The translations under genes were made by a program, and so were the position numbers. DNA of 64,000 nucleotides from a virus: positions 1 to 64,000 of IMG/VR virus record IMGVR_UViG_3300025083_000016, one strand, 5' to 3'. Below the pieces are notes generated by a model. The model was not told the origin of the DNA. It worked only from the letters and a program-made list of their open reading frames with translations, and did not search any database. Below, in pieces: positions 1-64,000 of this stretch (positions are counted from its first letter, which is position 1; the number at the start of each line of letters is the position of its first letter).

Positions 1-1
1 A

Positions 2-1591
2 GTAAGTCTAGCTTTAGATTTGAATGAGTTAACAGCAGCAGCAGTTGATGTAGCAAGTGATTCTATTGCAATAATCGATGCAAATGCTAGTAATGGATCT
101 AAAAAAGAATCAATTGCTAATTTAGTAACAGCAATTGCAGGAAGTGGCTTAAGTGCTTCAGGCGGCCAGTTAAGTGTATCTGGTGGCTCATTAGCTTCAT
201 TATCTGATACAGATATTTCTTCACCTAGCAGTGGCCAAATTTTAGTTCATGATGATGCAAATTCTTTTGACAACGTGACTTTAAGTGGTGATGCTACATT
301 AGCAGCAGATGGTACTTTAACACTTTCAAGCTCAGCAACTCCAACATTTGCTGGTTTAGATATGAGTAGTAATAAAATAACTAGTTTAGCAACACCAACT
401 TCAAATAATGATGCTGCTAACAAGTCATATGTTGATAGTGTAGCACAAGGATTAGATGTTCAGCCAAGTGTAAGATTACTAATAACTTCAATATCTAATT
501 GGTCTGGTAACTACGCTAACGGCTCTACTCATCAAGGTGTTACATTATCAACAGGTGATAGAATTCTATCAGGCTCTTCACTTGGAAGTCAGTCAGGTAT
601 TTTTGTAGTTCAGGCTTCTGGAGCACCTACTAGACCAAATAATTTTAATACAGGACATGCAGCTGCAGGCACTTTTGTTTTTGTTGAAGAAGGTACCCAT
701 GCAGACAAAGGTTATGTATGCACTAATGATAGAGGGTCTGATGTTGTTGATACTAACTGGTTAGTATTTACACAGTTTACACAAATAAATCTAACTGCAG
801 CAAATCTAGGTGGTATAAATATAAACTCTACAAATATAAAAATAGATGTAAATAATTTAGGCACTGTAGGTAACGAAAATACATATTCTGCTTTAGAGCA
901 GTTAGATACTTTTGCATTTTATGACAATAGTGTAAGTGATACTAAGAAAATTAAGTGGACGTATCTTAAAGGTCAAATTGTACAGAATCCAGGGCATGAT
1001 ATAAACTTAAATACTCACAAAATTCACACTAATGATACAAATGGATCAATAAAACTTGAGCCTAATGGAACAGGTTCAGTTTTAATAAGAGGAAACAAAG
1101 ATAACTCTGGAACAAACCCGGGATCAATCAAGCTAAGTTGTGAAGAGAATACGCACGGTATAACAATAAAAAGTCCGCTTCACAGTGCAGCAGCAAGTTA
1201 TACATTGACATTACCTGTTAATGATGGTGATGCAAATCAAGTTCTTAAAACAGATGGAAGTGGTGTTTTATCTTGGGTCGATCAAGCAAGTGGTGGTGGA
1301 GGTGGAGGATTGACTTACGAACTACATTCTTCAGGAGCAACAATTACAGCTGCATTAAACAAACATTACTCAGTAAATGTTACTAATACGCCTGTTATTG
1401 CTAATTTACCTTTAACTGGTGATGGTCAAATAAGTTTTAAAAATATGAATTCTTCTAATAGTTTAACAGTTAGAGTTACTCAAAGTAATTCTAAAACATT
1501 TGATGGAGTAACTGATGGTGGGATAGTATTGTCTCACAAAGAAGCAGTAACCGTAATTACAAATGGCTCAGGTAATTGGGAGATTAGATAA
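2..1591 (+). CDS. Modular tail-fibre protein, 5' partial
   Basis: This frame is open to the left edge of the window, so the gene begins outside it. A TTG at 20 is the first start-like codon inside, but in-frame codons before it read VSLALD, which matches the equivalent place in the fibre encoded at 3275, so I treat the gene as truncated. The protein is Ser/Thr/Gly-rich and has almost no charged clusters, as is usual for beta-structured phage fibres. The first 50 visible residues are a module (AVDVASDSI, then IIDAN and SNGSKKE) repeated in the 3275 gene. A middle segment containing GTFVFVEEGTHADKGYVCT and ending near VFTQF resembles a domain common in T4-type fibre proteins. A Gly-rich linker (GGGGGG near nt 1290-1310) precedes a C-terminal beta domain similar to the C-terminus of the 3275 protein. 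Its stop overlaps the next start (TAATG). It probably forms a receptor-binding fibre; the receptor is unknown. Confidence 0.8.
   Translation, partial: VSLALDLNELTAAAVDVASDSIAIIDANASNGSKKESIANLVTAIAGSGLSASGGQLSVSGGSLASLSDTDISSPSSGQILVHDDANSFDNVTLSGDATLAADGTLTLSSSATPTFAGLDMSSNKITSLATPTSNNDAANKSYVDSVAQGLDVQPSVRLLITSISNWSGNYANGSTHQGVTLSTGDRILSGSSLGSQSGIFVVQASGAPTRPNNFNTGHAAAGTFVFVEEGTHADKGYVCTNDRGSDVVDTNWLVFTQFTQINLTAANLGGININSTNIKIDVNNLGTVGNENTYSALEQLDTFAFYDNSVSDTKKIKWTYLKGQIVQNPGHDINLNTHKIHTNDTNGSIKLEPNGTGSVLIRGNKDNSGTNPGSIKLSCEENTHGITIKSPLHSAAASYTLTLPVNDGDANQVLKTDGSGVLSWVDQASGGGGGGLTYELHSSGATITAALNKHYSVNVTNTPVIANLPLTGDGQISFKNMNSSNSLTVRVTQSNSKTFDGVTDGGIVLSHKEAVTVITNGSGNWEIR
17..166 (+). repeat. 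Fibre module repeat, copy 1
   Basis: This 50-codon segment aligns without gaps to 3674-3823. By hand count 38 of the 50 residues are identical, and nucleotides 38-67 match 3695-3724 perfectly over 30 bases. The module has the pattern SDSIxIIDANxSNGSKKE followed by an L-TA-AG turn. Confidence 0.85.
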
Positions 1592-2106
1592 TGACTTTTT
1601 TGTTTAAAAACTATTCTAATAGAAAAAATATAAAAGTTGTAAAAACAACTGCTTCTAGTAGCACAAATATTTATTTAAATAGCAGTTATCAATATGCTAC
1701 TGGCAGTAGAATTTCATATACACCTTTACATAATAGTGAAGGAAGTAAAGTTATATATGAGTTTTATTGTGCTTACTCATATTTAGACAACGATAATAAT
1801 GCAAGATTTAAGTTACAAATAGGAGATACAGTAGCAACTTTAGGCGACGTAGTAACTAATAGTGACAATTATATAAATAGTGTAGGATCAAATTACAGTT
1901 CTGGTACTTTAAGAGTAAACGATTTAATTACTTTAAGATATTTACTTGATAGTTGGGAAAACGAAAAAGTATTACAGGTTGATGCTAAAAGTACTTCAAC
2001 ATCTTATCAAGGTGCATTAAATTTGACTACCAGATTTGGTGCTACTGGTTTTGGAGATTTATATTTCAATCCTTTTGTCATATGCTATGAAATCTTTGAG
2101 GTATAA
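1591..2106 (+). CDS. Small fibre/tail-tip protein, paralogue 1
   Basis: A 171-aa protein that starts with the last A of the preceding stop codon, so it is translationally coupled to the fibre gene. I do not recognise the family. It is rich in Tyr, Ser, Asn and Thr with regularly spaced hydrophobic residues, suggesting an all-beta fold. It shares a layout with the next two genes: an N-terminal basic patch (NYSNRKNIK), a central acidic-G-S/T turn (NSEGSKVIYEF here), and a C-terminal strand ending in P-x-hydrophobic residues (NPFVICYEIF). The three consecutive genes therefore look like diverged paralogues. Their position directly after a fibre gene suggests small receptor-binding or fibre-tip subunits. 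That role is inferred from context only. Confidence 0.7.
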   Translation: MTFLFKNYSNRKNIKVVKTTASSSTNIYLNSSYQYATGSRISYTPLHNSEGSKVIYEFYCAYSYLDNDNNARFKLQIGDTVATLGDVVTNSDNYINSVGSNYSSGTLRVNDLITLRYLLDSWENEKVLQVDAKSTSTSYQGALNLTTRFGATGFGDLYFNPFVICYEIFEV

Positions 2107-2108
2107 AC

Positions 2109-2645
2109 ATGACATATTTAAATAAATGTTATAATAATAACAAAATAAAAATTTTAGTTGAAAACAGCCCGAATGCACAACACATTGTCGCTTCTACGCA
2201 TACATCTTTTACTAATATTACATATACAGAAATTGACTACAAGCCTCAAACATATATAGATGGTTCTAAGGCAAGCTTTGTAATTTATAGTACGTCTATT
2301 CTTTTAGATCAAGTATCTAATTCTTCAAAAACAGCAGGCACCTATAGACTAGCAAAAAGCACAGATAATGGTAATACGTGGGTTGAGTGGGGTGATAATA
2401 CTAATTTTCATTTTTCTACTTGGGAAAACTGCTCAATTGATGCTTCTGTCTTAGACATTAATTTTTGTTTAGACACTGCTAGCTGGGATGATACTTTAAA
2501 GCTTCAAATGCAATTAAAATTAAAACAAACTGTAGGCGCAGAATTTAATATACATAAAAATTATCAATTTTATGATCAATCGGGAGATGTTTCAAGTGCA
2601 AATAACGTTTACAAACCTAAAGTAATGTGTTGGAGTATTAAATGA
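2109..2645 (+). CDS. Small fibre/tail-tip protein, paralogue 2
   Basis: A 178-aa protein beginning two bases after the previous stop. It has the same general plan as its two neighbours: a start in MTYLNKCYNNNKIKI, the turn YIDGSKASFVIY, a Trp-containing middle (WVEWGDN, FSTWENC), and a final strand YKPKVMCWSI. The last four bases overlap the start of the next gene (ATGA). No signal peptide, membrane segment or catalytic motif is visible. It is most likely a virion surface protein, one of a tandem family; no function can be assigned from sequence alone. Confidence 0.7.
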   Translation: MTYLNKCYNNNKIKILVENSPNAQHIVASTHTSFTNITYTEIDYKPQTYIDGSKASFVIYSTSILLDQVSNSSKTAGTYRLAKSTDNGNTWVEWGDNTNFHFSTWENCSIDASVLDINFCLDTASWDDTLKLQMQLKLKQTVGAEFNIHKNYQFYDQSGDVSSANNVYKPKVMCWSIK

Positions 2646-3115
2646 CTTTTTTTATACCTACTGATGATAGAAATAATTTGATTTATAACGCAAGCGCAAG
2701 CGCAGTTTCATATCAAAATTTTTATAGTACTACTCAAAGTGATATTGACGGAACTGAAGTTTCTTATGAAGTCAAAAATTCATTTAATGCCAGTTATGTT
2801 GTCTATGATTATACAATACAACAAGCATGGCAAGAAGATTTAGATAGTAGAATATATATTGAGTTATGGCAGCAAACTGATGTTAATGATTCTAGTACAT
2901 ATGCATCTTTAGGTGCTTCTTACAGAGTTACAGAAAAATTTGACAATCAAAGACAAGATAATGTATTAACAGGAAAGTTTTTAGTTCCTATTTATGCAGG
3001 TATTAGAAAATTTAAACTAAGAGCTAGACCAAGAGATAGTGGTAGCTACTACACTTTACATATGGATAGTTCATATAATAGATACACTCCTATAATAAAA
3101 ATGTATATTTTCTAA
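2642..3115 (+). CDS. Small fibre/tail-tip protein, paralogue 3
   Basis: A 157-aa protein, third in the run of short beta-rich proteins. It begins inside the stop of the previous gene (ATGA overlap). It contains the turn DIDGTEVSYEV that aligns with IDGSK in paralogue 2 and EGSK in paralogue 1, and it ends YTPIIKMYIF, which matches the YKPKVMCWSI ending of paralogue 2. It lacks cysteine and known motifs. A 159-bp intergenic stretch follows, so this may be the last gene of a translationally coupled group starting with the fibre gene at the left edge. Confidence 0.7.
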   Translation: MTFFIPTDDRNNLIYNASASAVSYQNFYSTTQSDIDGTEVSYEVKNSFNASYVVYDYTIQQAWQEDLDSRIYIELWQQTDVNDSSTYASLGASYRVTEKFDNQRQDNVLTGKFLVPIYAGIRKFKLRARPRDSGSYYTLHMDSSYNRYTPIIKMYIF

Positions 3116-3158
3116 TAAAGAATCAGTACGTCTTGTACAATTATGGAATTAGAAAATA

Positions 3159-3257
3159 ATGATAAGATATTGTAATAGTATAAAAGAATTTAAATTGCAT
3201 AAATATGAAGCTGGTAATGGCTTTGATTATATAATTAAATCATATAACTTAGCATAA
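3159..3257 (+). CDS. Possible 32-aa small protein
   Basis: A short open frame (starts MIRYCNSIKEF, ends IIKSYNLA) that fills most of the 159-bp gap between two virion genes. Its composition (Lys, Tyr, Ile) is like that of other genes here. No good Shine-Dalgarno sequence precedes it; only GGAATT is seen about 10 bases upstream. It may equally be leader sequence for the fibre gene that follows. I report it because it is the only coding candidate in this gap. Confidence 0.25.
   Translation: MIRYCNSIKEFKLHKYEAGNGFDYIIKSYNLA
3198..3205 (+). promoter_or_regulatory. Possible late promoter element
   Basis: The octamer CATAAATA differs at one base from the T4 late promoter consensus TATAAATA, which gp55-type sigma factors read. 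It lies about 70 bases upstream of the fibre start at 3275, in the only sizeable gap of this block. In AT-rich DNA such a match can easily arise by chance. Confidence 0.2.
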
Positions 3258-3274
3258 AAAAGAAAAGACTGAAA

Positions 3275-4930
3275 ATGACAACTAAAAACATAATACCTAG
3301 AAATAATGATGAGGGACAGATTGGATCTAGCTCTAAAAAATGGGCAAGTGCATTTATATCTGACGGTACTTTTGATACTTTGTCTGTTAATGGTCAAGCT
3401 GTATCTGGCGGAGGTGCTACAGCCTTAACAGGACTTTCAGATGTTACAATAACAAGTGTACAGAACAATCAAGTCTTAAAATATAACGGTTCAAATTGGA
3501 CAAATGCAGCTGCCCCTGCAACACTAAGTAATACAGATGATTTAGTTGAAGGATCTAGTAATCTATACTTTACAAATGAAAGAGTAGATGATAGAGTTAA
3601 TGCATTAACTACAGCAGGTATTGGCATTGCTAAATCTTACAATGATACTGCAAATACACTAACTTTAACGCTAGATCTTGACGAGCTTTCTGCTGCAGCA
3701 GTTGATGTAGCAAGTGATTCTATTGTAATAATCGATGCAAATGATAGTAACGGATCTAAAAAAGAGACAATCTCTGATTTGATAACAGCTGTAGCTGGAA
3801 ATGGACTTTCTGGGTCAAGTGGCGTACTCGATGTAGGTGTAGATGATGTATCTATTGAAATAGATTCTGATGTTTTACGAGTCAAGGCTCTAGGTATTAC
3901 TAACACAATGTTAGCTGGTTCAATTGCAGATACAAAACTTAACACAATTTCAACACCCGGAAAGGTTACACTATCAGCATTAGATATTAATGGGGAAAAT
4001 GATATTGGTGCTGATTTATCAGATACAGATTTACTTATTATTGACGATGGCGCTAACGGAACAAATAGAAAAGCTGCTCTCTCTAGAGTTAAATCTTATA
4101 TTGAAACAAATGCATCAGTTTCAAGTGTAACAGACACAATAACAGTTACAGTTGTTAATAGCGGCGGAAATAAATATGCCCTTGATGGTGTAACTCAAAA
4201 AGTTGGCGTATTATCTAAAGGATTTAAATATAAGTTTGATCAAAGTGATGCAACAAATGGCGGTCACCCGTTAAGATTTAGCACAACTCTAGATGGAACA
4301 CATAATAGTGGCAGTGCTTATTTGACTAATGTTACAGTATCTGGTACACCAGGTAGCTCAGGTGCTTATACTTTAATTGATTTAACTCAAGAAACACCTG
4401 GGACTTTGTATTACTATTGCACAGCACATGCAGGAATGGGCGCTTCAGTTCAGACTGAAGGTATTGTTCCTGGCAATGGTCTAAATAAATCAGGCATGTC
4501 TCTTTCTGTCGACTCAACTATAATAACTGGACAAGTCGCAGAAAGTGCTGCAGATGACAATGATTTAATATTAATTTCAGATACTTCAGATTCTGGTGCT
4601 CTTAAAAAAATGACACGTGCTACTTTTGCAGCTGGGTTAGGAGGAGGCGGGACTAGTACAACTTTACAACCTACAGTAACGACAAGTACTCCATCATTTT
4701 CAGAGGCAACATCAGGTACACATATTTGGCTACTTAATGGATCTACAATAACAGTTGCTTTACCTAACTCTGGTATAACAAATGGAACTATATATCACTT
4801 AAAAAACATAAATAGCACTACAGCAACAGTTTCTGGAACCATTGACAATCTATCTAGCAAATCTTTGAGTCAATATGATAATTTAACTGTAGTTGCAACC
4901 GGCAGTGGCAGTCAATGGTATATTATATAA
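3275..4930 (+). CDS. Modular tail-fibre protein with cupredoxin-like domain
   Basis: A 551-aa fibre-type protein. Residues 1-45 (GQIGSSSKKWASAFISDGTF) are a frequent phage fibre entry motif. Three copies of a D-hydrophobic-I-(I/S)-D...K-(K/R/E) module follow, near residues 144-183, 248-280 and 417-455; the first is nearly identical to one in the gene at the left edge. Residues about 283-397 resemble a blue-copper (cupredoxin) fold: YKFDQSD, GGHPLRFS with H331, and YYYCTAHAGMG with C382, H385 and M388. This His plus Cys-X2-His-X2-Met arrangement matches the ligand spacing of amicyanin. The C-terminal 80 residues resemble the end of the left-edge fibre. The domain assignment rests on motif reading; copper binding is an inference. 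It probably acts in the virion as an adhesin or fibre subunit. Confidence 0.8.
   Translation: MTTKNIIPRNNDEGQIGSSSKKWASAFISDGTFDTLSVNGQAVSGGGATALTGLSDVTITSVQNNQVLKYNGSNWTNAAAPATLSNTDDLVEGSSNLYFTNERVDDRVNALTTAGIGIAKSYNDTANTLTLTLDLDELSAAAVDVASDSIVIIDANDSNGSKKETISDLITAVAGNGLSGSSGVLDVGVDDVSIEIDSDVLRVKALGITNTMLAGSIADTKLNTISTPGKVTLSALDINGENDIGADLSDTDLLIIDDGANGTNRKAALSRVKSYIETNASVSSVTDTITVTVVNSGGNKYALDGVTQKVGVLSKGFKYKFDQSDATNGGHPLRFSTTLDGTHNSGSAYLTNVTVSGTPGSSGAYTLIDLTQETPGTLYYYCTAHAGMGASVQTEGIVPGNGLNKSGMSLSVDSTIITGQVAESAADDNDLILISDTSDSGALKKMTRATFAAGLGGGGTSTTLQPTVTTSTPSFSEATSGTHIWLLNGSTITVALPNSGITNGTIYHLKNINSTTATVSGTIDNLSSKSLSQYDNLTVVATGSGSQWYII
3674..3823 (+). repeat. Fibre module repeat, copy 2
   Basis: The second copy of the module at 17-166, in the same reading frame of a paralogous fibre gene. 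Several synonymous positions are unchanged, including the 30-base perfect match at 3695-3724, so the duplication or gene conversion is probably recent. Confidence 0.85.
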
Positions 4931-4945
4931 AAAAGGCAAATTAAA

Positions 4946-5320
4946 ATGACATATTTTTCACAAGCAAGAAAATTACATAAAGATTTATATGTAAAAAAAT
5001 CTTTAACAACGCAACATAGCACAACGCCATGGATGCCGAAGCAAGACATTAAGATTACGTCAATAAGCATGTTAATCTTAAATACAATGCCTTCTGGTAG
5101 TGGAAGTACAGTGGTGAGAATATATAAAGACAGAACACTAAGTTCAGAAGAGACTTTATTCAACGGGACTTTTTCTGCAGGTGAAACTGAATCATCTTCT
5201 GCTAGTACTTTTTCCAAAGTAATATTAGCAAATAGCAGAATAACATATTCAATAGTTTCAGAAGCTGCTGGTAATCCTGGTGAATATTGCCTAATTAGAT
5301 TTACATACGAAAATATTTAA
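4946..5320 (+). CDS. Small virion-type protein, unknown
   Basis: A 124-aa protein preceded by AAAAAGGCAAATTAAA, an acceptable ribosome site. The N-terminus is basic (SQARKLHKDLYVKKS) and the remainder is Ser/Thr-rich with alternating hydrophobic residues, for example MLILNTMPSGSGSTVVRIYK, suggesting a small beta-sandwich. I do not recognise a family. It lies between two fibre-type genes on the same strand, so a role in fibre assembly or as a virion component is likely but unproven. A minus-strand frame over the same bases (4912-5217) has no supporting start signal. Confidence 0.65.
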   Translation: MTYFSQARKLHKDLYVKKSLTTQHSTTPWMPKQDIKITSISMLILNTMPSGSGSTVVRIYKDRTLSSEETLFNGTFSAGETESSSASTFSKVILANSRITYSIVSEAAGNPGEYCLIRFTYENI

Positions 5321-5333
5321 GGAGAAATAATAA

Positions 5334-5591
5334 ATGCAACATCAAGTTGACGCAGATCAAGAAGGAAATCCAATCTATATTAATCTTGAGCTAGTAGGTG
5401 GTAGTTTATTAATAAAAGACCACGATATGAATTTAATTAAAAAAACAATAGGTAATCCAAGTAAACCAAGTAGACCATCAAACGAGTTGTTTGTAGATAT
5501 CGATGAAGCTTATGCGTGGTTCCAAACAACATCACTGTCAAATAGACTAGATCTGGTAAGACAACAAGAACAAAACGAGTCAGGAGAATAA
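5334..5591 (+). CDS. Small hypothetical protein
   Basis: An 85-aa protein with a strong ribosome-binding site (AAGGAG at 5319-5324, nine bases before the ATG). The sequence is hydrophilic and acidic at the end (VRQQEQNESGE). Its central part, VDIDEAYAWFQTT, is helical. It is followed two bases later by a large fibre gene, so it could be a chaperone or small assembly factor for that fibre, as T4 has next to its long tail fibre genes. That is an analogy from position only. Confidence 0.6.
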   Translation: MQHQVDADQEGNPIYINLELVGGSLLIKDHDMNLIKKTIGNPSKPSRPSNELFVDIDEAYAWFQTTSLSNRLDLVRQQEQNESGE

Positions 5592-5593
5592 TA

Positions 5594-7537
5594 ATGGCAA
5601 TATTTAAAAACTTTGATGTAGAAGTAAAAGGAAACAGAGTTACAGGTGGTGAAACAAACACAGGTGTTGTCGTAAACCCATCAGACGGTGATATATGGAT
5701 AGACGGTCAACCTTATGACTCAGATACACTATACCCTCTTTTTGACAAAAGCTGTAAAGCTTTCAAGAATTTTATTACAAAATCAGAACTTGCAGGAAAC
5801 CATTACGTTGGCGGCGGCCAGCTAATAGCGAAAGGTCCTTGTTTATTAAATGGACAAACAACAGGCGTTGCAACTTTAGGCGGACAATTTGACAAGTACA
5901 AGCTAGGTAGTAGAGATCATAATTTAGAAGATGATCAAGTAATAAATTGTTCTTCACCTATGTTTAAATTTACATCTACAGGAAGTAAAAATTTCTATTT
6001 AAAATCCTACACTATGAGTGGTGGTAATTATTATGCTGCTCATCAACCTTACACTTTTATTCAAGGAGACGATTTTTCAAATCCAGAGGCTGTATTGTGG
6101 GGTAATTATGACATGAATACTTACACTTACGGCGCACATGCTTTTCCTTTATATGTAGATACTACAAACAAATATATTTATTTTTTCAATACTTATTCAA
6201 AATCTAATAGTGGGTCTTACTACTATAGGAGTATTGTCGGAGGTATTTCAAGATCTTCTTATACTACTTTAGAGAGTGATGGTGCAATGTCAATTAGTGC
6301 ACATACAGTAATATTAGAACCTAATAGTAATGGAACTTATGGTAATTATCACGATTTTGTGCCAAACAGCTTTTATTATTGTGGGAAAAACAATGATAAC
6401 ACTTTAATGTTTCTTGAGTATGTAATAGACGATGGTGGTTTACAAAATCAAGATAGCACTGATTTGAGAATCGCTGCGATATTAAACGCAGAATCTTATA
6501 ACGTTTCAAACGGTAGTGTTTCTTCTGTTGCAACTTTAACGACATCAAATTTAACTGACTCTACAAAAGCTGTTAAATACATGGTTAATGCACATCCTTC
6601 GAATTTTAAACAGTCTCCAATTAGTGGTGAAACAAATGTTTATTATTCTTATAGACCTATTGCAGACACAAATAAAGAAATTTCATTTATGTTAACCACG
6701 TGGGACAAGTCAGCAAATTCTAATGCAGGTTCAGTTACTATTGATAATTGTACTATGACTTATTCTTCTGGCGTTGTAACAGACTATTTAACATTTCCGT
6801 CTGTAGGGTATAACGTAAACGGGAGACTAACAAGATCTAATTGTTTCATAACAAAAACAGGAACTAGTTATTATTTGCATTATTTACCTGCTTACGGTTC
6901 ACCTGACGTTGTAGCAGCACAATCTGCACCTTCGAAAAACTTAGTGACTTATTCAATTGATGCTACAGACTTTAGCAATTTAACATATCACAGCTCTGTG
7001 CAGGTTAATGCACAAGATTTTGTCCACTTAAATTCTGGTAGAACAAAAATTGCTGTAATAAGTCCAAGCTTTTTGAAAGTATATACATGGAATAATGGAT
7101 GGGTCGAAACAGCAAGTGAATCTGGCAACTTTACAGGTGTAACACAAGATGCAAGTGGTAGAATAATAGGCGTATCAACATTAGCAGACATTGCAGATGC
7201 AACAGCTTCAACAGTAGATGCTAATTTTAAGTTCTTGAATCATAAAGTCCATTTAATCTCTGATTCTTTACCTAATAACGTTACTATAGAATTTGCAAGT
7301 AGTTCATTAACATATACAGGTAGTAATATTTCAACTTCAGTCAATGTGAATGCTTATAATAGTAGTAATGCAAGAGTTGCAAAGAGTGTAACATTAAAAA
7401 TTGACGGAGCAAACGCGACTTTTTCAAATAATACTACATCAATAGCAACTACAACATCAACTAGTGCAGATACAAGTGTAGCAGTTACAGTAACTGGCCC
7501 AGGTCCAATAACAATTTCAGCTGCATTAACACTTTAA
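5594..7537 (+). CDS. Large tail-fibre/adhesin with C-terminal Ig-like domain
   Basis: A 647-aa protein. The N-terminus (FKNFDVEVKGNRVTGGETN) looks like a virion-attachment region. Residues about 60-540 are rich in Tyr, Ser, Asn and Gly with repeating short strands (for example YAAHQPYTF, YYYRSIVGG, YYSYRPIADT), which could be a beta-propeller or beta-helix, though I cannot name the fold. The last 85 or so residues (VTIEFASSSLTYTGS to TISAALTL) have the pattern of a bacterial Ig-like (Big-1/invasin type) domain: a conserved strand, AYNSSNARVAKSVTLKI, then a Ser/Thr-rich edge and a final V-T-V-T-GPGP turn. Such domains often mediate carbohydrate or surface binding. The likely role is host receptor recognition. 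Confidence 0.75.
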   Translation: MAIFKNFDVEVKGNRVTGGETNTGVVVNPSDGDIWIDGQPYDSDTLYPLFDKSCKAFKNFITKSELAGNHYVGGGQLIAKGPCLLNGQTTGVATLGGQFDKYKLGSRDHNLEDDQVINCSSPMFKFTSTGSKNFYLKSYTMSGGNYYAAHQPYTFIQGDDFSNPEAVLWGNYDMNTYTYGAHAFPLYVDTTNKYIYFFNTYSKSNSGSYYYRSIVGGISRSSYTTLESDGAMSISAHTVILEPNSNGTYGNYHDFVPNSFYYCGKNNDNTLMFLEYVIDDGGLQNQDSTDLRIAAILNAESYNVSNGSVSSVATLTTSNLTDSTKAVKYMVNAHPSNFKQSPISGETNVYYSYRPIADTNKEISFMLTTWDKSANSNAGSVTIDNCTMTYSSGVVTDYLTFPSVGYNVNGRLTRSNCFITKTGTSYYLHYLPAYGSPDVVAAQSAPSKNLVTYSIDATDFSNLTYHSSVQVNAQDFVHLNSGRTKIAVISPSFLKVYTWNNGWVETASESGNFTGVTQDASGRIIGVSTLADIADATASTVDANFKFLNHKVHLISDSLPNNVTIEFASSSLTYTGSNISTSVNVNAYNSSNARVAKSVTLKIDGANATFSNNTTSIATTTSTSADTSVAVTVTGPGPITISAALTL

Positions 7538-7556
7538 ATATAAAAGGAAATATACA

Positions 7557-8081
7557 ATGTCAACTTTAACTGGAATAGATAAAGTATCAAGAACAACTTC
7601 GTTATTTGTAGACGTTGCTAGTTTTGATATGATTAAAGAAAATTTTATATCAGAAGATTTTTTAAACGTTGAATATTTGTTAAATAATAGCTACACAAGT
7701 GTGTCCAATAGCATGATGTCATCTAGCAAAGATTTTATTAATGTTCAAAAGACATTATCAAATCCTGCTTCAGGAAAAGTTAACTTGAACTTTTCTTATA
7801 TCTTTGTAAACGATCAGAATACAAGGCAGGTTTCTAACACAAGCTCGTTGACAAAAAAAAGTATAATTGTAAAAAATGACATTGCTGAAAATTATACAAA
7901 AGCTTCTTCTGAGAATACTGCTACTAAGAGTAAAGCATTTGTTAATGTTCTAACAAGCAACACAGAGTTTTCTAATACTTTAGACTTGGATTCTAAAATT
8001 AAAGCTTCAGTTTTTGTTGTTGCACCTAGTGCTTCAGCACATGTTCCTGTAGTTATTGATTTGAATGATGAATGGACTTAA
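7557..8081 (+). CDS. Virion-type protein, unknown
   Basis: A 174-aa protein with a good Shine-Dalgarno region (AAAAGGAAATATACA before the ATG). It is rich in Ser, Asn, Val and Lys. Two stretches show similar spacing (SRTTSLFVDVASFD and KASVFVVAPSAS), but I cannot identify a family. It is the last plus-strand gene of the fibre block, and its stop is separated by a single base (8082) from the stop of a convergent minus-strand gene. It is probably a structural or fibre-associated protein. Confidence 0.6.
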   Translation: MSTLTGIDKVSRTTSLFVDVASFDMIKENFISEDFLNVEYLLNNSYTSVSNSMMSSSKDFINVQKTLSNPASGKVNLNFSYIFVNDQNTRQVSNTSSLTKKSIIVKNDIAENYTKASSENTATKSKAFVNVLTSNTEFSNTLDLDSKIKASVFVVAPSASAHVPVVIDLNDEWT

Positions 8082-8082
8082 A

Positions 8083-8373
8083 CTATTCGCCTAGATCTTC
8101 TATTTTTTGAATAGCAGTATCTGCAACATAGCACCAAGCTGCACTCATCATTCCCCAACATAAAGCATGCCACCAATCCCAAGTTGCGTGTACCTCATAA
8201 GAAACTCGCATTGTGTAATAAATCCAACCTGCATGAAAACCTGTGCAGTAAGAGCACTTAAGCATCTTATCAAGCAGAGGTATTCTGTTATGAATCAGAG
8301 GTACTTTGTTCATAAATCCAAAGGTTAGTCCATACAACGTTAAAAGCTCAAACAGAGATAAATCTGGAAACAT
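8083..8373 (-). CDS. Small membrane protein with CxxC motif
   Basis: I chose the ATG at 8373 (MFPDLSLFE, 96 aa). The longer frame back to 8481 would overlap the upstream gene by about 100 bases, and its first 36 residues look like the other frame of that gene. The chosen start lies seven bases after the upstream stop. The protein has a hydrophobic segment at about residues 6-27, the motif C40-S-Y-C43-T-G-x3-G-W, and a second hydrophobic segment at about 65-86 rich in Trp and Ala. The cysteine/Gly/Trp motif is reminiscent of the DUF1360 family of small membrane proteins, which I state with caution. An inner-membrane location is likely. A lysis-related role is possible but nothing in the sequence shows it. 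Confidence 0.6.
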   Translation of the reverse strand: MFPDLSLFELLTLYGLTFGFMNKVPLIHNRIPLLDKMLKCSYCTGFHAGWIYYTMRVSYEVHATWDWWHALCWGMMSAAWCYVADTAIQKIEDLGE

Positions 8374-8380
8374 ATATTGC

Positions 8381-8689
8381 CTACTTTCTTCTTGATGATC
8401 GTCGTTTTTTGCTTTTTTGCTTTTCAGCAGCTGGATTAGTAGGAATAATTCTGCAGCAATCATCTTTTGCTGATTGTTCAAAAATTTCTACAGTATCTGG
8501 TGTACCATCACCATCGCAGTCGAAACCTAGGTCTATTTTTATTTCATTAAGTGCATCGAATAGAAGATCTCGCTCTTTCTTTGCAATTTCAGGCATTGGA
8601 TGTAAGCCACTTCTTCTTGTTAGTTCTAGACTTAACAATCTTGAAACAGCTTCACCCAAGCCAATTTTTACAACTTTTTCTTTACTCAT
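8381..8689 (-). CDS. Small protein with calcium-loop motif
   Basis: A 102-aa protein with ATG at 8689 and a strong ribosome site (AAAGGAAG on the minus strand). The N-terminal half is helical and charged. Residues 57-65 read D-C-D-G-D-G-T-P-D, which fits the DxDxDGxxD calcium-binding loop of thrombospondin type 3 and EF-hand-like repeats. The C-terminus is very basic (KKRRSSRRK). I do not recognise the overall family. It is co-transcribed with the membrane protein downstream. Calcium binding is an inference from a single loop. Confidence 0.6.
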   Translation of the reverse strand: MSKEKVVKIGLGEAVSRLLSLELTRRSGLHPMPEIAKKERDLLFDALNEIKIDLGFDCDGDGTPDTVEIFEQSAKDDCCRIIPTNPAAEKQKSKKRRSSRRK

Positions 8690-8776
8690 AAATTAGCTTC
8701 CTTTATCTTTTTATATAAATCTATGCTAATTATAAGTATTTTCTATCAATTATTAATTAAAATAATAGATAATAGA
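8690..8776 (-). promoter_or_regulatory. Intergenic region with possible late promoter
   Basis: This 87-bp AT-rich gap separates the two minus-strand transcription units. On the minus strand TATAATTA occupies 8734-8727, about 38 bases before the ATG at 8689. It is two mismatches from the T4 late consensus TATAAATA and the same octamer occurs at 61441. No convincing -35 box is seen. The assignment is speculative. Confidence 0.25.
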
Positions 8777-10306
8777 TCAAAGTTCAGCAATAAATTGAGG
8801 CATCCAAGCAATTTCTACAGTATCATTTGTATCGTTAGAAGCTGCAACTGTATAACCAACTCTATAGATAGTTCCTGAAGTTGGTACAGATGAAGTAGCT
8901 TTCCCTGCTGTGTCTAAATACATTGCTTTTCCTATATTGATAGAGTCATCACCGTCAGGCTTATTAACTGTTACTTTAGTTCCCCATACAGTTGCAATTT
9001 TATAAGTTCCAGCACCATCAATTAATTCAAGTGCTACGCCAAAAACTTCTGAAGTTGATGATCCAGATCTAGAAGCTGGGTCTAAAAGTCTACCTGCAGA
9101 AGCTCCTTGAAAAGACACTATGTCACCAGAACTTAATGAAGCTGTTGAGCCCAAAGGTTCAGTAACTTTTGTACCTACACCTGTTGGAGAATCAATAATT
9201 ATTGCACCAAAAGAAGTAGCAACATTAACTTCAGCATTGCCAGTTGTAATATCATCAGCAGCAACAGAACCTGCTGCAATAGTTCCAACATAAGTTTTAA
9301 CATCAGACATTAAAGCTTTTTTAGTTTGATTACTAGAGCCAGAATCACCAATTATAATAGCGTCGCCATCTGCAAGTGTAACAGAAGAACCTGCACTTGC
9401 ATTTAATAAGTTGATTTCTGCAGCGGTTGCATCTAATGCAGCTAGCTTAGTAAGATCAGCTGCAGTAAGATCGTCATCGTCTAAGTAATTAAGTTCTGCA
9501 GCAGTTGCTGTTACATTTGTTCCACCAATATCAAGTGTAGTCACTGAAATTTCGCCGGCAACTGTAACAAGACCATTTGTAAGTGTTAATAGATCAGTAT
9601 CATTTGTATGACCAATTGTTGTACCATTAATTACAACATCATCTACAGCTAAAGATCCAAATGTACCAAGTCCAGTTGTTGTAATAGCACCTGCTCCTAC
9701 ATCAATAGATGTAAATCCAGAAGTAATAGATCCTGAATCTAACGCACCTACAGAAGTTAAACTAGAGCCAACAACAGAACTTCCTAGAGTAGTCGCACTA
9801 AGTACTGATACATTGTTTATTTTAAATTCTTTTCCAGCAATAGCATTTACATGTTCAGAAAAGTCCCAAGAGTCTGTTGAATTTGTCCAAAGAATCGTAT
9901 GATCAGTCGCACCCTTAAGCGTAATACCACCACCGTCAGCAGTTGTATCTGTTGGTGTATCTACAGTTCCTAATTCTAAATTTTTATCGTCAACTTGTAG
10001 TGTTGTAGAATTAACTGTTGTTGTACTACCATTTACTGTTAAGTTTCCTGTTACAGTAAGATTATCTCCAATAGTAACTTCTGAAGTTGAATGTCCAATA
10101 TTAACTGCAATACCAGATTCCAGAGTTGCAATATTAAGTGCACCTGTTTCGTTTGCTAAAAATGAGTTTGATCCATCATGGTATATTTCTAGATCTTCAC
10201 CAGCACCAATTTTGATTCTTGAAGTATCACCTATTCTAAGATGATCACTAGAACTAGGCTTGTGTATTTTTCCGCTTCCATAACCAATTAAGTCGTAATT
10301 AGCCAT
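8777..10306 (-). CDS. Modular virion/fibre protein, minus strand
   Basis: A 509-aa protein starting MANYDLIGYGSGKIHK after a good ribosome site (AAAGGAAAT on the minus strand). It has low Lys/Arg content and many Gly, Thr, Ser and Ala, in contrast to the Asn/Lys-rich genes around it. Visible modules are a fibre entry segment (IKIGAGEDLEIYHDG), GDNLTVTGNLTVNGSTTTV, and two TAAE(L/I)N-L units (TATAAELNYLDDDDL and DATAAEINLLNASAG). A DAIIIGDSGSSNQTKKALMSD unit is related to the repeat in the plus-strand fibres. A C-terminal part (INIGKAMYLDTAGKATS, then VGYTVAAS) resembles small beta-barrel cement proteins. These modules are typical of marine T4-like phage structural proteins. The exact virion location is unknown. 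Confidence 0.75.
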   Translation of the reverse strand: MANYDLIGYGSGKIHKPSSSDHLRIGDTSRIKIGAGEDLEIYHDGSNSFLANETGALNIATLESGIAVNIGHSTSEVTIGDNLTVTGNLTVNGSTTTVNSTTLQVDDKNLELGTVDTPTDTTADGGGITLKGATDHTILWTNSTDSWDFSEHVNAIAGKEFKINNVSVLSATTLGSSVVGSSLTSVGALDSGSITSGFTSIDVGAGAITTTGLGTFGSLAVDDVVINGTTIGHTNDTDLLTLTNGLVTVAGEISVTTLDIGGTNVTATAAELNYLDDDDLTAADLTKLAALDATAAEINLLNASAGSSVTLADGDAIIIGDSGSSNQTKKALMSDVKTYVGTIAAGSVAADDITTGNAEVNVATSFGAIIIDSPTGVGTKVTEPLGSTASLSSGDIVSFQGASAGRLLDPASRSGSSTSEVFGVALELIDGAGTYKIATVWGTKVTVNKPDGDDSINIGKAMYLDTAGKATSSVPTSGTIYRVGYTVAASNDTNDTVEIAWMPQFIAEL

Positions 10307-10423
10307 TTTAAATTTCCTTTCAAATTTTATCTAATATATCTAAGGTTGTTCTTTATTAATTATTATTGACGTGTACAAATTAGTTATTCATTTTATAATA
10401 TTGTTGAAAGTAGAGTAATTATA
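10307..10423. promoter_or_regulatory. Divergent promoter region
   Basis: This 117-bp gap lies between a minus-strand fibre gene and a plus-strand nuclease gene, so promoters for both directions must lie here or inside the genes. On the plus strand TTGACG (10366-10371) and TATAAT (10394-10399) resemble host sigma-70 boxes, but the 22-base spacing is longer than the usual 16-18. On the minus strand the segment just before the fibre start carries the ribosome site. No terminator hairpin was seen. Confidence 0.4.
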
Positions 10424-11272
10424 ATGAATAATAATAAACTAATGAAAGAGCACATATCTTTTTCTGAGCTAAAACAGTGGAAAGATTGTTCTTGGCGACA
10501 CAAACTTTTGTATATCGATCGGTTGCAAACGTTTGAAGAAAGCCCTCATTTACATTATGGAACGATAATTCATGATGCATGTGAACATTTTTTAAAGACA
10601 AAAGAGTTAAAATTAGATGAAGTAAAATCAAAAATCAAAGATGCATGGGAAGAACACGGATTTGATTCTGATGATTTTATTACACTTCAGTCAAATAGAG
10701 CGCAGTTGCAAGGATGGAAATATAAGCACAATAAAACAAAAGACTGGTTAGAATGGTCAGAAGCTAGTTTAAGGTCTATTCCAGATTTTTTAGACCAAAC
10801 TTTTGAAAATTGGGAATTTGTTTCTGCAGAGGATGATTTATATGAAAGAATAAGTGACAACTTTGATACTAAATTCAAAGGTTTTATTGACTGTATCATT
10901 AAAGTACCACAAAAAAGCGGTAAATATAAGTACTGGATTCTAGACTGGAAAACTTCTTCTGGGAGAGGATGGTCTATGCAAAAACAAAGAGATTTTAACG
11001 TTCAAGCTCAAGTTATTTTATATAAATACTTTTGGGGTACAAAGAATGAAATACCATTAAAAGATATACAATGTGGGTTTGTTTTGCTTAAAAAAGTAAA
11101 AACTTTAGGTAAATCATGCCAATTAATTAAAGTATCTAGTGGTCCTGTGTCTATTGAGAAAACACAGAAAATGATAAGAAGTATGCTTAAAACAGTAGAA
11201 AAAGGAATGTTTCTTAAAAATAGAGACTCCTGTATGTTTTGTGAATTTAAAAATACAGAATTTTGTAACTAA
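10424..11272 (+). CDS. PD-(D/E)XK nuclease, RecB/Cas4-like, with Fe-S cysteines
   Basis: A 282-aa protein with the motif order of RecB/Cas4-type nucleases. These include FSELKQWKDCSWRHK at the N-terminus with C22, GTIIHDACEHF with H50, a GFID motif with D156, the catalytic strand ILDWKTSS with D174 and K176, and a QAQVILYKY helix. Three cysteines at the end (C270, C273, C281) together with C22 fit the four-cysteine iron-sulfur cluster of Cas4 and AddB-type nucleases. It probably cuts or resects single- or double-stranded DNA ends during recombination, replication or packaging. It begins the plus-strand unit with the glycosyltransferases. An alternative start is the ATG seven codons in (10442); neither has a strong ribosome site. 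Confidence 0.85.
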   Translation: MNNNKLMKEHISFSELKQWKDCSWRHKLLYIDRLQTFEESPHLHYGTIIHDACEHFLKTKELKLDEVKSKIKDAWEEHGFDSDDFITLQSNRAQLQGWKYKHNKTKDWLEWSEASLRSIPDFLDQTFENWEFVSAEDDLYERISDNFDTKFKGFIDCIIKVPQKSGKYKYWILDWKTSSGRGWSMQKQRDFNVQAQVILYKYFWGTKNEIPLKDIQCGFVLLKKVKTLGKSCQLIKVSSGPVSIEKTQKMIRSMLKTVEKGMFLKNRDSCMFCEFKNTEFCN

Positions 11273-11275
11273 TTA

Positions 11276-11279
11276 GAGG
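11276..11279 (+). promoter_or_regulatory. Ribosome site deciding a TTG start
   Basis: GAGG lies six bases before the TTG at 11286. The next in-frame ATG would remove the N-terminal strand LLIISDHAM of the glycosyltransferase fold, so the TTG start is preferred. Confidence 0.6.
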
Positions 11280-11285
11280 TAAAAA

Positions 11286-12527
11286 TTGAGAAAAAAGTTA
11301 TTAATCATTTCAGATCATGCAATGACAACTAGCGGCGTTGCAACACAAAGTCGTCACCTTATTGAAGGCTTATTAGAAACACAAAAATATGACATTGTAC
11401 AGTTAGGTGCAGCAATTCGTCATGAACAATATGCAACACAATCCATTACAGACCATTTTAAAATTATTCCATGTAACGGATTTGGTAACAAAGACATCGT
11501 TAGGTCTCTACTTGTAAAAGAAAAGCCTGATGTAATGATTATCTTTACTGACCCTAGATTTTTTAGTCATATTTTTGAAATGGAAGACGAAATTCATCAA
11601 GTATGTCCAATCATGTATTGGCATGTATGGGATAATCGACCTTCACCTTCATTTAATAAAAAATATTATGATGCAGTTGATAAAGTTGTTGCTATTTCAA
11701 AATTAACTGAGGCAGTTTGTAAAGATATTATACCACAAAAAACAGTATATATACCTCATACATTACCAGAAGACGTTTATTTCCAGATGGAAAATGAAAG
11801 AATTAAGACTTGCAAGTTAAATACCTTAGGTGAAGCAAGAAAAGACAACTTTGTTGCATTGTGGCTTAATAGAAACTCCAGGAGAAAGCGTGCTGCTGAT
11901 GTTTTAAAAGCGTGGCAAATATTTTTGTTTAATCTAGAAGACAAGCATAAAAGAAGTGATGCAACACTTATTATGCATACAAATCCAGAAGATAGTCAAG
12001 GTACAAATTTGCTAGAAATAGCAAAACATTTAGACATCTTAGGAAATGTTTGTTTTTCTGATCAAACTGCATCTTATGAGCAAATTAACGTTCTACACAA
12101 TATTTCAGATGTCTGTGTTAATATTTCGTACGCTGAAGGTTTTGGTTTGACAACTTTAGAGTCTATGAAAGTAGGTAACCCAATAATTGCAACTACAACA
12201 GGTGGATTAACATCTCAGGTAATTGACTATATAGATGGCTCACATAATGGAATACCTTTAACGCCTAAAATAAAAACACTATCTGGGAGTCAAGATGTTC
12301 ATTATATCTATGAAGACTATGCATCAGTTGAAGATACTGCTTGTGCTTTATTAAAAATGTATGAAATGAAAGAAGAAGATCGCAAGAAACTAGGTCAAAA
12401 ATGCAAAAATTATGTTGAAAAAGAGTTTAGTTACAAAAAAATGATTGAGTCTTGGGATAAAGAAATAGAACATACACATACACACTGGAAAGAAAATTAC
12501 AGTAGAGTTACGTTGGAGGAAATTTAA
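11286..12527 (+). CDS. GT-B glycosyltransferase, family 4-like
   Basis: A 413-aa protein with the two-domain GT-B layout. The N-terminal strand LLIISDHAMTTSGVATQSRHL carries the Gly-containing acceptor-side loop typical of family 4 enzymes. The junction has a donor-domain start at VALWLNRNSRRKRAADVLKAW. The E-x7-E motif, E284-GFGLTTL-E292, lies in the nucleotide-sugar site and is followed by a GGL loop. The family transfers a sugar from a nucleotide donor; donor and acceptor cannot be read from the sequence. It begins with TTG and ends overlapping the next glycosyltransferase (TAATG). Possible targets are virion proteins, phage DNA bases or host surface sugars. Confidence 0.85.
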   Translation: MRKKLLIISDHAMTTSGVATQSRHLIEGLLETQKYDIVQLGAAIRHEQYATQSITDHFKIIPCNGFGNKDIVRSLLVKEKPDVMIIFTDPRFFSHIFEMEDEIHQVCPIMYWHVWDNRPSPSFNKKYYDAVDKVVAISKLTEAVCKDIIPQKTVYIPHTLPEDVYFQMENERIKTCKLNTLGEARKDNFVALWLNRNSRRKRAADVLKAWQIFLFNLEDKHKRSDATLIMHTNPEDSQGTNLLEIAKHLDILGNVCFSDQTASYEQINVLHNISDVCVNISYAEGFGLTTLESMKVGNPIIATTTGGLTSQVIDYIDGSHNGIPLTPKIKTLSGSQDVHYIYEDYASVEDTACALLKMYEMKEEDRKKLGQKCKNYVEKEFSYKKMIESWDKEIEHTHTHWKENYSRVTLEEI

Positions 12528-13696
12528 TGAATATTTTAATTAGAGGACCACTTTTAAGCATGTCAGGATACGGAAACCATTCCCGTCAAATTTTTGAACT
12601 AGTTAAGTCAGCAAAACCAAACGCAAAAATACACTGTGATGTATTACCTTGGGGAAGTACATCATGGATTTTGTCACAAGAATTTTGCTCAGACAATAAT
12701 TTTGATGAAATTATTCAGAAAACAATGATTTCTTACAAATTAAAAGAAACACAGTTCGATGAAGTTTATCACATTGGTTTGCCTAATGAATGGAAGCCTT
12801 TTGTCAATTCAAAAAATATTGGAGTTACTGCAGGAATTGAGTCAGATATTTGCAAGGAATCTTGGATAGATGATTTAAATAAAATGGACCTCGTAATTAC
12901 ACCTTCAGAATTTGCAAAAGAATCTTTTATTAAGGCATCAAGTTTTTCTAAAAACAGTCTTCAAACAGATATCTGTGTAATCCCAGAATGGTTCTACGTT
13001 GAGTTTCAAGAATCACATGATAATAAATACGGACTTTTAAATAAAGTCAAAACAGATGAAAACGTGTTGATTATTGGGCAGATTACATCAACAAATTCAG
13101 AAAGTGATAGAAAAAATATTGCAAGATCTTTAAGAGAAACTGCATCATATCTTTCAGGTGTAGATAAAGAAACAGGCATTATCTTAAAAATCTTAACATC
13201 TGGTTCTAACGAATTAGCAAAAAAAATAGCAAAAGATATTATAAGAAACGAAGTAGAAGGTTTAAGCGTGCCTGTTTATCTTTTGTTTGGTAATATGACA
13301 CCATATGAACTGAAAAGTTTATATTCTGATCCTAAAGTTACTTGTTTACTTACAGGTACTAGAGGTGAATGCTTTGGATTAACAATTTTAGAAGCTGCTG
13401 TAAATAAACTTCCGATCATAGCAACAGGTTGGTCTGCACATACTGAATTCATAAATTATATGTTTCAGTTAGAGTATGATTTAAAACAAGTACCACCTAG
13501 TAACAATACAGTATTTTTTAACAAATGTTCTAGATGGGCTGAGTATAAAACATCTTCTTTAGAGGAAAATCTTAAAAAAGTGTTTATTGAAAAAGCAGTA
13601 GACTGCGAAGAATTAGAAGCTCAATCATCATTTTTAATAAACAATTACTCTAAGAATGCAATAATATCAAAATATAGTAGCATTTTGATCGGATAA
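12527..13696 (+). CDS. Second GT-B glycosyltransferase
   Basis: A 389-aa protein, translationally coupled to the preceding glycosyltransferase. The start ILIRGPLLSMSGYGNHSRQI is the family N-terminal strand and loop. VITPSEFAKESF and VIPEWF lie at the domain junction, and the E-x7-E motif is E281-CFGLTIL-E289, followed by PIIATGWSAHTEF. It is related in architecture but clearly diverged from its neighbour, so the two may act in sequence on the same acceptor. The substrate is unknown. The next gene, four bases downstream, encodes a membrane-anchored protein that might tether the pathway, though this is speculation. Confidence 0.83.
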   Translation: MNILIRGPLLSMSGYGNHSRQIFELVKSAKPNAKIHCDVLPWGSTSWILSQEFCSDNNFDEIIQKTMISYKLKETQFDEVYHIGLPNEWKPFVNSKNIGVTAGIESDICKESWIDDLNKMDLVITPSEFAKESFIKASSFSKNSLQTDICVIPEWFYVEFQESHDNKYGLLNKVKTDENVLIIGQITSTNSESDRKNIARSLRETASYLSGVDKETGIILKILTSGSNELAKKIAKDIIRNEVEGLSVPVYLLFGNMTPYELKSLYSDPKVTCLLTGTRGECFGLTILEAAVNKLPIIATGWSAHTEFINYMFQLEYDLKQVPPSNNTVFFNKCSRWAEYKTSSLEENLKKVFIEKAVDCEELEAQSSFLINNYSKNAIISKYSSILIG

Positions 13697-13700
13697 AATT

Positions 13701-14012
13701 ATGATAATAGCAATTGTTTTGCTATCTATTGCACTTATAATATCTATGTTTTTTTGTATAAAGTTTGCATTAACTATTTTGCAAGTACAAGAAGCTGTAG
13801 AAGAGTCTTTAGATATTATTGATGTAAAATATAGTAGATTAAGCAAAATCTTAGAAATACCTATATTTTACAATAGTCCAGAAGTCAAGTCTGCTATTCA
13901 AGAAATTGAAGATACAAGAGACGCTTTGCTTTATATAGCAAACCAGCTAGTCAATAGCGAACAAGAAAACGATATAGAGGAAGACCTTGAGCAAGACGAC
14001 ACAACCATCTAA
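13701..14012 (+). CDS. Single-span membrane protein
   Basis: A 103-aa protein whose residues 2-28 form one strongly hydrophobic helix (IIAIVLLSIALIISMFFCIKF), followed by a helical, acidic tail ending ENDIEEDLEQDDTTI. The layout predicts an N-terminal anchor with a cytoplasmic or periplasmic coiled domain. The last 26 bases overlap the sigma-factor start. No family is recognised. It could be a small inner-membrane phage protein such as a spanin- or holin-associated factor, but there is no direct evidence. Confidence 0.65.
   Translation: MIIAIVLLSIALIISMFFCIKFALTILQVQEAVEESLDIIDVKYSRLSKILEIPIFYNSPEVKSAIQEIEDTRDALLYIANQLVNSEQENDIEEDLEQDDTTI
13977..13980 (+). promoter_or_regulatory. Ribosome site deciding a TTG start
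   Basis: GAGG (inside AGAGGAAG) lies six bases before the TTG at 13987 while still inside the coding region of the upstream membrane protein. It supports the TTG as the true start of the late sigma factor. Confidence 0.6.
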
Positions 14013-14736
14013 AAAGAGAAAACCTAGAAAAAAGAAAAAAGGTAAATCTTATTATTTTGATCTAAACGTTCAGAATAAAATCATAGAGTACCAGAATTCT
14101 TCGTGTAGAAGTGAAAGAAATATCCTTTATGAAAAGGACATTTTTCCTGCATTCGATGATTTAGTACAGAGTTTAGTTTCAGTATATGGTTTTAAATCAA
14201 CAAATGAAGACATTAATCACTTAAAGTCAGACTGCGTTACATTTTTATTTGAAACTTTACACAAATGGAATCCTAACAAAGGCACAAAAGCTTTTTCTTA
14301 CTTTAATGTAGTTGCTAAAAACTGGTTAACTATTCAAAGTAGACGTCTTCTTAAAAATCAAAGAAGAAGTGCATTTATTGATGATCCTGATGGTTTAAGT
14401 TCTAGCGAGAAGTCCGAGCTTTTTGATCGTGAATATATAGATTCAGATACAATAATTGCACAAAAAGAAGAAGCTTTCGGAAAAATCCTAGAAATGATTA
14501 ATTACGTAGAAGACCAACTAAAAGATTCGCAAGACATTAAGTGTTGCGTTGCTATTAGACAAGTATTTAATAGTATTGACGAATTAGAGTTTTTTAATAA
14601 ACGTGCAGTTTTTGTGTATTTAAGAGAAATATCAGGCCTAAACAGTTCAGAATTAAGTTCTTCTCTTTCTAATATTAGAAAAATATATAGAAAAGTTGTT
14701 GGCCCAGATAATATGTTTGACTTCTATGATAACTAA
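13987..14736 (+). CDS. 55: Late-transcription sigma factor, gp55-like
   Basis: A 249-aa protein. Residues 8-20 are a Lys/Arg-rich tail (SKKRKPRKKKKGK). The central segment around residues 75-115 (FLFETLHKWNPNKGTKAFSYF, then NVVAKNWL) is the sigma region 2 signature shared with T4 gp55, the factor that directs host RNA polymerase to late promoters. Region 4 is not evident, as in gp55. The start is TTG with a strong ribosome site and overlaps the upstream gene by 26 bases, which would couple and limit its translation. It would switch on the virion genes that fill the rest of this window. Confidence 0.85.
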   Translation: MSKTTQPSKKRKPRKKKKGKSYYFDLNVQNKIIEYQNSSCRSERNILYEKDIFPAFDDLVQSLVSVYGFKSTNEDINHLKSDCVTFLFETLHKWNPNKGTKAFSYFNVVAKNWLTIQSRRLLKNQRRSAFIDDPDGLSSSEKSELFDREYIDSDTIIAQKEEAFGKILEMINYVEDQLKDSQDIKCCVAIRQVFNSIDELEFFNKRAVFVYLREISGLNSSELSSSLSNIRKIYRKVVGPDNMFDFYDN

Positions 14737-14745
14737 AGGAAACTT

Positions 14746-15120
14746 ATGAGTAAAGATATAGAAAAAGTTTTAGAAAAAAACGAAAAAAACGAAGCAAAAG
14801 AGCAAAGAATCAAAAACTTTGCTGACATTCTTGATAACATCGATTCACTTGAAGACAAAAAAAAGATGTTATGGAAAGAAATATACGAGAATTCTGTAGA
14901 AGATCGTGAAAAAGCAAAAATGTTGTTTAATGATGCCTATATTTCTATGACAGGTGGCGTAAACGAGCATATGAATATAGGCGCGATTATGTCGAAGTAT
15001 CTTGAAAGAATGACGAGGTCTAACGATCAAATTCTTAAATTAGTAGAATTAATTTCAAAAGAAGAAGAAAAATCTGAAGCTATTAGTGAAGATGATATTT
15101 TTGGAAAGATTAACGGTTAA
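14746..15120 (+). CDS. Small helical protein, unknown
   Basis: A 124-aa protein with a ribosome site AAAGGAAACTT before the ATG. The N-terminal half is a charged coiled-coil-like helix (KVLEKNEKNEAKEQRIKNF). The second half contains SMTGGVNEHMNIGAIMSKYL, a stretch that looks conserved, and ends with SEDDIFGKING. It sits between the late sigma factor and the baseplate spike and is probably expressed with them. A regulatory or assembly role is possible. I do not recognise a family. Confidence 0.6.
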   Translation: MSKDIEKVLEKNEKNEAKEQRIKNFADILDNIDSLEDKKKMLWKEIYENSVEDREKAKMLFNDAYISMTGGVNEHMNIGAIMSKYLERMTRSNDQILKLVELISKEEEKSEAISEDDIFGKING

Positions 15121-15122
15121 AG

Positions 15123-16976
15123 ATGTTTAAAACAGGTATTTCTTTACTCTACGTGAGTGAATATTCAAAATCACAATTTGAAAAAAGCTTTAATGTTTTA
15201 AAAAAATACAATGATTTAAAAATATTAAATTTAAGTCTAGTTAATGATATTGCTTTAAAAAATATTAGCGAAAACTTACCAATTGGAACTATTATTTGCA
15301 AAGTTTTAGACACTGTAGATATTATTGAGGTTTGCTTTCCTGTAATGTCGACACACATTTCAATGCCTGTTAAAACAAACGAATTAATCTGGTTTTTTCA
15401 AGATGAAACGCCCTTTTCAAGTACATCAGTAGAAGATGGGCATCCACTCTTAGCAATAAAAAGCTATTGGTTAAGTAGAAAAATTGGTGGAAAAATATCT
15501 GAAGATTTGAATTTCACACATTTTCAGCGAGATTCATTAATAACAGACTTACAATTAAAAGATTCAGAAAAGTACAATCAGGTAAGTAATGACTCATTAG
15601 AAATCAAAAAATCAAAAAATTATAAAAAAGAAATTGAAAAAATTGTTAAGATTCCTGGTTTTGAAAACGAACTTATTTATGTTAATCTATACAATTCAGG
15701 TATGCTAGAAAACGCTGAGTCTGTGCTTGAAAAAGAAAAAAATATTAATATTTTTCCTGATGCTGTCCCTAGATGGTTTTCTAAACCCTATGAATTAACA
15801 TTTCAAGGATCAAACAATACACTCATTAATTTAACAACAACTAACAATACAGATGAAGAGTTTATAAATAAAGGTGCAATTGATATAGTTTCTGGCAGGT
15901 TTTTTCTTGATAAATACATAAGCGAAGAAGAAAATAATCTTCATGTTTTTGAAAACAAAACGATAAAAAACAAAGACAAAGATAGAGAAAAAACATTTAT
16001 TTTTAAAAAAAATAGTTTTGCTGCAATTGAAAACACACTAGGCAACTTAGAGATATTAAAGTCTCAAAAGCATTATTTAAATACAGATATTATTAATGAG
16101 TCAAGTGAAGGTAAAATAAACCTTTTTAAAGATGCATCAAGAATATACATTTCAGAGGCAGACAATATTGATAATTCTTTGTATTATGATACAACATGGC
16201 TTTCAGATCAAGACTTAATACTAACTGATATTGACAAAATATTACTTTCTAATGAAAGCTTAGAGTTTCAAAAAGAATATTTACCTAACAACAATATAAC
16301 ACTAAATAATTTAACATCAGTGCCACTTGATGAAAATAACTTTATTGTTCCTAGTGTTTTCATCAAGTCTAACAATATACGTTTAGTAAGCAGAAAACAA
16401 ATAGAAAACGAAGAAAGTGAATTGTTTTTGAATGAAGGTTCAATTAGATTCATAAAAGAAAGTGAAGACTTTTTAAACTATTCTCATATTTGTTTAGAAG
16501 ATGACGGACAAATATTAGTAGATGGAAACACAATACTACTAGGAAACTTCAAGAAAGAAGTTGTTAGACAAAATATTGACAGCATTGAGAACATACAAGA
16601 TTTATCAAGTGTTAACGAAGATTATGCGTTAATGCATGGTAATGGTAACGGGCTGTTAATTGGATACGATGAAAATTTAGCAGAATCTCTCGTTCTAGGT
16701 AACACTTTAGAGGCAATGCTAAAAGAGTTGATACAGATCAATTTAGATCTAGTAGAAGAAATAAATAAAATATCAAATAATCTATTAAATCATACACATA
16801 GTGGTGTAACACCTGGAGGAGCTATTTCACAACCTCCTAATCTTGCACTTACTAAGCCTTTAATATTAGATACAGAAAACTTTGTAACGTCAGAAAAGTC
16901 TGATATTGATTCTAGATACAAAAACTTACGTGATAATTTAAGACATATGCTTTCTAGGTTTGCAAAAACAACTTGA
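15123..16976 (+). CDS. Baseplate central spike/hub-like protein (gp5-like)
   Basis: A 617-aa protein. Residues around 60-95 (VCFPVMSTHISMPVKTNELI, then WFFQDE) look like the OB-fold strand of T4 gp5-type spike proteins. The C-terminal third has IRFIKES, then a beta-helix-like ICLEDDGQILVDGNTILLGN. Next come LEAMLKELIQINLDLVEEIN and LLNHTHSGVTPGGAISQPP, the usual end of phage baseplate spike and needle subunits. No lysozyme domain is present, unlike T4 gp5. The middle 300 residues are not recognisable. Position immediately before gp25 and gp6 supports a baseplate hub. It would sit at the tip of the tail and pierce the envelope. Confidence 0.65.
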   Translation: MFKTGISLLYVSEYSKSQFEKSFNVLKKYNDLKILNLSLVNDIALKNISENLPIGTIICKVLDTVDIIEVCFPVMSTHISMPVKTNELIWFFQDETPFSSTSVEDGHPLLAIKSYWLSRKIGGKISEDLNFTHFQRDSLITDLQLKDSEKYNQVSNDSLEIKKSKNYKKEIEKIVKIPGFENELIYVNLYNSGMLENAESVLEKEKNINIFPDAVPRWFSKPYELTFQGSNNTLINLTTTNNTDEEFINKGAIDIVSGRFFLDKYISEEENNLHVFENKTIKNKDKDREKTFIFKKNSFAAIENTLGNLEILKSQKHYLNTDIINESSEGKINLFKDASRIYISEADNIDNSLYYDTTWLSDQDLILTDIDKILLSNESLEFQKEYLPNNNITLNNLTSVPLDENNFIVPSVFIKSNNIRLVSRKQIENEESELFLNEGSIRFIKESEDFLNYSHICLEDDGQILVDGNTILLGNFKKEVVRQNIDSIENIQDLSSVNEDYALMHGNGNGLLIGYDENLAESLVLGNTLEAMLKELIQINLDLVEEINKISNNLLNHTHSGVTPGGAISQPPNLALTKPLILDTENFVTSEKSDIDSRYKNLRDNLRHMLSRFAKTT

Positions 16977-17011
16977 GACATAATTATTCATAACAGTTAA
17001 GGAATATAAAA

Positions 17012-17599
17012 ATGTCAGAACTAGGTTTAACTCTAAAACAGCTAAGAAAAATAAATTCTCATAATGACAGGACTGTAGAAACACCTGTAAACCCTATTGG
17101 TATTAAAACTCCTTTAGAAAGAGGAACAAGAGAAAAAGAAACTCTTTTTAAAATGCATTTTGACATTGCTACACAGATTAAAGACAATCTAAAAAACCTA
17201 ATTATGACGCAAAAAGGTGAAAGATTAGGTTTTCCAGACTTTGGTACAAGTTTAAGGCAGATTTATTCAAATAATACTTTATCTAAAGATGAGATTGTTG
17301 ATATTGCTTCTGAAGAAATCAAAGAAGTTGTTTTAAAATATATGCCTTCTATAAGGCTAGAAGAGTTTTATTCTTCAAAGGTAGACAATCAAGATCAAAA
17401 AAGCAATTACTCAAATAAAGCGGGTAGAGACTTTTCGTCTTCTTCAAATAGTAATTTAAACTTTGAAGAAACAACTTTTAGAGAAATAAATATAAATAAC
17501 ATAGAAATTGACAGTATTTATGAAATTAAAATAAAGTATAGCATACCAATATTAAACAAAAAACAGGAATTAATTTTAAGAATTAACAGTTCTTTATAG
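17012..17599 (+). CDS. 25: Baseplate wedge protein gp25-like
   Basis: A 195-aa protein with the GPW/gp25 signature: LKNLIMTQKGERLGFPDFGT followed by SLRQIY, around residues 58-83. T4 gp25 is 132 aa, so this one is longer by an N-terminal arm of about 30 residues and a Ser/Asn-rich insertion (near residues 125-150) before a final beta strand. In contractile systems this protein joins the sheath to the baseplate and starts sheath polymerisation. A clear ribosome site (AAGGAATA) precedes the ATG, and the gp6-like gene follows after 14 bases. Confidence 0.88.
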   Translation: MSELGLTLKQLRKINSHNDRTVETPVNPIGIKTPLERGTREKETLFKMHFDIATQIKDNLKNLIMTQKGERLGFPDFGTSLRQIYSNNTLSKDEIVDIASEEIKEVVLKYMPSIRLEEFYSSKVDNQDQKSNYSNKAGRDFSSSSNSNLNFEETTFREININNIEIDSIYEIKIKYSIPILNKKQELILRINSSL

Positions 17600-17613
17600 T
17601 TCAGGAGAATAAA

Positions 17614-19488
17614 ATGGCGTTAAGCAAGCTAGAAAATTACTTGACAAATCAAAATAATAAACAATTTTCAAATGAAAATTTTACAGACTTTAGGAACGAG
17701 CTATTACAATATGCAAATCTTTATTATAAAGATAACATTGTAGACTTTTCAGAGGTTTCGTTAGGAGGTATGCTTCTAGACTTTGCAGCAATTGTTGGAG
17801 ATTCTTTGGTTTACTATGCAGAACAACAATTTAACGAATTAGACTACACAACAGCAACAGATCCTGGAAACATTGTAAAACATTTACAAAGAGCAAATAT
17901 AAAAAACTCTAAAGCATCACCATCATCAGTTGACGTTGTATTTACAATTGAAACTGAGAGAGATCCTAGTAGTCCAGATTATGATTTAAAACCTTATCTA
18001 CAGGAACTCCCTGTAATTAAATCTGGGACAATTCTAGTATCAGATTCAGGTATATTTTTTACATTACAAGAAGACATAGATTTTACGTCTGGAGGGTACA
18101 AAATAGAAACAAGTGAAGAAGACGGAGATGGGACAGTTTTAAGTTTATTACTTAAAAAAGAAGGATTATGTGTTTCAGGTATTGTGACAGAAGAAATCAT
18201 TTCAATCCCAACTGACAATCAAGACTTTTTTACTAAAATATTACTTGATAAAGATAACATTACAAATATAATAAGCGTTTTAGATGAAGACAATAACGAG
18301 TTTTTTGAAGTTGACTATTTAACACAGACAACTTTGTTTAAAAAAGTTGAATTTAGTAACGATAACTATATGACAATAATGCCTGTGCCTAGAAGATTCA
18401 TAAGAGAAGAAGACTACATTACAGGCAAGACTAGCCTTCGATTTGGCAACGGCAATGGCAAGTCAGTTAGAGGTAATGCATTTGCGAATATTGAAGATTT
18501 GATTCTACCAATTAAAAATAAAGACACAGTTTCTAATAGATTAAGCTTGGATCCTGGTACTCTATTAGAATCAAATACGTTAGGTATCTCACCGTCAGGT
18601 AGCACATTAACAATTACATACAAGTATGGCGGAGGAACTAATCATAACGTTCCTGCTTTTGCTATTAATAAAATTGTTGGCCAACCTATTGTAGTTTTTC
18701 CTGACTTAAATATAGACAGTCAAGATTATGAGTTAGATACAGTTAGAATAATTGATTCAATAGCAGTTGAAAATGAAAACAGCTCAGTTGGAGGAATGCA
18801 AGCATTATCATTAAATGAATTAAAGCAGCAAATCCCTAACACTATAAAAGCACAGTCAAGAATAATAACACAAGAAGATTTATTGTCAAGAATTCTTACA
18901 ATGCCTAGTGATTTTGGAAGAATAAATAAAGCTGTAGCATTAGATAATCTATACACGAATACATCTAAAGATCTTTTTATAGTTTGCAAAGATTCAGAAG
19001 GTTTTTACACCGAAGCTTCAGATGCTATTAAGTCAAATTTATCGACTTATTTAAATGAATATAGGTTAATAGGTGATAATTTTAACTTATTAGATGTACC
19101 TGTTTATAATTTTGGTATTAGAGCAAAAATTAAAGTTAAATCCGGATTCGACATAGAAAGTGTAATATTAGAAATAAATAGCAGAATAATTAATAATATG
19201 AGATTTGATTTACTTCAAATAGGCAGTCCTATAAATGTAAGCCAAATTTCGCTAATTATTGAAACAACAGACGGCGTTGACTCAATTGTGACACCTAAAA
19301 AATCGATAATTGTATCGAAAAACAAAGAAGACGAATTTTTTGACATAGAAGAATCAAAAACGCTTACATATCAAGACAGTGTATTTAATTCTCAAACACT
19401 TTATAGAGACGGTTTAATTCAACCTCCACGAGGAGGTATATTTGAAATGAGATATACTTTTAATGACATATTTATTGCTGCTAACTAA
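17614..19488 (+). CDS. 6: Baseplate wedge protein gp6/J-like
   Basis: A 624-aa protein, close to the 660 aa of T4 gp6. The N-terminus (VDFSEVSLGGMLLDFAAIVG, then DSLVYYAEQQFNELDYTTAT) is the typical start of gp6/baseplate J proteins. It is followed by strands with the consensus SGTILVSDSGIFFTLQEDID, and near residues 400-440 RIITQEDLLSRILTMPSDFG appears, another family hallmark. Two such subunits per wedge form the ring around the hub in T4. It sits between gp25 and a large structural gene and has a ribosome site AGGAG before the ATG. Confidence 0.87.
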   Translation: MALSKLENYLTNQNNKQFSNENFTDFRNELLQYANLYYKDNIVDFSEVSLGGMLLDFAAIVGDSLVYYAEQQFNELDYTTATDPGNIVKHLQRANIKNSKASPSSVDVVFTIETERDPSSPDYDLKPYLQELPVIKSGTILVSDSGIFFTLQEDIDFTSGGYKIETSEEDGDGTVLSLLLKKEGLCVSGIVTEEIISIPTDNQDFFTKILLDKDNITNIISVLDEDNNEFFEVDYLTQTTLFKKVEFSNDNYMTIMPVPRRFIREEDYITGKTSLRFGNGNGKSVRGNAFANIEDLILPIKNKDTVSNRLSLDPGTLLESNTLGISPSGSTLTITYKYGGGTNHNVPAFAINKIVGQPIVVFPDLNIDSQDYELDTVRIIDSIAVENENSSVGGMQALSLNELKQQIPNTIKAQSRIITQEDLLSRILTMPSDFGRINKAVALDNLYTNTSKDLFIVCKDSEGFYTEASDAIKSNLSTYLNEYRLIGDNFNLLDVPVYNFGIRAKIKVKSGFDIESVILEINSRIINNMRFDLLQIGSPINVSQISLIIETTDGVDSIVTPKKSIIVSKNKEDEFFDIEESKTLTYQDSVFNSQTLYRDGLIQPPRGGIFEMRYTFNDIFIAAN

Positions 19489-19501
19489 GGAAAACAAATA
19501 A

Positions 19502-21640
19502 ATGATTATAATATTGGAACCGCAAAAAGATACATATGTTACGAACTTAAAGACAGTCAAGAACGATGGTGCAAAAGCAAATGTTGGTCAAGCTGCAACT
19601 TTAGATTTATTTAAACTCTATAACGAAAATAAAAATTCACACTCTTGGGCAGCATTTAAATTTACAGGTTCTATTGCTGATGAAGCACAATTAAGATTGA
19701 TTGACGCAGATAATAAAACTGTTGATTTTATTTTTAAAACAGATGAAGATACAGTCGATGGTAGCTTAAATAACAGCAAAGTAATTATTGGTATATCTGA
19801 AATTGATGATGAAGGTGATTCTAATCCAAGTACTTACGCTGCTCAAATAGCAGCTGCAATTAATAATGTTTCTACGTTTAATAACGATTTAACATTAGGA
19901 ATAACTGCTTTTAGTAATTCAAACAATGAACTTGTATTAAAACAGAACAAAGCAGGATTGTCTGGTGATACTACATTTACAGTTCCTGCTAATATGGTTC
20001 ATGTTGGTACAACAAATACAGATACAGTAACAAAGTTTACAAGAATAGATTACAGTGCTGTACTAATTAAGTTTGACTTAGATGACTTTAAAAGTAACTG
20101 GATAGAACTAATAGATGATGATGATGGCGATGGTATTGACGATGGCGGCGCGCCAAAAGACGATTTGCCAGGTGCTTTTAGAAACTTAAAAGCAGAATTG
20201 ATCTTAAAAGATGTAACTACTGGAACTACTAAGCCAAAAGATTTTAATCTTGAAGTTTGTGAGCTCAAAAAAGATTTTTTAGAAGGACTAGGCAAAGATA
20301 CAGTTCACTTTTCTGATAAATCAAACACAAATTTCCAGTCTTTTGATGATACAACTAATTGGGAAATTGAAAGTTATATAACTTTAGGTACAGCTGTAGA
20401 TGCTGAATTATTTTCACCTACTTCTAGCTTTACAGTTTCTAAAGGAAATGAAGATGTTGTTTTTGACATTTCAAACTATATAAAAGAAAAGTTAAAGCAA
20501 ACAAGTAGTACTATTAATGATAAAGGTTTGTTAATTAAATTTACAAACAGCTTTTTATATAATATTAAATCTTACTTTGCTAAAAGATTAGGAAGCAGGC
20601 ATTTAATTAACAAAGCACTTAGACCTGAATTGCGAATTAAAATAGACGATTCTTCATACAACATTCCGATTGATTCTTTTAACAAGAAAAGATACTTAAA
20701 CAATTTAGAAGAATTTTATCTTTTTAATATTTTAGATGGAGAACTTTCAGACTTTATAGATCCTGATGATGGTGTTTCTTTTACTTTAAAATTAAAAATT
20801 AAAAGTAAAGATAATAAAAAGGTTTTTGCTAATGTTACAGCAAACAGTACAAGTGGGGCACCTGTTGTTAATTTCAAAGGCAAGAAACTATCAGGTATTA
20901 GAAAAGCTCAACTAACAAATACCGATTTGAGTAAATTTAACAATGAAATATCTAGTTACATAAAAAATGACAAACTTGAAGCAAACTACGAGTGGTGTTG
21001 GTATAAAGAAACTGATCAAACTACAACAATAAATGCTGGAGATTTTATTGAAGGCAGAACATATAAAATAAAAACTAAAGGAACGACAGACTTTACACTG
21101 ATAGGTGCATCTGATAATGTTGTTGGTATAGTTTTTACTGCTACAGGAGCAGGTACTGGTAATGGTACTGCATACCAAATTGAAAAAGTTATAAAAAACG
21201 AAAGAGTAGATTTTTATATTAGCGAAAATGCTAACGAAGAAAGATACGAAAACTTAATATCTTCCATCAAAATAAATGAAAATAAATTAATATCAGATAA
21301 TTCATCATGTTCAGTCGAAGTCTATTTTGTAGATACTAAGAAAGAATTTAACGCAGTAAAAGTTCCGTTTGAGCTGCCTAGCGAAAACATAGGAAACGTT
21401 TTTTATCAATTAATAGACGTTGAAAGCGGAAAAACTTTAATTGATTATGACAAAGGAACGTCAAATACGAGTCAAAATGCAACAAAAATGTTTTTTGATG
21501 GAGAAAAGTATAGATTTAATTTTTATGTTCCTAAAAAATACAAAGACGCTAGGGTTAACTTTAAATTTATGTACGAAGATCCTATAACAAAAACGAAAAA
21601 ATACATTTTTAATGAAAAATACTCAGTTAGGATTCTATAA
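19502..21640 (+). CDS. Virion structural protein with DNRLRE-like domain and inserted module
   Basis: A 712-aa protein. The start IIILEPQKDTYVTNLKT followed by GQAATLDLFKL resembles DNRLRE/disaggregatase-type beta domains that often sit at the base of surface proteins. The middle (FNLEVCELKKDFLEG, then a Trp-Glu strand and FDISNYIKE) continues that pattern. Residues 206-214 contain a DxDxDGxxD calcium loop. Residues 510-557 (INAGDFIEGRTYKI to GTGNGTA) form a TTDFTLIGA module known from many marine phage proteins, apparently spliced into the surrounding domain. It is placed directly after gp6, where T4 has other wedge genes, so a baseplate position is likely. The stop overlaps the next start. 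Confidence 0.7.
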   Translation: MIIILEPQKDTYVTNLKTVKNDGAKANVGQAATLDLFKLYNENKNSHSWAAFKFTGSIADEAQLRLIDADNKTVDFIFKTDEDTVDGSLNNSKVIIGISEIDDEGDSNPSTYAAQIAAAINNVSTFNNDLTLGITAFSNSNNELVLKQNKAGLSGDTTFTVPANMVHVGTTNTDTVTKFTRIDYSAVLIKFDLDDFKSNWIELIDDDDGDGIDDGGAPKDDLPGAFRNLKAELILKDVTTGTTKPKDFNLEVCELKKDFLEGLGKDTVHFSDKSNTNFQSFDDTTNWEIESYITLGTAVDAELFSPTSSFTVSKGNEDVVFDISNYIKEKLKQTSSTINDKGLLIKFTNSFLYNIKSYFAKRLGSRHLINKALRPELRIKIDDSSYNIPIDSFNKKRYLNNLEEFYLFNILDGELSDFIDPDDGVSFTLKLKIKSKDNKKVFANVTANSTSGAPVVNFKGKKLSGIRKAQLTNTDLSKFNNEISSYIKNDKLEANYEWCWYKETDQTTTINAGDFIEGRTYKIKTKGTTDFTLIGASDNVVGIVFTATGAGTGNGTAYQIEKVIKNERVDFYISENANEERYENLISSIKINENKLISDNSSCSVEVYFVDTKKEFNAVKVPFELPSENIGNVFYQLIDVESGKTLIDYDKGTSNTSQNATKMFFDGEKYRFNFYVPKKYKDARVNFKFMYEDPITKTKKYIFNEKYSVRIL
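21029..21172 (+). repeat. Mobile TTDFTLIGA-type protein module
   Basis: This in-frame 48-codon segment encodes a small beta module with G527-TTDFTLIGA and FTATGAGTGNGTA. It is Gly/Thr-rich, unlike the Lys/Glu/Asn-rich flanks, which suggests an inserted domain. Only one copy was seen in this window. Confidence 0.65.
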
Positions 21641-24600
21641 TGGCTTTTGTAAATTCACCTGAAAATTTGAACGGGTTGTTTTCTTCTACACAAAATAATT
21701 TAAATTTTGATGCAAAAAGTTCTAATGATTTAAACACATTAATCAAATCTTTAAATATTGTCAATCCAGATGATCTTTCAAAAGAAGATATTTCTTTAAT
21801 ATTAAAAAGAATAGATGACTACGAAGGTCTTTTTTCTACACAACAATTAGAAAACATTGATTATAAGAATTTCAAAAACCACGTTTTTTTTGACTCTGCA
21901 GTTAATAAACTAACTTCTTCTTTTGAAAGGATTCAGCAGATACCTTATGATAAAGATGAGCTAGAAAATATAAAGTTTTTTAATAAAAGTGACGGTTATA
22001 CTAAATACATCTTGAATAGTTTATATCCTAAGAGTAAAGGATACGTTAAGTTTAACGGTAATACAGCATTAGCTGTTTTCGATGAACAAGGAAAAATTCT
22101 AAATGATACAAAAAATAAAGAAATAGGTTTATTAAATCCAACAAGATTTAGATTTTCTTTTGACTTCTGGTTAAAACCTGAAAGTGTTGGATTTGCACAA
22201 AATCAAGTTGTTTTTAAAAAAATACAGATTGCGAACAATTCTATTAAAAACGGATATATCTGCTATTTAAATGAAAGTGGAGGAAATTATTATTTAAATT
22301 TCAAATCTATAGTAGATAATGTTGCTTATAACTCAAAAACAAAAATAACTTTAGATGCTTGGCATAATATTGTTATAAATGTAAATATAGACAAAAAAGT
22401 TTCATTTATAATTGGTGGTGAAAATGTCTTGGAAAGTGACATTGTTAAAGACACAATAAACAGTATAAAAAAGAAGGCTTTTCCTTTAGAATTTAAATCA
22501 AAAAATATCCCTTTTTCTCTAGGCGGGATGTTTTATATAAATAGCGGAAACATTCAGAATACTTTAACAGATAATGAAAATATTGTTTATACAAACTTAA
22601 CAGGAAGTATAGACGAATTTAGAATGTTTTTCAAGTTTAGAAGCAGAAATACAATCAAAAAAGAAATGCATAAAAATATTTATGCACAAAAAGGATTGAT
22701 GTTGTATTTAAGATTAAACGAACCTGCAGGTAATTATACGAACAGTTGTTTAACAATAGATTATTCAGGAAACAAACTGCATGGATTAATTTATGATATA
22801 AGTCTTCCTAACATTGCTTTATTGACAAATACAAGTAATATCAAAATTAATCAAGAACAAGATACATCATGGCACTTAAATCTAGAAAAAAAAGAAGACT
22901 CGCCTGTTTTAAATTCAGCGTATATTAATATTACAACATTAAGAGAAAATTTAATAAATCTAGCAAAAGATTATGATAATAATAACCCAAATTTAATTTT
23001 TAATATGTTACCTAAACATTATTTCTTAAACAGCTCTGACTTTCAAAATCTTCCTGTGTATAGCAGTGACGATGCGTACACCTCTGGTTTGCAGATAACA
23101 GCTAATGATTTACAGATTACAGCAAGTCAATTAAATGCTTCACTTCCAGCTAATAGTGAGCTAGTAAATATTGTTTTAATATGGGCAAAATTCTTTGATA
23201 AGTTAAAAATGTATATTGGTTCAATAACTAATTTGCTAAACGTTGATTATGACTCTTTTAATAATAAAAATGTAATTGCAATGCAAATTCCTATACTTTG
23301 TAAAATGTATGGTTTTGATTTTAAAGAAATATTTCCAACAATATCAAAGAGTAAACTAGATAATTTGAATCTTAATTACGATGATATTGTTTCTGAATAT
23401 AGTATTCGTAAAATTCAAAACTTGTTATGGCAAAGATTTTTAATTAACACACAAGACTTTTTAAAATCAAAAGGAACTATAAGAAGTATTGAATCTACAT
23501 TTAATTCTTTTGGGATAGACTATAAAAAACTAATTGATATTAAAGAATATTCTTACAGTAATACAATAACACAAGAAAAGAACTTTTATTTAGAAACAAT
23601 AGATACTTTTTCGATAAACTTTGGAAACATAACCAGCTTGACGTCAAGCGGAAATTTCAGTAATGTAGTTGAAGGTCCTTCTAATAATAAATTACTACTA
23701 GAGGTACCAAACATAAGATCAAAGCAGACAGATCAGAGACTTGTAGCTGATACTATAGAAAAAGGTCTAGGTAAGAATGATTGGAGTATTGAATTGTTTT
23801 TTAATTTTAATGATTCTGTTAACAAAAAAAGATTTATAAATCAATCAAAACTTAATCAAATAAACAGCCCAGACTTCTATTACGATAATGTCCAGTATCT
23901 TTTTTATTTAGATAGCGGTGTAGAAGATGTTAATGACGATGGTGTTGTTATATTTGCAAAATATGAAAGAATTAATAGCTTTAATAGTAAACTAGGCACA
24001 ATCACAATAGAGATACAACCAATTGCAGGTGGTAATTTTAATAGAACAATATCATTAGAAAATGTTAATATTTTTGACGTTACAAAACACTTAGTTTTGA
24101 CTCAAAAAAGAGAGGATAATAAACTTACATATAAAGCAACACTTAATGACGTAGGTCAGCAAGTCTTACTAAAAAGTGCAATATCAAAAGAGTCATCTAT
24201 AACAATAACAGGCGACGACTTAGATACAAGAATCAGTAACAACGAATATCTTTTCTCTAACGTAAATAATAACTTAAACTTAAAAGTAGGTGACTATAAA
24301 TACTCTACGCTTAACAACTTAAACTCAACAGCTTCAAACAATTTAATCTTCGAAGGTGAAGTTTTAAAGATCAGACTCTGGAAACACTGTCTAGTAGAAG
24401 AAGAAATTAAATCGCATGCAAGAAACATAAAGAACTTTAGCAAAAAAAATAATGTGCCACTTAAAACTTTAATTCTAGATACTGAAGTTAAAAATATTGA
24501 ACGCTCTTTAGATGCTAATGATAACTTCTATAAATGGAACGTAGAAGACATATCAGTAAATTCAGTTTTGAACTCTCTGGAAATTGAATCATTAAATACA

Positions 24601-25269
24601 TGTATAGTTAAAACTAAAAACGTAGTTCAAACAGATAAACTTGTGATTAAAAATAATAGTTTAATATGCAAAGTTTTTAATCCAAAGCTTGACGAGATTA
24701 CTTCTAGTAATAAAGTAAATATTTTAAGTTATAAAGAAGAAGATAATAAGAAGAATTTAAATAATTTTACTTCTTTCCCGTCAAACGAAATTCATTCTCA
24801 TTACGAATATGACTCAGTAAATCGAGTAAGTATTGACATGTCTATTGTTAAATCAATTAATGAAGACATATCAAAGATAATAACAGACATGAATGATTTT
24901 TCATCTAAAATGTCAAATTGTATGTCAAAATATGAGTATCAATATAAAGATATAAATGATTTAAGAGAAGATTATTTTAGTAAATACAGCGATTCAGACT
25001 ACATAAATTATGCCTCAGTAGGAAATATATTTAAGTATTTTGACAATATTATGTCTTCTATTCTATATGATATAGTGCCTAGTAGAGTTAGGTTTGAAGG
25101 TTTTAATTTTGTTTATGAATCACATGCTTTGGAAAGACATAAGTATCAGCATAAAAACAAAGACAGTATAAATACAATTATAAGTCACGAACAACGATTT
25201 GATTTTTCAAGAAATAGTATTTTATCTAGAAGAAGCAATCAGTATAATGTTAATAGAACAAGAGAATAA
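21640..25269 (+). CDS. Large tail protein with two LamG-like domains
   Basis: A 1209-aa protein. Residues about 133-390 form a concanavalin/LamG-like domain (FSFDFWLKPESVGF, AWHNIVINVN, SIDEFRMFFKFRS, LYLRLNEPAG). Residues 595-630 contain LLWQRFLINTQDFLKSKGTI followed by RSIESTFNSFGI. This is a short motif seen in several large phage tail proteins and somewhat like tail-protein-I or wedge proteins. Residues about 667-927 look like a second LamG-like domain (WSIELFFNFND and LKIRLWKHCLVEEEIKSHAR). The C-terminal 250 residues are charged and helical. LamG domains bind sugars or proteins. It may be a wedge-type baseplate protein carrying adhesive domains. The start is coupled to the previous stop. 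Confidence 0.7.
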   Translation: MAFVNSPENLNGLFSSTQNNLNFDAKSSNDLNTLIKSLNIVNPDDLSKEDISLILKRIDDYEGLFSTQQLENIDYKNFKNHVFFDSAVNKLTSSFERIQQIPYDKDELENIKFFNKSDGYTKYILNSLYPKSKGYVKFNGNTALAVFDEQGKILNDTKNKEIGLLNPTRFRFSFDFWLKPESVGFAQNQVVFKKIQIANNSIKNGYICYLNESGGNYYLNFKSIVDNVAYNSKTKITLDAWHNIVINVNIDKKVSFIIGGENVLESDIVKDTINSIKKKAFPLEFKSKNIPFSLGGMFYINSGNIQNTLTDNENIVYTNLTGSIDEFRMFFKFRSRNTIKKEMHKNIYAQKGLMLYLRLNEPAGNYTNSCLTIDYSGNKLHGLIYDISLPNIALLTNTSNIKINQEQDTSWHLNLEKKEDSPVLNSAYINITTLRENLINLAKDYDNNNPNLIFNMLPKHYFLNSSDFQNLPVYSSDDAYTSGLQITANDLQITASQLNASLPANSELVNIVLIWAKFFDKLKMYIGSITNLLNVDYDSFNNKNVIAMQIPILCKMYGFDFKEIFPTISKSKLDNLNLNYDDIVSEYSIRKIQNLLWQRFLINTQDFLKSKGTIRSIESTFNSFGIDYKKLIDIKEYSYSNTITQEKNFYLETIDTFSINFGNITSLTSSGNFSNVVEGPSNNKLLLEVPNIRSKQTDQRLVADTIEKGLGKNDWSIELFFNFNDSVNKKRFINQSKLNQINSPDFYYDNVQYLFYLDSGVEDVNDDGVVIFAKYERINSFNSKLGTITIEIQPIAGGNFNRTISLENVNIFDVTKHLVLTQKREDNKLTYKATLNDVGQQVLLKSAISKESSITITGDDLDTRISNNEYLFSNVNNNLNLKVGDYKYSTLNNLNSTASNNLIFEGEVLKIRLWKHCLVEEEIKSHARNIKNFSKKNNVPLKTLILDTEVKNIERSLDANDNFYKWNVEDISVNSVLNSLEIESLNTCIVKTKNVVQTDKLVIKNNSLICKVFNPKLDEITSSNKVNILSYKEEDNKKNLNNFTSFPSNEIHSHYEYDSVNRVSIDMSIVKSINEDISKIITDMNDFSSKMSNCMSKYEYQYKDINDLREDYFSKYSDSDYINYASVGNIFKYFDNIMSSILYDIVPSRVRFEGFNFVYESHALERHKYQHKNKDSINTIISHEQRFDFSRNSILSRRSNQYNVNRTRE

Positions 25270-25287
25270 TAAACGAAAGCTTAATAA

Positions 25288-26361
25288 ATGACACTACCTA
25301 GACTCGACAGAAACAGTGTGTTCATAGAAAACAGAGAACATTCTATTGAAAACATTACAAGTGATTTACTAGATGCGACCGAAAAAGAAAAAGTTTTTTA
25401 TTCTTATAATTTTTTTGACAAATCTATAAACACTCTTGAGATATCTTTGTTTGTAGGACTAGATTCAAGTTTTACTCAAAATCAAATATTAAATTCAAAA
25501 TACTATTTAAATGACACAGCAACAAAAAGCCACTTCAATAATCTAATTAAAGACTATCAGCCTTTTAACGAAGAAAAAAGCAACTTGTTTAAAAACACAC
25601 AAATTAACGATGCTTCATCTGACAAGGGTGAGATCGAAGTATTAATGAATCCTGCTATAGTACCAAAGACTTACGGCTTGTTAACAGATGAAGTTGTTGT
25701 TTTAGGTGACTTATTTGAAACTTCTAATGATCCTTTCGAAGAAATGATAAACCTTGAAGATATTAACGAATATTTCATGAGCCCAAGAGATCTAGTGTAT
25801 CCTAGATACTATAATATTCACTCTTTGTCTAGACTTAACTCTAACATAAGTGTTTTTGGTACATTAGAGTCTATAGATGGAAATTTAACGACTGAAGTTC
25901 CTTTGAAAGGTATGAATGTTGAGATTATAAACAATGGTATAGACTCAAGAAATAGAGAAATTTTTATATCAAACAAAATAACAATTCGTGAAATGGAAGG
26001 CAATGCATCACAGGCAAAAATAGAAGGATTTTCTGATCAGATTGTTGAAGATTTAGTAACAAACGACTCTTCTATGATTACAGTAAACTATGATTATGAA
26101 AATATTATTTTTAATGGTCAAAATATTGTGTCTTTCAATACAGGCGAAAATGTTTCTAGTACATCTGCTAGATTAACAAATAATGCATATTATTATAATG
26201 ATGATGAATTAATAATAATACCTTTTGATGATTCTAGAGAAGCAGAAGTTTCTGATGCTGATTTTGATAATGAAGACGTATTTAGCCCGACAGGACAAAC
26301 TACAAATAATATAAATGGTGGATCACCTGATTCTTTAGCATTCTTAGGAGAAAATGATTAA
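25288..26361 (+). CDS. Virion protein, unknown
   Basis: A 357-aa protein with N-terminus LDRNSVFIENREHSIENI. The short pattern R-x-x-VFIE recurs at the beginning of the next, giant protein, so both may use it for docking. The remainder is acidic (for example PFDDSREAEVSDADFDNEDV near the end) and has no recognised domain. It follows the LamG-containing gene after 18 bases, and the next ATG immediately follows its stop, indicating one operon. It is probably part of the baseplate/tail assembly. Confidence 0.6.
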   Translation: MTLPRLDRNSVFIENREHSIENITSDLLDATEKEKVFYSYNFFDKSINTLEISLFVGLDSSFTQNQILNSKYYLNDTATKSHFNNLIKDYQPFNEEKSNLFKNTQINDASSDKGEIEVLMNPAIVPKTYGLLTDEVVVLGDLFETSNDPFEEMINLEDINEYFMSPRDLVYPRYYNIHSLSRLNSNISVFGTLESIDGNLTTEVPLKGMNVEIINNGIDSRNREIFISNKITIREMEGNASQAKIEGFSDQIVEDLVTNDSSMITVNYDYENIIFNGQNIVSFNTGENVSSTSARLTNNAYYYNDDELIIIPFDDSREAEVSDADFDNEDVFSPTGQTTNNINGGSPDSLAFLGEND

Positions 26362-29300
26362 ATGAGTAGAGTCAATAATAGAAAAAATGTTTTTATTGAA
26401 TCTGTAATCACAAATGCTGTGCCTACTAGAGACGTATCAAATAATATTTATAAGTACAGCTTGACTTTTAATGTTATAGCAACTGAAACATGGTATGTAA
26501 TTTACAAGAATAGTGCAAGAATACTAAGTGCATTTAAAGAAAATCAAATTATTTTTTCAAATAGTATTGCTTTTTATGACACTGGAAACTCTAATACCAA
26601 AACATTACAAAGTGCACAGTTGAAAATTACAAGTGCTGACTATTCTAGTTATAATCCAAGCAAAGTAATTACAATAACTGCAGATGTTATTGTTTCACCT
26701 GCGTTTATACCTGTTGACGGTTCAAACAATATTACTTTTGTTTTTGGTGATCCTCCGATAGGTACAAATAGTAATACTATAATTTTTCCAAAAATCGGGG
26801 CAAACTCTTTAAAAAGTAATAATAATTCCGGAAGTTTAACAAAGTCTTTAAAAAAGACAGTAAGAGATGATAATTCTCTTATGGGGACTTTACCTTCTAC
26901 AAAAATAACAACAGGTAAAATTCTACAAGATTTAAATGATCCTTTTGACGAAACTAATATCATAGAATTTTCAAGTAGAGATAATGTTTATGCTTCAATT
27001 GGGTTACCTTTAAAACAAACTAATATTGATAATAAATTCTATATTAGCTCTGTTTTGACAGATGATGTCCCACCTAATTTAGTAACAGATCAAGCTACAA
27101 TAAGTGTTTCTAATAAATCTTTCAGGAGTGCGTTTGATTTAGATAATTCAAAAGTTTTTTCTCAACCCAATAAAATAGATAACTTAATCAAATACACAAG
27201 AAAAATAGATCCTGACAATTTGCCTCACATCGTTAAACAAGAATATTTCCAAGAAGAATATACACCTTTTAAAGAAGAAAGCTTTCATTTTGAATCAGAC
27301 TTGACAACTGATTTCTATACTGATAGTGTTGACTCAGAAAATGGTTATACATTAAGCGATCAAAAACAAATTAAAATTACTCTTGACTTTACAGATTCAT
27401 TTGATTTACACTTAATGAACACACAACTTTCTTTTGTTTTGCCTAATGCATCAAATAATAAAAATAGCTTTCTAGATGATGCAAATAATCTAAATAAGAT
27501 AATTGATTTAAAATATTTTAATTTTCTTGATGTCAATCATGAAGATTCAAATTCTGATAATCATTATAGTACTGCATATAGCTGTCATAGCATGCCAACT
27601 GCATATTGGAATAATAGTAATAATAGATGGAGTTATTTAGACGCTGCAGACGAAAATTACTTAGGTTCAAAAATACCTGACACAATGACGTCAGTTCTTC
27701 CAAACAATTTTATTTTTGAAAGTGTTAATAATGAGCTAAAGTTAAAAACTTCTGACGTTAATCTAAAAAATTATAGAGAATTTAAAAACTATTTTTATAA
27801 TCGACCTATCCTTACAACACCTTCTTACAGAAGAGAAGGTCTATTTAAAGAAAAATTTTATAAGTCTGATTATTCTTTTTTTAATAGCGAAGATATTCTG
27901 GAAGAAAGAGCATGGAAAGATATTGAAAGTGTTAACAAATCTGCTATTTCACAAATATCAGACACTTATGGTTTTCCATATCAAGCAAAGTGGCAGCCAA
28001 ATGACAGTCATTTAATTGATATGTCAAAGTATATATCAAAAGACTTTTTGCTTGAAAAAGTTGTTTTTAAAGGTAAGTTTACACATAAAGGAGAATTTCC
28101 GACGCGAGAAAGACAAGTCCATAGTGGCTTTAATTCTTATAATGCATTATCATTTCCGCAAGGAAGTGTCTTGGACTACAAAATTTCTTTCAATGGAACA
28201 AGATATACAGGCCCTTGGGATGAAGACGGTACTAATATTGTTAATATTCCACCTTTAAATTACTATGATCCACATGCATATGATAATCCTAGTATAAACT
28301 ATAAAGAAGATGGGGAAAACTATGCATCGAACTCAATAACTTTTTTCATATTAAACGAGAAGAAAGAAAAAAGTTATTTAAAAAGCAAGTCTGAAACTGA
28401 AGAGATGCAACATTTTTCTTTTATCTTTACTGATGATTTGAATGTAGGTATAGAAAACATTTCTTATTTAGTAAAAAGTAGACATGATTTAGACAGGCTT
28501 TCAGGAGATTATCACGAGTATATCGATTTCCCGAGTTATTCTTTTAAACAAAGTTTTATTTTAAATATTGACAACAGTGACGATAAGATTAGAGTTAAAA
28601 ATTATTCTTTTGAAAACAACAGACTTAATTCACTTGATAGTTTTAATGAAATAAATAAAAATGTTTTAGCAGCAGGATTGGCTAGTTTTAATAAAAGCAG
28701 ATTTCACTTTATAGATCAACATGATAGTGCTGATGGTGTGAACTTTATTGACAATCTATATTACAAAAAACTAGAAAGAGAACCAGTCTACGTCAATGGA
28801 AATATCGCATATTATAGAATCAATTATACAGACATTAATGTACCTGAAAATATTTTTGGAAAAATAAAATCTGAATCTGTGAATGAATTTGATGAAAACA
28901 GATCTAGAGAATTAGTTTCTTTTTCAAATCTTTTAATCACAAGAACGAAAAACAGAAATTATCTTGTTTATGACAACAAAACCAACTCAAATTACCAGAG
29001 TGATAATTCTGGAATTATGTTTGATCAAAACGTTCTAAAGACTATTGACGAGCATAAAATATTACCACTTTTGAGCAATAATGCTGATGTCAATTTAAAT
29101 GTAGAAACACCTCAAGAATTTGTTTTAAAAAGCTTGTGTAAAAATGTTGACAATTCAAATATTGCTTATCTTGATGAGTCAGAATATTCTCTATCATCTA
29201 ATTTTTTTAACACAGGTGTTGAAAGTATTTTAGACACTGACTATAATGCTAAAGTAAAAGACACAATAGTTAGTATACAATACTCAATTATACCTGATGG

Positions 29301-32300
29301 ACTTGTTGATGCAACTTATAGTGTAAGCAACGCTAATAACAAGCTTTTAACATTTACAAGCGTGAATCATGGCTTTAACACAGGTGATTATGTATATTTC
29401 ACAAATGATCAAATAGGTTATTACGGGGAAAGGATCGGGATTCATGAAAAAGCATATCAAATTACAAGAATTTCTTCAAGTGCATTTACAGTAGACTTGG
29501 CAAATGATCCTGATTATAATGCAGGTATAGATTCTGGAATCAATAGAAGTATTAAACATTCTATTAGTGCTATAGATACAAGTTCAGCTAGTTCTGAACT
29601 TGACAATATATTTGCAATAGATCAGGGGACTAACAATGTAGCTTCGATACTTGGATATACACTTCCAGGAGGACCACTAGTATCACCTCAAAGTATTACT
29701 AAGATTTATATAAATTCAAAAGAAAACAAAGAAGACGTAAAAAGAATCATACCTTTTATACAAATAAGTTTTTCTTATAAAAACAATACATCGTTATATG
29801 AAGATGATTATTACACAAATACTGTACCAACTAACAACTTAAATATTTCAGACTTTATAACGTATACAGATACCACTTCTGATTACAATTCAAACTATAA
29901 TATTACTAACATAGATATTAATCTAAGATTTTTAAATACACACAAAGACTTTTCTATTATTCAAAGCTTTCTAGCATTTGGAAAACAAACAGAGTCTGAT
30001 ACATCAGTTGTTTATCGTGCACCTAATGCGTTAAATGAGCTTCCTAATTCTTTGACATGGTCACAAAACGCAGATTCTTGGGAAAATCTTACTTTAGAAC
30101 AAAAAAGTTCAGCATTTTCTTTGCTTCTGTACTATGCTTTAACTTCTTGTAATTTAATAAGCAACGGTTATAAAAATCCATATTACGCAAATCTAGCAGA
30201 TCATCCTTTATATGGATTTTTACCAGATTTTATGCTCCAAGAGAGACTCGATACAGAAAAGTTTTTTCAGCCTAACATTGTAATATCAGAAAACAATAAA
30301 ACTTTTAACCTCGTAAAAACAAATCACTGGTTTGATAATACAGAAAAAGTAGTTCAAATGCAGCTCAAAGTAATATCATATAAGCATTACTTTGAGCTTT
30401 TTAATCTAGGTGGGAGTAATGAAACAGGATCAGGATTTGAACATATTAGTAATACAAATCATGATTTGAGTGGAGTAGGCTTCTTATTTGGCGAGTTGAA
30501 TAGTAGTATAACATCTAGTTCTTTTATATCTTTTAGAAATTTTACTCCTATAGAAGACTATGGAAGTTTTTACAAAAAGTCTTTATTAAAATATGAAAAC
30601 AAATTTGTAATCCCTGAAGGTAAAACAAATGGTGAGAATAGTTTGAATTTAGATTCTAATAGAGTGATAAACAAAAGAAGAATATTAGATAAACCGATTA
30701 ATAAGTTTAAATCTCAGAGTGGAAAATATTTTCATAAAGGAAATGTATATAACTCTACTGTATATTCAAATTATCTCTTGAAACCTGAAGATAATTTGGT
30801 TTTTGGAGTTACATCAAATTGCAACGGGCAAACAATGCCTACTGTCTTTTCACTTCATGATAAACTAGAAATAACTTTAATAGGTAGAGATTATGTTGAC
30901 AATAACAACGAGTATAAAAATAATGAGTCTAAATCTATAAGGAAAGTTATTTTAGGCGACAATTATTCTGAAAAGCATAGAGCTATTTTAAATGAAACAA
31001 ACAACTCTTATTTTGATAACATATGGAACAAAAAAAGTGTTGTTAATTCCTTGAAAGAATTCAAAGAAGGAAAATTTGTAATTGACAAAAAATCTTCTAG
31101 GAAATACGGTTCATATACAGGGACAATCTCTCTTTTTGACGAAAAAATCATTAAAAACAATAAAGCTTTATCTGTGTATAGAAAAGATACAGTGCACCCA
31201 AGTTTAGGCAAAGTTTATCAAAGCTGTTTAAATCTAAAAGCAGTTAAGAGCAGAGATATTAATTTTAATAAATCGTTAAAAGTGATAATTAGTGAAAACT
31301 TCAGTGATATACAAGGTTCTGTTAACGTAATTAACAAATGGCATAAAACATTTCATTTGAATCAGTTTAGTACTTTCTTCAATCAAACTGAAAATATTTC
31401 TTTTGATGATACAACTTTTTCTAACATAGAGAATGATGATAATTTAAAAATAGAAATATGTTATGATACTAATTCATATATTGTTGCGCCTAAAGAAGAT
31501 GCAATCAAAAATATAATTAAAAACAATGAAGGAAAAAGTTATGTTTCAAGTATTACAAATGCTGTTGACTCTTTCGATAGATTTACTAAGTCTTTTAAGA
31601 CTTTCTGTTTGCCTTCTTCGAGCTTGAACAACTATCAAAATGGTATTCAAATACAAAACGAAGAGAATATTTTTGTATTTAGAGACAATACCAAATCATT
31701 CATTAAACATGTTTTAAGTAATAAAAATATTGTACAAAAAATTGACAAAAATGAAAAAGTCAAAATAGACAATCTTACAAGCTCTTTGCAGTATTTTGAT
31801 TTAAACAACGTAAATAACGAGTCGCCTAGAAACTATGCAACACCAGGTGAAACGCAAGCTGTGATTGATGAATACTACAGACTTATTGTGTCTAATAATA
31901 AAAATTCAGATAGTATAATAGAATATACAAACAATATAAAACAAGAAATATTAAGTAATGCATCAAGTGAGTATTCTTTTTCTCCTCAATGGCATCTAGT
32001 TTTAGAAATAAATACAACATCTTTTAAAAGCTTATTAAACGTATCAACTCTTAATGATGATATAAGCACATATATTGGTAATACATACCATATATTTATG
32101 TTTGAAAACTTAAATGATGCAAATCCAGTAGAAAAATATACAAAAGTAATAAAAGCAAGTTCAGGTAAAATTACACTTGCAATTCCACTTTACTTCTGGG
32201 AGACAGGAGAAATAGATTTAGACTACTTAAATGTGCAAAATAATACAAAATTTGCCAGACAAGTACAAAAAAACCACTTGTTTGATTCATCCGGGAACGG

Positions 32301-33846
32301 ATATGAAAATCACTGGTATGCAAAACTTTCTGATGGTACTGCCATAATAGATACAAAACATGTATATCATCCTTTTGTAAACCCAGCAGAAAGATCAAAT
32401 CTAGATTCAGATTATGCAAGCAATAGTAATAAAGCATATCCTGTAACTGCTTCTTTAGTTAGTTCTAGTGGGCCAGGGACAGAAAATTTACATGATTATA
32501 ATTTCGGATATTTACCTTATTCAGTAAGCTTTTTAAGGAATATGGACAGCAATTCAAATACATTACCTACCTATCTAGATGTTGTTAATAATGCAAATAC
32601 ATTGTTAACAGATTCTGCTGATGAGCTTACAAATAAATTAGTTTTAGATCGAAGTTATTACATTTCTCTATCCTCTTTTAAAACATCTAGCGAAAGCAAA
32701 ACACCTGTTTATTTAAATAAAGATAGCAGTCTTTCTAATTTAAATAATTCTTACAAACTTTTAAATCATAATAGATTTTTAACTCATGAAAAATATTTTG
32801 AAAATAATATCGATGAAGTTTTACTTAGACGACAAAATGGTTTAGAAGTATTAGATAATAATGAAAATTTATGCTTGAATGAAAAAATTTATAGATCTAA
32901 AATTTATAAAAAGTCTGGAAATAGTTTTAAAGAAACATCTTACTACTTGATTTATAAAATTCACCAAATGAACATTAATAGTAATGAATCTGTGGGTACT
33001 GTAGACAATCCTATTAACAGGTATAATATTGTAGAGATACTTTCAACAGACTCTAATTATTCTTTGTTTGAATTAGATAGACTTTCAAGTAATCAAACAA
33101 TGTTAGGTTTTAAAAATACTGATATAATAAGAATATATGAAGATAGCTTACTTGAAAACAAAAGATATCTAGGCGAAAAAGATGATATACCTTACTTTGA
33201 AATAGATCTTTCATCGAAAACTGCTTCTTTTACTAATGCACCAAATGGTATTGTACAAATATTATATTCACATACATCAATAGATAGTAATACTATTGAT
33301 ATCACTAATGATATTAACAGTCTAAGCAACGTTTTTAACATTGAAAACAAGCATGATGCTTATTTGGATAATACAAAAATTGTTAAAACAGGAAACTTAG
33401 GGGCAGCTATTTTTAATATAGATAGTGGCACAGAAGATACACTTTACAGAAAATATGAAAGACAAGAAGATGCAGTTCTTAATTTCTTTTATGGCTTTAG
33501 TAGATCAAAAGACAATAGATATCCAATAGACAAACTTGACGGGTTTAAATACGGTGTTGAAAATGGAAACAAGCAAGCATTACAGTATCATTACAGTAAT
33601 AAAAGCTATGGCCAATTTTCTGATAAGATTTTAGGTTCTACTAATTGTGCCCTAATAACACAAGAGACTTCTGGCGCACTTAGTACAACATATACAATTA
33701 ATAAAACTTTTGTTGATGAAAACTTTATAAAAATTGAGTCAAGTGAGACACAACATACTTATAATACAGATACACATGAAAGGAGCACGTATCCTTTTAT
33801 TGAAAACAGTAGTGATGCTTTATCACAATTTTACGTGCAATCTTAA
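26362..33846 (+). CDS. Giant 2494-aa tail/fibre protein
   Basis: The largest gene of the window. The N-terminus NRKNVFIESVITNAVPTRDV shares the VFIE pattern with the preceding protein. Residues about 1000-1055 contain FTSVNHGFNTGDYVYF followed by YQITRISSSAFTVDL, a small beta module frequent in marine phage virion proteins. Most of the rest is Asn/Ser/Asp/Tyr/Lys-rich, with many short aromatic strands and no recognised enzymatic motif. No signal peptide or membrane helix is evident. The size suggests a long extended fibre, tail whisker or a scaffold of the baseplate. It could be compared with very long tail genes of jumbo phages. The frame is uninterrupted across 7.5 kb, so it is under selection. 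Confidence 0.65.
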   Translation: MSRVNNRKNVFIESVITNAVPTRDVSNNIYKYSLTFNVIATETWYVIYKNSARILSAFKENQIIFSNSIAFYDTGNSNTKTLQSAQLKITSADYSSYNPSKVITITADVIVSPAFIPVDGSNNITFVFGDPPIGTNSNTIIFPKIGANSLKSNNNSGSLTKSLKKTVRDDNSLMGTLPSTKITTGKILQDLNDPFDETNIIEFSSRDNVYASIGLPLKQTNIDNKFYISSVLTDDVPPNLVTDQATISVSNKSFRSAFDLDNSKVFSQPNKIDNLIKYTRKIDPDNLPHIVKQEYFQEEYTPFKEESFHFESDLTTDFYTDSVDSENGYTLSDQKQIKITLDFTDSFDLHLMNTQLSFVLPNASNNKNSFLDDANNLNKIIDLKYFNFLDVNHEDSNSDNHYSTAYSCHSMPTAYWNNSNNRWSYLDAADENYLGSKIPDTMTSVLPNNFIFESVNNELKLKTSDVNLKNYREFKNYFYNRPILTTPSYRREGLFKEKFYKSDYSFFNSEDILEERAWKDIESVNKSAISQISDTYGFPYQAKWQPNDSHLIDMSKYISKDFLLEKVVFKGKFTHKGEFPTRERQVHSGFNSYNALSFPQGSVLDYKISFNGTRYTGPWDEDGTNIVNIPPLNYYDPHAYDNPSINYKEDGENYASNSITFFILNEKKEKSYLKSKSETEEMQHFSFIFTDDLNVGIENISYLVKSRHDLDRLSGDYHEYIDFPSYSFKQSFILNIDNSDDKIRVKNYSFENNRLNSLDSFNEINKNVLAAGLASFNKSRFHFIDQHDSADGVNFIDNLYYKKLEREPVYVNGNIAYYRINYTDINVPENIFGKIKSESVNEFDENRSRELVSFSNLLITRTKNRNYLVYDNKTNSNYQSDNSGIMFDQNVLKTIDEHKILPLLSNNADVNLNVETPQEFVLKSLCKNVDNSNIAYLDESEYSLSSNFFNTGVESILDTDYNAKVKDTIVSIQYSIIPDGLVDATYSVSNANNKLLTFTSVNHGFNTGDYVYFTNDQIGYYGERIGIHEKAYQITRISSSAFTVDLANDPDYNAGIDSGINRSIKHSISAIDTSSASSELDNIFAIDQGTNNVASILGYTLPGGPLVSPQSITKIYINSKENKEDVKRIIPFIQISFSYKNNTSLYEDDYYTNTVPTNNLNISDFITYTDTTSDYNSNYNITNIDINLRFLNTHKDFSIIQSFLAFGKQTESDTSVVYRAPNALNELPNSLTWSQNADSWENLTLEQKSSAFSLLLYYALTSCNLISNGYKNPYYANLADHPLYGFLPDFMLQERLDTEKFFQPNIVISENNKTFNLVKTNHWFDNTEKVVQMQLKVISYKHYFELFNLGGSNETGSGFEHISNTNHDLSGVGFLFGELNSSITSSSFISFRNFTPIEDYGSFYKKSLLKYENKFVIPEGKTNGENSLNLDSNRVINKRRILDKPINKFKSQSGKYFHKGNVYNSTVYSNYLLKPEDNLVFGVTSNCNGQTMPTVFSLHDKLEITLIGRDYVDNNNEYKNNESKSIRKVILGDNYSEKHRAILNETNNSYFDNIWNKKSVVNSLKEFKEGKFVIDKKSSRKYGSYTGTISLFDEKIIKNNKALSVYRKDTVHPSLGKVYQSCLNLKAVKSRDINFNKSLKVIISENFSDIQGSVNVINKWHKTFHLNQFSTFFNQTENISFDDTTFSNIENDDNLKIEICYDTNSYIVAPKEDAIKNIIKNNEGKSYVSSITNAVDSFDRFTKSFKTFCLPSSSLNNYQNGIQIQNEENIFVFRDNTKSFIKHVLSNKNIVQKIDKNEKVKIDNLTSSLQYFDLNNVNNESPRNYATPGETQAVIDEYYRLIVSNNKNSDSIIEYTNNIKQEILSNASSEYSFSPQWHLVLEINTTSFKSLLNVSTLNDDISTYIGNTYHIFMFENLNDANPVEKYTKVIKASSGKITLAIPLYFWETGEIDLDYLNVQNNTKFARQVQKNHLFDSSGNGYENHWYAKLSDGTAIIDTKHVYHPFVNPAERSNLDSDYASNSNKAYPVTASLVSSSGPGTENLHDYNFGYLPYSVSFLRNMDSNSNTLPTYLDVVNNANTLLTDSADELTNKLVLDRSYYISLSSFKTSSESKTPVYLNKDSSLSNLNNSYKLLNHNRFLTHEKYFENNIDEVLLRRQNGLEVLDNNENLCLNEKIYRSKIYKKSGNSFKETSYYLIYKIHQMNINSNESVGTVDNPINRYNIVEILSTDSNYSLFELDRLSSNQTMLGFKNTDIIRIYEDSLLENKRYLGEKDDIPYFEIDLSSKTASFTNAPNGIVQILYSHTSIDSNTIDITNDINSLSNVFNIENKHDAYLDNTKIVKTGNLGAAIFNIDSGTEDTLYRKYERQEDAVLNFFYGFSRSKDNRYPIDKLDGFKYGVENGNKQALQYHYSNKSYGQFSDKILGSTNCALITQETSGALSTTYTINKTFVDENFIKIESSETQHTYNTDTHERSTYPFIENSSDALSQFYVQS

Positions 33847-33866
33847 ACATAATTCGAGAGTTATAA

Positions 33867-34991
33867 ATGTCAGGAATATTAGATAAAAAAAGTAGAATTT
33901 TTGATTTTGTCATTACTAAGAACGGAAGAGCGCAGCTTGAAGATAATGACATTAGATATAAATACGCGACTTTTAGTGATCGTTCAATAGTATATGCTAA
34001 AGACTTTGAAGCTTCAAGTATAAAAAAAGCTGATGTAACAAATTCTGAAATTCATTATGTTCCTTTAGAAGCTACATCAAGTGGTAATGATGAAATAAAT
34101 CCTGAATTTGATTTAAGGAAATACTTTTTTGGATCAAAGTTAAATCCCAGAGAAGGAGAAGGAGTCGCACCTTCAGGATTTAACTTTGATGACTCAGTCA
34201 ATTCTTACATACAACAAAATTCTTTAGGTAGCTATTTACAAAGTTTAGGTTATTTAAGAACAAAAAGAGACCTAAATAGTGATAAAACTTTAACGTTTTT
34301 TAATAACAATACTATAAATAAAGATATTGACTTGTTTAGTAGCACAAAAAATTACAATACAGTCAAGTTTGTAGAAACAAGAAAAGAAAGACTTCCTGTT
34401 GTTGCTTTAGATAGAAGATTTTCTCACAAAAGAAATTTTAGTTATTTACCTCCTAAAGATATATCAGGAAACGAGCTTTATCAAAAAGAAGATTTTAATC
34501 ATGTTGATCATTTATCTAGTGAAAATATTCTAGGATATGTTTTTCCTAAGTATAGATCTCAGTCTTTAAATAAGTTAGATATTGAAAGCTCAAGAGAAAA
34601 AAACATTCTAAAAATCATTAAGGATCTAGAAAGAAATAAGTCAATTCATAAAAAAGAGTTTGAGCTAGAAAATCCTACTGAAAATAGTGATTTTATATTT
34701 GAATTATATGAGGTTATTAATTCTTATGATAGTTTAACACCGAGAAATATAATAAAGTCAGAACTTGAAAAACTACATTTTGTCAATATAGGGGAATTCT
34801 ATGATAAAGAAAACTTTAAAACAAAAAAATTATATTTAATAGGTAAATTTTACAATACTAGAGAAGACACAAAAGAACTAGATGTTTTGTTTAGTATGAA
34901 TAACGGACAAATAAACTTAAAAAGCAAAGATGCGTTTGCTTTGTGTGCTTTCTTTTCTTTTGTTTGCCTATTTACTTTAGTTGTAGAATAA
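33867..34991 (+). CDS. Virion protein with phage 'GR' N-terminal motif
   Basis: A 374-aa protein. The N-terminus SGILDKKSRIFDFVITKNGR followed by AQLEDNDIRYKYATFSD has the same pattern as the start of the protein encoded at 44637 (DAVLTERGRELLARNDG, then TTFAFGDDE). The shared core is D-x-V-(I/L)-T-x-x-G-R-x-x-L with a later T-F. This is a conserved N-terminal domain in phage structural proteins of unknown exact role. The rest is charged. The last 20 residues (DAFALCAFFSFVCLFTLVVE) are strikingly hydrophobic, which is unusual for a virion protein. A ribosome-like GAGAG precedes the ATG. Confidence 0.65.
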   Translation: MSGILDKKSRIFDFVITKNGRAQLEDNDIRYKYATFSDRSIVYAKDFEASSIKKADVTNSEIHYVPLEATSSGNDEINPEFDLRKYFFGSKLNPREGEGVAPSGFNFDDSVNSYIQQNSLGSYLQSLGYLRTKRDLNSDKTLTFFNNNTINKDIDLFSSTKNYNTVKFVETRKERLPVVALDRRFSHKRNFSYLPPKDISGNELYQKEDFNHVDHLSSENILGYVFPKYRSQSLNKLDIESSREKNILKIIKDLERNKSIHKKEFELENPTENSDFIFELYEVINSYDSLTPRNIIKSELEKLHFVNIGEFYDKENFKTKKLYLIGKFYNTREDTKELDVLFSMNNGQINLKSKDAFALCAFFSFVCLFTLVVE

Positions 34992-35011
34992 AAAAATATC
35001 AGGGTTAAATT

Positions 35012-38000
35012 ATGTTAGTACTATCAAACACAATTAGAAGAGTTTTTACAAAAAGATATAATATTGTACCAGAAAGTTTAGCTTCTGAAAATTATACTGT
35101 ACAACTTGACGTAGAATTAAATAAGAACAAAAATTTAGAAAATATTGCAAAATATTTTGAAGTTAATTTTTATTCACAAAAATCTTTAAATGACATAAAT
35201 GTTTCATCTTTTAAACAAGTTTTCCCAAATAGATATTTAAGCAATTCAGGTAATTTAAAAAGATATCAAGCAAATAAAGAATTTAATCAAAGTTTTAAAA
35301 ATGATATTAGAAAAAACATTTTTATAGATTATCATACAAAACTATCAAATGAAAATGAAGTTATAAAGGATTTGATACCTTTTAATAAACAGAACTTTAT
35401 TGAAGGCAGCAACGTCTATAGAATCACTTTTAGTAATATAATCTCAAATATTATCAAAATTAGAAGCGAACAAGAAATTCCTTTTAATAATGTAAGAGTT
35501 TTTATACTAGATGAAAGAAAAAATATTATTGCAAAAACTGATTTTTTGAGTATTGATCTTTCTATAAGTAATATAACTAAAAAAAGAGCTGCGTTTATAG
35601 AACAAAGCGGCGAAAATCTACCTGCATATTTAAGCAGTTTACATTTAAATAATTTAATACAACAACTCAATAAAGACTTTTTTACTTTATCACGTTTAGG
35701 TGATCATATTACTTTAAATAATCCTAACAAATTGTCTTATGACTTTGAAATAAAGCAAATAATTTTAAAATACTTTACTAGTCAAGATAGAGATAGTGTA
35801 GAAAGAGTAACTTATAGATCATATCTGCTTAATCCTTTTAACCTGAATTCTTCTAGTTTTGACTTTTACAACAATAGTACAAGATCAAACAAAGAAAATT
35901 TAGATGAAATTCAAAATAAAATATGTAAGAATATGATAATCGGACATAATATTTTTAGATTTGAAATTGATTTCTATCCTATGGAAAGTTCTCTACCAAA
36001 GTTTACTAAAGAAATAGTGTTTTCAAACTTAGACCCGTTTATTATTTATTGCTTTAACAATAAGAAAGATGTAATTAGTAGTAAAATTCAAGATGCTTTT
36101 TCTAATCGTGATGTTATTATCACACCAAGTGAAGAAAATATAGGTTTATTAAACTTAAGATTTAAAAACATCCAACTAGAAAGAGAAATTTTAGAAAAAA
36201 TAAATATATCTAAAATCTACAAAAACGAAGAATTTTATGAAATTAAACATCTATACAATACTGAAAATTTTAATTTAAGCAGTAAAGTAGATTATAAAAG
36301 TTTAAATTATCTAAACATTTCAAATAAAAGCCTAAATACTAGATTAAGTTTTAATGATAAAAATATAGCGTTTATCTTTACATTAAAAAACAATTTAATT
36401 GATTTTACTCGAAACTGGACAATAGAAAAAGATATTACACATAAATCTTTAAACCAGAATCAAGACTTTTTAATTTTAAATTCTTTTTTAAAGCAAAACT
36501 TAAACTATGAAAATATAAATTTTAATAGAACACTAGATAGTAACAACAGCGCTATATTTTCATATGATAGATTTATACTACGTAACTTAGATAATTTAAG
36601 GAACTTAGCATATAACTTAGGTTATTCAGCAGCAGACAATGTTTCAGGTGACGTTGAAAAATTTTTAAAAAATTGTGTTTTTCATATTGAAAACGAAACT
36701 ATAATTAATGCAAAAAGCACAAAAAGAAGTACATTTAAAAACGTATATGCATTTGGTGCTGAGCTTTTTAATTTTGACAACTTTCAAAATAACTTTATAA
36801 CTTTTGAAGAGACTTATTTGAATAAAATAAAAACAGAAGATTCTACTCTTTTTGTTTTTTTTGAAAATATTAGAGTATTTTTTAATACTAATACTGAAGA
36901 TTTGCTTGATGCATATACAAAATTAAGTTTTATCAGTAATGATATGAGTATAGAGAACAAAATAACAATTAAAAGTTTATGTTTTCCTGAAATAATGACA
37001 AAATTTAAGTACCCAAACACTAATATTATTGGTGACGTAATTAAAATAAACGAAAGTGTTATTTTTACTCCAGAAGAGGAACAAGCTTTAAATAACGTAA
37101 CAACATCTTTCTTGTCATCTAAAACAAGAAATGTAATTAATATTAAGAACTATAAAAATATTTTATTTAAAGATAATGTTAGAAGAGTGAGACAAGATAA
37201 TTTATCTGCAAGTGACTTTGCATCTTTCTTTAGTTTGCTTAATCAAAACACAGTGTCAGAAAATAACAGTAATTCTTTATATTCAAAGACTTATAACATT
37301 AACAAGCAACAAATTCTTGATTTAATTAATATTAATAAAAGTTTCCCAACAGTAATATTAGATGCTGAAGAAAGATCCTTCAATAATGTTTTTTGTGATT
37401 TAAGTATAGATGATTCAGGTTATATAAATTACATAGACTTTCCGATAAATTATAGCTTCCTACAGACATCATATAATCCAGAAATTGATGGATATAATTT
37501 TAGAATGATAAATTTTTTAAATGACATTACTAAAGATATAAAACTAGATATTCAAAAATTAAGTCCTTTTATAAGTAGTATTAATAGCATAAGTAATTTT
37601 AAAACATCAACTCATTTTCTATTTTCAGATCAGAAAAATAATGTAAGTAAATCATTTAAAGATAAACTTGAGCAAGACCAGTTACTTTCTTTATATTTAA
37701 AACTTGTAAGTTACAAAGGAAAAGAATATATTACATATAGCAATAACTTTTTACAAGACGCTAACACTGAAAGCAGTCTAAATTTTCCATCATTAAGAAG
37801 TGGTCATGATACATCACATGAATACACTGAAGATGTTGGAACATTAGAGTTTTTTAATATAAATCAAGATAGACTATTTAATGATTTTGTTAGTAACAGC
37901 TATTTTTCAAACTTTATAAATCTTTTAATATTACAAAACAGTTTAAATTATTTGCATAAAGTTATAATAAGAAGTACATTAACAATGAATATTAAATTAA

Positions 38001-38122
38001 AAAATGATGTAGAAAAATCAGTTGATCTATTTTTCAATAATGAAATCTTACCAATTAATTTAGTTAATCAATATAGAGTTTTTAACAACAATATAAGTAT
38101 AATCAATGTAAACAGTATATAA
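35012..38122 (+). CDS. Large virion protein, unknown (1036 aa)
   Basis: A 1036-aa protein rich in Asn, Lys, Ile, Ser and Phe, with repeated short polar strands and aromatic residues but no motif I can name. The N-terminal segment (YNIVPESLASENYTVQLDVE) may be a beta domain. It has no membrane helix or signal peptide. It sits between the GR-motif protein and another very long gene, with 20- and 16-base gaps, all in one direction, so it is probably a component of the same tail or baseplate assembly. Confidence 0.6.
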   Translation: MLVLSNTIRRVFTKRYNIVPESLASENYTVQLDVELNKNKNLENIAKYFEVNFYSQKSLNDINVSSFKQVFPNRYLSNSGNLKRYQANKEFNQSFKNDIRKNIFIDYHTKLSNENEVIKDLIPFNKQNFIEGSNVYRITFSNIISNIIKIRSEQEIPFNNVRVFILDERKNIIAKTDFLSIDLSISNITKKRAAFIEQSGENLPAYLSSLHLNNLIQQLNKDFFTLSRLGDHITLNNPNKLSYDFEIKQIILKYFTSQDRDSVERVTYRSYLLNPFNLNSSSFDFYNNSTRSNKENLDEIQNKICKNMIIGHNIFRFEIDFYPMESSLPKFTKEIVFSNLDPFIIYCFNNKKDVISSKIQDAFSNRDVIITPSEENIGLLNLRFKNIQLEREILEKINISKIYKNEEFYEIKHLYNTENFNLSSKVDYKSLNYLNISNKSLNTRLSFNDKNIAFIFTLKNNLIDFTRNWTIEKDITHKSLNQNQDFLILNSFLKQNLNYENINFNRTLDSNNSAIFSYDRFILRNLDNLRNLAYNLGYSAADNVSGDVEKFLKNCVFHIENETIINAKSTKRSTFKNVYAFGAELFNFDNFQNNFITFEETYLNKIKTEDSTLFVFFENIRVFFNTNTEDLLDAYTKLSFISNDMSIENKITIKSLCFPEIMTKFKYPNTNIIGDVIKINESVIFTPEEEQALNNVTTSFLSSKTRNVINIKNYKNILFKDNVRRVRQDNLSASDFASFFSLLNQNTVSENNSNSLYSKTYNINKQQILDLININKSFPTVILDAEERSFNNVFCDLSIDDSGYINYIDFPINYSFLQTSYNPEIDGYNFRMINFLNDITKDIKLDIQKLSPFISSINSISNFKTSTHFLFSDQKNNVSKSFKDKLEQDQLLSLYLKLVSYKGKEYITYSNNFLQDANTESSLNFPSLRSGHDTSHEYTEDVGTLEFFNINQDRLFNDFVSNSYFSNFINLLILQNSLNYLHKVIIRSTLTMNIKLKNDVEKSVDLFFNNEILPINLVNQYRVFNNNISIINVNSI

Positions 38123-38138
38123 AGTAAGGTTTTAATTA

Positions 38139-41100
38139 ATGGCTTTTACAATAAACTTAAATAGACTTACGTCTCAAAAAAATAAATTACAAGAAATATT
38201 AAATACAAATACAGTTACTATTTCAAACAATAGAGAAAACTTACTCGAAAAAAGCCTTGAAAATGAAGGTTCTACACAAAAGTCACTAGCAGAAATATTG
38301 TCGGAGCTCTCTTCTTCTTTAAAAGAAAACACTTCAAAGGTAAAAATTGAAAGAAGCTTGCCTGTAGCACAAAACAACTCAGCAACATCTGAAATACGTA
38401 AAGAGAATATCGTAGATAGCTACAGTTTTAGTGATATTATAAAACCTTTAGAATCTATCACAGTAAACATAAACCCGCAAGAGACAAAAACGTCAGGATT
38501 TAACTTAACTTTAGAAGACGTAACTAGACCTAACGCGTTATTAGACTTAGATGCAACAAGTAACGCTAACGAAAGTATTGAATCTACAGAATCAGTAGTA
38601 TCTCCTGTTGCATTTTCTCTAGAAGAAACTATTGATGAAGAAGACGCTGACTTGTCTGATTATGTTAGAGGGGAGTATAATACTGTTAGCAATAGTAATA
38701 TAAACTTTCTATACTCAATTGAAAACAACTCTTCTATAAATTTAGATAGAGACACACTTCATAATGTAATCAATTATAGGAAAGAAGCAAATTTAAAAGA
38801 AAGTGAAATTTTAAGCAATAAATTTAATCTATACGCAAGTTCAGAGAAAAATAAAAATTCTATTCATAGTGTTTTTATTGATAAGTTTGAAAAATACAAA
38901 GATTTTCTAGGTTATTTAACAAACGGAATTGATGAAAAAACTGAAATTGTAAAAAGAAATTCAATTACTTTTAATCTAAGAAAAGAGATTTATTCAAATA
39001 AAGGAATTTATTTCAATAACGTACTTAATACCTTAAACGTAAAAAATAAAAAAAAATATAAAGCAAGTGTTTTTAAAAAAGACAATGATATTACTTCATC
39101 AGACTTAATAATAAAAGAAAATGCATTTTTAATAGACGAAATTATTATTAAAAATAATCTTTTTTATTTAAGTGAGAGTTTTGACTTTGCTTTTCTAGAG
39201 CCTATTAAGACAACATCAAATGATATTTTAATACAATCTTTTGTTAATCTTTCTAGGTCAATTAATACAATTTCAAGTAACTGTTTTTCAAACAACTACA
39301 AGAATGAAAATAAACTATACATTAACGCTGATATAGAAAAGAACAAGTGTGTATTAACTGAGAGAGAAGGATTTGATGTTTTTCAAAACTTAGGGTTTAA
39401 AAATACAAATCTTGTACCTGAAGATCTTTATGTATTTGCAAGTGTAATAAAACCATATCAACCTGAAACTGGTAGTTTTGGGATTAATATTAATACAGTA
39501 GACTTTTTTAATAAACAAAATGAACTAAACAATAGTCTTTTTAACGTTTTAAATTTATCTGGAAATTCTTCACCTTTAGAAGTAAGAATAAACTCGTCTT
39601 TAAAAGAAATAAACAAGATTTTTAAAGGTTCTATCTTTGAATTAGATATAATTGATGAAAACAGTAAATTGATTTTAGATGAACCTATTTTAAATTTAGA
39701 TAATATACTAAACAATCCTTCGGGAGTTGCAAGAAATTTCCCAAATAATTTTTCTCTGTCTAATCTTGAAAACATACACAGGCTTTACTTGAACTTTGTA
39801 GAATTTCAAAACCAAAATACAAAAGCTAGAGTTTATTATAAAGATAAACCGATTAGCTTAATAAATTCAAATAACTTTAATGATTTTGATCATGACGCTA
39901 ATTTAGACATAAATGATTTACTAATAAAATTAAAATTAGATAGTGTTGTTAAAAGCAGTAAAAAATCATATCTGGAAAATAACAATGTAAATATTGATTT
40001 TTTAAATCAGATTATTACAAATATTAATTTGTCAACAAAAACAAACAAAATGATTTCATATAGTAAAGATAAAAAGCATGATTTTTCTATATTAAACGAA
40101 AATTCAAAACTTTATGATTTAATGTTTACTAAAGATGGAAACACGCACTATAGTCATTCTGATGTCATTTCAAATCATAAAGTAAATAAACAAAAATATC
40201 GAGGATTAGACGAGTTTAAAAGAAAAAATTTAGTAATTAATAATAATAGAAATAAAATAGTCAATGAAGTTAACAATTTTATTTCTTATTACTATCCTGA
40301 CAGTAATTTTATGAGCACATCATTCTTACTTTACTATATAATGTCACCTACAGTTATTCCTAATAAACTTTCTAATTTAGTAGGTAATAAAAGTCCATTA
40401 ACAAATAAAGATGAAACATGTCAAAGTCTGTATTTTAACTTTTATAAAAACAATCAAATTGATAGTAAAACAAAAGATACTGTAACTAAAAGATTTTTAA
40501 AGAGAGTGCTAATGAACTGTAAAAAACACACAGCTTCATCATTACATAATAAACCTCTTAATAATTATTCGTATAAAGAAATAAATCCTAACAAATATAC
40601 AAAAAGCTTGTTATCTAGTACACAAAAATACCTTAATGATATTCTAAACTCATCTGAAAATCTTGCAACAATTAGAGACTCTGTGTATTCTTTGAAAAAC
40701 ATCAAAGAAGTTTCAGATATTTGCAACTATAAAGCTTTTACTAATTGTAATATACAAGATAACAATTCTATTGATTTAATTTCTGAAGAAGAGAAGAGAA
40801 AATATTCTATATCGATTACAGGAAACATTCACTATAGTTTATTTCCTTCACATGTCCTCGTCTATCCTTTTATAATTACTTCTATTGCAAAAGATCAACT
40901 TGGTTTTTACTTTGATAAAATAGAAAAAAATGAAATAAAAATGATAGAATCAGATGACAACATATCAGAGTTTATTGTCAAAAAAGAAGGAAGTCTAGAT
41001 ATAACTAGTAACACAAATATTATATTTAGAATAGTGCCTAAATCAATGTTTACAGACACTATGACAGAAAGAAGAAAGATTTCTAGAGAATTTCCGTATA

Positions 41101-42956
41101 TAGAAATAGAAGACTTGTTTGATTCTGTTTTTTATAATGCTAATTCTGTTTTTTATAAAATAGGAGTTAATATACTTGAACTTTTATATCTAAACGTAAG
41201 AGACTTTAATCTTTCTTATTTTGAAGAAGAAAAAGAAATAGACACATTTATAGAAAATAATTCTTTTATTTTATCAAAAATAGAATCTTTATTAGAAGTT
41301 TATAGTGACTTACACTTAATAAGATTCGCTAGAAAGCAAAGAAACATTGCAAAAAAATATTATAATGAGACGTTAAGGAAAGATTTTGATTTCAGTTATA
41401 ACTCAGTAATAAATAACAGTGGTCTATCTGTAAATGGTAAAATAATAGATTTTGACAATGAAGAAAGTCTTAATAACGAAGATGAACCTTTTGAAGAAAT
41501 CAGCCAAGAGCTTGAAGCTTTTCTAATGAATGAAACTGCATATAATGTAAATGAGATAAGTTTATCTTCAAGATTTTCAAAAAATGATCATAAAGTTTTT
41601 AACATATTTAAAAGTTTTATGATGTCTGATGTATATCAAGCTTTCAATATTGATATTGTAAATGGCTTTATAAAGTACCAAGATAAACTTCAAATTATGA
41701 CTCGAAAACAACTATCTTTTAGCAAGACTTTAGATAAGATTAGAAATTACTTGGATGATAAATTTGCATTATTTTATTTAGTTGTAGAAAAATATTTTTA
41801 TAATTACATGTTTATAAACTCTTTGAGTAAAAAACTTTTCAATAATTTATATGTTAACAACAAGCTAGAAAACTTTATAAAAGACGGATTTGAAAATACT
41901 GGATTAGACTTTTACGAAAAAGACGAATTTTTCCAAATTCAACAATCTTTAACTGAAAATGATATATTATTGACGGAAAGATTTCCAGATGTCGATAATG
42001 GTGAAGAAGTTATTATAAAAAACTATATAAATTCTAGCTTCTATACTTTTGGAATAAAAGATTTTGAAACAGAAAATATACAGTTTAATAATCTTTTTAA
42101 ATTTACGGTTTATATAGTTGATGTTTTTAATTTAAATCATATCTATCTTCCAAAATCTTATATTTTTAGTCCACTCTTTACTAAAAAAGGAAACCTGCTA
42201 AGTGAAGACTTCTCTAACGTTTTTAATTTTATTGACAAATCTATTGGGTATTTTAATTTAGACGAAAATATTGAAAAAAGACTTGGTTTAGATAACTACG
42301 AAAATTTAATTGATTTAGATGTTCAAGACAATCCTTTTTATGCTGAGTTAATTAAGAAAAAGTTTAACATTGAAAATGACGAGCTAGTACAATTGATTTT
42401 TAATCAAATCATCAGAAGTCACATTATTTCAGAACAAAATGAGATTTTTATAAAAAACATTCACGGGATTCAACATATAGATGATTCTGAAGTTATTAGA
42501 GATAATGATATAATCAAAAGTTTTTATGAAATAGATGATGCAGAATTCTTTAATATTTTTGATATAGAAAAAAGAGAAGTTTTTGACAATAAAGGCATCT
42601 TGTTTTTTCCTGAAATGTTGTCAAGTCAAAAACAGAAAGATACCTTTATATTTTATGAATTAGTTAATAAACTCAGCAAAATAGGCGATTATAAAGAAGT
42701 ATTCTTAAAAGAATATTATGAAACGTTTACAATTTCAGTTAATCCTAAAGATTATTACTATTATGATATTACTGGCCAAACTAGTGCATTTGAATCAGAT
42801 TTTACAAATAATTTTGAAAGTTCTATTTGGGAAGATAGTATGATTAGTTATATAAAGACAAATATAGTTGATTTACCTACTGAGGTTGGTTTGATTAAGA
42901 AGTCAACTCTTAATATCGACAACATTAAAGTTATAATAAAACCAGAGATAATATAA
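38139..42956 (+). CDS. Very large virion protein, unknown (1605 aa)
   Basis: A 1605-aa protein. The first 100 residues are helical and charged (LTSQKNKLQEILNTN and SEILSSLKENTSK), then come Ser/Asn/Asp-rich stretches and, near residues 1000-1500, more helical Lys/Glu-rich parts. No enzyme motif, signal peptide or membrane span is visible. The next gene follows after one base. Together with the 2494-aa and 1036-aa proteins it accounts for about half of this block, implying a massive multi-protein structure at the tail end. I cannot assign a more precise role. Confidence 0.6.
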   Translation: MAFTINLNRLTSQKNKLQEILNTNTVTISNNRENLLEKSLENEGSTQKSLAEILSELSSSLKENTSKVKIERSLPVAQNNSATSEIRKENIVDSYSFSDIIKPLESITVNINPQETKTSGFNLTLEDVTRPNALLDLDATSNANESIESTESVVSPVAFSLEETIDEEDADLSDYVRGEYNTVSNSNINFLYSIENNSSINLDRDTLHNVINYRKEANLKESEILSNKFNLYASSEKNKNSIHSVFIDKFEKYKDFLGYLTNGIDEKTEIVKRNSITFNLRKEIYSNKGIYFNNVLNTLNVKNKKKYKASVFKKDNDITSSDLIIKENAFLIDEIIIKNNLFYLSESFDFAFLEPIKTTSNDILIQSFVNLSRSINTISSNCFSNNYKNENKLYINADIEKNKCVLTEREGFDVFQNLGFKNTNLVPEDLYVFASVIKPYQPETGSFGININTVDFFNKQNELNNSLFNVLNLSGNSSPLEVRINSSLKEINKIFKGSIFELDIIDENSKLILDEPILNLDNILNNPSGVARNFPNNFSLSNLENIHRLYLNFVEFQNQNTKARVYYKDKPISLINSNNFNDFDHDANLDINDLLIKLKLDSVVKSSKKSYLENNNVNIDFLNQIITNINLSTKTNKMISYSKDKKHDFSILNENSKLYDLMFTKDGNTHYSHSDVISNHKVNKQKYRGLDEFKRKNLVINNNRNKIVNEVNNFISYYYPDSNFMSTSFLLYYIMSPTVIPNKLSNLVGNKSPLTNKDETCQSLYFNFYKNNQIDSKTKDTVTKRFLKRVLMNCKKHTASSLHNKPLNNYSYKEINPNKYTKSLLSSTQKYLNDILNSSENLATIRDSVYSLKNIKEVSDICNYKAFTNCNIQDNNSIDLISEEEKRKYSISITGNIHYSLFPSHVLVYPFIITSIAKDQLGFYFDKIEKNEIKMIESDDNISEFIVKKEGSLDITSNTNIIFRIVPKSMFTDTMTERRKISREFPYIEIEDLFDSVFYNANSVFYKIGVNILELLYLNVRDFNLSYFEEEKEIDTFIENNSFILSKIESLLEVYSDLHLIRFARKQRNIAKKYYNETLRKDFDFSYNSVINNSGLSVNGKIIDFDNEESLNNEDEPFEEISQELEAFLMNETAYNVNEISLSSRFSKNDHKVFNIFKSFMMSDVYQAFNIDIVNGFIKYQDKLQIMTRKQLSFSKTLDKIRNYLDDKFALFYLVVEKYFYNYMFINSLSKKLFNNLYVNNKLENFIKDGFENTGLDFYEKDEFFQIQQSLTENDILLTERFPDVDNGEEVIIKNYINSSFYTFGIKDFETENIQFNNLFKFTVYIVDVFNLNHIYLPKSYIFSPLFTKKGNLLSEDFSNVFNFIDKSIGYFNLDENIEKRLGLDNYENLIDLDVQDNPFYAELIKKKFNIENDELVQLIFNQIIRSHIISEQNEIFIKNIHGIQHIDDSEVIRDNDIIKSFYEIDDAEFFNIFDIEKREVFDNKGILFFPEMLSSQKQKDTFIFYELVNKLSKIGDYKEVFLKEYYETFTISVNPKDYYYYDITGQTSAFESDFTNNFESSIWEDSMISYIKTNIVDLPTEVGLIKKSTLNIDNIKVIIKPEII

Positions 42957-42957
42957 A

Positions 42958-44565
42958 ATGACAAATTACAGTTTTTCAAATAACATTGACTTTTCTTTTA
43001 ATGTTAAAAGCAAATTTACTTATAATTTTTATGACAAAAACGAATCATTAGTAAATGACAATGAAATTATAAACAAACTTAATAATCCTCTTAGTTTTAT
43101 TGAACTAGAAATTGATTATTTAACACAATATGACAAAAGAATAGAAAAATACTCATCTTTTTATGATCTTTCCTTAAAAGATTCAATACAGGTTCTCAAT
43201 AATAAAAGTCTTAGGAAAAGTAATCTAAGCCTGTTTAACAAGCTTCATGAAGAAAACGAAAGCTTTATTTCGACATCAAGTGATATTAAGATTGAAAACA
43301 TAGAAGACTACAATAAAAAACTCAATATTTCAAGCTCGGGCTTTGAAAGTGCTATTAGTTTTATCACAGATAACAAAAAAATAGAAATTAATAGAAACAT
43401 ATTAAAAAAGTATAAAGAGACAAACAGAAAAAACATAATTACTTCTAAGAACATACTAAATTCAATAAACAAGTTTGAAAAGTTATTTAGAAAAAGTCAA
43501 TATGAAGATTCTTTTTTCAATTCAATAGAAATTGCAGAAAGTTTTAATCCATTTAAAATAAGTTCAATGTCAGAATTTATAGCTTCTACAGAAATGTTTT
43601 ATTTTAAAAATATTGGTATCATGATAGAAAAATACTTTGTTGAAGAAGATGATATAGAAACTAATTATATAAAAAAAGATACTAAGTTTTTTAATATTGA
43701 GGATGAAAACAATAATAATAAAAAGTCGTTTCTTTTAAGAGATGATTCAGTAAAATATGGAAAAAAATATGTATATGCAGTTTATCCAGTTTATGTTGTT
43801 ACATTGCCTTACAAAAATGATTACTATTTGACAAGCAGTTATATTTTATGCGACTATCCACATGTGACTGAAGAAATTATTTGTAAAGAATTCAAAAGAC
43901 CTGTAAGTCCTTCAAGGATATCATTTAGATATTTTGAAAAAGAAAGATTCTTAGAAATAAATTGGTCAAAACCGCTAGAAGAGCAAGGTGATGTAAAAGG
44001 GTATCAAATATTTAAAAGAAATACGTTAGATGAACCTTATACTTTAATTAAACAGATAGAATTTTTTGATACTGAAAATGATGAGCTTTACGAGAAAAAT
44101 AAAAATGTAAGTTTAGAAATTATTGAAAAAGTTAATTTTGACAAGAATTATTGTAATGATAAAGATTTTCTCTTAAATAAAATACAGATTTATACGATAT
44201 GTTCTATTGATGCTAGAGGATATGTGTCAAATTATAGTATGCAATTAGCAGTATTTTATGATCAGATAAACAAAGAAATCATTATTGATACAGTAAGTAT
44301 TTCTGGTGCTCCTTTACACATGCCTAATTTACTCATACCAAGAAAAACTAAGTTTTTTGAAAATGATGACAAAATTGTAAACAATACACCATACGAAGAA
44401 AATGTTACAAAGTTTACTCTTTACTTAACGCCAGAATGCACTTCAGTTATCTCTGAAGATGGTGCTGACAATAGAGTGCTTTTAAAAGAAAATTATAAGC
44501 TTAATGTACTAAACCTGAATACAGCAGAAAGCTATATTAATAACATAAACATAAAAAATATTTAA
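42958..44565 (+). CDS. Virion protein with fibronectin type III-like domain
   Basis: A 535-aa protein. Residues about 314-434 look like a fibronectin type III domain: PVSPSRISFRYF and FLEINWSKPLEEQGDVKGYQ at the beginning, then YQIFKRNT, and IQIYTICSIDARGYVSNYS at the end, with the typical P, W, Y-x-I/V, and S/G positions. Such domains on phage surfaces aid attachment to host surface sugars. The N-terminal part is Lys/Asn-rich and unrecognised. It is the last gene before a 71-bp gap carrying promoter-like sequence. Confidence 0.65.
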   Translation: MTNYSFSNNIDFSFNVKSKFTYNFYDKNESLVNDNEIINKLNNPLSFIELEIDYLTQYDKRIEKYSSFYDLSLKDSIQVLNNKSLRKSNLSLFNKLHEENESFISTSSDIKIENIEDYNKKLNISSSGFESAISFITDNKKIEINRNILKKYKETNRKNIITSKNILNSINKFEKLFRKSQYEDSFFNSIEIAESFNPFKISSMSEFIASTEMFYFKNIGIMIEKYFVEEDDIETNYIKKDTKFFNIEDENNNNKKSFLLRDDSVKYGKKYVYAVYPVYVVTLPYKNDYYLTSSYILCDYPHVTEEIICKEFKRPVSPSRISFRYFEKERFLEINWSKPLEEQGDVKGYQIFKRNTLDEPYTLIKQIEFFDTENDELYEKNKNVSLEIIEKVNFDKNYCNDKDFLLNKIQIYTICSIDARGYVSNYSMQLAVFYDQINKEIIIDTVSISGAPLHMPNLLIPRKTKFFENDDKIVNNTPYEENVTKFTLYLTPECTSVISEDGADNRVLLKENYKLNVLNLNTAESYINNINIKNI

Positions 44566-44636
44566 TTCTTATCGTGTTGATATTTACCTTTAAGAACAAA
44601 ATGTTATATTTAATAAAAAAGTGAGGTATAATTTAG
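44566..44636 (+). promoter_or_regulatory. Intergenic region with promoter-like boxes
   Basis: This 71-bp gap contains TTTACC (44583-44588) and TATATT (44605-44610) separated by 16 bases, resembling a weak sigma-70 promoter. TATATTTA at 44605-44612 is also near the T4 late consensus. GTGAGG precedes the ATG at 44637 as a ribosome site. It is one of few gaps in the 15-50 kb stretch, so a promoter for the next genes is plausible. Confidence 0.35.
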
Positions 44637-45392
44637 ATGGGATTTTTAAATCACGCAACAAACAATATAATTATCGACGCAGTTTTGACTGAACGTGGTA
44701 GAGAGTTATTAGCTAGAAATGATGGTTCTTTTAATATTACAACTTTTGCATTTGGCGATGACGAAGTTGATTATAGTTTAATTAAAAAGTATAGCAGAAC
44801 AATCGGAAAAGAAAAAATCATTAAAAATACTCCTATTTTTGAAGCTAATCCAAATGAAAATATTGCTATAAAACATCCTTTAATATCTTTTCCAAATCCT
44901 CTGTTGAGAATTCAGCAAATGCCTACTTTAGTAAGAGACGACAGTGTAGAAAATGCAAATGTATCACTTTTTGATACAAGAGAGTCAGAAAACTCAGATA
45001 CAGGTGTACTAGCTACATTAAAAATTAAAAATAGTTTAAATGCTACAGATATTACTGCACTTGATCTTAATATTACTGACGGAGCTTTTTATGTTAAGAT
45101 GCATAGAGATCTTCTAAGAATGAGTAATGGCCAGTTTATCGATACAGACTTAAACGGAATCGATACTTATCAAATATCAACTGAAACTTTACGCGCAGGT
45201 CTTAGAGAATGGGATAATCAAAAATTTGCTGATATTTCGATTTTTAGTAATGGTGTTGTTACATCGTCTGCATTTACAAAATATGCAGCAATAGGAAGCA
45301 ATGCAACAGTAATAAACACATCAGTACAAGTTGTAGGTGCATCTTCTGGAGCTTCAATAGTTATTCCATTTACAATTACAAAAAGAAACTAA
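44637..45392 (+). CDS. Virion protein with phage 'GR' N-terminal motif
   Basis: A 251-aa protein starting GFLNHATNNIIIDAVLTERG followed by RELLARNDGSFNITTFAFGDDE. This start is highly characteristic of a group of small structural proteins in marine and jumbo myophages; the exact role is not known to me. It shares its N-terminal pattern with the 33867 protein. The C-terminal part ends with a beta strand set (TSVQVVGASSGASIVIPFTI). It begins a group of three virion genes after the promoter-like gap, and a GAGG ribosome site is present. Confidence 0.7.
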   Translation: MGFLNHATNNIIIDAVLTERGRELLARNDGSFNITTFAFGDDEVDYSLIKKYSRTIGKEKIIKNTPIFEANPNENIAIKHPLISFPNPLLRIQQMPTLVRDDSVENANVSLFDTRESENSDTGVLATLKIKNSLNATDITALDLNITDGAFYVKMHRDLLRMSNGQFIDTDLNGIDTYQISTETLRAGLREWDNQKFADISIFSNGVVTSSAFTKYAAIGSNATVINTSVQVVGASSGASIVIPFTITKRN

Positions 45393-45408
45393 GAAAGAAT
45401 ATTAAATT

Positions 45409-47052
45409 ATGACAGATATAGTAGGATCATATATTACAATTGAGCAAAGTAATTTAAATACTAGCAAATCTTCAGTGCAACAATTAGTAGATGTTGTTCA
45501 AGTAGATATTGCTAGTGCTAATTCAGAAAATACAAGAAAGTCTTATGAAGTCTTTACAAGCGGTTCAGCTGATACAGCTAATATTACAAGTTCGCTTTTT
45601 CAAACTGTCTATGACCAAGATTTTACTTTAGGCACAGCAAATCCTTTGTTTGATATTTCTATTGGCTCTTTACTTGAAGAAGATTCTAGTGGAAATCTTA
45701 CTGTTAATAGCATAACTTCACCTGCTATTAGTAGAGATGCTGGTGGTAAAATCACAGGATTTAGTAATACAAGCGCAATGATGAGAGAAAAAATAAGCAT
45801 TTATAAGCAATTTGCTCAAAATTTACTTGGTGATTCTAATTCTTCTTTTTTCTTGCCTCACTCAGCAAATAGTGAAGTTGCTCTATTACAAGACGAATCT
45901 AATGCTTTAACTAGAGATAAAAAAATTAGAGCTGCTATTTTTATTTGTTTTAGACGCTTGTTTACTAGAGATAATATTTTTAAAGGTTCTTTTGGATTAA
46001 GGCTTGAAAAAAATGCAGCAAAACTTTTTAGTGATATTACAGTATCATCTTCTAGCCCTTTTAGAACAGCAGGAACAAAAATTACAAACTTAGATGTTGA
46101 GCTTCCTTCTACTGAGACTAGTTTGTTAGTTGTAGATGATAGTCTATCAGTAACAAATTTAACAGTAAGTCCCGTATCAGGAGAAGTTTCAACATTATTA
46201 CAAGGTGATATAAAAGTTGGAAATATTTTTTATGACTTAGGAATAATTGTTCTTGATGCTGAACGTGTTTTGGATGTTGACCAGATTGTTAGAGGATTAA
46301 TAGATTCGACAAGAACTGGTAGCACATCTAATGATACAACTGGACCTTTTGCTGTATATGGCAGAATTGATACTAATGCTGCAGCTTCAACAAACAACTA
46401 CTTTTATCCTGTTTATACAGCAACAAGTGCACAACATAGTTCTGTTCACACTAATTTTCAAGTTGTTGGTAATGATGATGCTGATGGTGTTTTAAAAGAT
46501 TTCTATTATAATGCTAATTCTATACAAGGAGGAGATAATTTTGGTTCTGATAGTTTAACGCAATCAAAACATCCCGCAGATCATCCTTATTGGGCAAATA
46601 TACCATATCCACTATGGTCTAGTAATAGTAATTTGTTTTATTCTGGAAATGCTGTAGAAGAAACTAACGGAAAACTTTTATTTAACAATAAAACTTATCC
46701 AAATTTATGGGTAAGTGGTACAATAGATGATGTTTTAGATCACATTTGTACTACTAGATTTGGCAGAAGTAATTTATCAGCAATTACATTTAGAAATGAA
46801 ACTACTTTAAATTCATCGCTTATTTTCTGTAGAGCAGCTCCTACACAATTAAATTATTCAACTAATCCATCATATACTGATGATGATGGAAATATTATTG
46901 CTACTAGTTCTAACGGAGAGCCTTTTAGTTTTATTACTACAGTAGGACTATATGATAGTGGTGGAAGTTTATTAGCAGTAGCAAAAACTAGTCGCCCAAT
47001 AGAAAAAAATCCTGAAACTGATCTTTCAATTAGAATTAGACTAGATTACTAA
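45409..47052 (+). CDS. Virion structural protein, shared C-terminal domain
   Basis: A 547-aa protein. Central features are MMREKISIYKQFAQNLLGDS and IRAAIFICFRRLFTRDNIF, then IVLDAERVLD. The last 70 residues (LNYSTNPSYTDDDGNIIATS to SIRIRLDY) form a domain with FITTVGLYDSGGSLLAVAKT, followed by SRPIEKNPETD, that ends in RLDY. The same design closes the next protein (VYITDINLHDENLNIVARAR and LARP, ending KMDY). This is a recurring C-terminal domain of phage structural proteins. Tail or baseplate location is likely. I found no sheath or tube signature. Confidence 0.68.
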   Translation: MTDIVGSYITIEQSNLNTSKSSVQQLVDVVQVDIASANSENTRKSYEVFTSGSADTANITSSLFQTVYDQDFTLGTANPLFDISIGSLLEEDSSGNLTVNSITSPAISRDAGGKITGFSNTSAMMREKISIYKQFAQNLLGDSNSSFFLPHSANSEVALLQDESNALTRDKKIRAAIFICFRRLFTRDNIFKGSFGLRLEKNAAKLFSDITVSSSSPFRTAGTKITNLDVELPSTETSLLVVDDSLSVTNLTVSPVSGEVSTLLQGDIKVGNIFYDLGIIVLDAERVLDVDQIVRGLIDSTRTGSTSNDTTGPFAVYGRIDTNAAASTNNYFYPVYTATSAQHSSVHTNFQVVGNDDADGVLKDFYYNANSIQGGDNFGSDSLTQSKHPADHPYWANIPYPLWSSNSNLFYSGNAVEETNGKLLFNNKTYPNLWVSGTIDDVLDHICTTRFGRSNLSAITFRNETTLNSSLIFCRAAPTQLNYSTNPSYTDDDGNIIATSSNGEPFSFITTVGLYDSGGSLLAVAKTSRPIEKNPETDLSIRIRLDY

Positions 47053-47063
47053 GGTAATATTTT

Positions 47064-49994
47064 ATGACTCTTGTTCCATTAAATTATAAAAATTTTGTTA
47101 AAAATAAAGTAAAAAACACAATAAATGTAAAATATAAAGAGTCAGATCCGACAACGTATGTTTATGATAACTATTTAAACACAAATGCTGTTTTAAATAC
47201 AGAAGAACATGATAATTTAACAACAGAAGAACTTAGTCTTGCAAACAACAATAATAATGCACTGGATAAAATAAGCGACTTTTTTAGCGTTGTAAATAAT
47301 ACTGAAGGCTTTATGGTTACAGAGGCCAAAAATTATTTTGAATTTAAAGATAGTAAATTTAGCAATGTGAATGTTACAAACAATAATTTAAAGTCATTTA
47401 ACTTTAGAAATACACATAAAATTGAAAGAATAGAACAAAAGTTTCTTCCGCAAAATATTGAAATTCAAAAAAAAAATTATGTTAAAAATAGTTTATACAA
47501 AGAATATCAAAAAAATTATTCTTTAGACTATTACAATAATTTAGAATATGGTTTTTGTAACTGGAATTCTATAAACTTCTTTTCTCAAAGATATCAGAAT
47601 AACAAAAATCACTCAAATGCTATAGTTTGGCCTAATCCAAAAACAAAAAATGTTGGAAGCAACGTTTACAACAAAAATACATATGATTTTATAGAAAATA
47701 GCTTTAATTTGTCTCTTTATTTGAATTTGAGAAAAAATTATAATGATTCTTCTAATCCAGAATGTATTTTTCATATTCCAGACTTAATATCTATATACAG
47801 TATAAGAGCATATAATTCAAATACAGATCATAAAATCGGTATATGTATAGGTGAAAACGCAAAGAAAAAACTTGTTAATATTACGAACTACAATTCGAAT
47901 ACTAATAGTTCACAATTATTAGCCAATAACAGCGTCTATGTTTCATCAGAATTAAATATTCTAAATAACAGGTGGTATAACTTAAGTTTGAATTTTAGTA
48001 AAAACGCAAGCAATTCTAGAGGTGTATCACTTTACATTGATGGTGAATTAAAATTTGAAGTAGAAATGACTATTACACAAGATGTAAGTTCTCTAGAAAA
48101 CAGTTATATATCATTAGGAAACAAACCTGATTATAATGTAACTGATTTTAATTATGAACATTGCTTTTATCAAATGTTTGCAAGAATTTTTGACAAAGAT
48201 ATATCATTAGGAAAGAACAATAGTTGGCAAGCTACAGGTAATGAATTAATTGATGTATTAGATCCAAGTTATTACGGTAATATCTCTTACAATGGAAATG
48301 CTTTAACAAATTCAGAATCGTTTCATGGAGAAATACATGATATTAGAATTTATAATGATGTCTTAGAAGAAGAAAAAATTCTTTTTAATTCCAAAAACGT
48401 AATTTTTTCTCTAGAAAATGAAATTAGAGAGTACGCGTTACAATTCTATGTCCCAGTTCATTATATACCTTCTTATACACACAAAAAAGAATCATTTAAT
48501 GCTTCAGCTGGAAAAATAAATCTTCGTTATTCTTGTATATATAATCCTGTTTTTGCAAATACTTGTGGAGGATTAAATGTTTCTGTTGAAAGCTATTTAA
48601 TTGATCTAGTAAATCATACTAAACCAAATGTAATAATCGGTGGTGATGAGACTTTATATGTTTATAACGATAATTTAGTTAATAGTACTTCTCAATTAAT
48701 AGATAATTCTCTTGATGTATTAGATATAAAAAAAGGTGTTTTAGCTCAGTCTATATACAATAAAAATCTTAAAGATGGGACACATCAGAATAGATCTATT
48801 AATTTAGACAGCAATTTATCATATAGGAATTTATTAATACTGCCAAATGATAATGGAATTCAAAATGTAAGATTTGATATCATTAAAGAATTTTTAGAAA
48901 ACTATAATAAGATAAATTATGATCAAAGTCAAGTTAATAATAACAAATTATATAATATTGAAATAGAAAACATATTCAGTAAAGATTATTTAAATAGATC
49001 ATGGAGATCTTTTGATATTAGTTTAGTAAATAATATCCCTGACTTGATTACAAATTCAACAAGTAAAATAATTATAGTTAACGGTGAAGAAGAGACTTTT
49101 GAAAATAGAGTATCTGGAAGAGACTTAGATGCTGATATTTTATTTACAGTAAGTAATATAATATTTCATGATTCTAGACTAACAAATATTGAAGACGCAA
49201 GCACTGAAATTGTTAATAGTGATTCTTTTAATCTATTAAAGAGAAACCATACAAATATATTTAATAAAATTATAGAAAAGTATGATATTACAAAAAGTAA
49301 TCCAGTGCTTAGAGAATATAAACAAGATGTTAATAGTACTGCTATTAATAATACTCATTTAAATACTACAGTTTCTTTAGAATACAAAGAAGAAGATATA
49401 AATTATCTAAAATTACCAATTCCATATTCAGTATTTAATGTAGATTATGATAGTTTATTTACTACTATCTTTGACATTTCTAGTAAATTGTACAATACAA
49501 AGATTAAAAAAAATACATTTTTATTAAAAGATACTGCTTTAGAAACTACAAATAGTAATATAAACATATCTTTAAAAGATAATTCAAAAGGTGGTTTATA
49601 CAGAAATAACTGTTTAACTAAAGTAGCAGAATGGAACTACGTAGGACATGTATTTTATAATGATGGTATCGTTTCACTTAATCGTCCTGAATTGTCCTCT
49701 TATTTTGGTAAAGATGATTTTGAATGTGAATTTGAATCAGACTTTATGTCATATGTTCATGAAATTAATATTCCTGTTAATAAAGGATTATTTGATGTTT
49801 CTTCTAATACTTCTTATAATAAAGATTTAAGGCAAGATGAAAGTGCATTTAACTCTGAAGAGAGTTTTGTTTATATTACAGATATAAACTTACATGATGA
49901 GAATCTAAATATTGTAGCAAGAGCTAGATTAGCTAGACCTGCTCCAAAAAAGAAATCTGATTCCATCCTCTTCAGACTTAAAATGGACTATTAA
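47064..49994 (+). CDS. Large virion protein with LamG-like domain
   Basis: A 976-aa protein. Residues about 213-443 resemble a LamG/concanavalin fold (FNLSLYLNLRKNYN, NRWYNLSLNFSKNASN, VSLYIDGELKFEVEM, SFHGEIHDIRIYNDVLEEEK). The C-terminus has the domain shared with the previous gene. It overlaps the next start by one base (TAATG), which links it translationally to the RuvC-like resolvase. It probably belongs to the tail assembly and contributes carbohydrate or protein contacts. It is the last virion gene before the replication cassette. Confidence 0.68.
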   Translation: MTLVPLNYKNFVKNKVKNTINVKYKESDPTTYVYDNYLNTNAVLNTEEHDNLTTEELSLANNNNNALDKISDFFSVVNNTEGFMVTEAKNYFEFKDSKFSNVNVTNNNLKSFNFRNTHKIERIEQKFLPQNIEIQKKNYVKNSLYKEYQKNYSLDYYNNLEYGFCNWNSINFFSQRYQNNKNHSNAIVWPNPKTKNVGSNVYNKNTYDFIENSFNLSLYLNLRKNYNDSSNPECIFHIPDLISIYSIRAYNSNTDHKIGICIGENAKKKLVNITNYNSNTNSSQLLANNSVYVSSELNILNNRWYNLSLNFSKNASNSRGVSLYIDGELKFEVEMTITQDVSSLENSYISLGNKPDYNVTDFNYEHCFYQMFARIFDKDISLGKNNSWQATGNELIDVLDPSYYGNISYNGNALTNSESFHGEIHDIRIYNDVLEEEKILFNSKNVIFSLENEIREYALQFYVPVHYIPSYTHKKESFNASAGKINLRYSCIYNPVFANTCGGLNVSVESYLIDLVNHTKPNVIIGGDETLYVYNDNLVNSTSQLIDNSLDVLDIKKGVLAQSIYNKNLKDGTHQNRSINLDSNLSYRNLLILPNDNGIQNVRFDIIKEFLENYNKINYDQSQVNNNKLYNIEIENIFSKDYLNRSWRSFDISLVNNIPDLITNSTSKIIIVNGEEETFENRVSGRDLDADILFTVSNIIFHDSRLTNIEDASTEIVNSDSFNLLKRNHTNIFNKIIEKYDITKSNPVLREYKQDVNSTAINNTHLNTTVSLEYKEEDINYLKLPIPYSVFNVDYDSLFTTIFDISSKLYNTKIKKNTFLLKDTALETTNSNINISLKDNSKGGLYRNNCLTKVAEWNYVGHVFYNDGIVSLNRPELSSYFGKDDFECEFESDFMSYVHEINIPVNKGLFDVSSNTSYNKDLRQDESAFNSEESFVYITDINLHDENLNIVARARLARPAPKKKSDSILFRLKMDY

Positions 49995-50575
49995 TGGTAA
50001 AACAACAAGAATATAGTGTAGGACTTGACATATCAACTTCAATCATTGGAATGTCTCTCTTTTTAGATAATAAACTAGTTAAGTTAATGCATGTCGATTT
50101 GACAAAGACGAAATGTATGTTTGACAAAGCAAGTAAGTTTGAAGAAGAGTTTGAGCAAAAGATATTAAATGATGTATCTACAGACAAAAGTCTAGATATC
50201 AAACACATCTATATAGAAGATACACTACAAAGCTTTAGTAGAGGACTCTCTTCAGCAAGAACATTAATGCAATTATCAAGATTCAACGGGATTGTTTCAA
50301 ATATAGCCTTTAGAATCACGAGGATTAAACCTGTTTTTATAAATGTTAACACGGCTAGGAAAACATTGGGAATAAAAATAGATAAAAACAGCAGCATAGA
50401 TAAAAAAGAACAGGTGATGGCTTGGGTTGGTTTAGATTTAGGCGGATATGACTGGCCTACAAAAATTATTTCACGAGGGCCTAATAAAGGTCGTGTAAAA
50501 TATGAAAAATATTGTTATGATATAGCAGACGCATATGTAATTTGTAAAGCTGGTATCATAATAAAAAATGAATAA
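49994..50575 (+). CDS. RuvC-like Holliday junction resolvase
   Basis: A 193-aa protein with the RNase H-like RuvC fold. SVGLDISTSIIG carries the first acidic residue (D12), IYIEDTL carries E75, and the C-terminal CYDIADAYVICK carries D176/D179 in the D-x-x-D-A pattern of RuvC. These acidic residues hold the two metal ions. The expected function is to resolve branched DNA made during recombination-dependent replication so that gp17 can package linear DNA. T4 uses gp49, a different fold, so this is a non-orthologous replacement. It is coupled to the structural gene before it and overlaps the primase gene after it. Confidence 0.82.
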   Translation: MVKQQEYSVGLDISTSIIGMSLFLDNKLVKLMHVDLTKTKCMFDKASKFEEEFEQKILNDVSTDKSLDIKHIYIEDTLQSFSRGLSSARTLMQLSRFNGIVSNIAFRITRIKPVFINVNTARKTLGIKIDKNSSIDKKEQVMAWVGLDLGGYDWPTKIISRGPNKGRVKYEKYCYDIADAYVICKAGIIIKNE

Positions 50576-51536
50576 ACTAAATAAAAGATTAGATTTTTTC
50601 GATAGTTTTTTAAAAAATTATCATTTATCCAAGGACGGTGTTAATTTAAACATCTGGTGTCCTTTTTGTAATAACTCTAACAGAAACAAACTTAAGCTAG
50701 TCATACATTTAGAAAAATGCTTTTGGCATTGTTGGGTTTGTGATAAAAAAGGTTCTAATGTATCTTATCTTGTAAATAAAATAAACAGAAGTATAAGAGT
50801 TCCTGACGGTTTGTTTTATAAGCGAAACGAGTCAAAAAGCTTTGATTTGTTTGGTGAAGAAGAAGAAATAGAAGATATAGATCCTGTTTTTTTGCCTGAA
50901 AAATTTGAATTCTTTTTAGATAATTTTAGTCCTTCTTCACCTGATGCTAAAGATATTTTTAAATACGCATTAAAAAGAGGAACAAACAAACATAAACTTT
51001 GTATGTTAAGAATGGGATTTTCTACATCTAACGATTTTAGAAGGTTTTTGATTTTACCTTCTTACGATGAAAAAGGTGAGTTAAACTATTATGTATCTAG
51101 AAACATTGATGTAGATACAAGTTGTGGTTATAAATATAAAAATGCTACAGTCCCTAAAAAACACATTATCTTTAATGAAATTAATATAGACTGGAATATT
51201 CCACTTACAATTGTTGAAGGTCCACTTGACTTATTAAAGACTAATGATAATGCAACTTGCTTATTAGGCTCTTCGCTTACTGAAGATATGTTGCTTTTTA
51301 AAAAAATAGTTCAAAACAAGACAGATATAAAATTAGCCTTAGACAGTGATGCATATTCTAAATCTATAAAAATAGCAAAAACACTTTCAGCATATGATGT
51401 AAAAGTAGATATTCTAGATACAAGAGGCCCAAGTGATATTGGTGATATGTCTAGAGATCATTTTAACAAAATCTATAGTGAATCTAAAAATTATACTGAA
51501 GAAGATTCATTATTATCAAAAATAAGAATGTTATAG
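50568..51536 (+). CDS. DNA primase, zinc ribbon plus Toprim
   Basis: A 322-aa protein. An N-terminal zinc ribbon uses C31-P-F-C34 and C55-W-V-C58 (with H54 adjacent). The Toprim domain shows IVEGPLDLLK with E217 and LALDSDAYS with D259 and D261, the acidic metal-binding residues. The size is near T4 gp61 (342 aa), the primase that makes RNA primers with the gp41 helicase. No helicase domain is present, so a separate helicase should be encoded elsewhere. It overlaps the resolvase by 8 bases and precedes the recombination nuclease by 9. Confidence 0.82.
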   Translation: MNKLNKRLDFFDSFLKNYHLSKDGVNLNIWCPFCNNSNRNKLKLVIHLEKCFWHCWVCDKKGSNVSYLVNKINRSIRVPDGLFYKRNESKSFDLFGEEEEIEDIDPVFLPEKFEFFLDNFSPSSPDAKDIFKYALKRGTNKHKLCMLRMGFSTSNDFRRFLILPSYDEKGELNYYVSRNIDVDTSCGYKYKNATVPKKHIIFNEINIDWNIPLTIVEGPLDLLKTNDNATCLLGSSLTEDMLLFKKIVQNKTDIKLALDSDAYSKSIKIAKTLSAYDVKVDILDTRGPSDIGDMSRDHFNKIYSESKNYTEEDSLLSKIRML

Positions 51537-51545
51537 GGAAATTAA

Positions 51546-54500
51546 ATGTTTAAATGCGCGCATATAAGCGATGTACACTTTAGAAGCTTAAAAAGACACG
51601 ATGAGTATAAACAAGTTTTTACAGATTTGTTTTCAAAACTAAAAGAAATAGAGTTAGACTGTATTTTTATAGGTGGTGATATTGTGCACTCTAAGACGCA
51701 AGGAATTACACCAGAGTTAATAGATGTTTTGACTTGGTGGTTTAATGGTCTTGCAAGTATAGCACCAACGCACGTCATTCTAGGTAATCATGATGGTCTA
51801 ATTTTAAACGAAGACAGACAGGATGCTATATCACCTATTTTAACAGCTATTAACAACCCAGATATCTATCTTTACAAAAAGAGTGGTGTATATCCAACAG
51901 GTGTAAACGGGTTTAACTGGTGTGTTTTAAGCTGTTTTGATGAAAAAGGTTGGGAAGATGTATATCCAGTAGAAGATGAGATTAATATTGCATGTTTTCA
52001 TGGTGCAGTTTTAGGATCTACAACAGATGTAGGCTGGGAATTAGATGGGGAAGTTGGTTTATCTTTCTTTGAAGACTATGACTTTGGTTTTCTAGGAGAT
52101 ATTCATAAAACTCAGTATCTTGATGAAGAAAAAAGAATTTGTTATCCAGGAAGTACGGTCCAACAAAACTATGGTGAAGATATTAAAAAAGGTTTTGTTT
52201 ATTGGGAAATAAACAGCAAAAATGACTTTAAATCTTCTTTTATTCAGGTAGAAAACCCATATCCTTTTTTAACTATTGACTGGAAAGGCTCAGTTGAAGA
52301 TACAATCGATTTTGCTAGACCCGTAAAGAAAGGTGTAAGATATAGAATTAGATCAAACTATGGTTTGAGTCAAGCTGAGATTAAAGTTTTACACTATTAT
52401 TTAAAAAATGACAAAGAAGCACATGAAATTGTATATCAAGTACTAAATAGTTCTAAAGATAAAATCAAAGAAAGTAAAACAATACAACAAAATACTCAAA
52501 TCGATATTAGAGATAAGAGTACAAGATTTAAAATTTTAAATGATTGTTTTGAAAACTTAGATGAAAGCACTATTGAAGGATTAGACGATTTATTTGCTAA
52601 AAACTTAGACAAAATACCCAATACACTATCAGACAATGTTGGTCAAAAGTGGTCTATTAATTCTTTAAAGTTTAATAATACTTTTTCTTACGGAAAAGAT
52701 AACTTTATTAATTTTGATAAGTTGTCTGGTGTAATAGGTGTTTTTGGTAATAATCGTGCAGGTAAGTCTTCAATCCCAGGAACTTTAATGTACACTTTAT
52801 TTAATTCTACTGATCGTGGTAGTTTAAAAAATCATGATGTAGTTAATATTCGCAAAGGTTCTTGTAATGCTGAAGCTGTTATTACTATCGGTACAGAACA
52901 ATATCTAGTCTCTAGAGAATCATCTAAAAAAACAAACAATAAAAACATCACTTCAGCGACAACAAAGCTTAATTTAACGTCGCTAAATAATAATGTAGAT
53001 GAAAGTGAAGAGCAAAGAAGAGAGACAGAAAAGATTCTTCGTAACTTAATTGGTACATCTGAAGATTTTCTTTATACATCTTTTGCTTCTCAAGGTGAGA
53101 TGAATACATTTATTAAGGAAAAAACAAGTGCTAGAAAAAATGTATTATCTAAATTTTTAAACTTAGACATTTATGATATGTTAAGTAAAGAATCTAAAGA
53201 TGATTACATTGTTTTGAAAAATAAAGTTAAAAACTTAAGTGAAAAAAGTTGGGATGATTTAATACAAAATAATATTAAAGAAATATCTCAAATTAAAAGT
53301 AATCTAAGACTTTTAGAGGAAAAAAGTGAAGAGTTAAGAAAAAAAGAAGTAGATATTAATATACAATTAGATAGAATATCTAAAAATACTAAAAAACATC
53401 CTTCAGGTTATACTAAGACTTCTGCAGAAAGCGAGCTAATTTATTACATTTCAAAACTAGAAAAGCTAGGAAACGAAAAAACAGACCTAGAAAACAAATT
53501 AGAAAGCAATAAAGAAGCACTTGGAAAATTTACGTTATTTAAAGAAAAATATCCAATTGACAGTCTAAATAACGATAAAGAAAAATTAAACGTTTTAAAT
53601 AAAAAATTACAAACCTTAAAAAGTCATAAAAAAGTAATAAACGTTTCTGCTAGAAATGCAAAAGATCAACTTAGGATTTTAGATCAAGTGCCTTGTGGAG
53701 ACGAATATCCTACATGTAAGTTTATAAAAAATGCTCATAGTTCTAAAGGCGAAATTGAAGATATTAATAAACAGCTTAAAGAAGTAGAAGGTTCTATCTT
53801 CGAATATCAGAGTTTAATTGAAAACTTAATACACGAAGGTATTGAAGAAAAAATAAAAAAATATAACGACATTTTGGCAAAAGAATACAGATATCAAGTT
53901 GATCAAAAATCATTAATTGCAAAAATAGAAGCTTCTGAAGAAAAAATAAATGCAAACGTAGAAAATATTAAAAAATTCAAAGCTTTATCTGCAGAACTAG
54001 AAGATTTCAATAGTGAAGATTTAATCATAAAAGAAAAAGAAATTAAAACAGAATTAAAAGAGAATAGCGAGAATATAAGCAATAATAAACACGAGCTGTT
54101 TAAAAATCAAAAAATCATTTTTGTATTAGAAGAAGAAATAGTCTCCCTAGAGAAAGAAAAAGAAGAATATTCAAAATTAAACAAAGAGTATAAACTTCAT
54201 GACTTGTTTTCTCTAGCTGTTTCTAAAAAAGGTATTCCCACAATGCTTATTAATTCTTGCCTTCCTTTAATTAATAAGGAAATATCTGATATTCTTAGCG
54301 GTGTTACTAATTTTAAAATTGAGATTGATGAAGATGAAAAAGGTAATAACTTAGATGTTTTTATTGACTACGGAGATTCTAGACGAGTAATTGAATGTGC
54401 AAGTGGTATGGAGAAGATGATGGCATCTATTGCAATCCGGGTTGCTCTAATTAACATATCTTCTCTTCCTAAGTCTGACGTCTTTATAATAGATGAAGGT

Positions 54501-54674
54501 TTTGGTGCATTAGACTCTTCAAATATAGAAGCTTGTGGTAGATTACTAAGTAGTTTAAAAAAATATTTTAAGTCTATAATGATAATATCACATATCGATG
54601 GAATTAAAGATATTGTTGATAAAAATATTGAAATAAGTATCAAAGGTAAAGACTCACATGTTCGATTTGAATGA
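51546..54674 (+). CDS. Fused gp47-gp46 (Mre11-Rad50/SbcD-SbcC) recombination nuclease
   Basis: A 1042-aa single chain. Residues 1-340 are an Mre11/SbcD/gp47 phosphodiesterase: AHISDVHF (D9, H11), IGGDIVHS (D45), GNHDG (N81, H82) and FLGDIHK (D185, H187). From about 370 it becomes a Rad50/SbcC/gp46 ATPase: GNNRAGKSS Walker A (G401-S409), long coiled coils on both sides of a hook at C717-x6-C724, ASGMEKMMASIAIRVAL signature, and IIDEGFGALD Walker B (D983, E984). In T4 and E. coli these are two proteins encoded by adjacent genes. No stop or frameshift lies between them here. It would resect double-strand ends for recombination-dependent replication. Confidence 0.88.
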   Translation: MFKCAHISDVHFRSLKRHDEYKQVFTDLFSKLKEIELDCIFIGGDIVHSKTQGITPELIDVLTWWFNGLASIAPTHVILGNHDGLILNEDRQDAISPILTAINNPDIYLYKKSGVYPTGVNGFNWCVLSCFDEKGWEDVYPVEDEINIACFHGAVLGSTTDVGWELDGEVGLSFFEDYDFGFLGDIHKTQYLDEEKRICYPGSTVQQNYGEDIKKGFVYWEINSKNDFKSSFIQVENPYPFLTIDWKGSVEDTIDFARPVKKGVRYRIRSNYGLSQAEIKVLHYYLKNDKEAHEIVYQVLNSSKDKIKESKTIQQNTQIDIRDKSTRFKILNDCFENLDESTIEGLDDLFAKNLDKIPNTLSDNVGQKWSINSLKFNNTFSYGKDNFINFDKLSGVIGVFGNNRAGKSSIPGTLMYTLFNSTDRGSLKNHDVVNIRKGSCNAEAVITIGTEQYLVSRESSKKTNNKNITSATTKLNLTSLNNNVDESEEQRRETEKILRNLIGTSEDFLYTSFASQGEMNTFIKEKTSARKNVLSKFLNLDIYDMLSKESKDDYIVLKNKVKNLSEKSWDDLIQNNIKEISQIKSNLRLLEEKSEELRKKEVDINIQLDRISKNTKKHPSGYTKTSAESELIYYISKLEKLGNEKTDLENKLESNKEALGKFTLFKEKYPIDSLNNDKEKLNVLNKKLQTLKSHKKVINVSARNAKDQLRILDQVPCGDEYPTCKFIKNAHSSKGEIEDINKQLKEVEGSIFEYQSLIENLIHEGIEEKIKKYNDILAKEYRYQVDQKSLIAKIEASEEKINANVENIKKFKALSAELEDFNSEDLIIKEKEIKTELKENSENISNNKHELFKNQKIIFVLEEEIVSLEKEKEEYSKLNKEYKLHDLFSLAVSKKGIPTMLINSCLPLINKEISDILSGVTNFKIEIDEDEKGNNLDVFIDYGDSRRVIECASGMEKMMASIAIRVALINISSLPKSDVFIIDEGFGALDSSNIEACGRLLSSLKKYFKSIMIISHIDGIKDIVDKNIEISIKGKDSHVRFE

Positions 54675-54924
54675 AGGATGGCAGAAGATTGATAATGAAA
54701 CTGAAGAAAAAATACAGGGCACTACAAGATTTATCAGACCTATTGTTTTTGATTTTTGTCCTATTAGTTGTAATTCTTGCAAGCAGTCGATTGCAACGAT
54801 TGAAGATGTTGAAATGATGAAAAAAGAAAAAGTTTGTGAGCAATGCTATGAAATGTTTTATTATACAAATAAAGATAAATGGAACAAAGGATGGCGTCCT
54901 AAATTAAAAACTATAGATAATTAA
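54658..54924 (+). CDS. Small zinc-ribbon protein, unknown
   Basis: An 88-aa protein overlapping the end of the gp47-46 fusion by 17 bases. Four cysteines in two pairs (C-N-S-C-K and C-E-Q-C-Y), 27 residues apart, form a probable zinc ribbon, and Trp/Lys-rich DKWNKGWRPKL follows at the end. Small zinc ribbons in phages serve in transcription, DNA binding or protein contacts. Neither its partner nor a family can be named. Its overlap suggests co-expression with the recombination cassette. Confidence 0.65.
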   Translation: MFDLNEGWQKIDNETEEKIQGTTRFIRPIVFDFCPISCNSCKQSIATIEDVEMMKKEKVCEQCYEMFYYTNKDKWNKGWRPKLKTIDN

Positions 54925-54952
54925 TATTTATTTCTATACAAAAGGTTGAAAT

Positions 54953-55324
54953 ATGGAATACGATTTAATAACAAAGCTTGGAAACTGCATTGATAATGTT
55001 TATAACAACTATGCAGAGTCTAGTGATAGAAGAACAGTTGCAAAAGTTCAAGATGATCATCTTATAATTGAATATAGAACTATTTTAAGAGTTGCAAAGG
55101 ATTGCGAACTTGAAATGCAAATGAATTTAGTGAAATCTGAGTCTAAACAAATGATTGAGTCTAGACTTAGAACAATTAAAGAAATATTTAAAGAAAGTGC
55201 AGGAAGAGGATTAAAAGTTAAAAAAGTCACAGACTATGACAATATAGAGACATTAACAGTAAGTCCGTATAATCCATTAAGAACTCTTAAATACACATTT
55301 TCAGTAGGTTATGAGGTCTCCTGA
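54953..55324 (+). CDS. Small protein next to terminase, unknown
   Basis: A 123-aa protein with ribosome site AAAGGTTG upstream of the ATG, ending two bases before the terminase start. The central part is an alpha/beta mix (HLIIEYRTILRVAKDCELEM, SRLRTIKEIFKESAGRGLKV), with a beta finish (LKYTFSVGYEV). The gene order (small gene then gp17) is like T4 gp16-gp17, but the sequence does not look like a helix-turn-helix small terminase, so I do not call it that. Confidence 0.6.
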   Translation: MEYDLITKLGNCIDNVYNNYAESSDRRTVAKVQDDHLIIEYRTILRVAKDCELEMQMNLVKSESKQMIESRLRTIKEIFKESAGRGLKVKKVTDYDNIETLTVSPYNPLRTLKYTFSVGYEVS

Positions 55325-55326
55325 AA

Positions 55327-56952
55327 ATGGCACAAAGATTATCTAGAAATGGACAAATAAACGAAATTATAAAATGTGGTAAAGACCCAGTTTATTTTAT
55401 GAACAGGTATCTAAAGATTCAACATCCTGTGAAAGGCTTGATACCTTTTAAAACGTTTCCTTTTCAAGATGATTGTGTTAAAGAATTTAATGATCATAGA
55501 TTTAATATAATTCTAAAGTCTAGACAGCTAGGTTTATCAACGTTAGCTGCTGCTTATGCAGTTTGGCAAGCAATATTCTATAAAGAAAAAAATATTCTTA
55601 TTATTGCTACAAAACTTGCAGTTGCACAAAACTTTATAAGAAAAGTAAAGACTTATATGAAGTCTATGCCTAAGTGGCTATTAGTTCCAACAGTTACAGC
55701 AAACAATAAGCAGCAAGTTGAATTTTCAAACGGTTCACAAATAAAAGCAGTACCGACATCAGAAGATGCAGGTCGTTCTGAAGCATTATCATTATTAATT
55801 GTTGATGAAGCTGCTTTTGTTAGAAACTTTGACGAATTATGGATGGGTTTATATCCTACTCTGTCTACTGGTGGGCGTGCTATTCTATTATCTACTCCAA
55901 ATGGTGTAGGTGGTCAATATCATGAAATATACACTAAAGCAGAACGCAAAGAAAACAAGTTTAACAATATAAAGCTAATGTGGGATGTTCACCCTGAAAG
56001 AGGCGATGAGTGGTTCAATAGAGAAACTAAGAATATGTCGCAAAAACAAGTTGCACAAGAGCTTCTTTGTGACTTTGCATCTTCAGGAGATACATTTTTA
56101 ACAGCTGAAGTATTAGAAAAAATAAGACTAACAACTAAGTCGCCTATTGAAAAAAGTGGTCCTGAATATAATGTTTGGTATTGGGAATATCCAATTGAAG
56201 GTGTTAATTATATTTGTTCTGCAGATATTGCAAGAGGTGACAGCGGTGATTATTCTGCTTTCCATATTATAAACACTAAAGATAATTCTATAGCAGTAGA
56301 ATATAAAGGTAAAATACCGCCAGATCATTTTGCTTCATTAATATATGATGTATCTAGAAGATTTAATTCTGCAGTTATTTGTCCAGAGAATAATGCATAT
56401 GGGTACTCTGTTTTAACAAAACTTCAAGACTTATCATATAAAAATATTTATTTCTCTTCTGAAAAAGAAAAATACAAGTTTTTATATGGAGATGGCTCAA
56501 ATATAGGAAAAGCTGGATTTAATACAAACAAAGACAGTAAAGAGAAAATTCTTGCAAATTTTGAAGAATCTTTAAGGAATAATAGACTTAAAACTTATTC
56601 TCAAAGGCTTTTCGAAGAGTTAAAAACATTTGTCTGGAACGGCAAAAAAGTTGGTGCAATGAAAGGATATAATGATGACCTTATTATGTCACTTGCAATA
56701 GGCTGTTGGCTTACAGATAGCAATTCAAATACTTATAATGTTGAGCAAATTAAGCAAGCAGATTCTTTATTAAAAGGAATGGAAGTTAACAATACACAAG
56801 CAAAAGATACAATAATATCACCTTTTTATACAAACAAACATAACGTAGTAAATCCTTTTGTACCTGTTTTTATGTCTAACAACAAATTTTCAGGAAAAGA
56901 AATTACAAAATCAAATCCTCTAGGTGACTTATCCTGGCTAATAGGGAAATAA
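55327..56952 (+). CDS. 17: Terminase large subunit, gp17-like
   Basis: A 541-aa DNA-packaging motor. The ATPase has Walker A K64-SRQLGLST (residues 64-72), Walker B LLIVDEAAF with D160 and E161, and the coupling motif STPNG at 189-193. The RNase H-like nuclease domain has D300 in CSADIARGD, E354 in CPENNAYGY, and D450-D451 in YNDDLIMSLAIG. T4 gp17 is 610 aa, so this is slightly shorter. It cuts the concatemeric phage DNA and pumps it into the prohead through the portal encoded three bases downstream. The family is certain. Confidence 0.95.
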   Translation: MAQRLSRNGQINEIIKCGKDPVYFMNRYLKIQHPVKGLIPFKTFPFQDDCVKEFNDHRFNIILKSRQLGLSTLAAAYAVWQAIFYKEKNILIIATKLAVAQNFIRKVKTYMKSMPKWLLVPTVTANNKQQVEFSNGSQIKAVPTSEDAGRSEALSLLIVDEAAFVRNFDELWMGLYPTLSTGGRAILLSTPNGVGGQYHEIYTKAERKENKFNNIKLMWDVHPERGDEWFNRETKNMSQKQVAQELLCDFASSGDTFLTAEVLEKIRLTTKSPIEKSGPEYNVWYWEYPIEGVNYICSADIARGDSGDYSAFHIINTKDNSIAVEYKGKIPPDHFASLIYDVSRRFNSAVICPENNAYGYSVLTKLQDLSYKNIYFSSEKEKYKFLYGDGSNIGKAGFNTNKDSKEKILANFEESLRNNRLKTYSQRLFEELKTFVWNGKKVGAMKGYNDDLIMSLAIGCWLTDSNSNTYNVEQIKQADSLLKGMEVNNTQAKDTIISPFYTNKHNVVNPFVPVFMSNNKFSGKEITKSNPLGDLSWLIGK

Positions 56953-56955
56953 TAG

Positions 56956-58944
56956 ATGGCACAAGAATCAAATTCGACTTTATTTAAAAAATTAACAGAT
57001 CTTTTTAGATCTGGTCCTGTTGTAAGAAGAAAAGTAAAGAAATTCAAAGGAAACAGTACTTCTAAATCTTCACTTGAAATCTTTAAAAAAGCTCATAGTG
57101 ATGTATATAACAGTACACTGTCAGCTTACGGATCTTATGACAGAATGGCAAGATACTCAGACTTTTCAGAAATGGAAGCTACTCCTGAAATTAACTCTGC
57201 GTTAGACATTTATTCAGAAGAATGCGTCTCACCAGATGTTGATGGTCAAGTATTACATATCAGTTCAGATAACAGAATGATTAAACAAATCTTAGAAGAA
57301 CTTTTTTATGATGTACTTAATGTTGACTTTAATCTAGTAATGTGGATTAGAAACCTCTGTAAGTACGGAGACTTTTTTCTGTTTAATGATATTCACCCAG
57401 AGTATGGTGTTATTAATTGTTTTCCAATTCCTATTGCTGAGATTGAACGTGAAGAAGGATTTGATCCAGACGATCCAGCTGCAGCGAGATTTAGATGGGT
57501 AACACAAGGTAATAGAGTCCTAGAAAATTGGCAAGTATCACATTTTAGACTTTTAGGCAGCGACGCATTTTTACCATACGGCTCTTCGGTTTTAGAAGGT
57601 GCTAGACGTATTTGGCGTCAATTAATTCTTATTGAAGATGCAATGCTTGTTTATAGAGTTATTCGCTCTCCAGAAAGACGTGTATTTTACATTGACGTTG
57701 GTAATATACCACCAGAAAATGTTGCAGACTATTTAGAGCAAGCACAGACATCTCTTAAAAGAAATGCAGTTGTAGATAAAACAACTGGACAAGTAGACTT
57801 AAGATATAATCCACTTTCAGTAGATGAAGACTATTTCTTGCCTGTTCGTGGCGGTGATACTGGTACTCGTATTGATACTTTAGCAGGTGGTTCAAACACA
57901 ACTGCAATTGAAGATGTAGAATATATCCAGAAAAAACTTTTTGCTGCTCTTAAAATCCCTAAAGCATATCTAGGATATGATGAAGATATTGGAGCTAAGG
58001 CTACATTAGCGCAAGAAGATATTAGATTTAGTCGTACAATTCAAAGAATTCAAAAGACTATTATTTCTGAGTTAAACAAAGTTGCAATGATTCATCTTTA
58101 TACGCATGGTTACTCTGAAGAAGATTTGATGCATTTTGAATTAAAGCTTAGTAATCCTTCTTCTATTGCACAACAGCAAAAACTAGAATTAATTAGAACT
58201 AAATTTGAAATATCAGGATCTGCACCAGAAGGTTTATTAGATAGAGAATGGATTAGAAAAAATATTTTAGACTTAAATGATGATGAAATTGAAAGAATCG
58301 AAAGAGGAAAAGAGAAAGATAAACTTAGAGACATGGAGTTAGAAGGTGTACAATTACCTAACGATAATCCATTTAGTTTTGGAGATGAAAGCGAAGCTGG
58401 TAATGACGATAGTGGAGGTGGTGATGATAGTGGTGGCCTAGGAGGTGGAGACGAAGGAGGAGGTGATAGTGGTGGAGACGAAGGAGGAGGAGGTGGTCTT
58501 GAAGGATTATTTGCAGGCGAAATAAAAAATGGAAAGATAATGTCTGAAGAAGAGCTTTCTGAGTATGATGAATTAATTGAAGAGCTAGATGAAGTCGACG
58601 AAGACAAGAAAAATGAAATAGGTGAATCAGGCGCTAAAGTTTCAAAAGAAGGTAGTAGAGGTTCTTATAAAACAAAGTCTACAGGTAATAAAACTCACTA
58701 TAATACTTCAACACATCAAGGATCTTTAACAGCAGGCAAGCCAATTACAGTTAAAGACTTAATGGATAGTGTTATGCCTCAAAGTCCAGTTGTAGACAGC
58801 TTTATTACTAAGAAACTCGGGTATAGAATGTCTAAGTCTCTTGACAGTATGTCTAAACAATTAAATATTAACAGTAGTAAACCTAAAATGTTGAACGAAA
58901 GTGACATACTTATAGATGATGATATTTTTGAAAATGAGGAATAA
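56956..58944 (+). CDS. 20: Portal protein, gp20-like, with acidic Gly-rich tail segment
   Basis: A 662-aa protein (T4 gp20 is 524). The N-terminal and central parts are typical of gp20: PEINSALDIYSEECVSP, WIRNLCKYGDFFLF, VYRVIRSPERRVFYIDVGNI, RYNPLSVDEDYFLPVRGG, and KLFAALKIPKAYLGYDED, AKATLAQEDIRF. It forms the twelve-subunit ring at one vertex. Residues about 476-519 are a low-complexity insert of Asp, Ser and Gly (GDDSGGGDDSGG and GGDEGGGDSGG), followed by charged residues and a C-terminal extension. Such an insert is not in T4 gp20. It may be disordered and lie inside or outside the capsid. The next gene starts two bases after its stop. Confidence 0.93.
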   Translation: MAQESNSTLFKKLTDLFRSGPVVRRKVKKFKGNSTSKSSLEIFKKAHSDVYNSTLSAYGSYDRMARYSDFSEMEATPEINSALDIYSEECVSPDVDGQVLHISSDNRMIKQILEELFYDVLNVDFNLVMWIRNLCKYGDFFLFNDIHPEYGVINCFPIPIAEIEREEGFDPDDPAAARFRWVTQGNRVLENWQVSHFRLLGSDAFLPYGSSVLEGARRIWRQLILIEDAMLVYRVIRSPERRVFYIDVGNIPPENVADYLEQAQTSLKRNAVVDKTTGQVDLRYNPLSVDEDYFLPVRGGDTGTRIDTLAGGSNTTAIEDVEYIQKKLFAALKIPKAYLGYDEDIGAKATLAQEDIRFSRTIQRIQKTIISELNKVAMIHLYTHGYSEEDLMHFELKLSNPSSIAQQQKLELIRTKFEISGSAPEGLLDREWIRKNILDLNDDEIERIERGKEKDKLRDMELEGVQLPNDNPFSFGDESEAGNDDSGGGDDSGGLGGGDEGGGDSGGDEGGGGGLEGLFAGEIKNGKIMSEEELSEYDELIEELDEVDEDKKNEIGESGAKVSKEGSRGSYKTKSTGNKTHYNTSTHQGSLTAGKPITVKDLMDSVMPQSPVVDSFITKKLGYRMSKSLDSMSKQLNINSSKPKMLNESDILIDDDIFENEE

Positions 58945-58946
58945 AA

Positions 58947-59783
58947 ATGGCAAAAGTGCATAATAAAAAGAGAAATATCGGCATTATTTATGAGCAAATT
59001 ATACAATTTGTGTGTAAAAAAATCATGGAAAATGACGAAGTCACTTCTGAAAAAGCCATCAAAATCATTAAAGAGCATTTTGCTGACGGAACACAATTGA
59101 GTAAAGAGTATAAACTTTTTAAAGCACTTTCAGACACGAAAGATGTGTCTGGACATCTTGCTAATTCAATTATCTTTGAAGCAAAAAAAGCATGCAATAA
59201 TATGTTTGATGGAAAAAAACTTGAAAGAGAAAAAAGTAAACTGATTAAAAATCTTAATTACTCTTTTGGAAAAGGTGAGATCTTTAAAGAAAACGTTAAA
59301 AACTATAGAATCTATGCTACAGTTCAGACTCTATTAAACGAATGGCGAGATCCAGAAAATGCAAGCTTTGACTTGACAACAAAATATGAAATCAAACTTC
59401 ATGAAAGTTTAACACAAAAAGCTGAAATATTGCAAGAAGTAAAAGATATCCCAAGAGTTGATAACTTAACTTATAGTTTAATGAACAATATTTTTGAAAA
59501 GAAGTATAGTAATCTTTTAAATAAAAGTCAAAACAGACTTTTAAGTTGTTATGCAAAAAATGACAAAGAGTCTTTGATAGAAAGCTTTTCTACTTTAAAA
59601 GAAGAAACGTTAAGTTATTTAAATGATTATATTTCTAATGCTGATAATAAAATTATTTTAGAAAAATATAAAATAGTAAAACAAAATATTACAAACGTCT
59701 CTACTGAAAATACCTCTAGAGATAATTTGCAAAGATACTTAACTATTGCAAAACTTAAAGAAGAATTATTAGGAGGCGAGTAA
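58947..59783 (+). CDS. Head-gene-cluster protein, unknown
   Basis: A 278-aa mostly helical, Lys/Glu-rich protein starting MAKVHNKKRNIGIIYEQI. It has no recognised motif. It lies between portal and protease, where phages of this type carry a conserved hypothetical gene that is often taken as a prohead or core component, but I have no direct evidence. The last base overlaps the protease start (TAATG), which couples their translation. Confidence 0.6.
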   Translation: MAKVHNKKRNIGIIYEQIIQFVCKKIMENDEVTSEKAIKIIKEHFADGTQLSKEYKLFKALSDTKDVSGHLANSIIFEAKKACNNMFDGKKLEREKSKLIKNLNYSFGKGEIFKENVKNYRIYATVQTLLNEWRDPENASFDLTTKYEIKLHESLTQKAEILQEVKDIPRVDNLTYSLMNNIFEKKYSNLLNKSQNRLLSCYAKNDKESLIESFSTLKEETLSYLNDYISNADNKIILEKYKIVKQNITNVSTENTSRDNLQRYLTIAKLKEELLGGE

Positions 59784-60385
59784 TGAATACTCCAAGGCTG
59801 ATTACAGAGTGGACAAATTTTGAATACGACCCAAGCTTAATTAAAGAACAAAAAGCAATGGGTAAACCTATGATGATGAAAGGAATTTTGCAAAAAGCAG
59901 AAACTTTAAATCAAAATGGCCGTGTTTATCCAAAAATTATTCTTGAAAGAGAAATTAGAAACTATCAAAAATTTATTAAAGAAAATAGAGCTTTAGGTGA
60001 ATTAGATCATCCAGATTCTTCTGTTGTTGAACTAAAAAATTCATCTCACATTATCAGAGAAGCTCATATAGAAGGAAACATTGTTTATGGCACAGTTGAG
60101 ATTCTCAACACACCTAGCGGGAAGATTTTGCAATCTTTAGTTGAAAGTGGTGTGACTTTAGGTATTTCTTCACGTGGTGTAGGCAGTACTAAAACACAAG
60201 GTAATATGCAAATTGTACAAGATGACTTTCAGCTTATTTGTTGGGACTTTGTAAGTGAGCCTTCAACTCCTGGTGCTTTTATGATGAAAGAAGGAAAAGA
60301 AGTAACACCTCAATTTATAAACGAAGTTTTTAACAAATCAGACAGAATAGATAGAATATTTAATGACATATTGGAGTGGAAGTAA
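59783..60385 (+). CDS. 21: Prohead protease, gp21-like
   Basis: A 200-aa protein with the gp21 serine-protease signature: LQKAETLNQNGRVYP, then ALGELDHPDSS with catalytic His at H76, and TLGISSRGVGS with the serine in S129-S130. It matches T4 gp21 (about 212 aa) in length. It cleaves scaffold and capsid proteins during prohead maturation. It overlaps the preceding and following genes by one base each, indicating tight stoichiometric coupling. The catalytic Asp/Glu cannot be picked out with certainty. Confidence 0.9.
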   Translation: MNTPRLITEWTNFEYDPSLIKEQKAMGKPMMMKGILQKAETLNQNGRVYPKIILEREIRNYQKFIKENRALGELDHPDSSVVELKNSSHIIREAHIEGNIVYGTVEILNTPSGKILQSLVESGVTLGISSRGVGSTKTQGNMQIVQDDFQLICWDFVSEPSTPGAFMMKEGKEVTPQFINEVFNKSDRIDRIFNDILEWK

Positions 60386-60945
60386 TGGCAATATCACATA
60401 TACCAGGATCAATCGGACATAACTTTGTACCAGAATATCAAATTAGTGCTGTACCAAGAGTTGTCGACATATCAGTTTCAACTAAAGTAATAGTTAGAAA
60501 GTCTGATGGTTTGATTGTAGGAACTGCACCTGCTGGAGCTGCAGGGCAAGCTGTAACTTTAAATTCAAGCGGGACAGCAATTGGCGCAGCTGTAATTTTT
60601 GCTAATGTAGGCTCTCAAGTTGATGATGCATTACATGCAGGAGGCGCTTTTGTTTCTTTAAAAGTTGTAAAATTAGATAAAGTTTCACAATGGATTCAAG
60701 TGCAAAGTCCAGAAAATTCTGCTATGAGTTTAGCATTTTCTAGAAAAGATGCTGCAAATGGAAATCTAGTTGTTATAAATCAAGATACTAATTCATATCC
60801 ACTTAGATTAAGATGTGTCAACATATATTTGCCAGATACAACAACTGCAGGAATAATTTTAGCAGGTCTTACTGTAATAGATAGAAAAGAATTTGATAAT
60901 ATAGTTGAAAAGTTTAGTGGCGACGATATTACAGTCAGCGTATAG
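60385..60945 (+). CDS. Head-cluster virion protein, unknown
   Basis: I use the ATG at 60385 (MAISHIPGS, 186 aa), which overlaps the protease stop (TAATG) and has GGAGTGGAAGTA upstream; a longer frame from GTG 60376 is less likely. The protein is Ala/Val/Gly-rich and mostly beta (QAVTLNSSGTAIGAAVIFAN, QWIQVQSPEN). It ends with a mixed strand (TVIDRKEF, then FSGDDITVSV). It could be a decoration or head-vertex protein. No family is recognised. Confidence 0.65.
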   Translation: MAISHIPGSIGHNFVPEYQISAVPRVVDISVSTKVIVRKSDGLIVGTAPAGAAGQAVTLNSSGTAIGAAVIFANVGSQVDDALHAGGAFVSLKVVKLDKVSQWIQVQSPENSAMSLAFSRKDAANGNLVVINQDTNSYPLRLRCVNIYLPDTTTAGIILAGLTVIDRKEFDNIVEKFSGDDITVSV

Positions 60946-60953
60946 GAAAAACA

Positions 60954-61403
60954 ATGGCAAAAGTAACAAAAGAATTATTAAAGGAAATAGTAAAAGAGTG
61001 TCTTGTTGAGATTCTTGCAGAAGGTATAACAGGCGGAAATGTTGAATCGTTAAGTGAAAGCATTGAAACACATATACCTCAAAAAAGACAGAAAAGAAGT
61101 GCACAGTCTCGTTTAATGAAAAACATACTTCCTCCAAAAGAAAAAGTAAGAAATGAAAGTTTTGAAAAGAAGTTAAATGAAACTATTTCTCAAACAACAA
61201 AAGACCCAGTAATGGCTGCAATTTTAGCAGACACAGCGAAAACTACATTACAAGAACAGAATGGTGCAGACTCAGCAAATAGATTTGCTGCGAGACCAAC
61301 TGATGATGCATCACAAATTGTTGCAAATACAGATCCGACAGAATTGTTTGCAGAATCAGCTTCTAATTGGGCACAGTTAGCTTTTTCTGATCGTAATAGG
61401 TAA
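60954..61403 (+). CDS. Possible prohead core/scaffold-associated protein
   Basis: A 149-aa protein. The first 20 residues, KVTKELLKEIVKECLVEILA, are an amphipathic helix of the type LxxxIxxxLxE that recurs in two later proteins of the cluster. The centre is basic (PQKRQKRSAQSRLMK), and the C-terminal part is Ala-rich (DPVMAAILADTAKT, AESASNWAQLAF). Small basic-then-acidic proteins near gp21 in T4 phages are core proteins (gp67, gp68, gp22), so a prohead core role is plausible. It is inferred from context. Confidence 0.6.
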   Translation: MAKVTKELLKEIVKECLVEILAEGITGGNVESLSESIETHIPQKRQKRSAQSRLMKNILPPKEKVRNESFEKKLNETISQTTKDPVMAAILADTAKTTLQEQNGADSANRFAARPTDDASQIVANTDPTELFAESASNWAQLAFSDRNR

Positions 61404-61440
61404 TTTATCATAGACACGATAAAAATTTAACTGACAGTCA

Positions 61441-61448
61441 TATAATTA
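61441..61448 (+). promoter_or_regulatory. Possible late promoter element
   Basis: TATAATTA lies about 41 bases upstream of the ATG at 61489 in an 85-bp gap, the largest in the head cluster. The same octamer occurs on the minus strand at 8734-8727 before the 8381-8689 gene. T4 late promoters read TATAAATA, so this is a near match; chance occurrence in AT-rich DNA is possible. Confidence 0.25.
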
Positions 61449-61488
61449 TTATTAGACACAAACTAATTAAGTATATGGAGTCAACAAC

Positions 61489-61767
61489 ATGTCTAGTAAA
61501 AAACTTACCCCTAGCGTTTTAAGAAAAATTATTGCTGAAGAGCGTGCACGTTTAAATGAGACTTTAGAAATGGGACTAAAACATCCTTCAGAGGCACCTA
61601 AAAGAACACGTGAAGTTGATGCTGATAAATATGCTAGCTCTTTAGAGCAGTGCTGCAACTGGTATCAAATGTGTAAACTAAAAGAATCAAAACTTGAAAG
61701 AGAACTACAACTTGTTAAAGAAGCAAAGAAAAGACTTAAAACAAGAATTCTCAAAAGTGTGAAATAA
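61489..61767 (+). CDS. Small basic helical protein
   Basis: A 92-aa protein with a GGAG ribosome site nine bases before the ATG. It begins SSKKLTPSVLRKIIAEERAR, sharing the LRxxIxxE helix seen in neighbouring head-cluster genes. The C-terminus (KLERELQLVKEAKKRLKTRI) is a basic helix suited to DNA or protein contact. Two adjacent cysteines occur in the middle (LEQCCNWY). The role is unknown; it is probably a virion or assembly component. Confidence 0.6.
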   Translation: MSSKKLTPSVLRKIIAEERARLNETLEMGLKHPSEAPKRTREVDADKYASSLEQCCNWYQMCKLKESKLERELQLVKEAKKRLKTRILKSVK

Positions 61768-61805
61768 GCATATTTATTATTATACTACAATAAAAGGAGC
61801 AAAAA

Positions 61806-62495
61806 ATGGCTAAAGGCGCAAATGGTACAATTGATTTAGCAAGCTTTACACAGTTGCAAAGGCAAAGAGAAGCTTTTGGTAATAGAAATCCAGCTGGAAA
61901 ATCTTACGGGGTTGCAAGTAATAGACTTACTGAGGTCGACGGTGCATTGTTTCCTAAAAGTCCTTTACTTGCAACCAATAGAAGTGGTCGACTTTCTGGC
62001 GATCGAGCAGGCATTTTTCCTGACAACGGAGACATATACAAAGCTTTTGCAAATGTTGTAGATAATAGTGAATCAATCAACGGTTTTGGATTTGATGATG
62101 CAGATCAAGTTAATCTAAACTATCAACATGCAGACAACCCTTTAAGTTCTGATGTTAATTCTTTAACAACAGGAAAACCAGCAGAAGAAATAGATAATTT
62201 TGGATCTAAAAAAAGATATGTAGGTTTTCCTGACTTAAAACCAGTAAGTGATTTATCTGTTCCTCAAGAAACTGCAAACACTGAAGCAACTCCAGGTCTA
62301 AAAAAGGTTCCTAACGAAAATTATGGTAGTAGTGTAGTTCAAGATAGAGATGCACTTAACCAGATTTATTCAGTTGTAGGATCTGGTAACAATGAAATGC
62401 AAGACCAAAGAGGTACTTACGAGTCTGATAGATTCTCATCTGATAATGGTGATAAAATTGGAAAATATTTTAAAAATGTAATGGCTGGAGAATAA
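61806..62495 (+). CDS. Head-cluster virion protein, unknown
   Basis: A 229-aa protein with an AAAAGGAG ribosome site. It is Gly/Asn/Asp/Ser-rich and low in hydrophobic stretches (RLTEVDGALFPKSPLL, then DADQVNLNYQHADNPL), suggesting an extended or disordered protein. It ends with KIGKYFKNVMAGE. It is followed three bases later by a similar-looking gene, and the pair may be related in role. It may be an internal head protein or decoration factor; nothing decisive is visible. Confidence 0.6.
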   Translation: MAKGANGTIDLASFTQLQRQREAFGNRNPAGKSYGVASNRLTEVDGALFPKSPLLATNRSGRLSGDRAGIFPDNGDIYKAFANVVDNSESINGFGFDDADQVNLNYQHADNPLSSDVNSLTTGKPAEEIDNFGSKKRYVGFPDLKPVSDLSVPQETANTEATPGLKKVPNENYGSSVVQDRDALNQIYSVVGSGNNEMQDQRGTYESDRFSSDNGDKIGKYFKNVMAGE

Positions 62496-62498
62496 ATT

Positions 62499-63251
62499 AT
62501 GACAAAGTCAACTTTAAATAAAGAAATTAGTGATTTACCAAACAGACATGGTTATATTACAAAAAATTTAGAAGTTCATTCGTCTGATGAAAATCCTAGA
62601 AATTATTCTGAAGGTAAAGGTGAAGGAAATCATAACACTTTACAAAGTATATTTTCAAGTCATCCAGACTCTGTAGTTAATGTTTTACCTGACTCGACTG
62701 CAGCTAAAGATGCATCAGACTTTAAAATTGCAGCTTCAGTTTTTAAAGGAAGATCTGCTTTACAAGGTCTAGATATTTCTGGAGAGCATGAATTAGCTTT
62801 GAGACAAGTTGCAACAAGCTTAAGAAACTCTAGTTTGCAAATTAATAGAGAAAATGTAAGTAGTGCAATAAATGATTTTTTCGGCCAGCAAGAATCTGTT
62901 ATAGTTAGTCAAAGTGAAGCATATGATCGGATTTTAGAAATTATAAGTGAACAAAATCAAGCTGAGTCTATAGCATACAATCCAGACTTTCCTTTAAACG
63001 ATGTAAACTTTATGTATACACAAAGTGGTGTATCTAGAGCTAACGATTTAGGTGATTTTGAAGAATCTCATTCGCCAAACGTAGCTTTTGGAAATCAGTC
63101 CAATTTTGATCCAACTCATGTATCTTCAAATCCTTTACAAGGTACTAAAGGATCAAGTGACGGTGGTTTTGGTGTTTCACCATTATCAGCATTTACTTCT
63201 AGAAATGTCTTAAAAGACGTTGTTAATAAATACAGAAACTCTGAAGATTAA
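62499..63251 (+). CDS. Head-cluster virion protein, unknown
   Basis: A 250-aa protein, hydrophilic, with a helical middle (SEAYDRILEIISEQNQAES) and a Gly/Ser/Asn-rich end (SSNPLQGTKGSSDGGFGV). It resembles its upstream neighbour in composition and overlaps the next start by one base (TAATG). No family is recognised. Its role is probably structural or in head assembly, since it follows gp21. Confidence 0.6.
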   Translation: MTKSTLNKEISDLPNRHGYITKNLEVHSSDENPRNYSEGKGEGNHNTLQSIFSSHPDSVVNVLPDSTAAKDASDFKIAASVFKGRSALQGLDISGEHELALRQVATSLRNSSLQINRENVSSAINDFFGQQESVIVSQSEAYDRILEIISEQNQAESIAYNPDFPLNDVNFMYTQSGVSRANDLGDFEESHSPNVAFGNQSNFDPTHVSSNPLQGTKGSSDGGFGVSPLSAFTSRNVLKDVVNKYRNSED

Positions 63252-64000
63252 TGACTGGTTTTTATCAAGGAACACTAAGCGGCCCAGGATCTGGTTTTGC
63301 AACAGGCGACACTCGAAGAGGTCTCGGTTATGCCAAAACTACAGGTGACAGTAAATCTGGGCTAGGTGGTAACTGGGACATGGGTGATGCTTTAAGTTCT
63401 CCTATTGGACCTTACGACGATGTAGAAAATAGAATGTTTCCCGAACAAGGTGAAGACGAAGATTTGTCATATGACGAAATATTGTTTTACGCAAAGCAAT
63501 CAAATGCTGTAGGCGGGAAAAATAACTTTGACATAGACTCATATTCACATTATTCCAAACATGATATCGGAAGTTTTGTGCCTCACGCAAATACAGCAGC
63601 TGCAGTTCTTGCACAAGGATATGATAGAGGCAATGAAAAAATATTAAGAGAATTTATTAGAGAATCGCTAAGCGAAGTAACGTCAATGAGTGTTAGAGTA
63701 ATGGTTAGAGGAAGTTTAGGAGACACTTATAAAAGTAGTAAAGCTAATGTATCGAATGTAAATCAGATGTCGCCTGGTGACCCTTCTATAAAACAAAAAG
63801 GATATGGGCAAAGTGTTGGGACGCAAGACATGTATCCTTATGTTAAAGCAGGAAAGCCTACAACAGATGGTGCAGAGACTATGAGAAGAGTAAGTGCTCA
63901 TATTGAAAACGACGACGAATTTGATTGGAACAATCCTAATTACTCATCTTCAGATCATCTTATAGACACTACTGAAAAAGACTATTTAGACTGGGAAAAC
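63251..64000 (+). CDS. Head-cluster protein, 3' partial
   Basis: An open frame of 250 codons from ATG at 63251 to the window edge, with no stop, so the gene continues outside. It starts MTGFYQGTLSGPGSGFATGD and is Gly/Ser/Asp-rich. Around residues 125-145 it has KILREFIRESLSEVTSMSVR, which again is the amphipathic LRxFIRxxLxE helix found in the 60954 and 61489 proteins. The start is coupled to the previous stop. I do not recognise the family; the motif suggests a shared partner with the others. Confidence 0.65.
   Translation, partial: MTGFYQGTLSGPGSGFATGDTRRGLGYAKTTGDSKSGLGGNWDMGDALSSPIGPYDDVENRMFPEQGEDEDLSYDEILFYAKQSNAVGGKNNFDIDSYSHYSKHDIGSFVPHANTAAAVLAQGYDRGNEKILREFIRESLSEVTSMSVRVMVRGSLGDTYKSSKANVSNVNQMSPGDPSIKQKGYGQSVGTQDMYPYVKAGKPTTDGAETMRRVSAHIENDDEFDWNNPNYSSSDHLIDTTEKDYLDWEN

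Follow-up and report, generated by a model that had tools for sequence, protein, structure and literature searches.

The question that this locus raises is whether a fiber-like protein of a virus particle carries a type 1 copper site and, if so, what such a site would do there. The stretch analyzed (hereafter the window, 64 kb) comes from a virus record of 73,847 bases with T4-type genes. Its terminase (55327-56952) matches phrog_2 with an E value of 2.4e-52 and has its closest phage relatives in a Microcystis phage and Flavobacterium phages. A preliminary description had located a cupredoxin-like segment in a long open reading frame near the start of the window, with a His, a Cys, a second His, and a Met as ligands. 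Translation of 3275-4930 on the plus strand places H331 in GGHPLRFS and C382, H385, and M388 in YYYCTAHAGMG, exactly where they had been reported, and the Cys-X2-His-X2-Met spacing agrees in loop length with that of amicyanin, as had also been claimed (table 1). C382 is the sole cysteine of the protein. Furthermore, within the open frames of at least about 100 codons in the window, the domain holds the only motif of the form C-x2-H-x2-M or C-x2-H-x4-M. Chance can be ruled out as the origin of the motif, which arises in just 0.017% of shuffles of the domain and whose ligands are invariant in an alignment of 60 sequences.

Table 1. Positions in the window of the predicted cupredoxin domain, its candidate copper ligands, and the open reading frame that carries them.
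Feature	Position	Strand	Evidence
Putative fiber-like virion protein carrying the cupredoxin domain	3275..4930	+	Uninterrupted frame, 551 aa; PHROG tail-fiber and structural matches
Repeat module, residues 135-187	3677..3835	+	BLASTP against fiber-like ORF 20-1591
Predicted cupredoxin domain, residues 283-397	4121..4465	+	AlphaFold2, Foldseek, hhalign
His331, first predicted copper ligand; precedes a beta strand, Pro332 next	4265..4267	+	Invariant in 60-row alignment; aligned with amicyanin ligand His
Cys382, predicted copper thiolate ligand, end of a beta strand	4418..4420	+	Alignment, model, amicyanin comparison
His385, predicted second His ligand, C-terminal loop	4427..4429	+	Alignment and amicyanin comparison
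Met388, predicted axial ligand, directly before last beta strand	4436..4438	+	Alignment, model, amicyanin comparison

Several lines of evidence suggest that this segment adopts a cupredoxin fold, known from the blue copper proteins that serve photosynthesis and respiration. An AlphaFold2 model of residues 283-397, for which an alignment of 60 sequences of viral relatives served as input, has a pLDDT of 94.1 and a pTM of 0.87 and contains nine predicted strands, in keeping with the beta-rich character first ascribed to the segment. In this model His331 lies before one strand, Cys382 ends the penultimate strand, and Met388 stands before the last, which is the arrangement of cupredoxins. A Foldseek search of the PDB gave 11 matches at E ≤ 0.001, all of them rusticyanins or copper nitrite reductases at a probability of 1.00, the three-domain nitrite reductase of Hyphomicrobium among them; next in the ranking come a pseudoazurin with an amicyanin loop, plastocyanin, and amicyanin. 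The TM-scores against known cupredoxins are moderate (0.5-0.6), as would be expected of a related but not a close structure. In a profile comparison with hhalign, all four ligands aligned with those of a manually entered amicyanin sequence (E = 8.5e-5); the predicted fold and this alignment imply that the four residues should lie close together. The same method gave a probability of 94.8 and an E value of 5.3e-8 against eight plastocyanin- or pseudoazurin-like sequences taken from genomes.

Searches with individual profiles or sequences gave weaker matches. The window domain scores 13.2 bits (E = 0.12) against the Pfam family PF00127 (Copper-bind), below the cut-off of 21.2 bits, which is the detection threshold of one profile and not a structural property, and a PF00127 profile search of the window's own record found nothing. 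A phmmer search of the PDB with the single domain found plastocyanin at an E value of 0.038, and a profile of 13 rows found pseudoazurin at 0.23; both are weak, and neither was accepted alone. Beyond the pseudoazurin, the 13-row profile matched no PDB chains other than weak antibody and chitinase hits. There are, however, relatives of the domain that exceed the Pfam cut-off, namely both domains of phage contig L178 (22.4 and 23.8 bits), a Woeseiaceae lipoprotein (25.3 bits), and a secreted Prochlorococcus protein (34.4 bits). Because these proteins match the profiles of both families, the domain family can be joined by sequence to the plastocyanin/azurin family.

A match to cupredoxins might be expected of phage beta-sandwiches in general. 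This is ruled out by a ligand-free paralog of the PSS2 type (L177), whose model is as confident as that of the window domain; in its case Foldseek ranks titin and antibody Ig domains highest in the PDB, and no match reaches E ≤ 0.001. Resemblance to cupredoxins and presence of the site thus go together. Small proteins of the cyanophage PSS2 type (about 110 aa; L176-L179, L281) consist of the domain alone, without the ligands, and bear the label baseplate wedge subunit in PSS2.

The pattern of conservation points in the same direction. In the 60-row alignment, where mean identity is 39%, the columns of the four ligands are invariant and no others are. All four are kept in 206 of 216 unique domains (~95%), a count that is partly biased in that several of the scan patterns contained the Cys; 16 whole phage records, surveyed with a profile and so independently of those patterns, showed both intact and ligand-less domains, at one to five copies per genome. 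When the domains are clustered at 70% identity, 118 clusters have the first His together with the Cys-His-Met loop, 11 have neither, four have the His only, and one has the loop only. This joint loss of the two halves of the site is significant over the clusters with no correction for descent (Fisher p = 4e-12), and an independent-pairs test on the tree, with two supported pairs only and without significance, runs in the same direction and never in the opposite one. Since some phage copies are without the site, virions can evidently do without it. In a variant from P-RSM6 (L095, L284) a Gln replaces the axial Met, and the corresponding loops, CHHHTGQG and CHFHTGQG, also include that of L427. 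Gln is an axial ligand in natural cupredoxins as well, for example in stellacyanin. Based on the model, the fold search, the profile-profile comparison, the Pfam membership of relatives, the invariance of the ligands, and their joint loss, the proposal of a cupredoxin-like segment with a type 1 ligand set holds up, and we are highly confident in predicting a cupredoxin fold with a complete type 1 site in residues 283-397.

The domain nevertheless differs from each of its closest known counterparts. The best fold match is rusticyanin 1gy1 (E = 1.4e-4, TM-score 0.55), at an identity of 14%; rusticyanin is a free periplasmic protein of acidophiles that is longer and has a ligand loop of another length. 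With the plastocyanin/azurin family (PF00127, including amicyanin and pseudoazurin) the domain shares its predicted fold, the ligand order His...Cys-X2-His-X2-Met, and the positions of the ligands relative to the strands, but members of that family are free secreted carriers, whereas here the module lies inside a large virion protein and has a longer middle region. Plastocyanin and amicyanin have His-Asn at the first His and Cys-X-Pro-His at the second. The window domain has the Cys-X2-His-X2-Met loop of the amicyanin subfamily but neither the Asn after the first His nor the Pro before the second, reading H-P and C-T-A-H instead. Relative to plastocyanin and amicyanin, the placement of Pro around the two His residues is reversed throughout the domain family: a Pro directly follows the first His in 437 of 454 aligned intact copies and directly precedes the second in 2 of the 454. 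In classic cupredoxin sites the Cys sulfur accepts backbone hydrogen bonds; one of these should be lost here because of Pro332, and the non-Pro residue before His385 could supply the other. Given this expected effect of Pro332, the site may differ in color and potential from textbook blue sites and is perhaps not normally blue.

Within the carrier protein, the cupredoxin domain sits between repeat modules. One module of 53 residues is common to this protein and to the fiber-like ORF at 20-1591 (38/53 identical, 72%; BLASTP), and a domain search of the whole record found one copy of the cupredoxin domain and no match to it in ORF 20-1591. The sharing of the repeat module and the single copy of the domain together suggest that the latter behaves as an inserted module. 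The carrier is best regarded as a putative tail fiber. Its PHROG tail-fiber matches pass largely through the cupredoxin domain itself, and related copies also occur in structural proteins that are not fibers, so that we retain the label used in the preliminary description in this qualified form; a Pfam search found no fiber domain above cut-off in the ORF. A second fiber-like or structural ORF (8777-10306) lies on the minus strand, opposite to the main structural genes, and has a PHROG structural match at an E value of 2.7e-26. Near the fiber genes there is also an adjacent pair of plus-strand ORFs (11286-13696) that look glycosyltransferase-like by eye.

The domain was detected in 168 of 50,697 phage records, nearly all from marine hosts (Synechococcus, Prochlorococcus, Pelagibacter, and Methylophilales), and in 579 stretches of viral contigs, which bears out the earlier remark that other proteins of marine phages contain such segments. 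The phage carriers are fibers, baseplate proteins, and other structural proteins. In P-SSM7, a gp9-type fiber connector and the next baseplate wedge protein both have intact sites, and in S-TIM5 the domain is part of a structural protein whose gene is near that of the portal. The PHROG families of the cyanophage baseplate wedge tail fiber connector, baseplate wedge, and tail fiber (phrog_677, 708, 693, 30742) contain the domain at E values from 1e-9 to 1e-22 and are annotated as structural proteins only; further cyanophage proteins match by predicted structure (BFVD). In contigs filed under several bacteria (L303, L307, L309, L363), proteins of 270-370 aa have a Cys-rich N-terminal stretch (RCGF...C..C) and, after it, the domain; they are probably phage structural proteins.

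A scan of cellular genomes with a profile of five alignment rows found the domain at the C-terminus of putative lipoproteins, with the lipobox recognized by eye, in the bacteria SAR86, SAR92, Woeseiaceae, and Actinomarina and in MGII Euryarchaeota among the archaea. These proteins have both the domain family and the ligand set in common with the phage proteins and differ in being cell-anchored. The suggestion that the module is widespread is thus borne out by many marine phage records and by surface lipoproteins of marine microbes alike. Examples of the lipoprotein N-termini are ...LSACGGGGGG and ...LSGCLGSDD (L319, L320, L321, L322, L323, L340, L346, L347, L354, L361). In Bacteroidetes, open frames of 5,494 and 9,219 aa carry the domain (L399 and L400; genomes G016 and G003). 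Some of the records filed as bacterial are phage sequence, such as the T7-like fibers in Pelagibacteraceae (L351, L369). Reconstruction of transfer between viruses and cells gave 30 changes, only 4 of them forced, on a poorly resolved tree. Given this tree and the phage sequence among the "cell" records, we claim no direction of transfer.

Taking these observations together, we propose, with an overall confidence of roughly 65%, that the locus encodes a cupredoxin domain with an intact type 1 site, and that this domain may act as a metal-stiffened surface contact module on the virion. It is likely that a metal is bound in the virion, because the ligands are strictly conserved on a variable scaffold, and the ligand set and fold argue that this metal is copper. 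A single copper ion would enter the site, probably once assembly is complete and either in seawater or in the periplasm. The metal would then hold together the loop of the first His and the Cys-His-Met loop, stiffening one end of the exposed beta-sandwich, and this rigid end could, by conjecture, serve as a general contact module that meets a marine cell surface, be it the host or its matrix. Because of the many virion locations and the cell-surface lipoproteins, we favor such a generic surface role over a function tied to one receptor or electron transfer within the phage. A metal-stabilized contact module is a tentative choice, with somewhat less than even odds. A more specific possibility, to which we give a small chance, is that marine phage virions carry working type 1 copper sites, in a domain shared with surface lipoproteins of abundant plankton microbes, and that copper or its redox state is used in copper-dependent adsorption or in triggering at host contact. 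Since baseplate proteins, other structural proteins, and cellular lipoproteins account for many of the relatives, dedicated metal-based adsorption is only one of several readings.

The persistence in phage proteins of ligand-free, degenerate copies that fold well, and the spread of copies over many different virion proteins, would also suit a metal-free, Ig-like decoration module, in which the beta-sandwich itself is the active part, as a spacer or by binding weakly to a surface, and a cellular cupredoxin has left the His-Cys-His-Met set behind as a structural relic. A relic would erode, yet here the four ligands, and no other columns, are invariant, the site is intact in about 95% of the unique domains, and loss strikes both halves of the site, and for these reasons we consider a relic unlikely. 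If the ligands do bind metal, this could be another metal such as Zn, or Cu(I) only, in a purely structural site with no blue band. The expected change in hydrogen bonding at the Cys sulfur caused by Pro332 and the axial Gln of P-RSM6 would be compatible with this, but His-Cys-His-Met in a cupredoxin fold is, to our knowledge, the signature of type 1 copper in all characterized homologs, which leaves another metal a slim prospect. The complete type 1 ligand set with its amicyanin-length loop, and best fold matches that are electron-transfer proteins, would fit a working blue copper domain able to dock, at the host surface or in the periplasm, to a redox partner, for electron transfer or for redox sensing or triggering. 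This seems rather improbable, given that no redox partner or second cofactor was recognized within the 64-kb window, that proteins of the baseplate and other structural proteins carry copies, and that the Pro after the first His is absent from the classic cupredoxins compared. Finally, virions might pick up copper from seawater and exploit, or deliver to, host copper uptake, as a counterpart of the Trojan-horse idea for iron. The domain is nearly exclusive to marine phages, and there is a precedent in the fiber of the marine Alteromonas phage R22Y, for which iron binding through HxH motifs has been proposed (PMC11705849); both would be metal-binding marine phage fibers, but with iron and HxH motifs there and a cupredoxin Cys-His-Met loop here. 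Baseplate and other structural proteins and cellular lipoproteins carry the domain too, however, and no host copper receptor is implicated, so that copper capture appears very unlikely.

If the site of the proposed contact module does hold copper, viruses that are very common in the ocean (cyanophages, pelagiphages, and methylophilales phages) would have virions that are metalloproteins with several type 1 copper sites each, of which we found no earlier report in the literature searched. Virus entry or stability would then be linked to copper, a metal both scarce and toxic in seawater, virions would form part of the organic copper-ligand pool, and phage fibers would be connected to a surface lipoprotein family of SAR86, Actinomarina, and MGII archaea. 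These proposals can be tested directly, since several of the carriers are cultured phages, including P-SSM2, P-SSM7, S-TIM5, Mosig, HTVC028P, and Melnitz. Full-text literature searches found no description of a cupredoxin domain in a phage fiber or virion and no paper that joins cupredoxin, phage, and tail fiber. Two candidate precedents were set aside: a paper on cyanophage and cupredoxin concerns Borgs, and one on marine NirK has a metabolic gene rather than any protein of the virion as its subject. Neither a copper site nor a cupredoxin is mentioned in the PHROG and BFVD names examined, although some of these proteins may already be labeled cupredoxin-like by automatic annotation in databases. 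Among the BFVD entries that match the predicted structure of the domain are also "beta-sandwich" proteins of Pithovirus and Marseillevirus (A0A481Z7Q7, A0A481YVH3, A0A481Z6J5).
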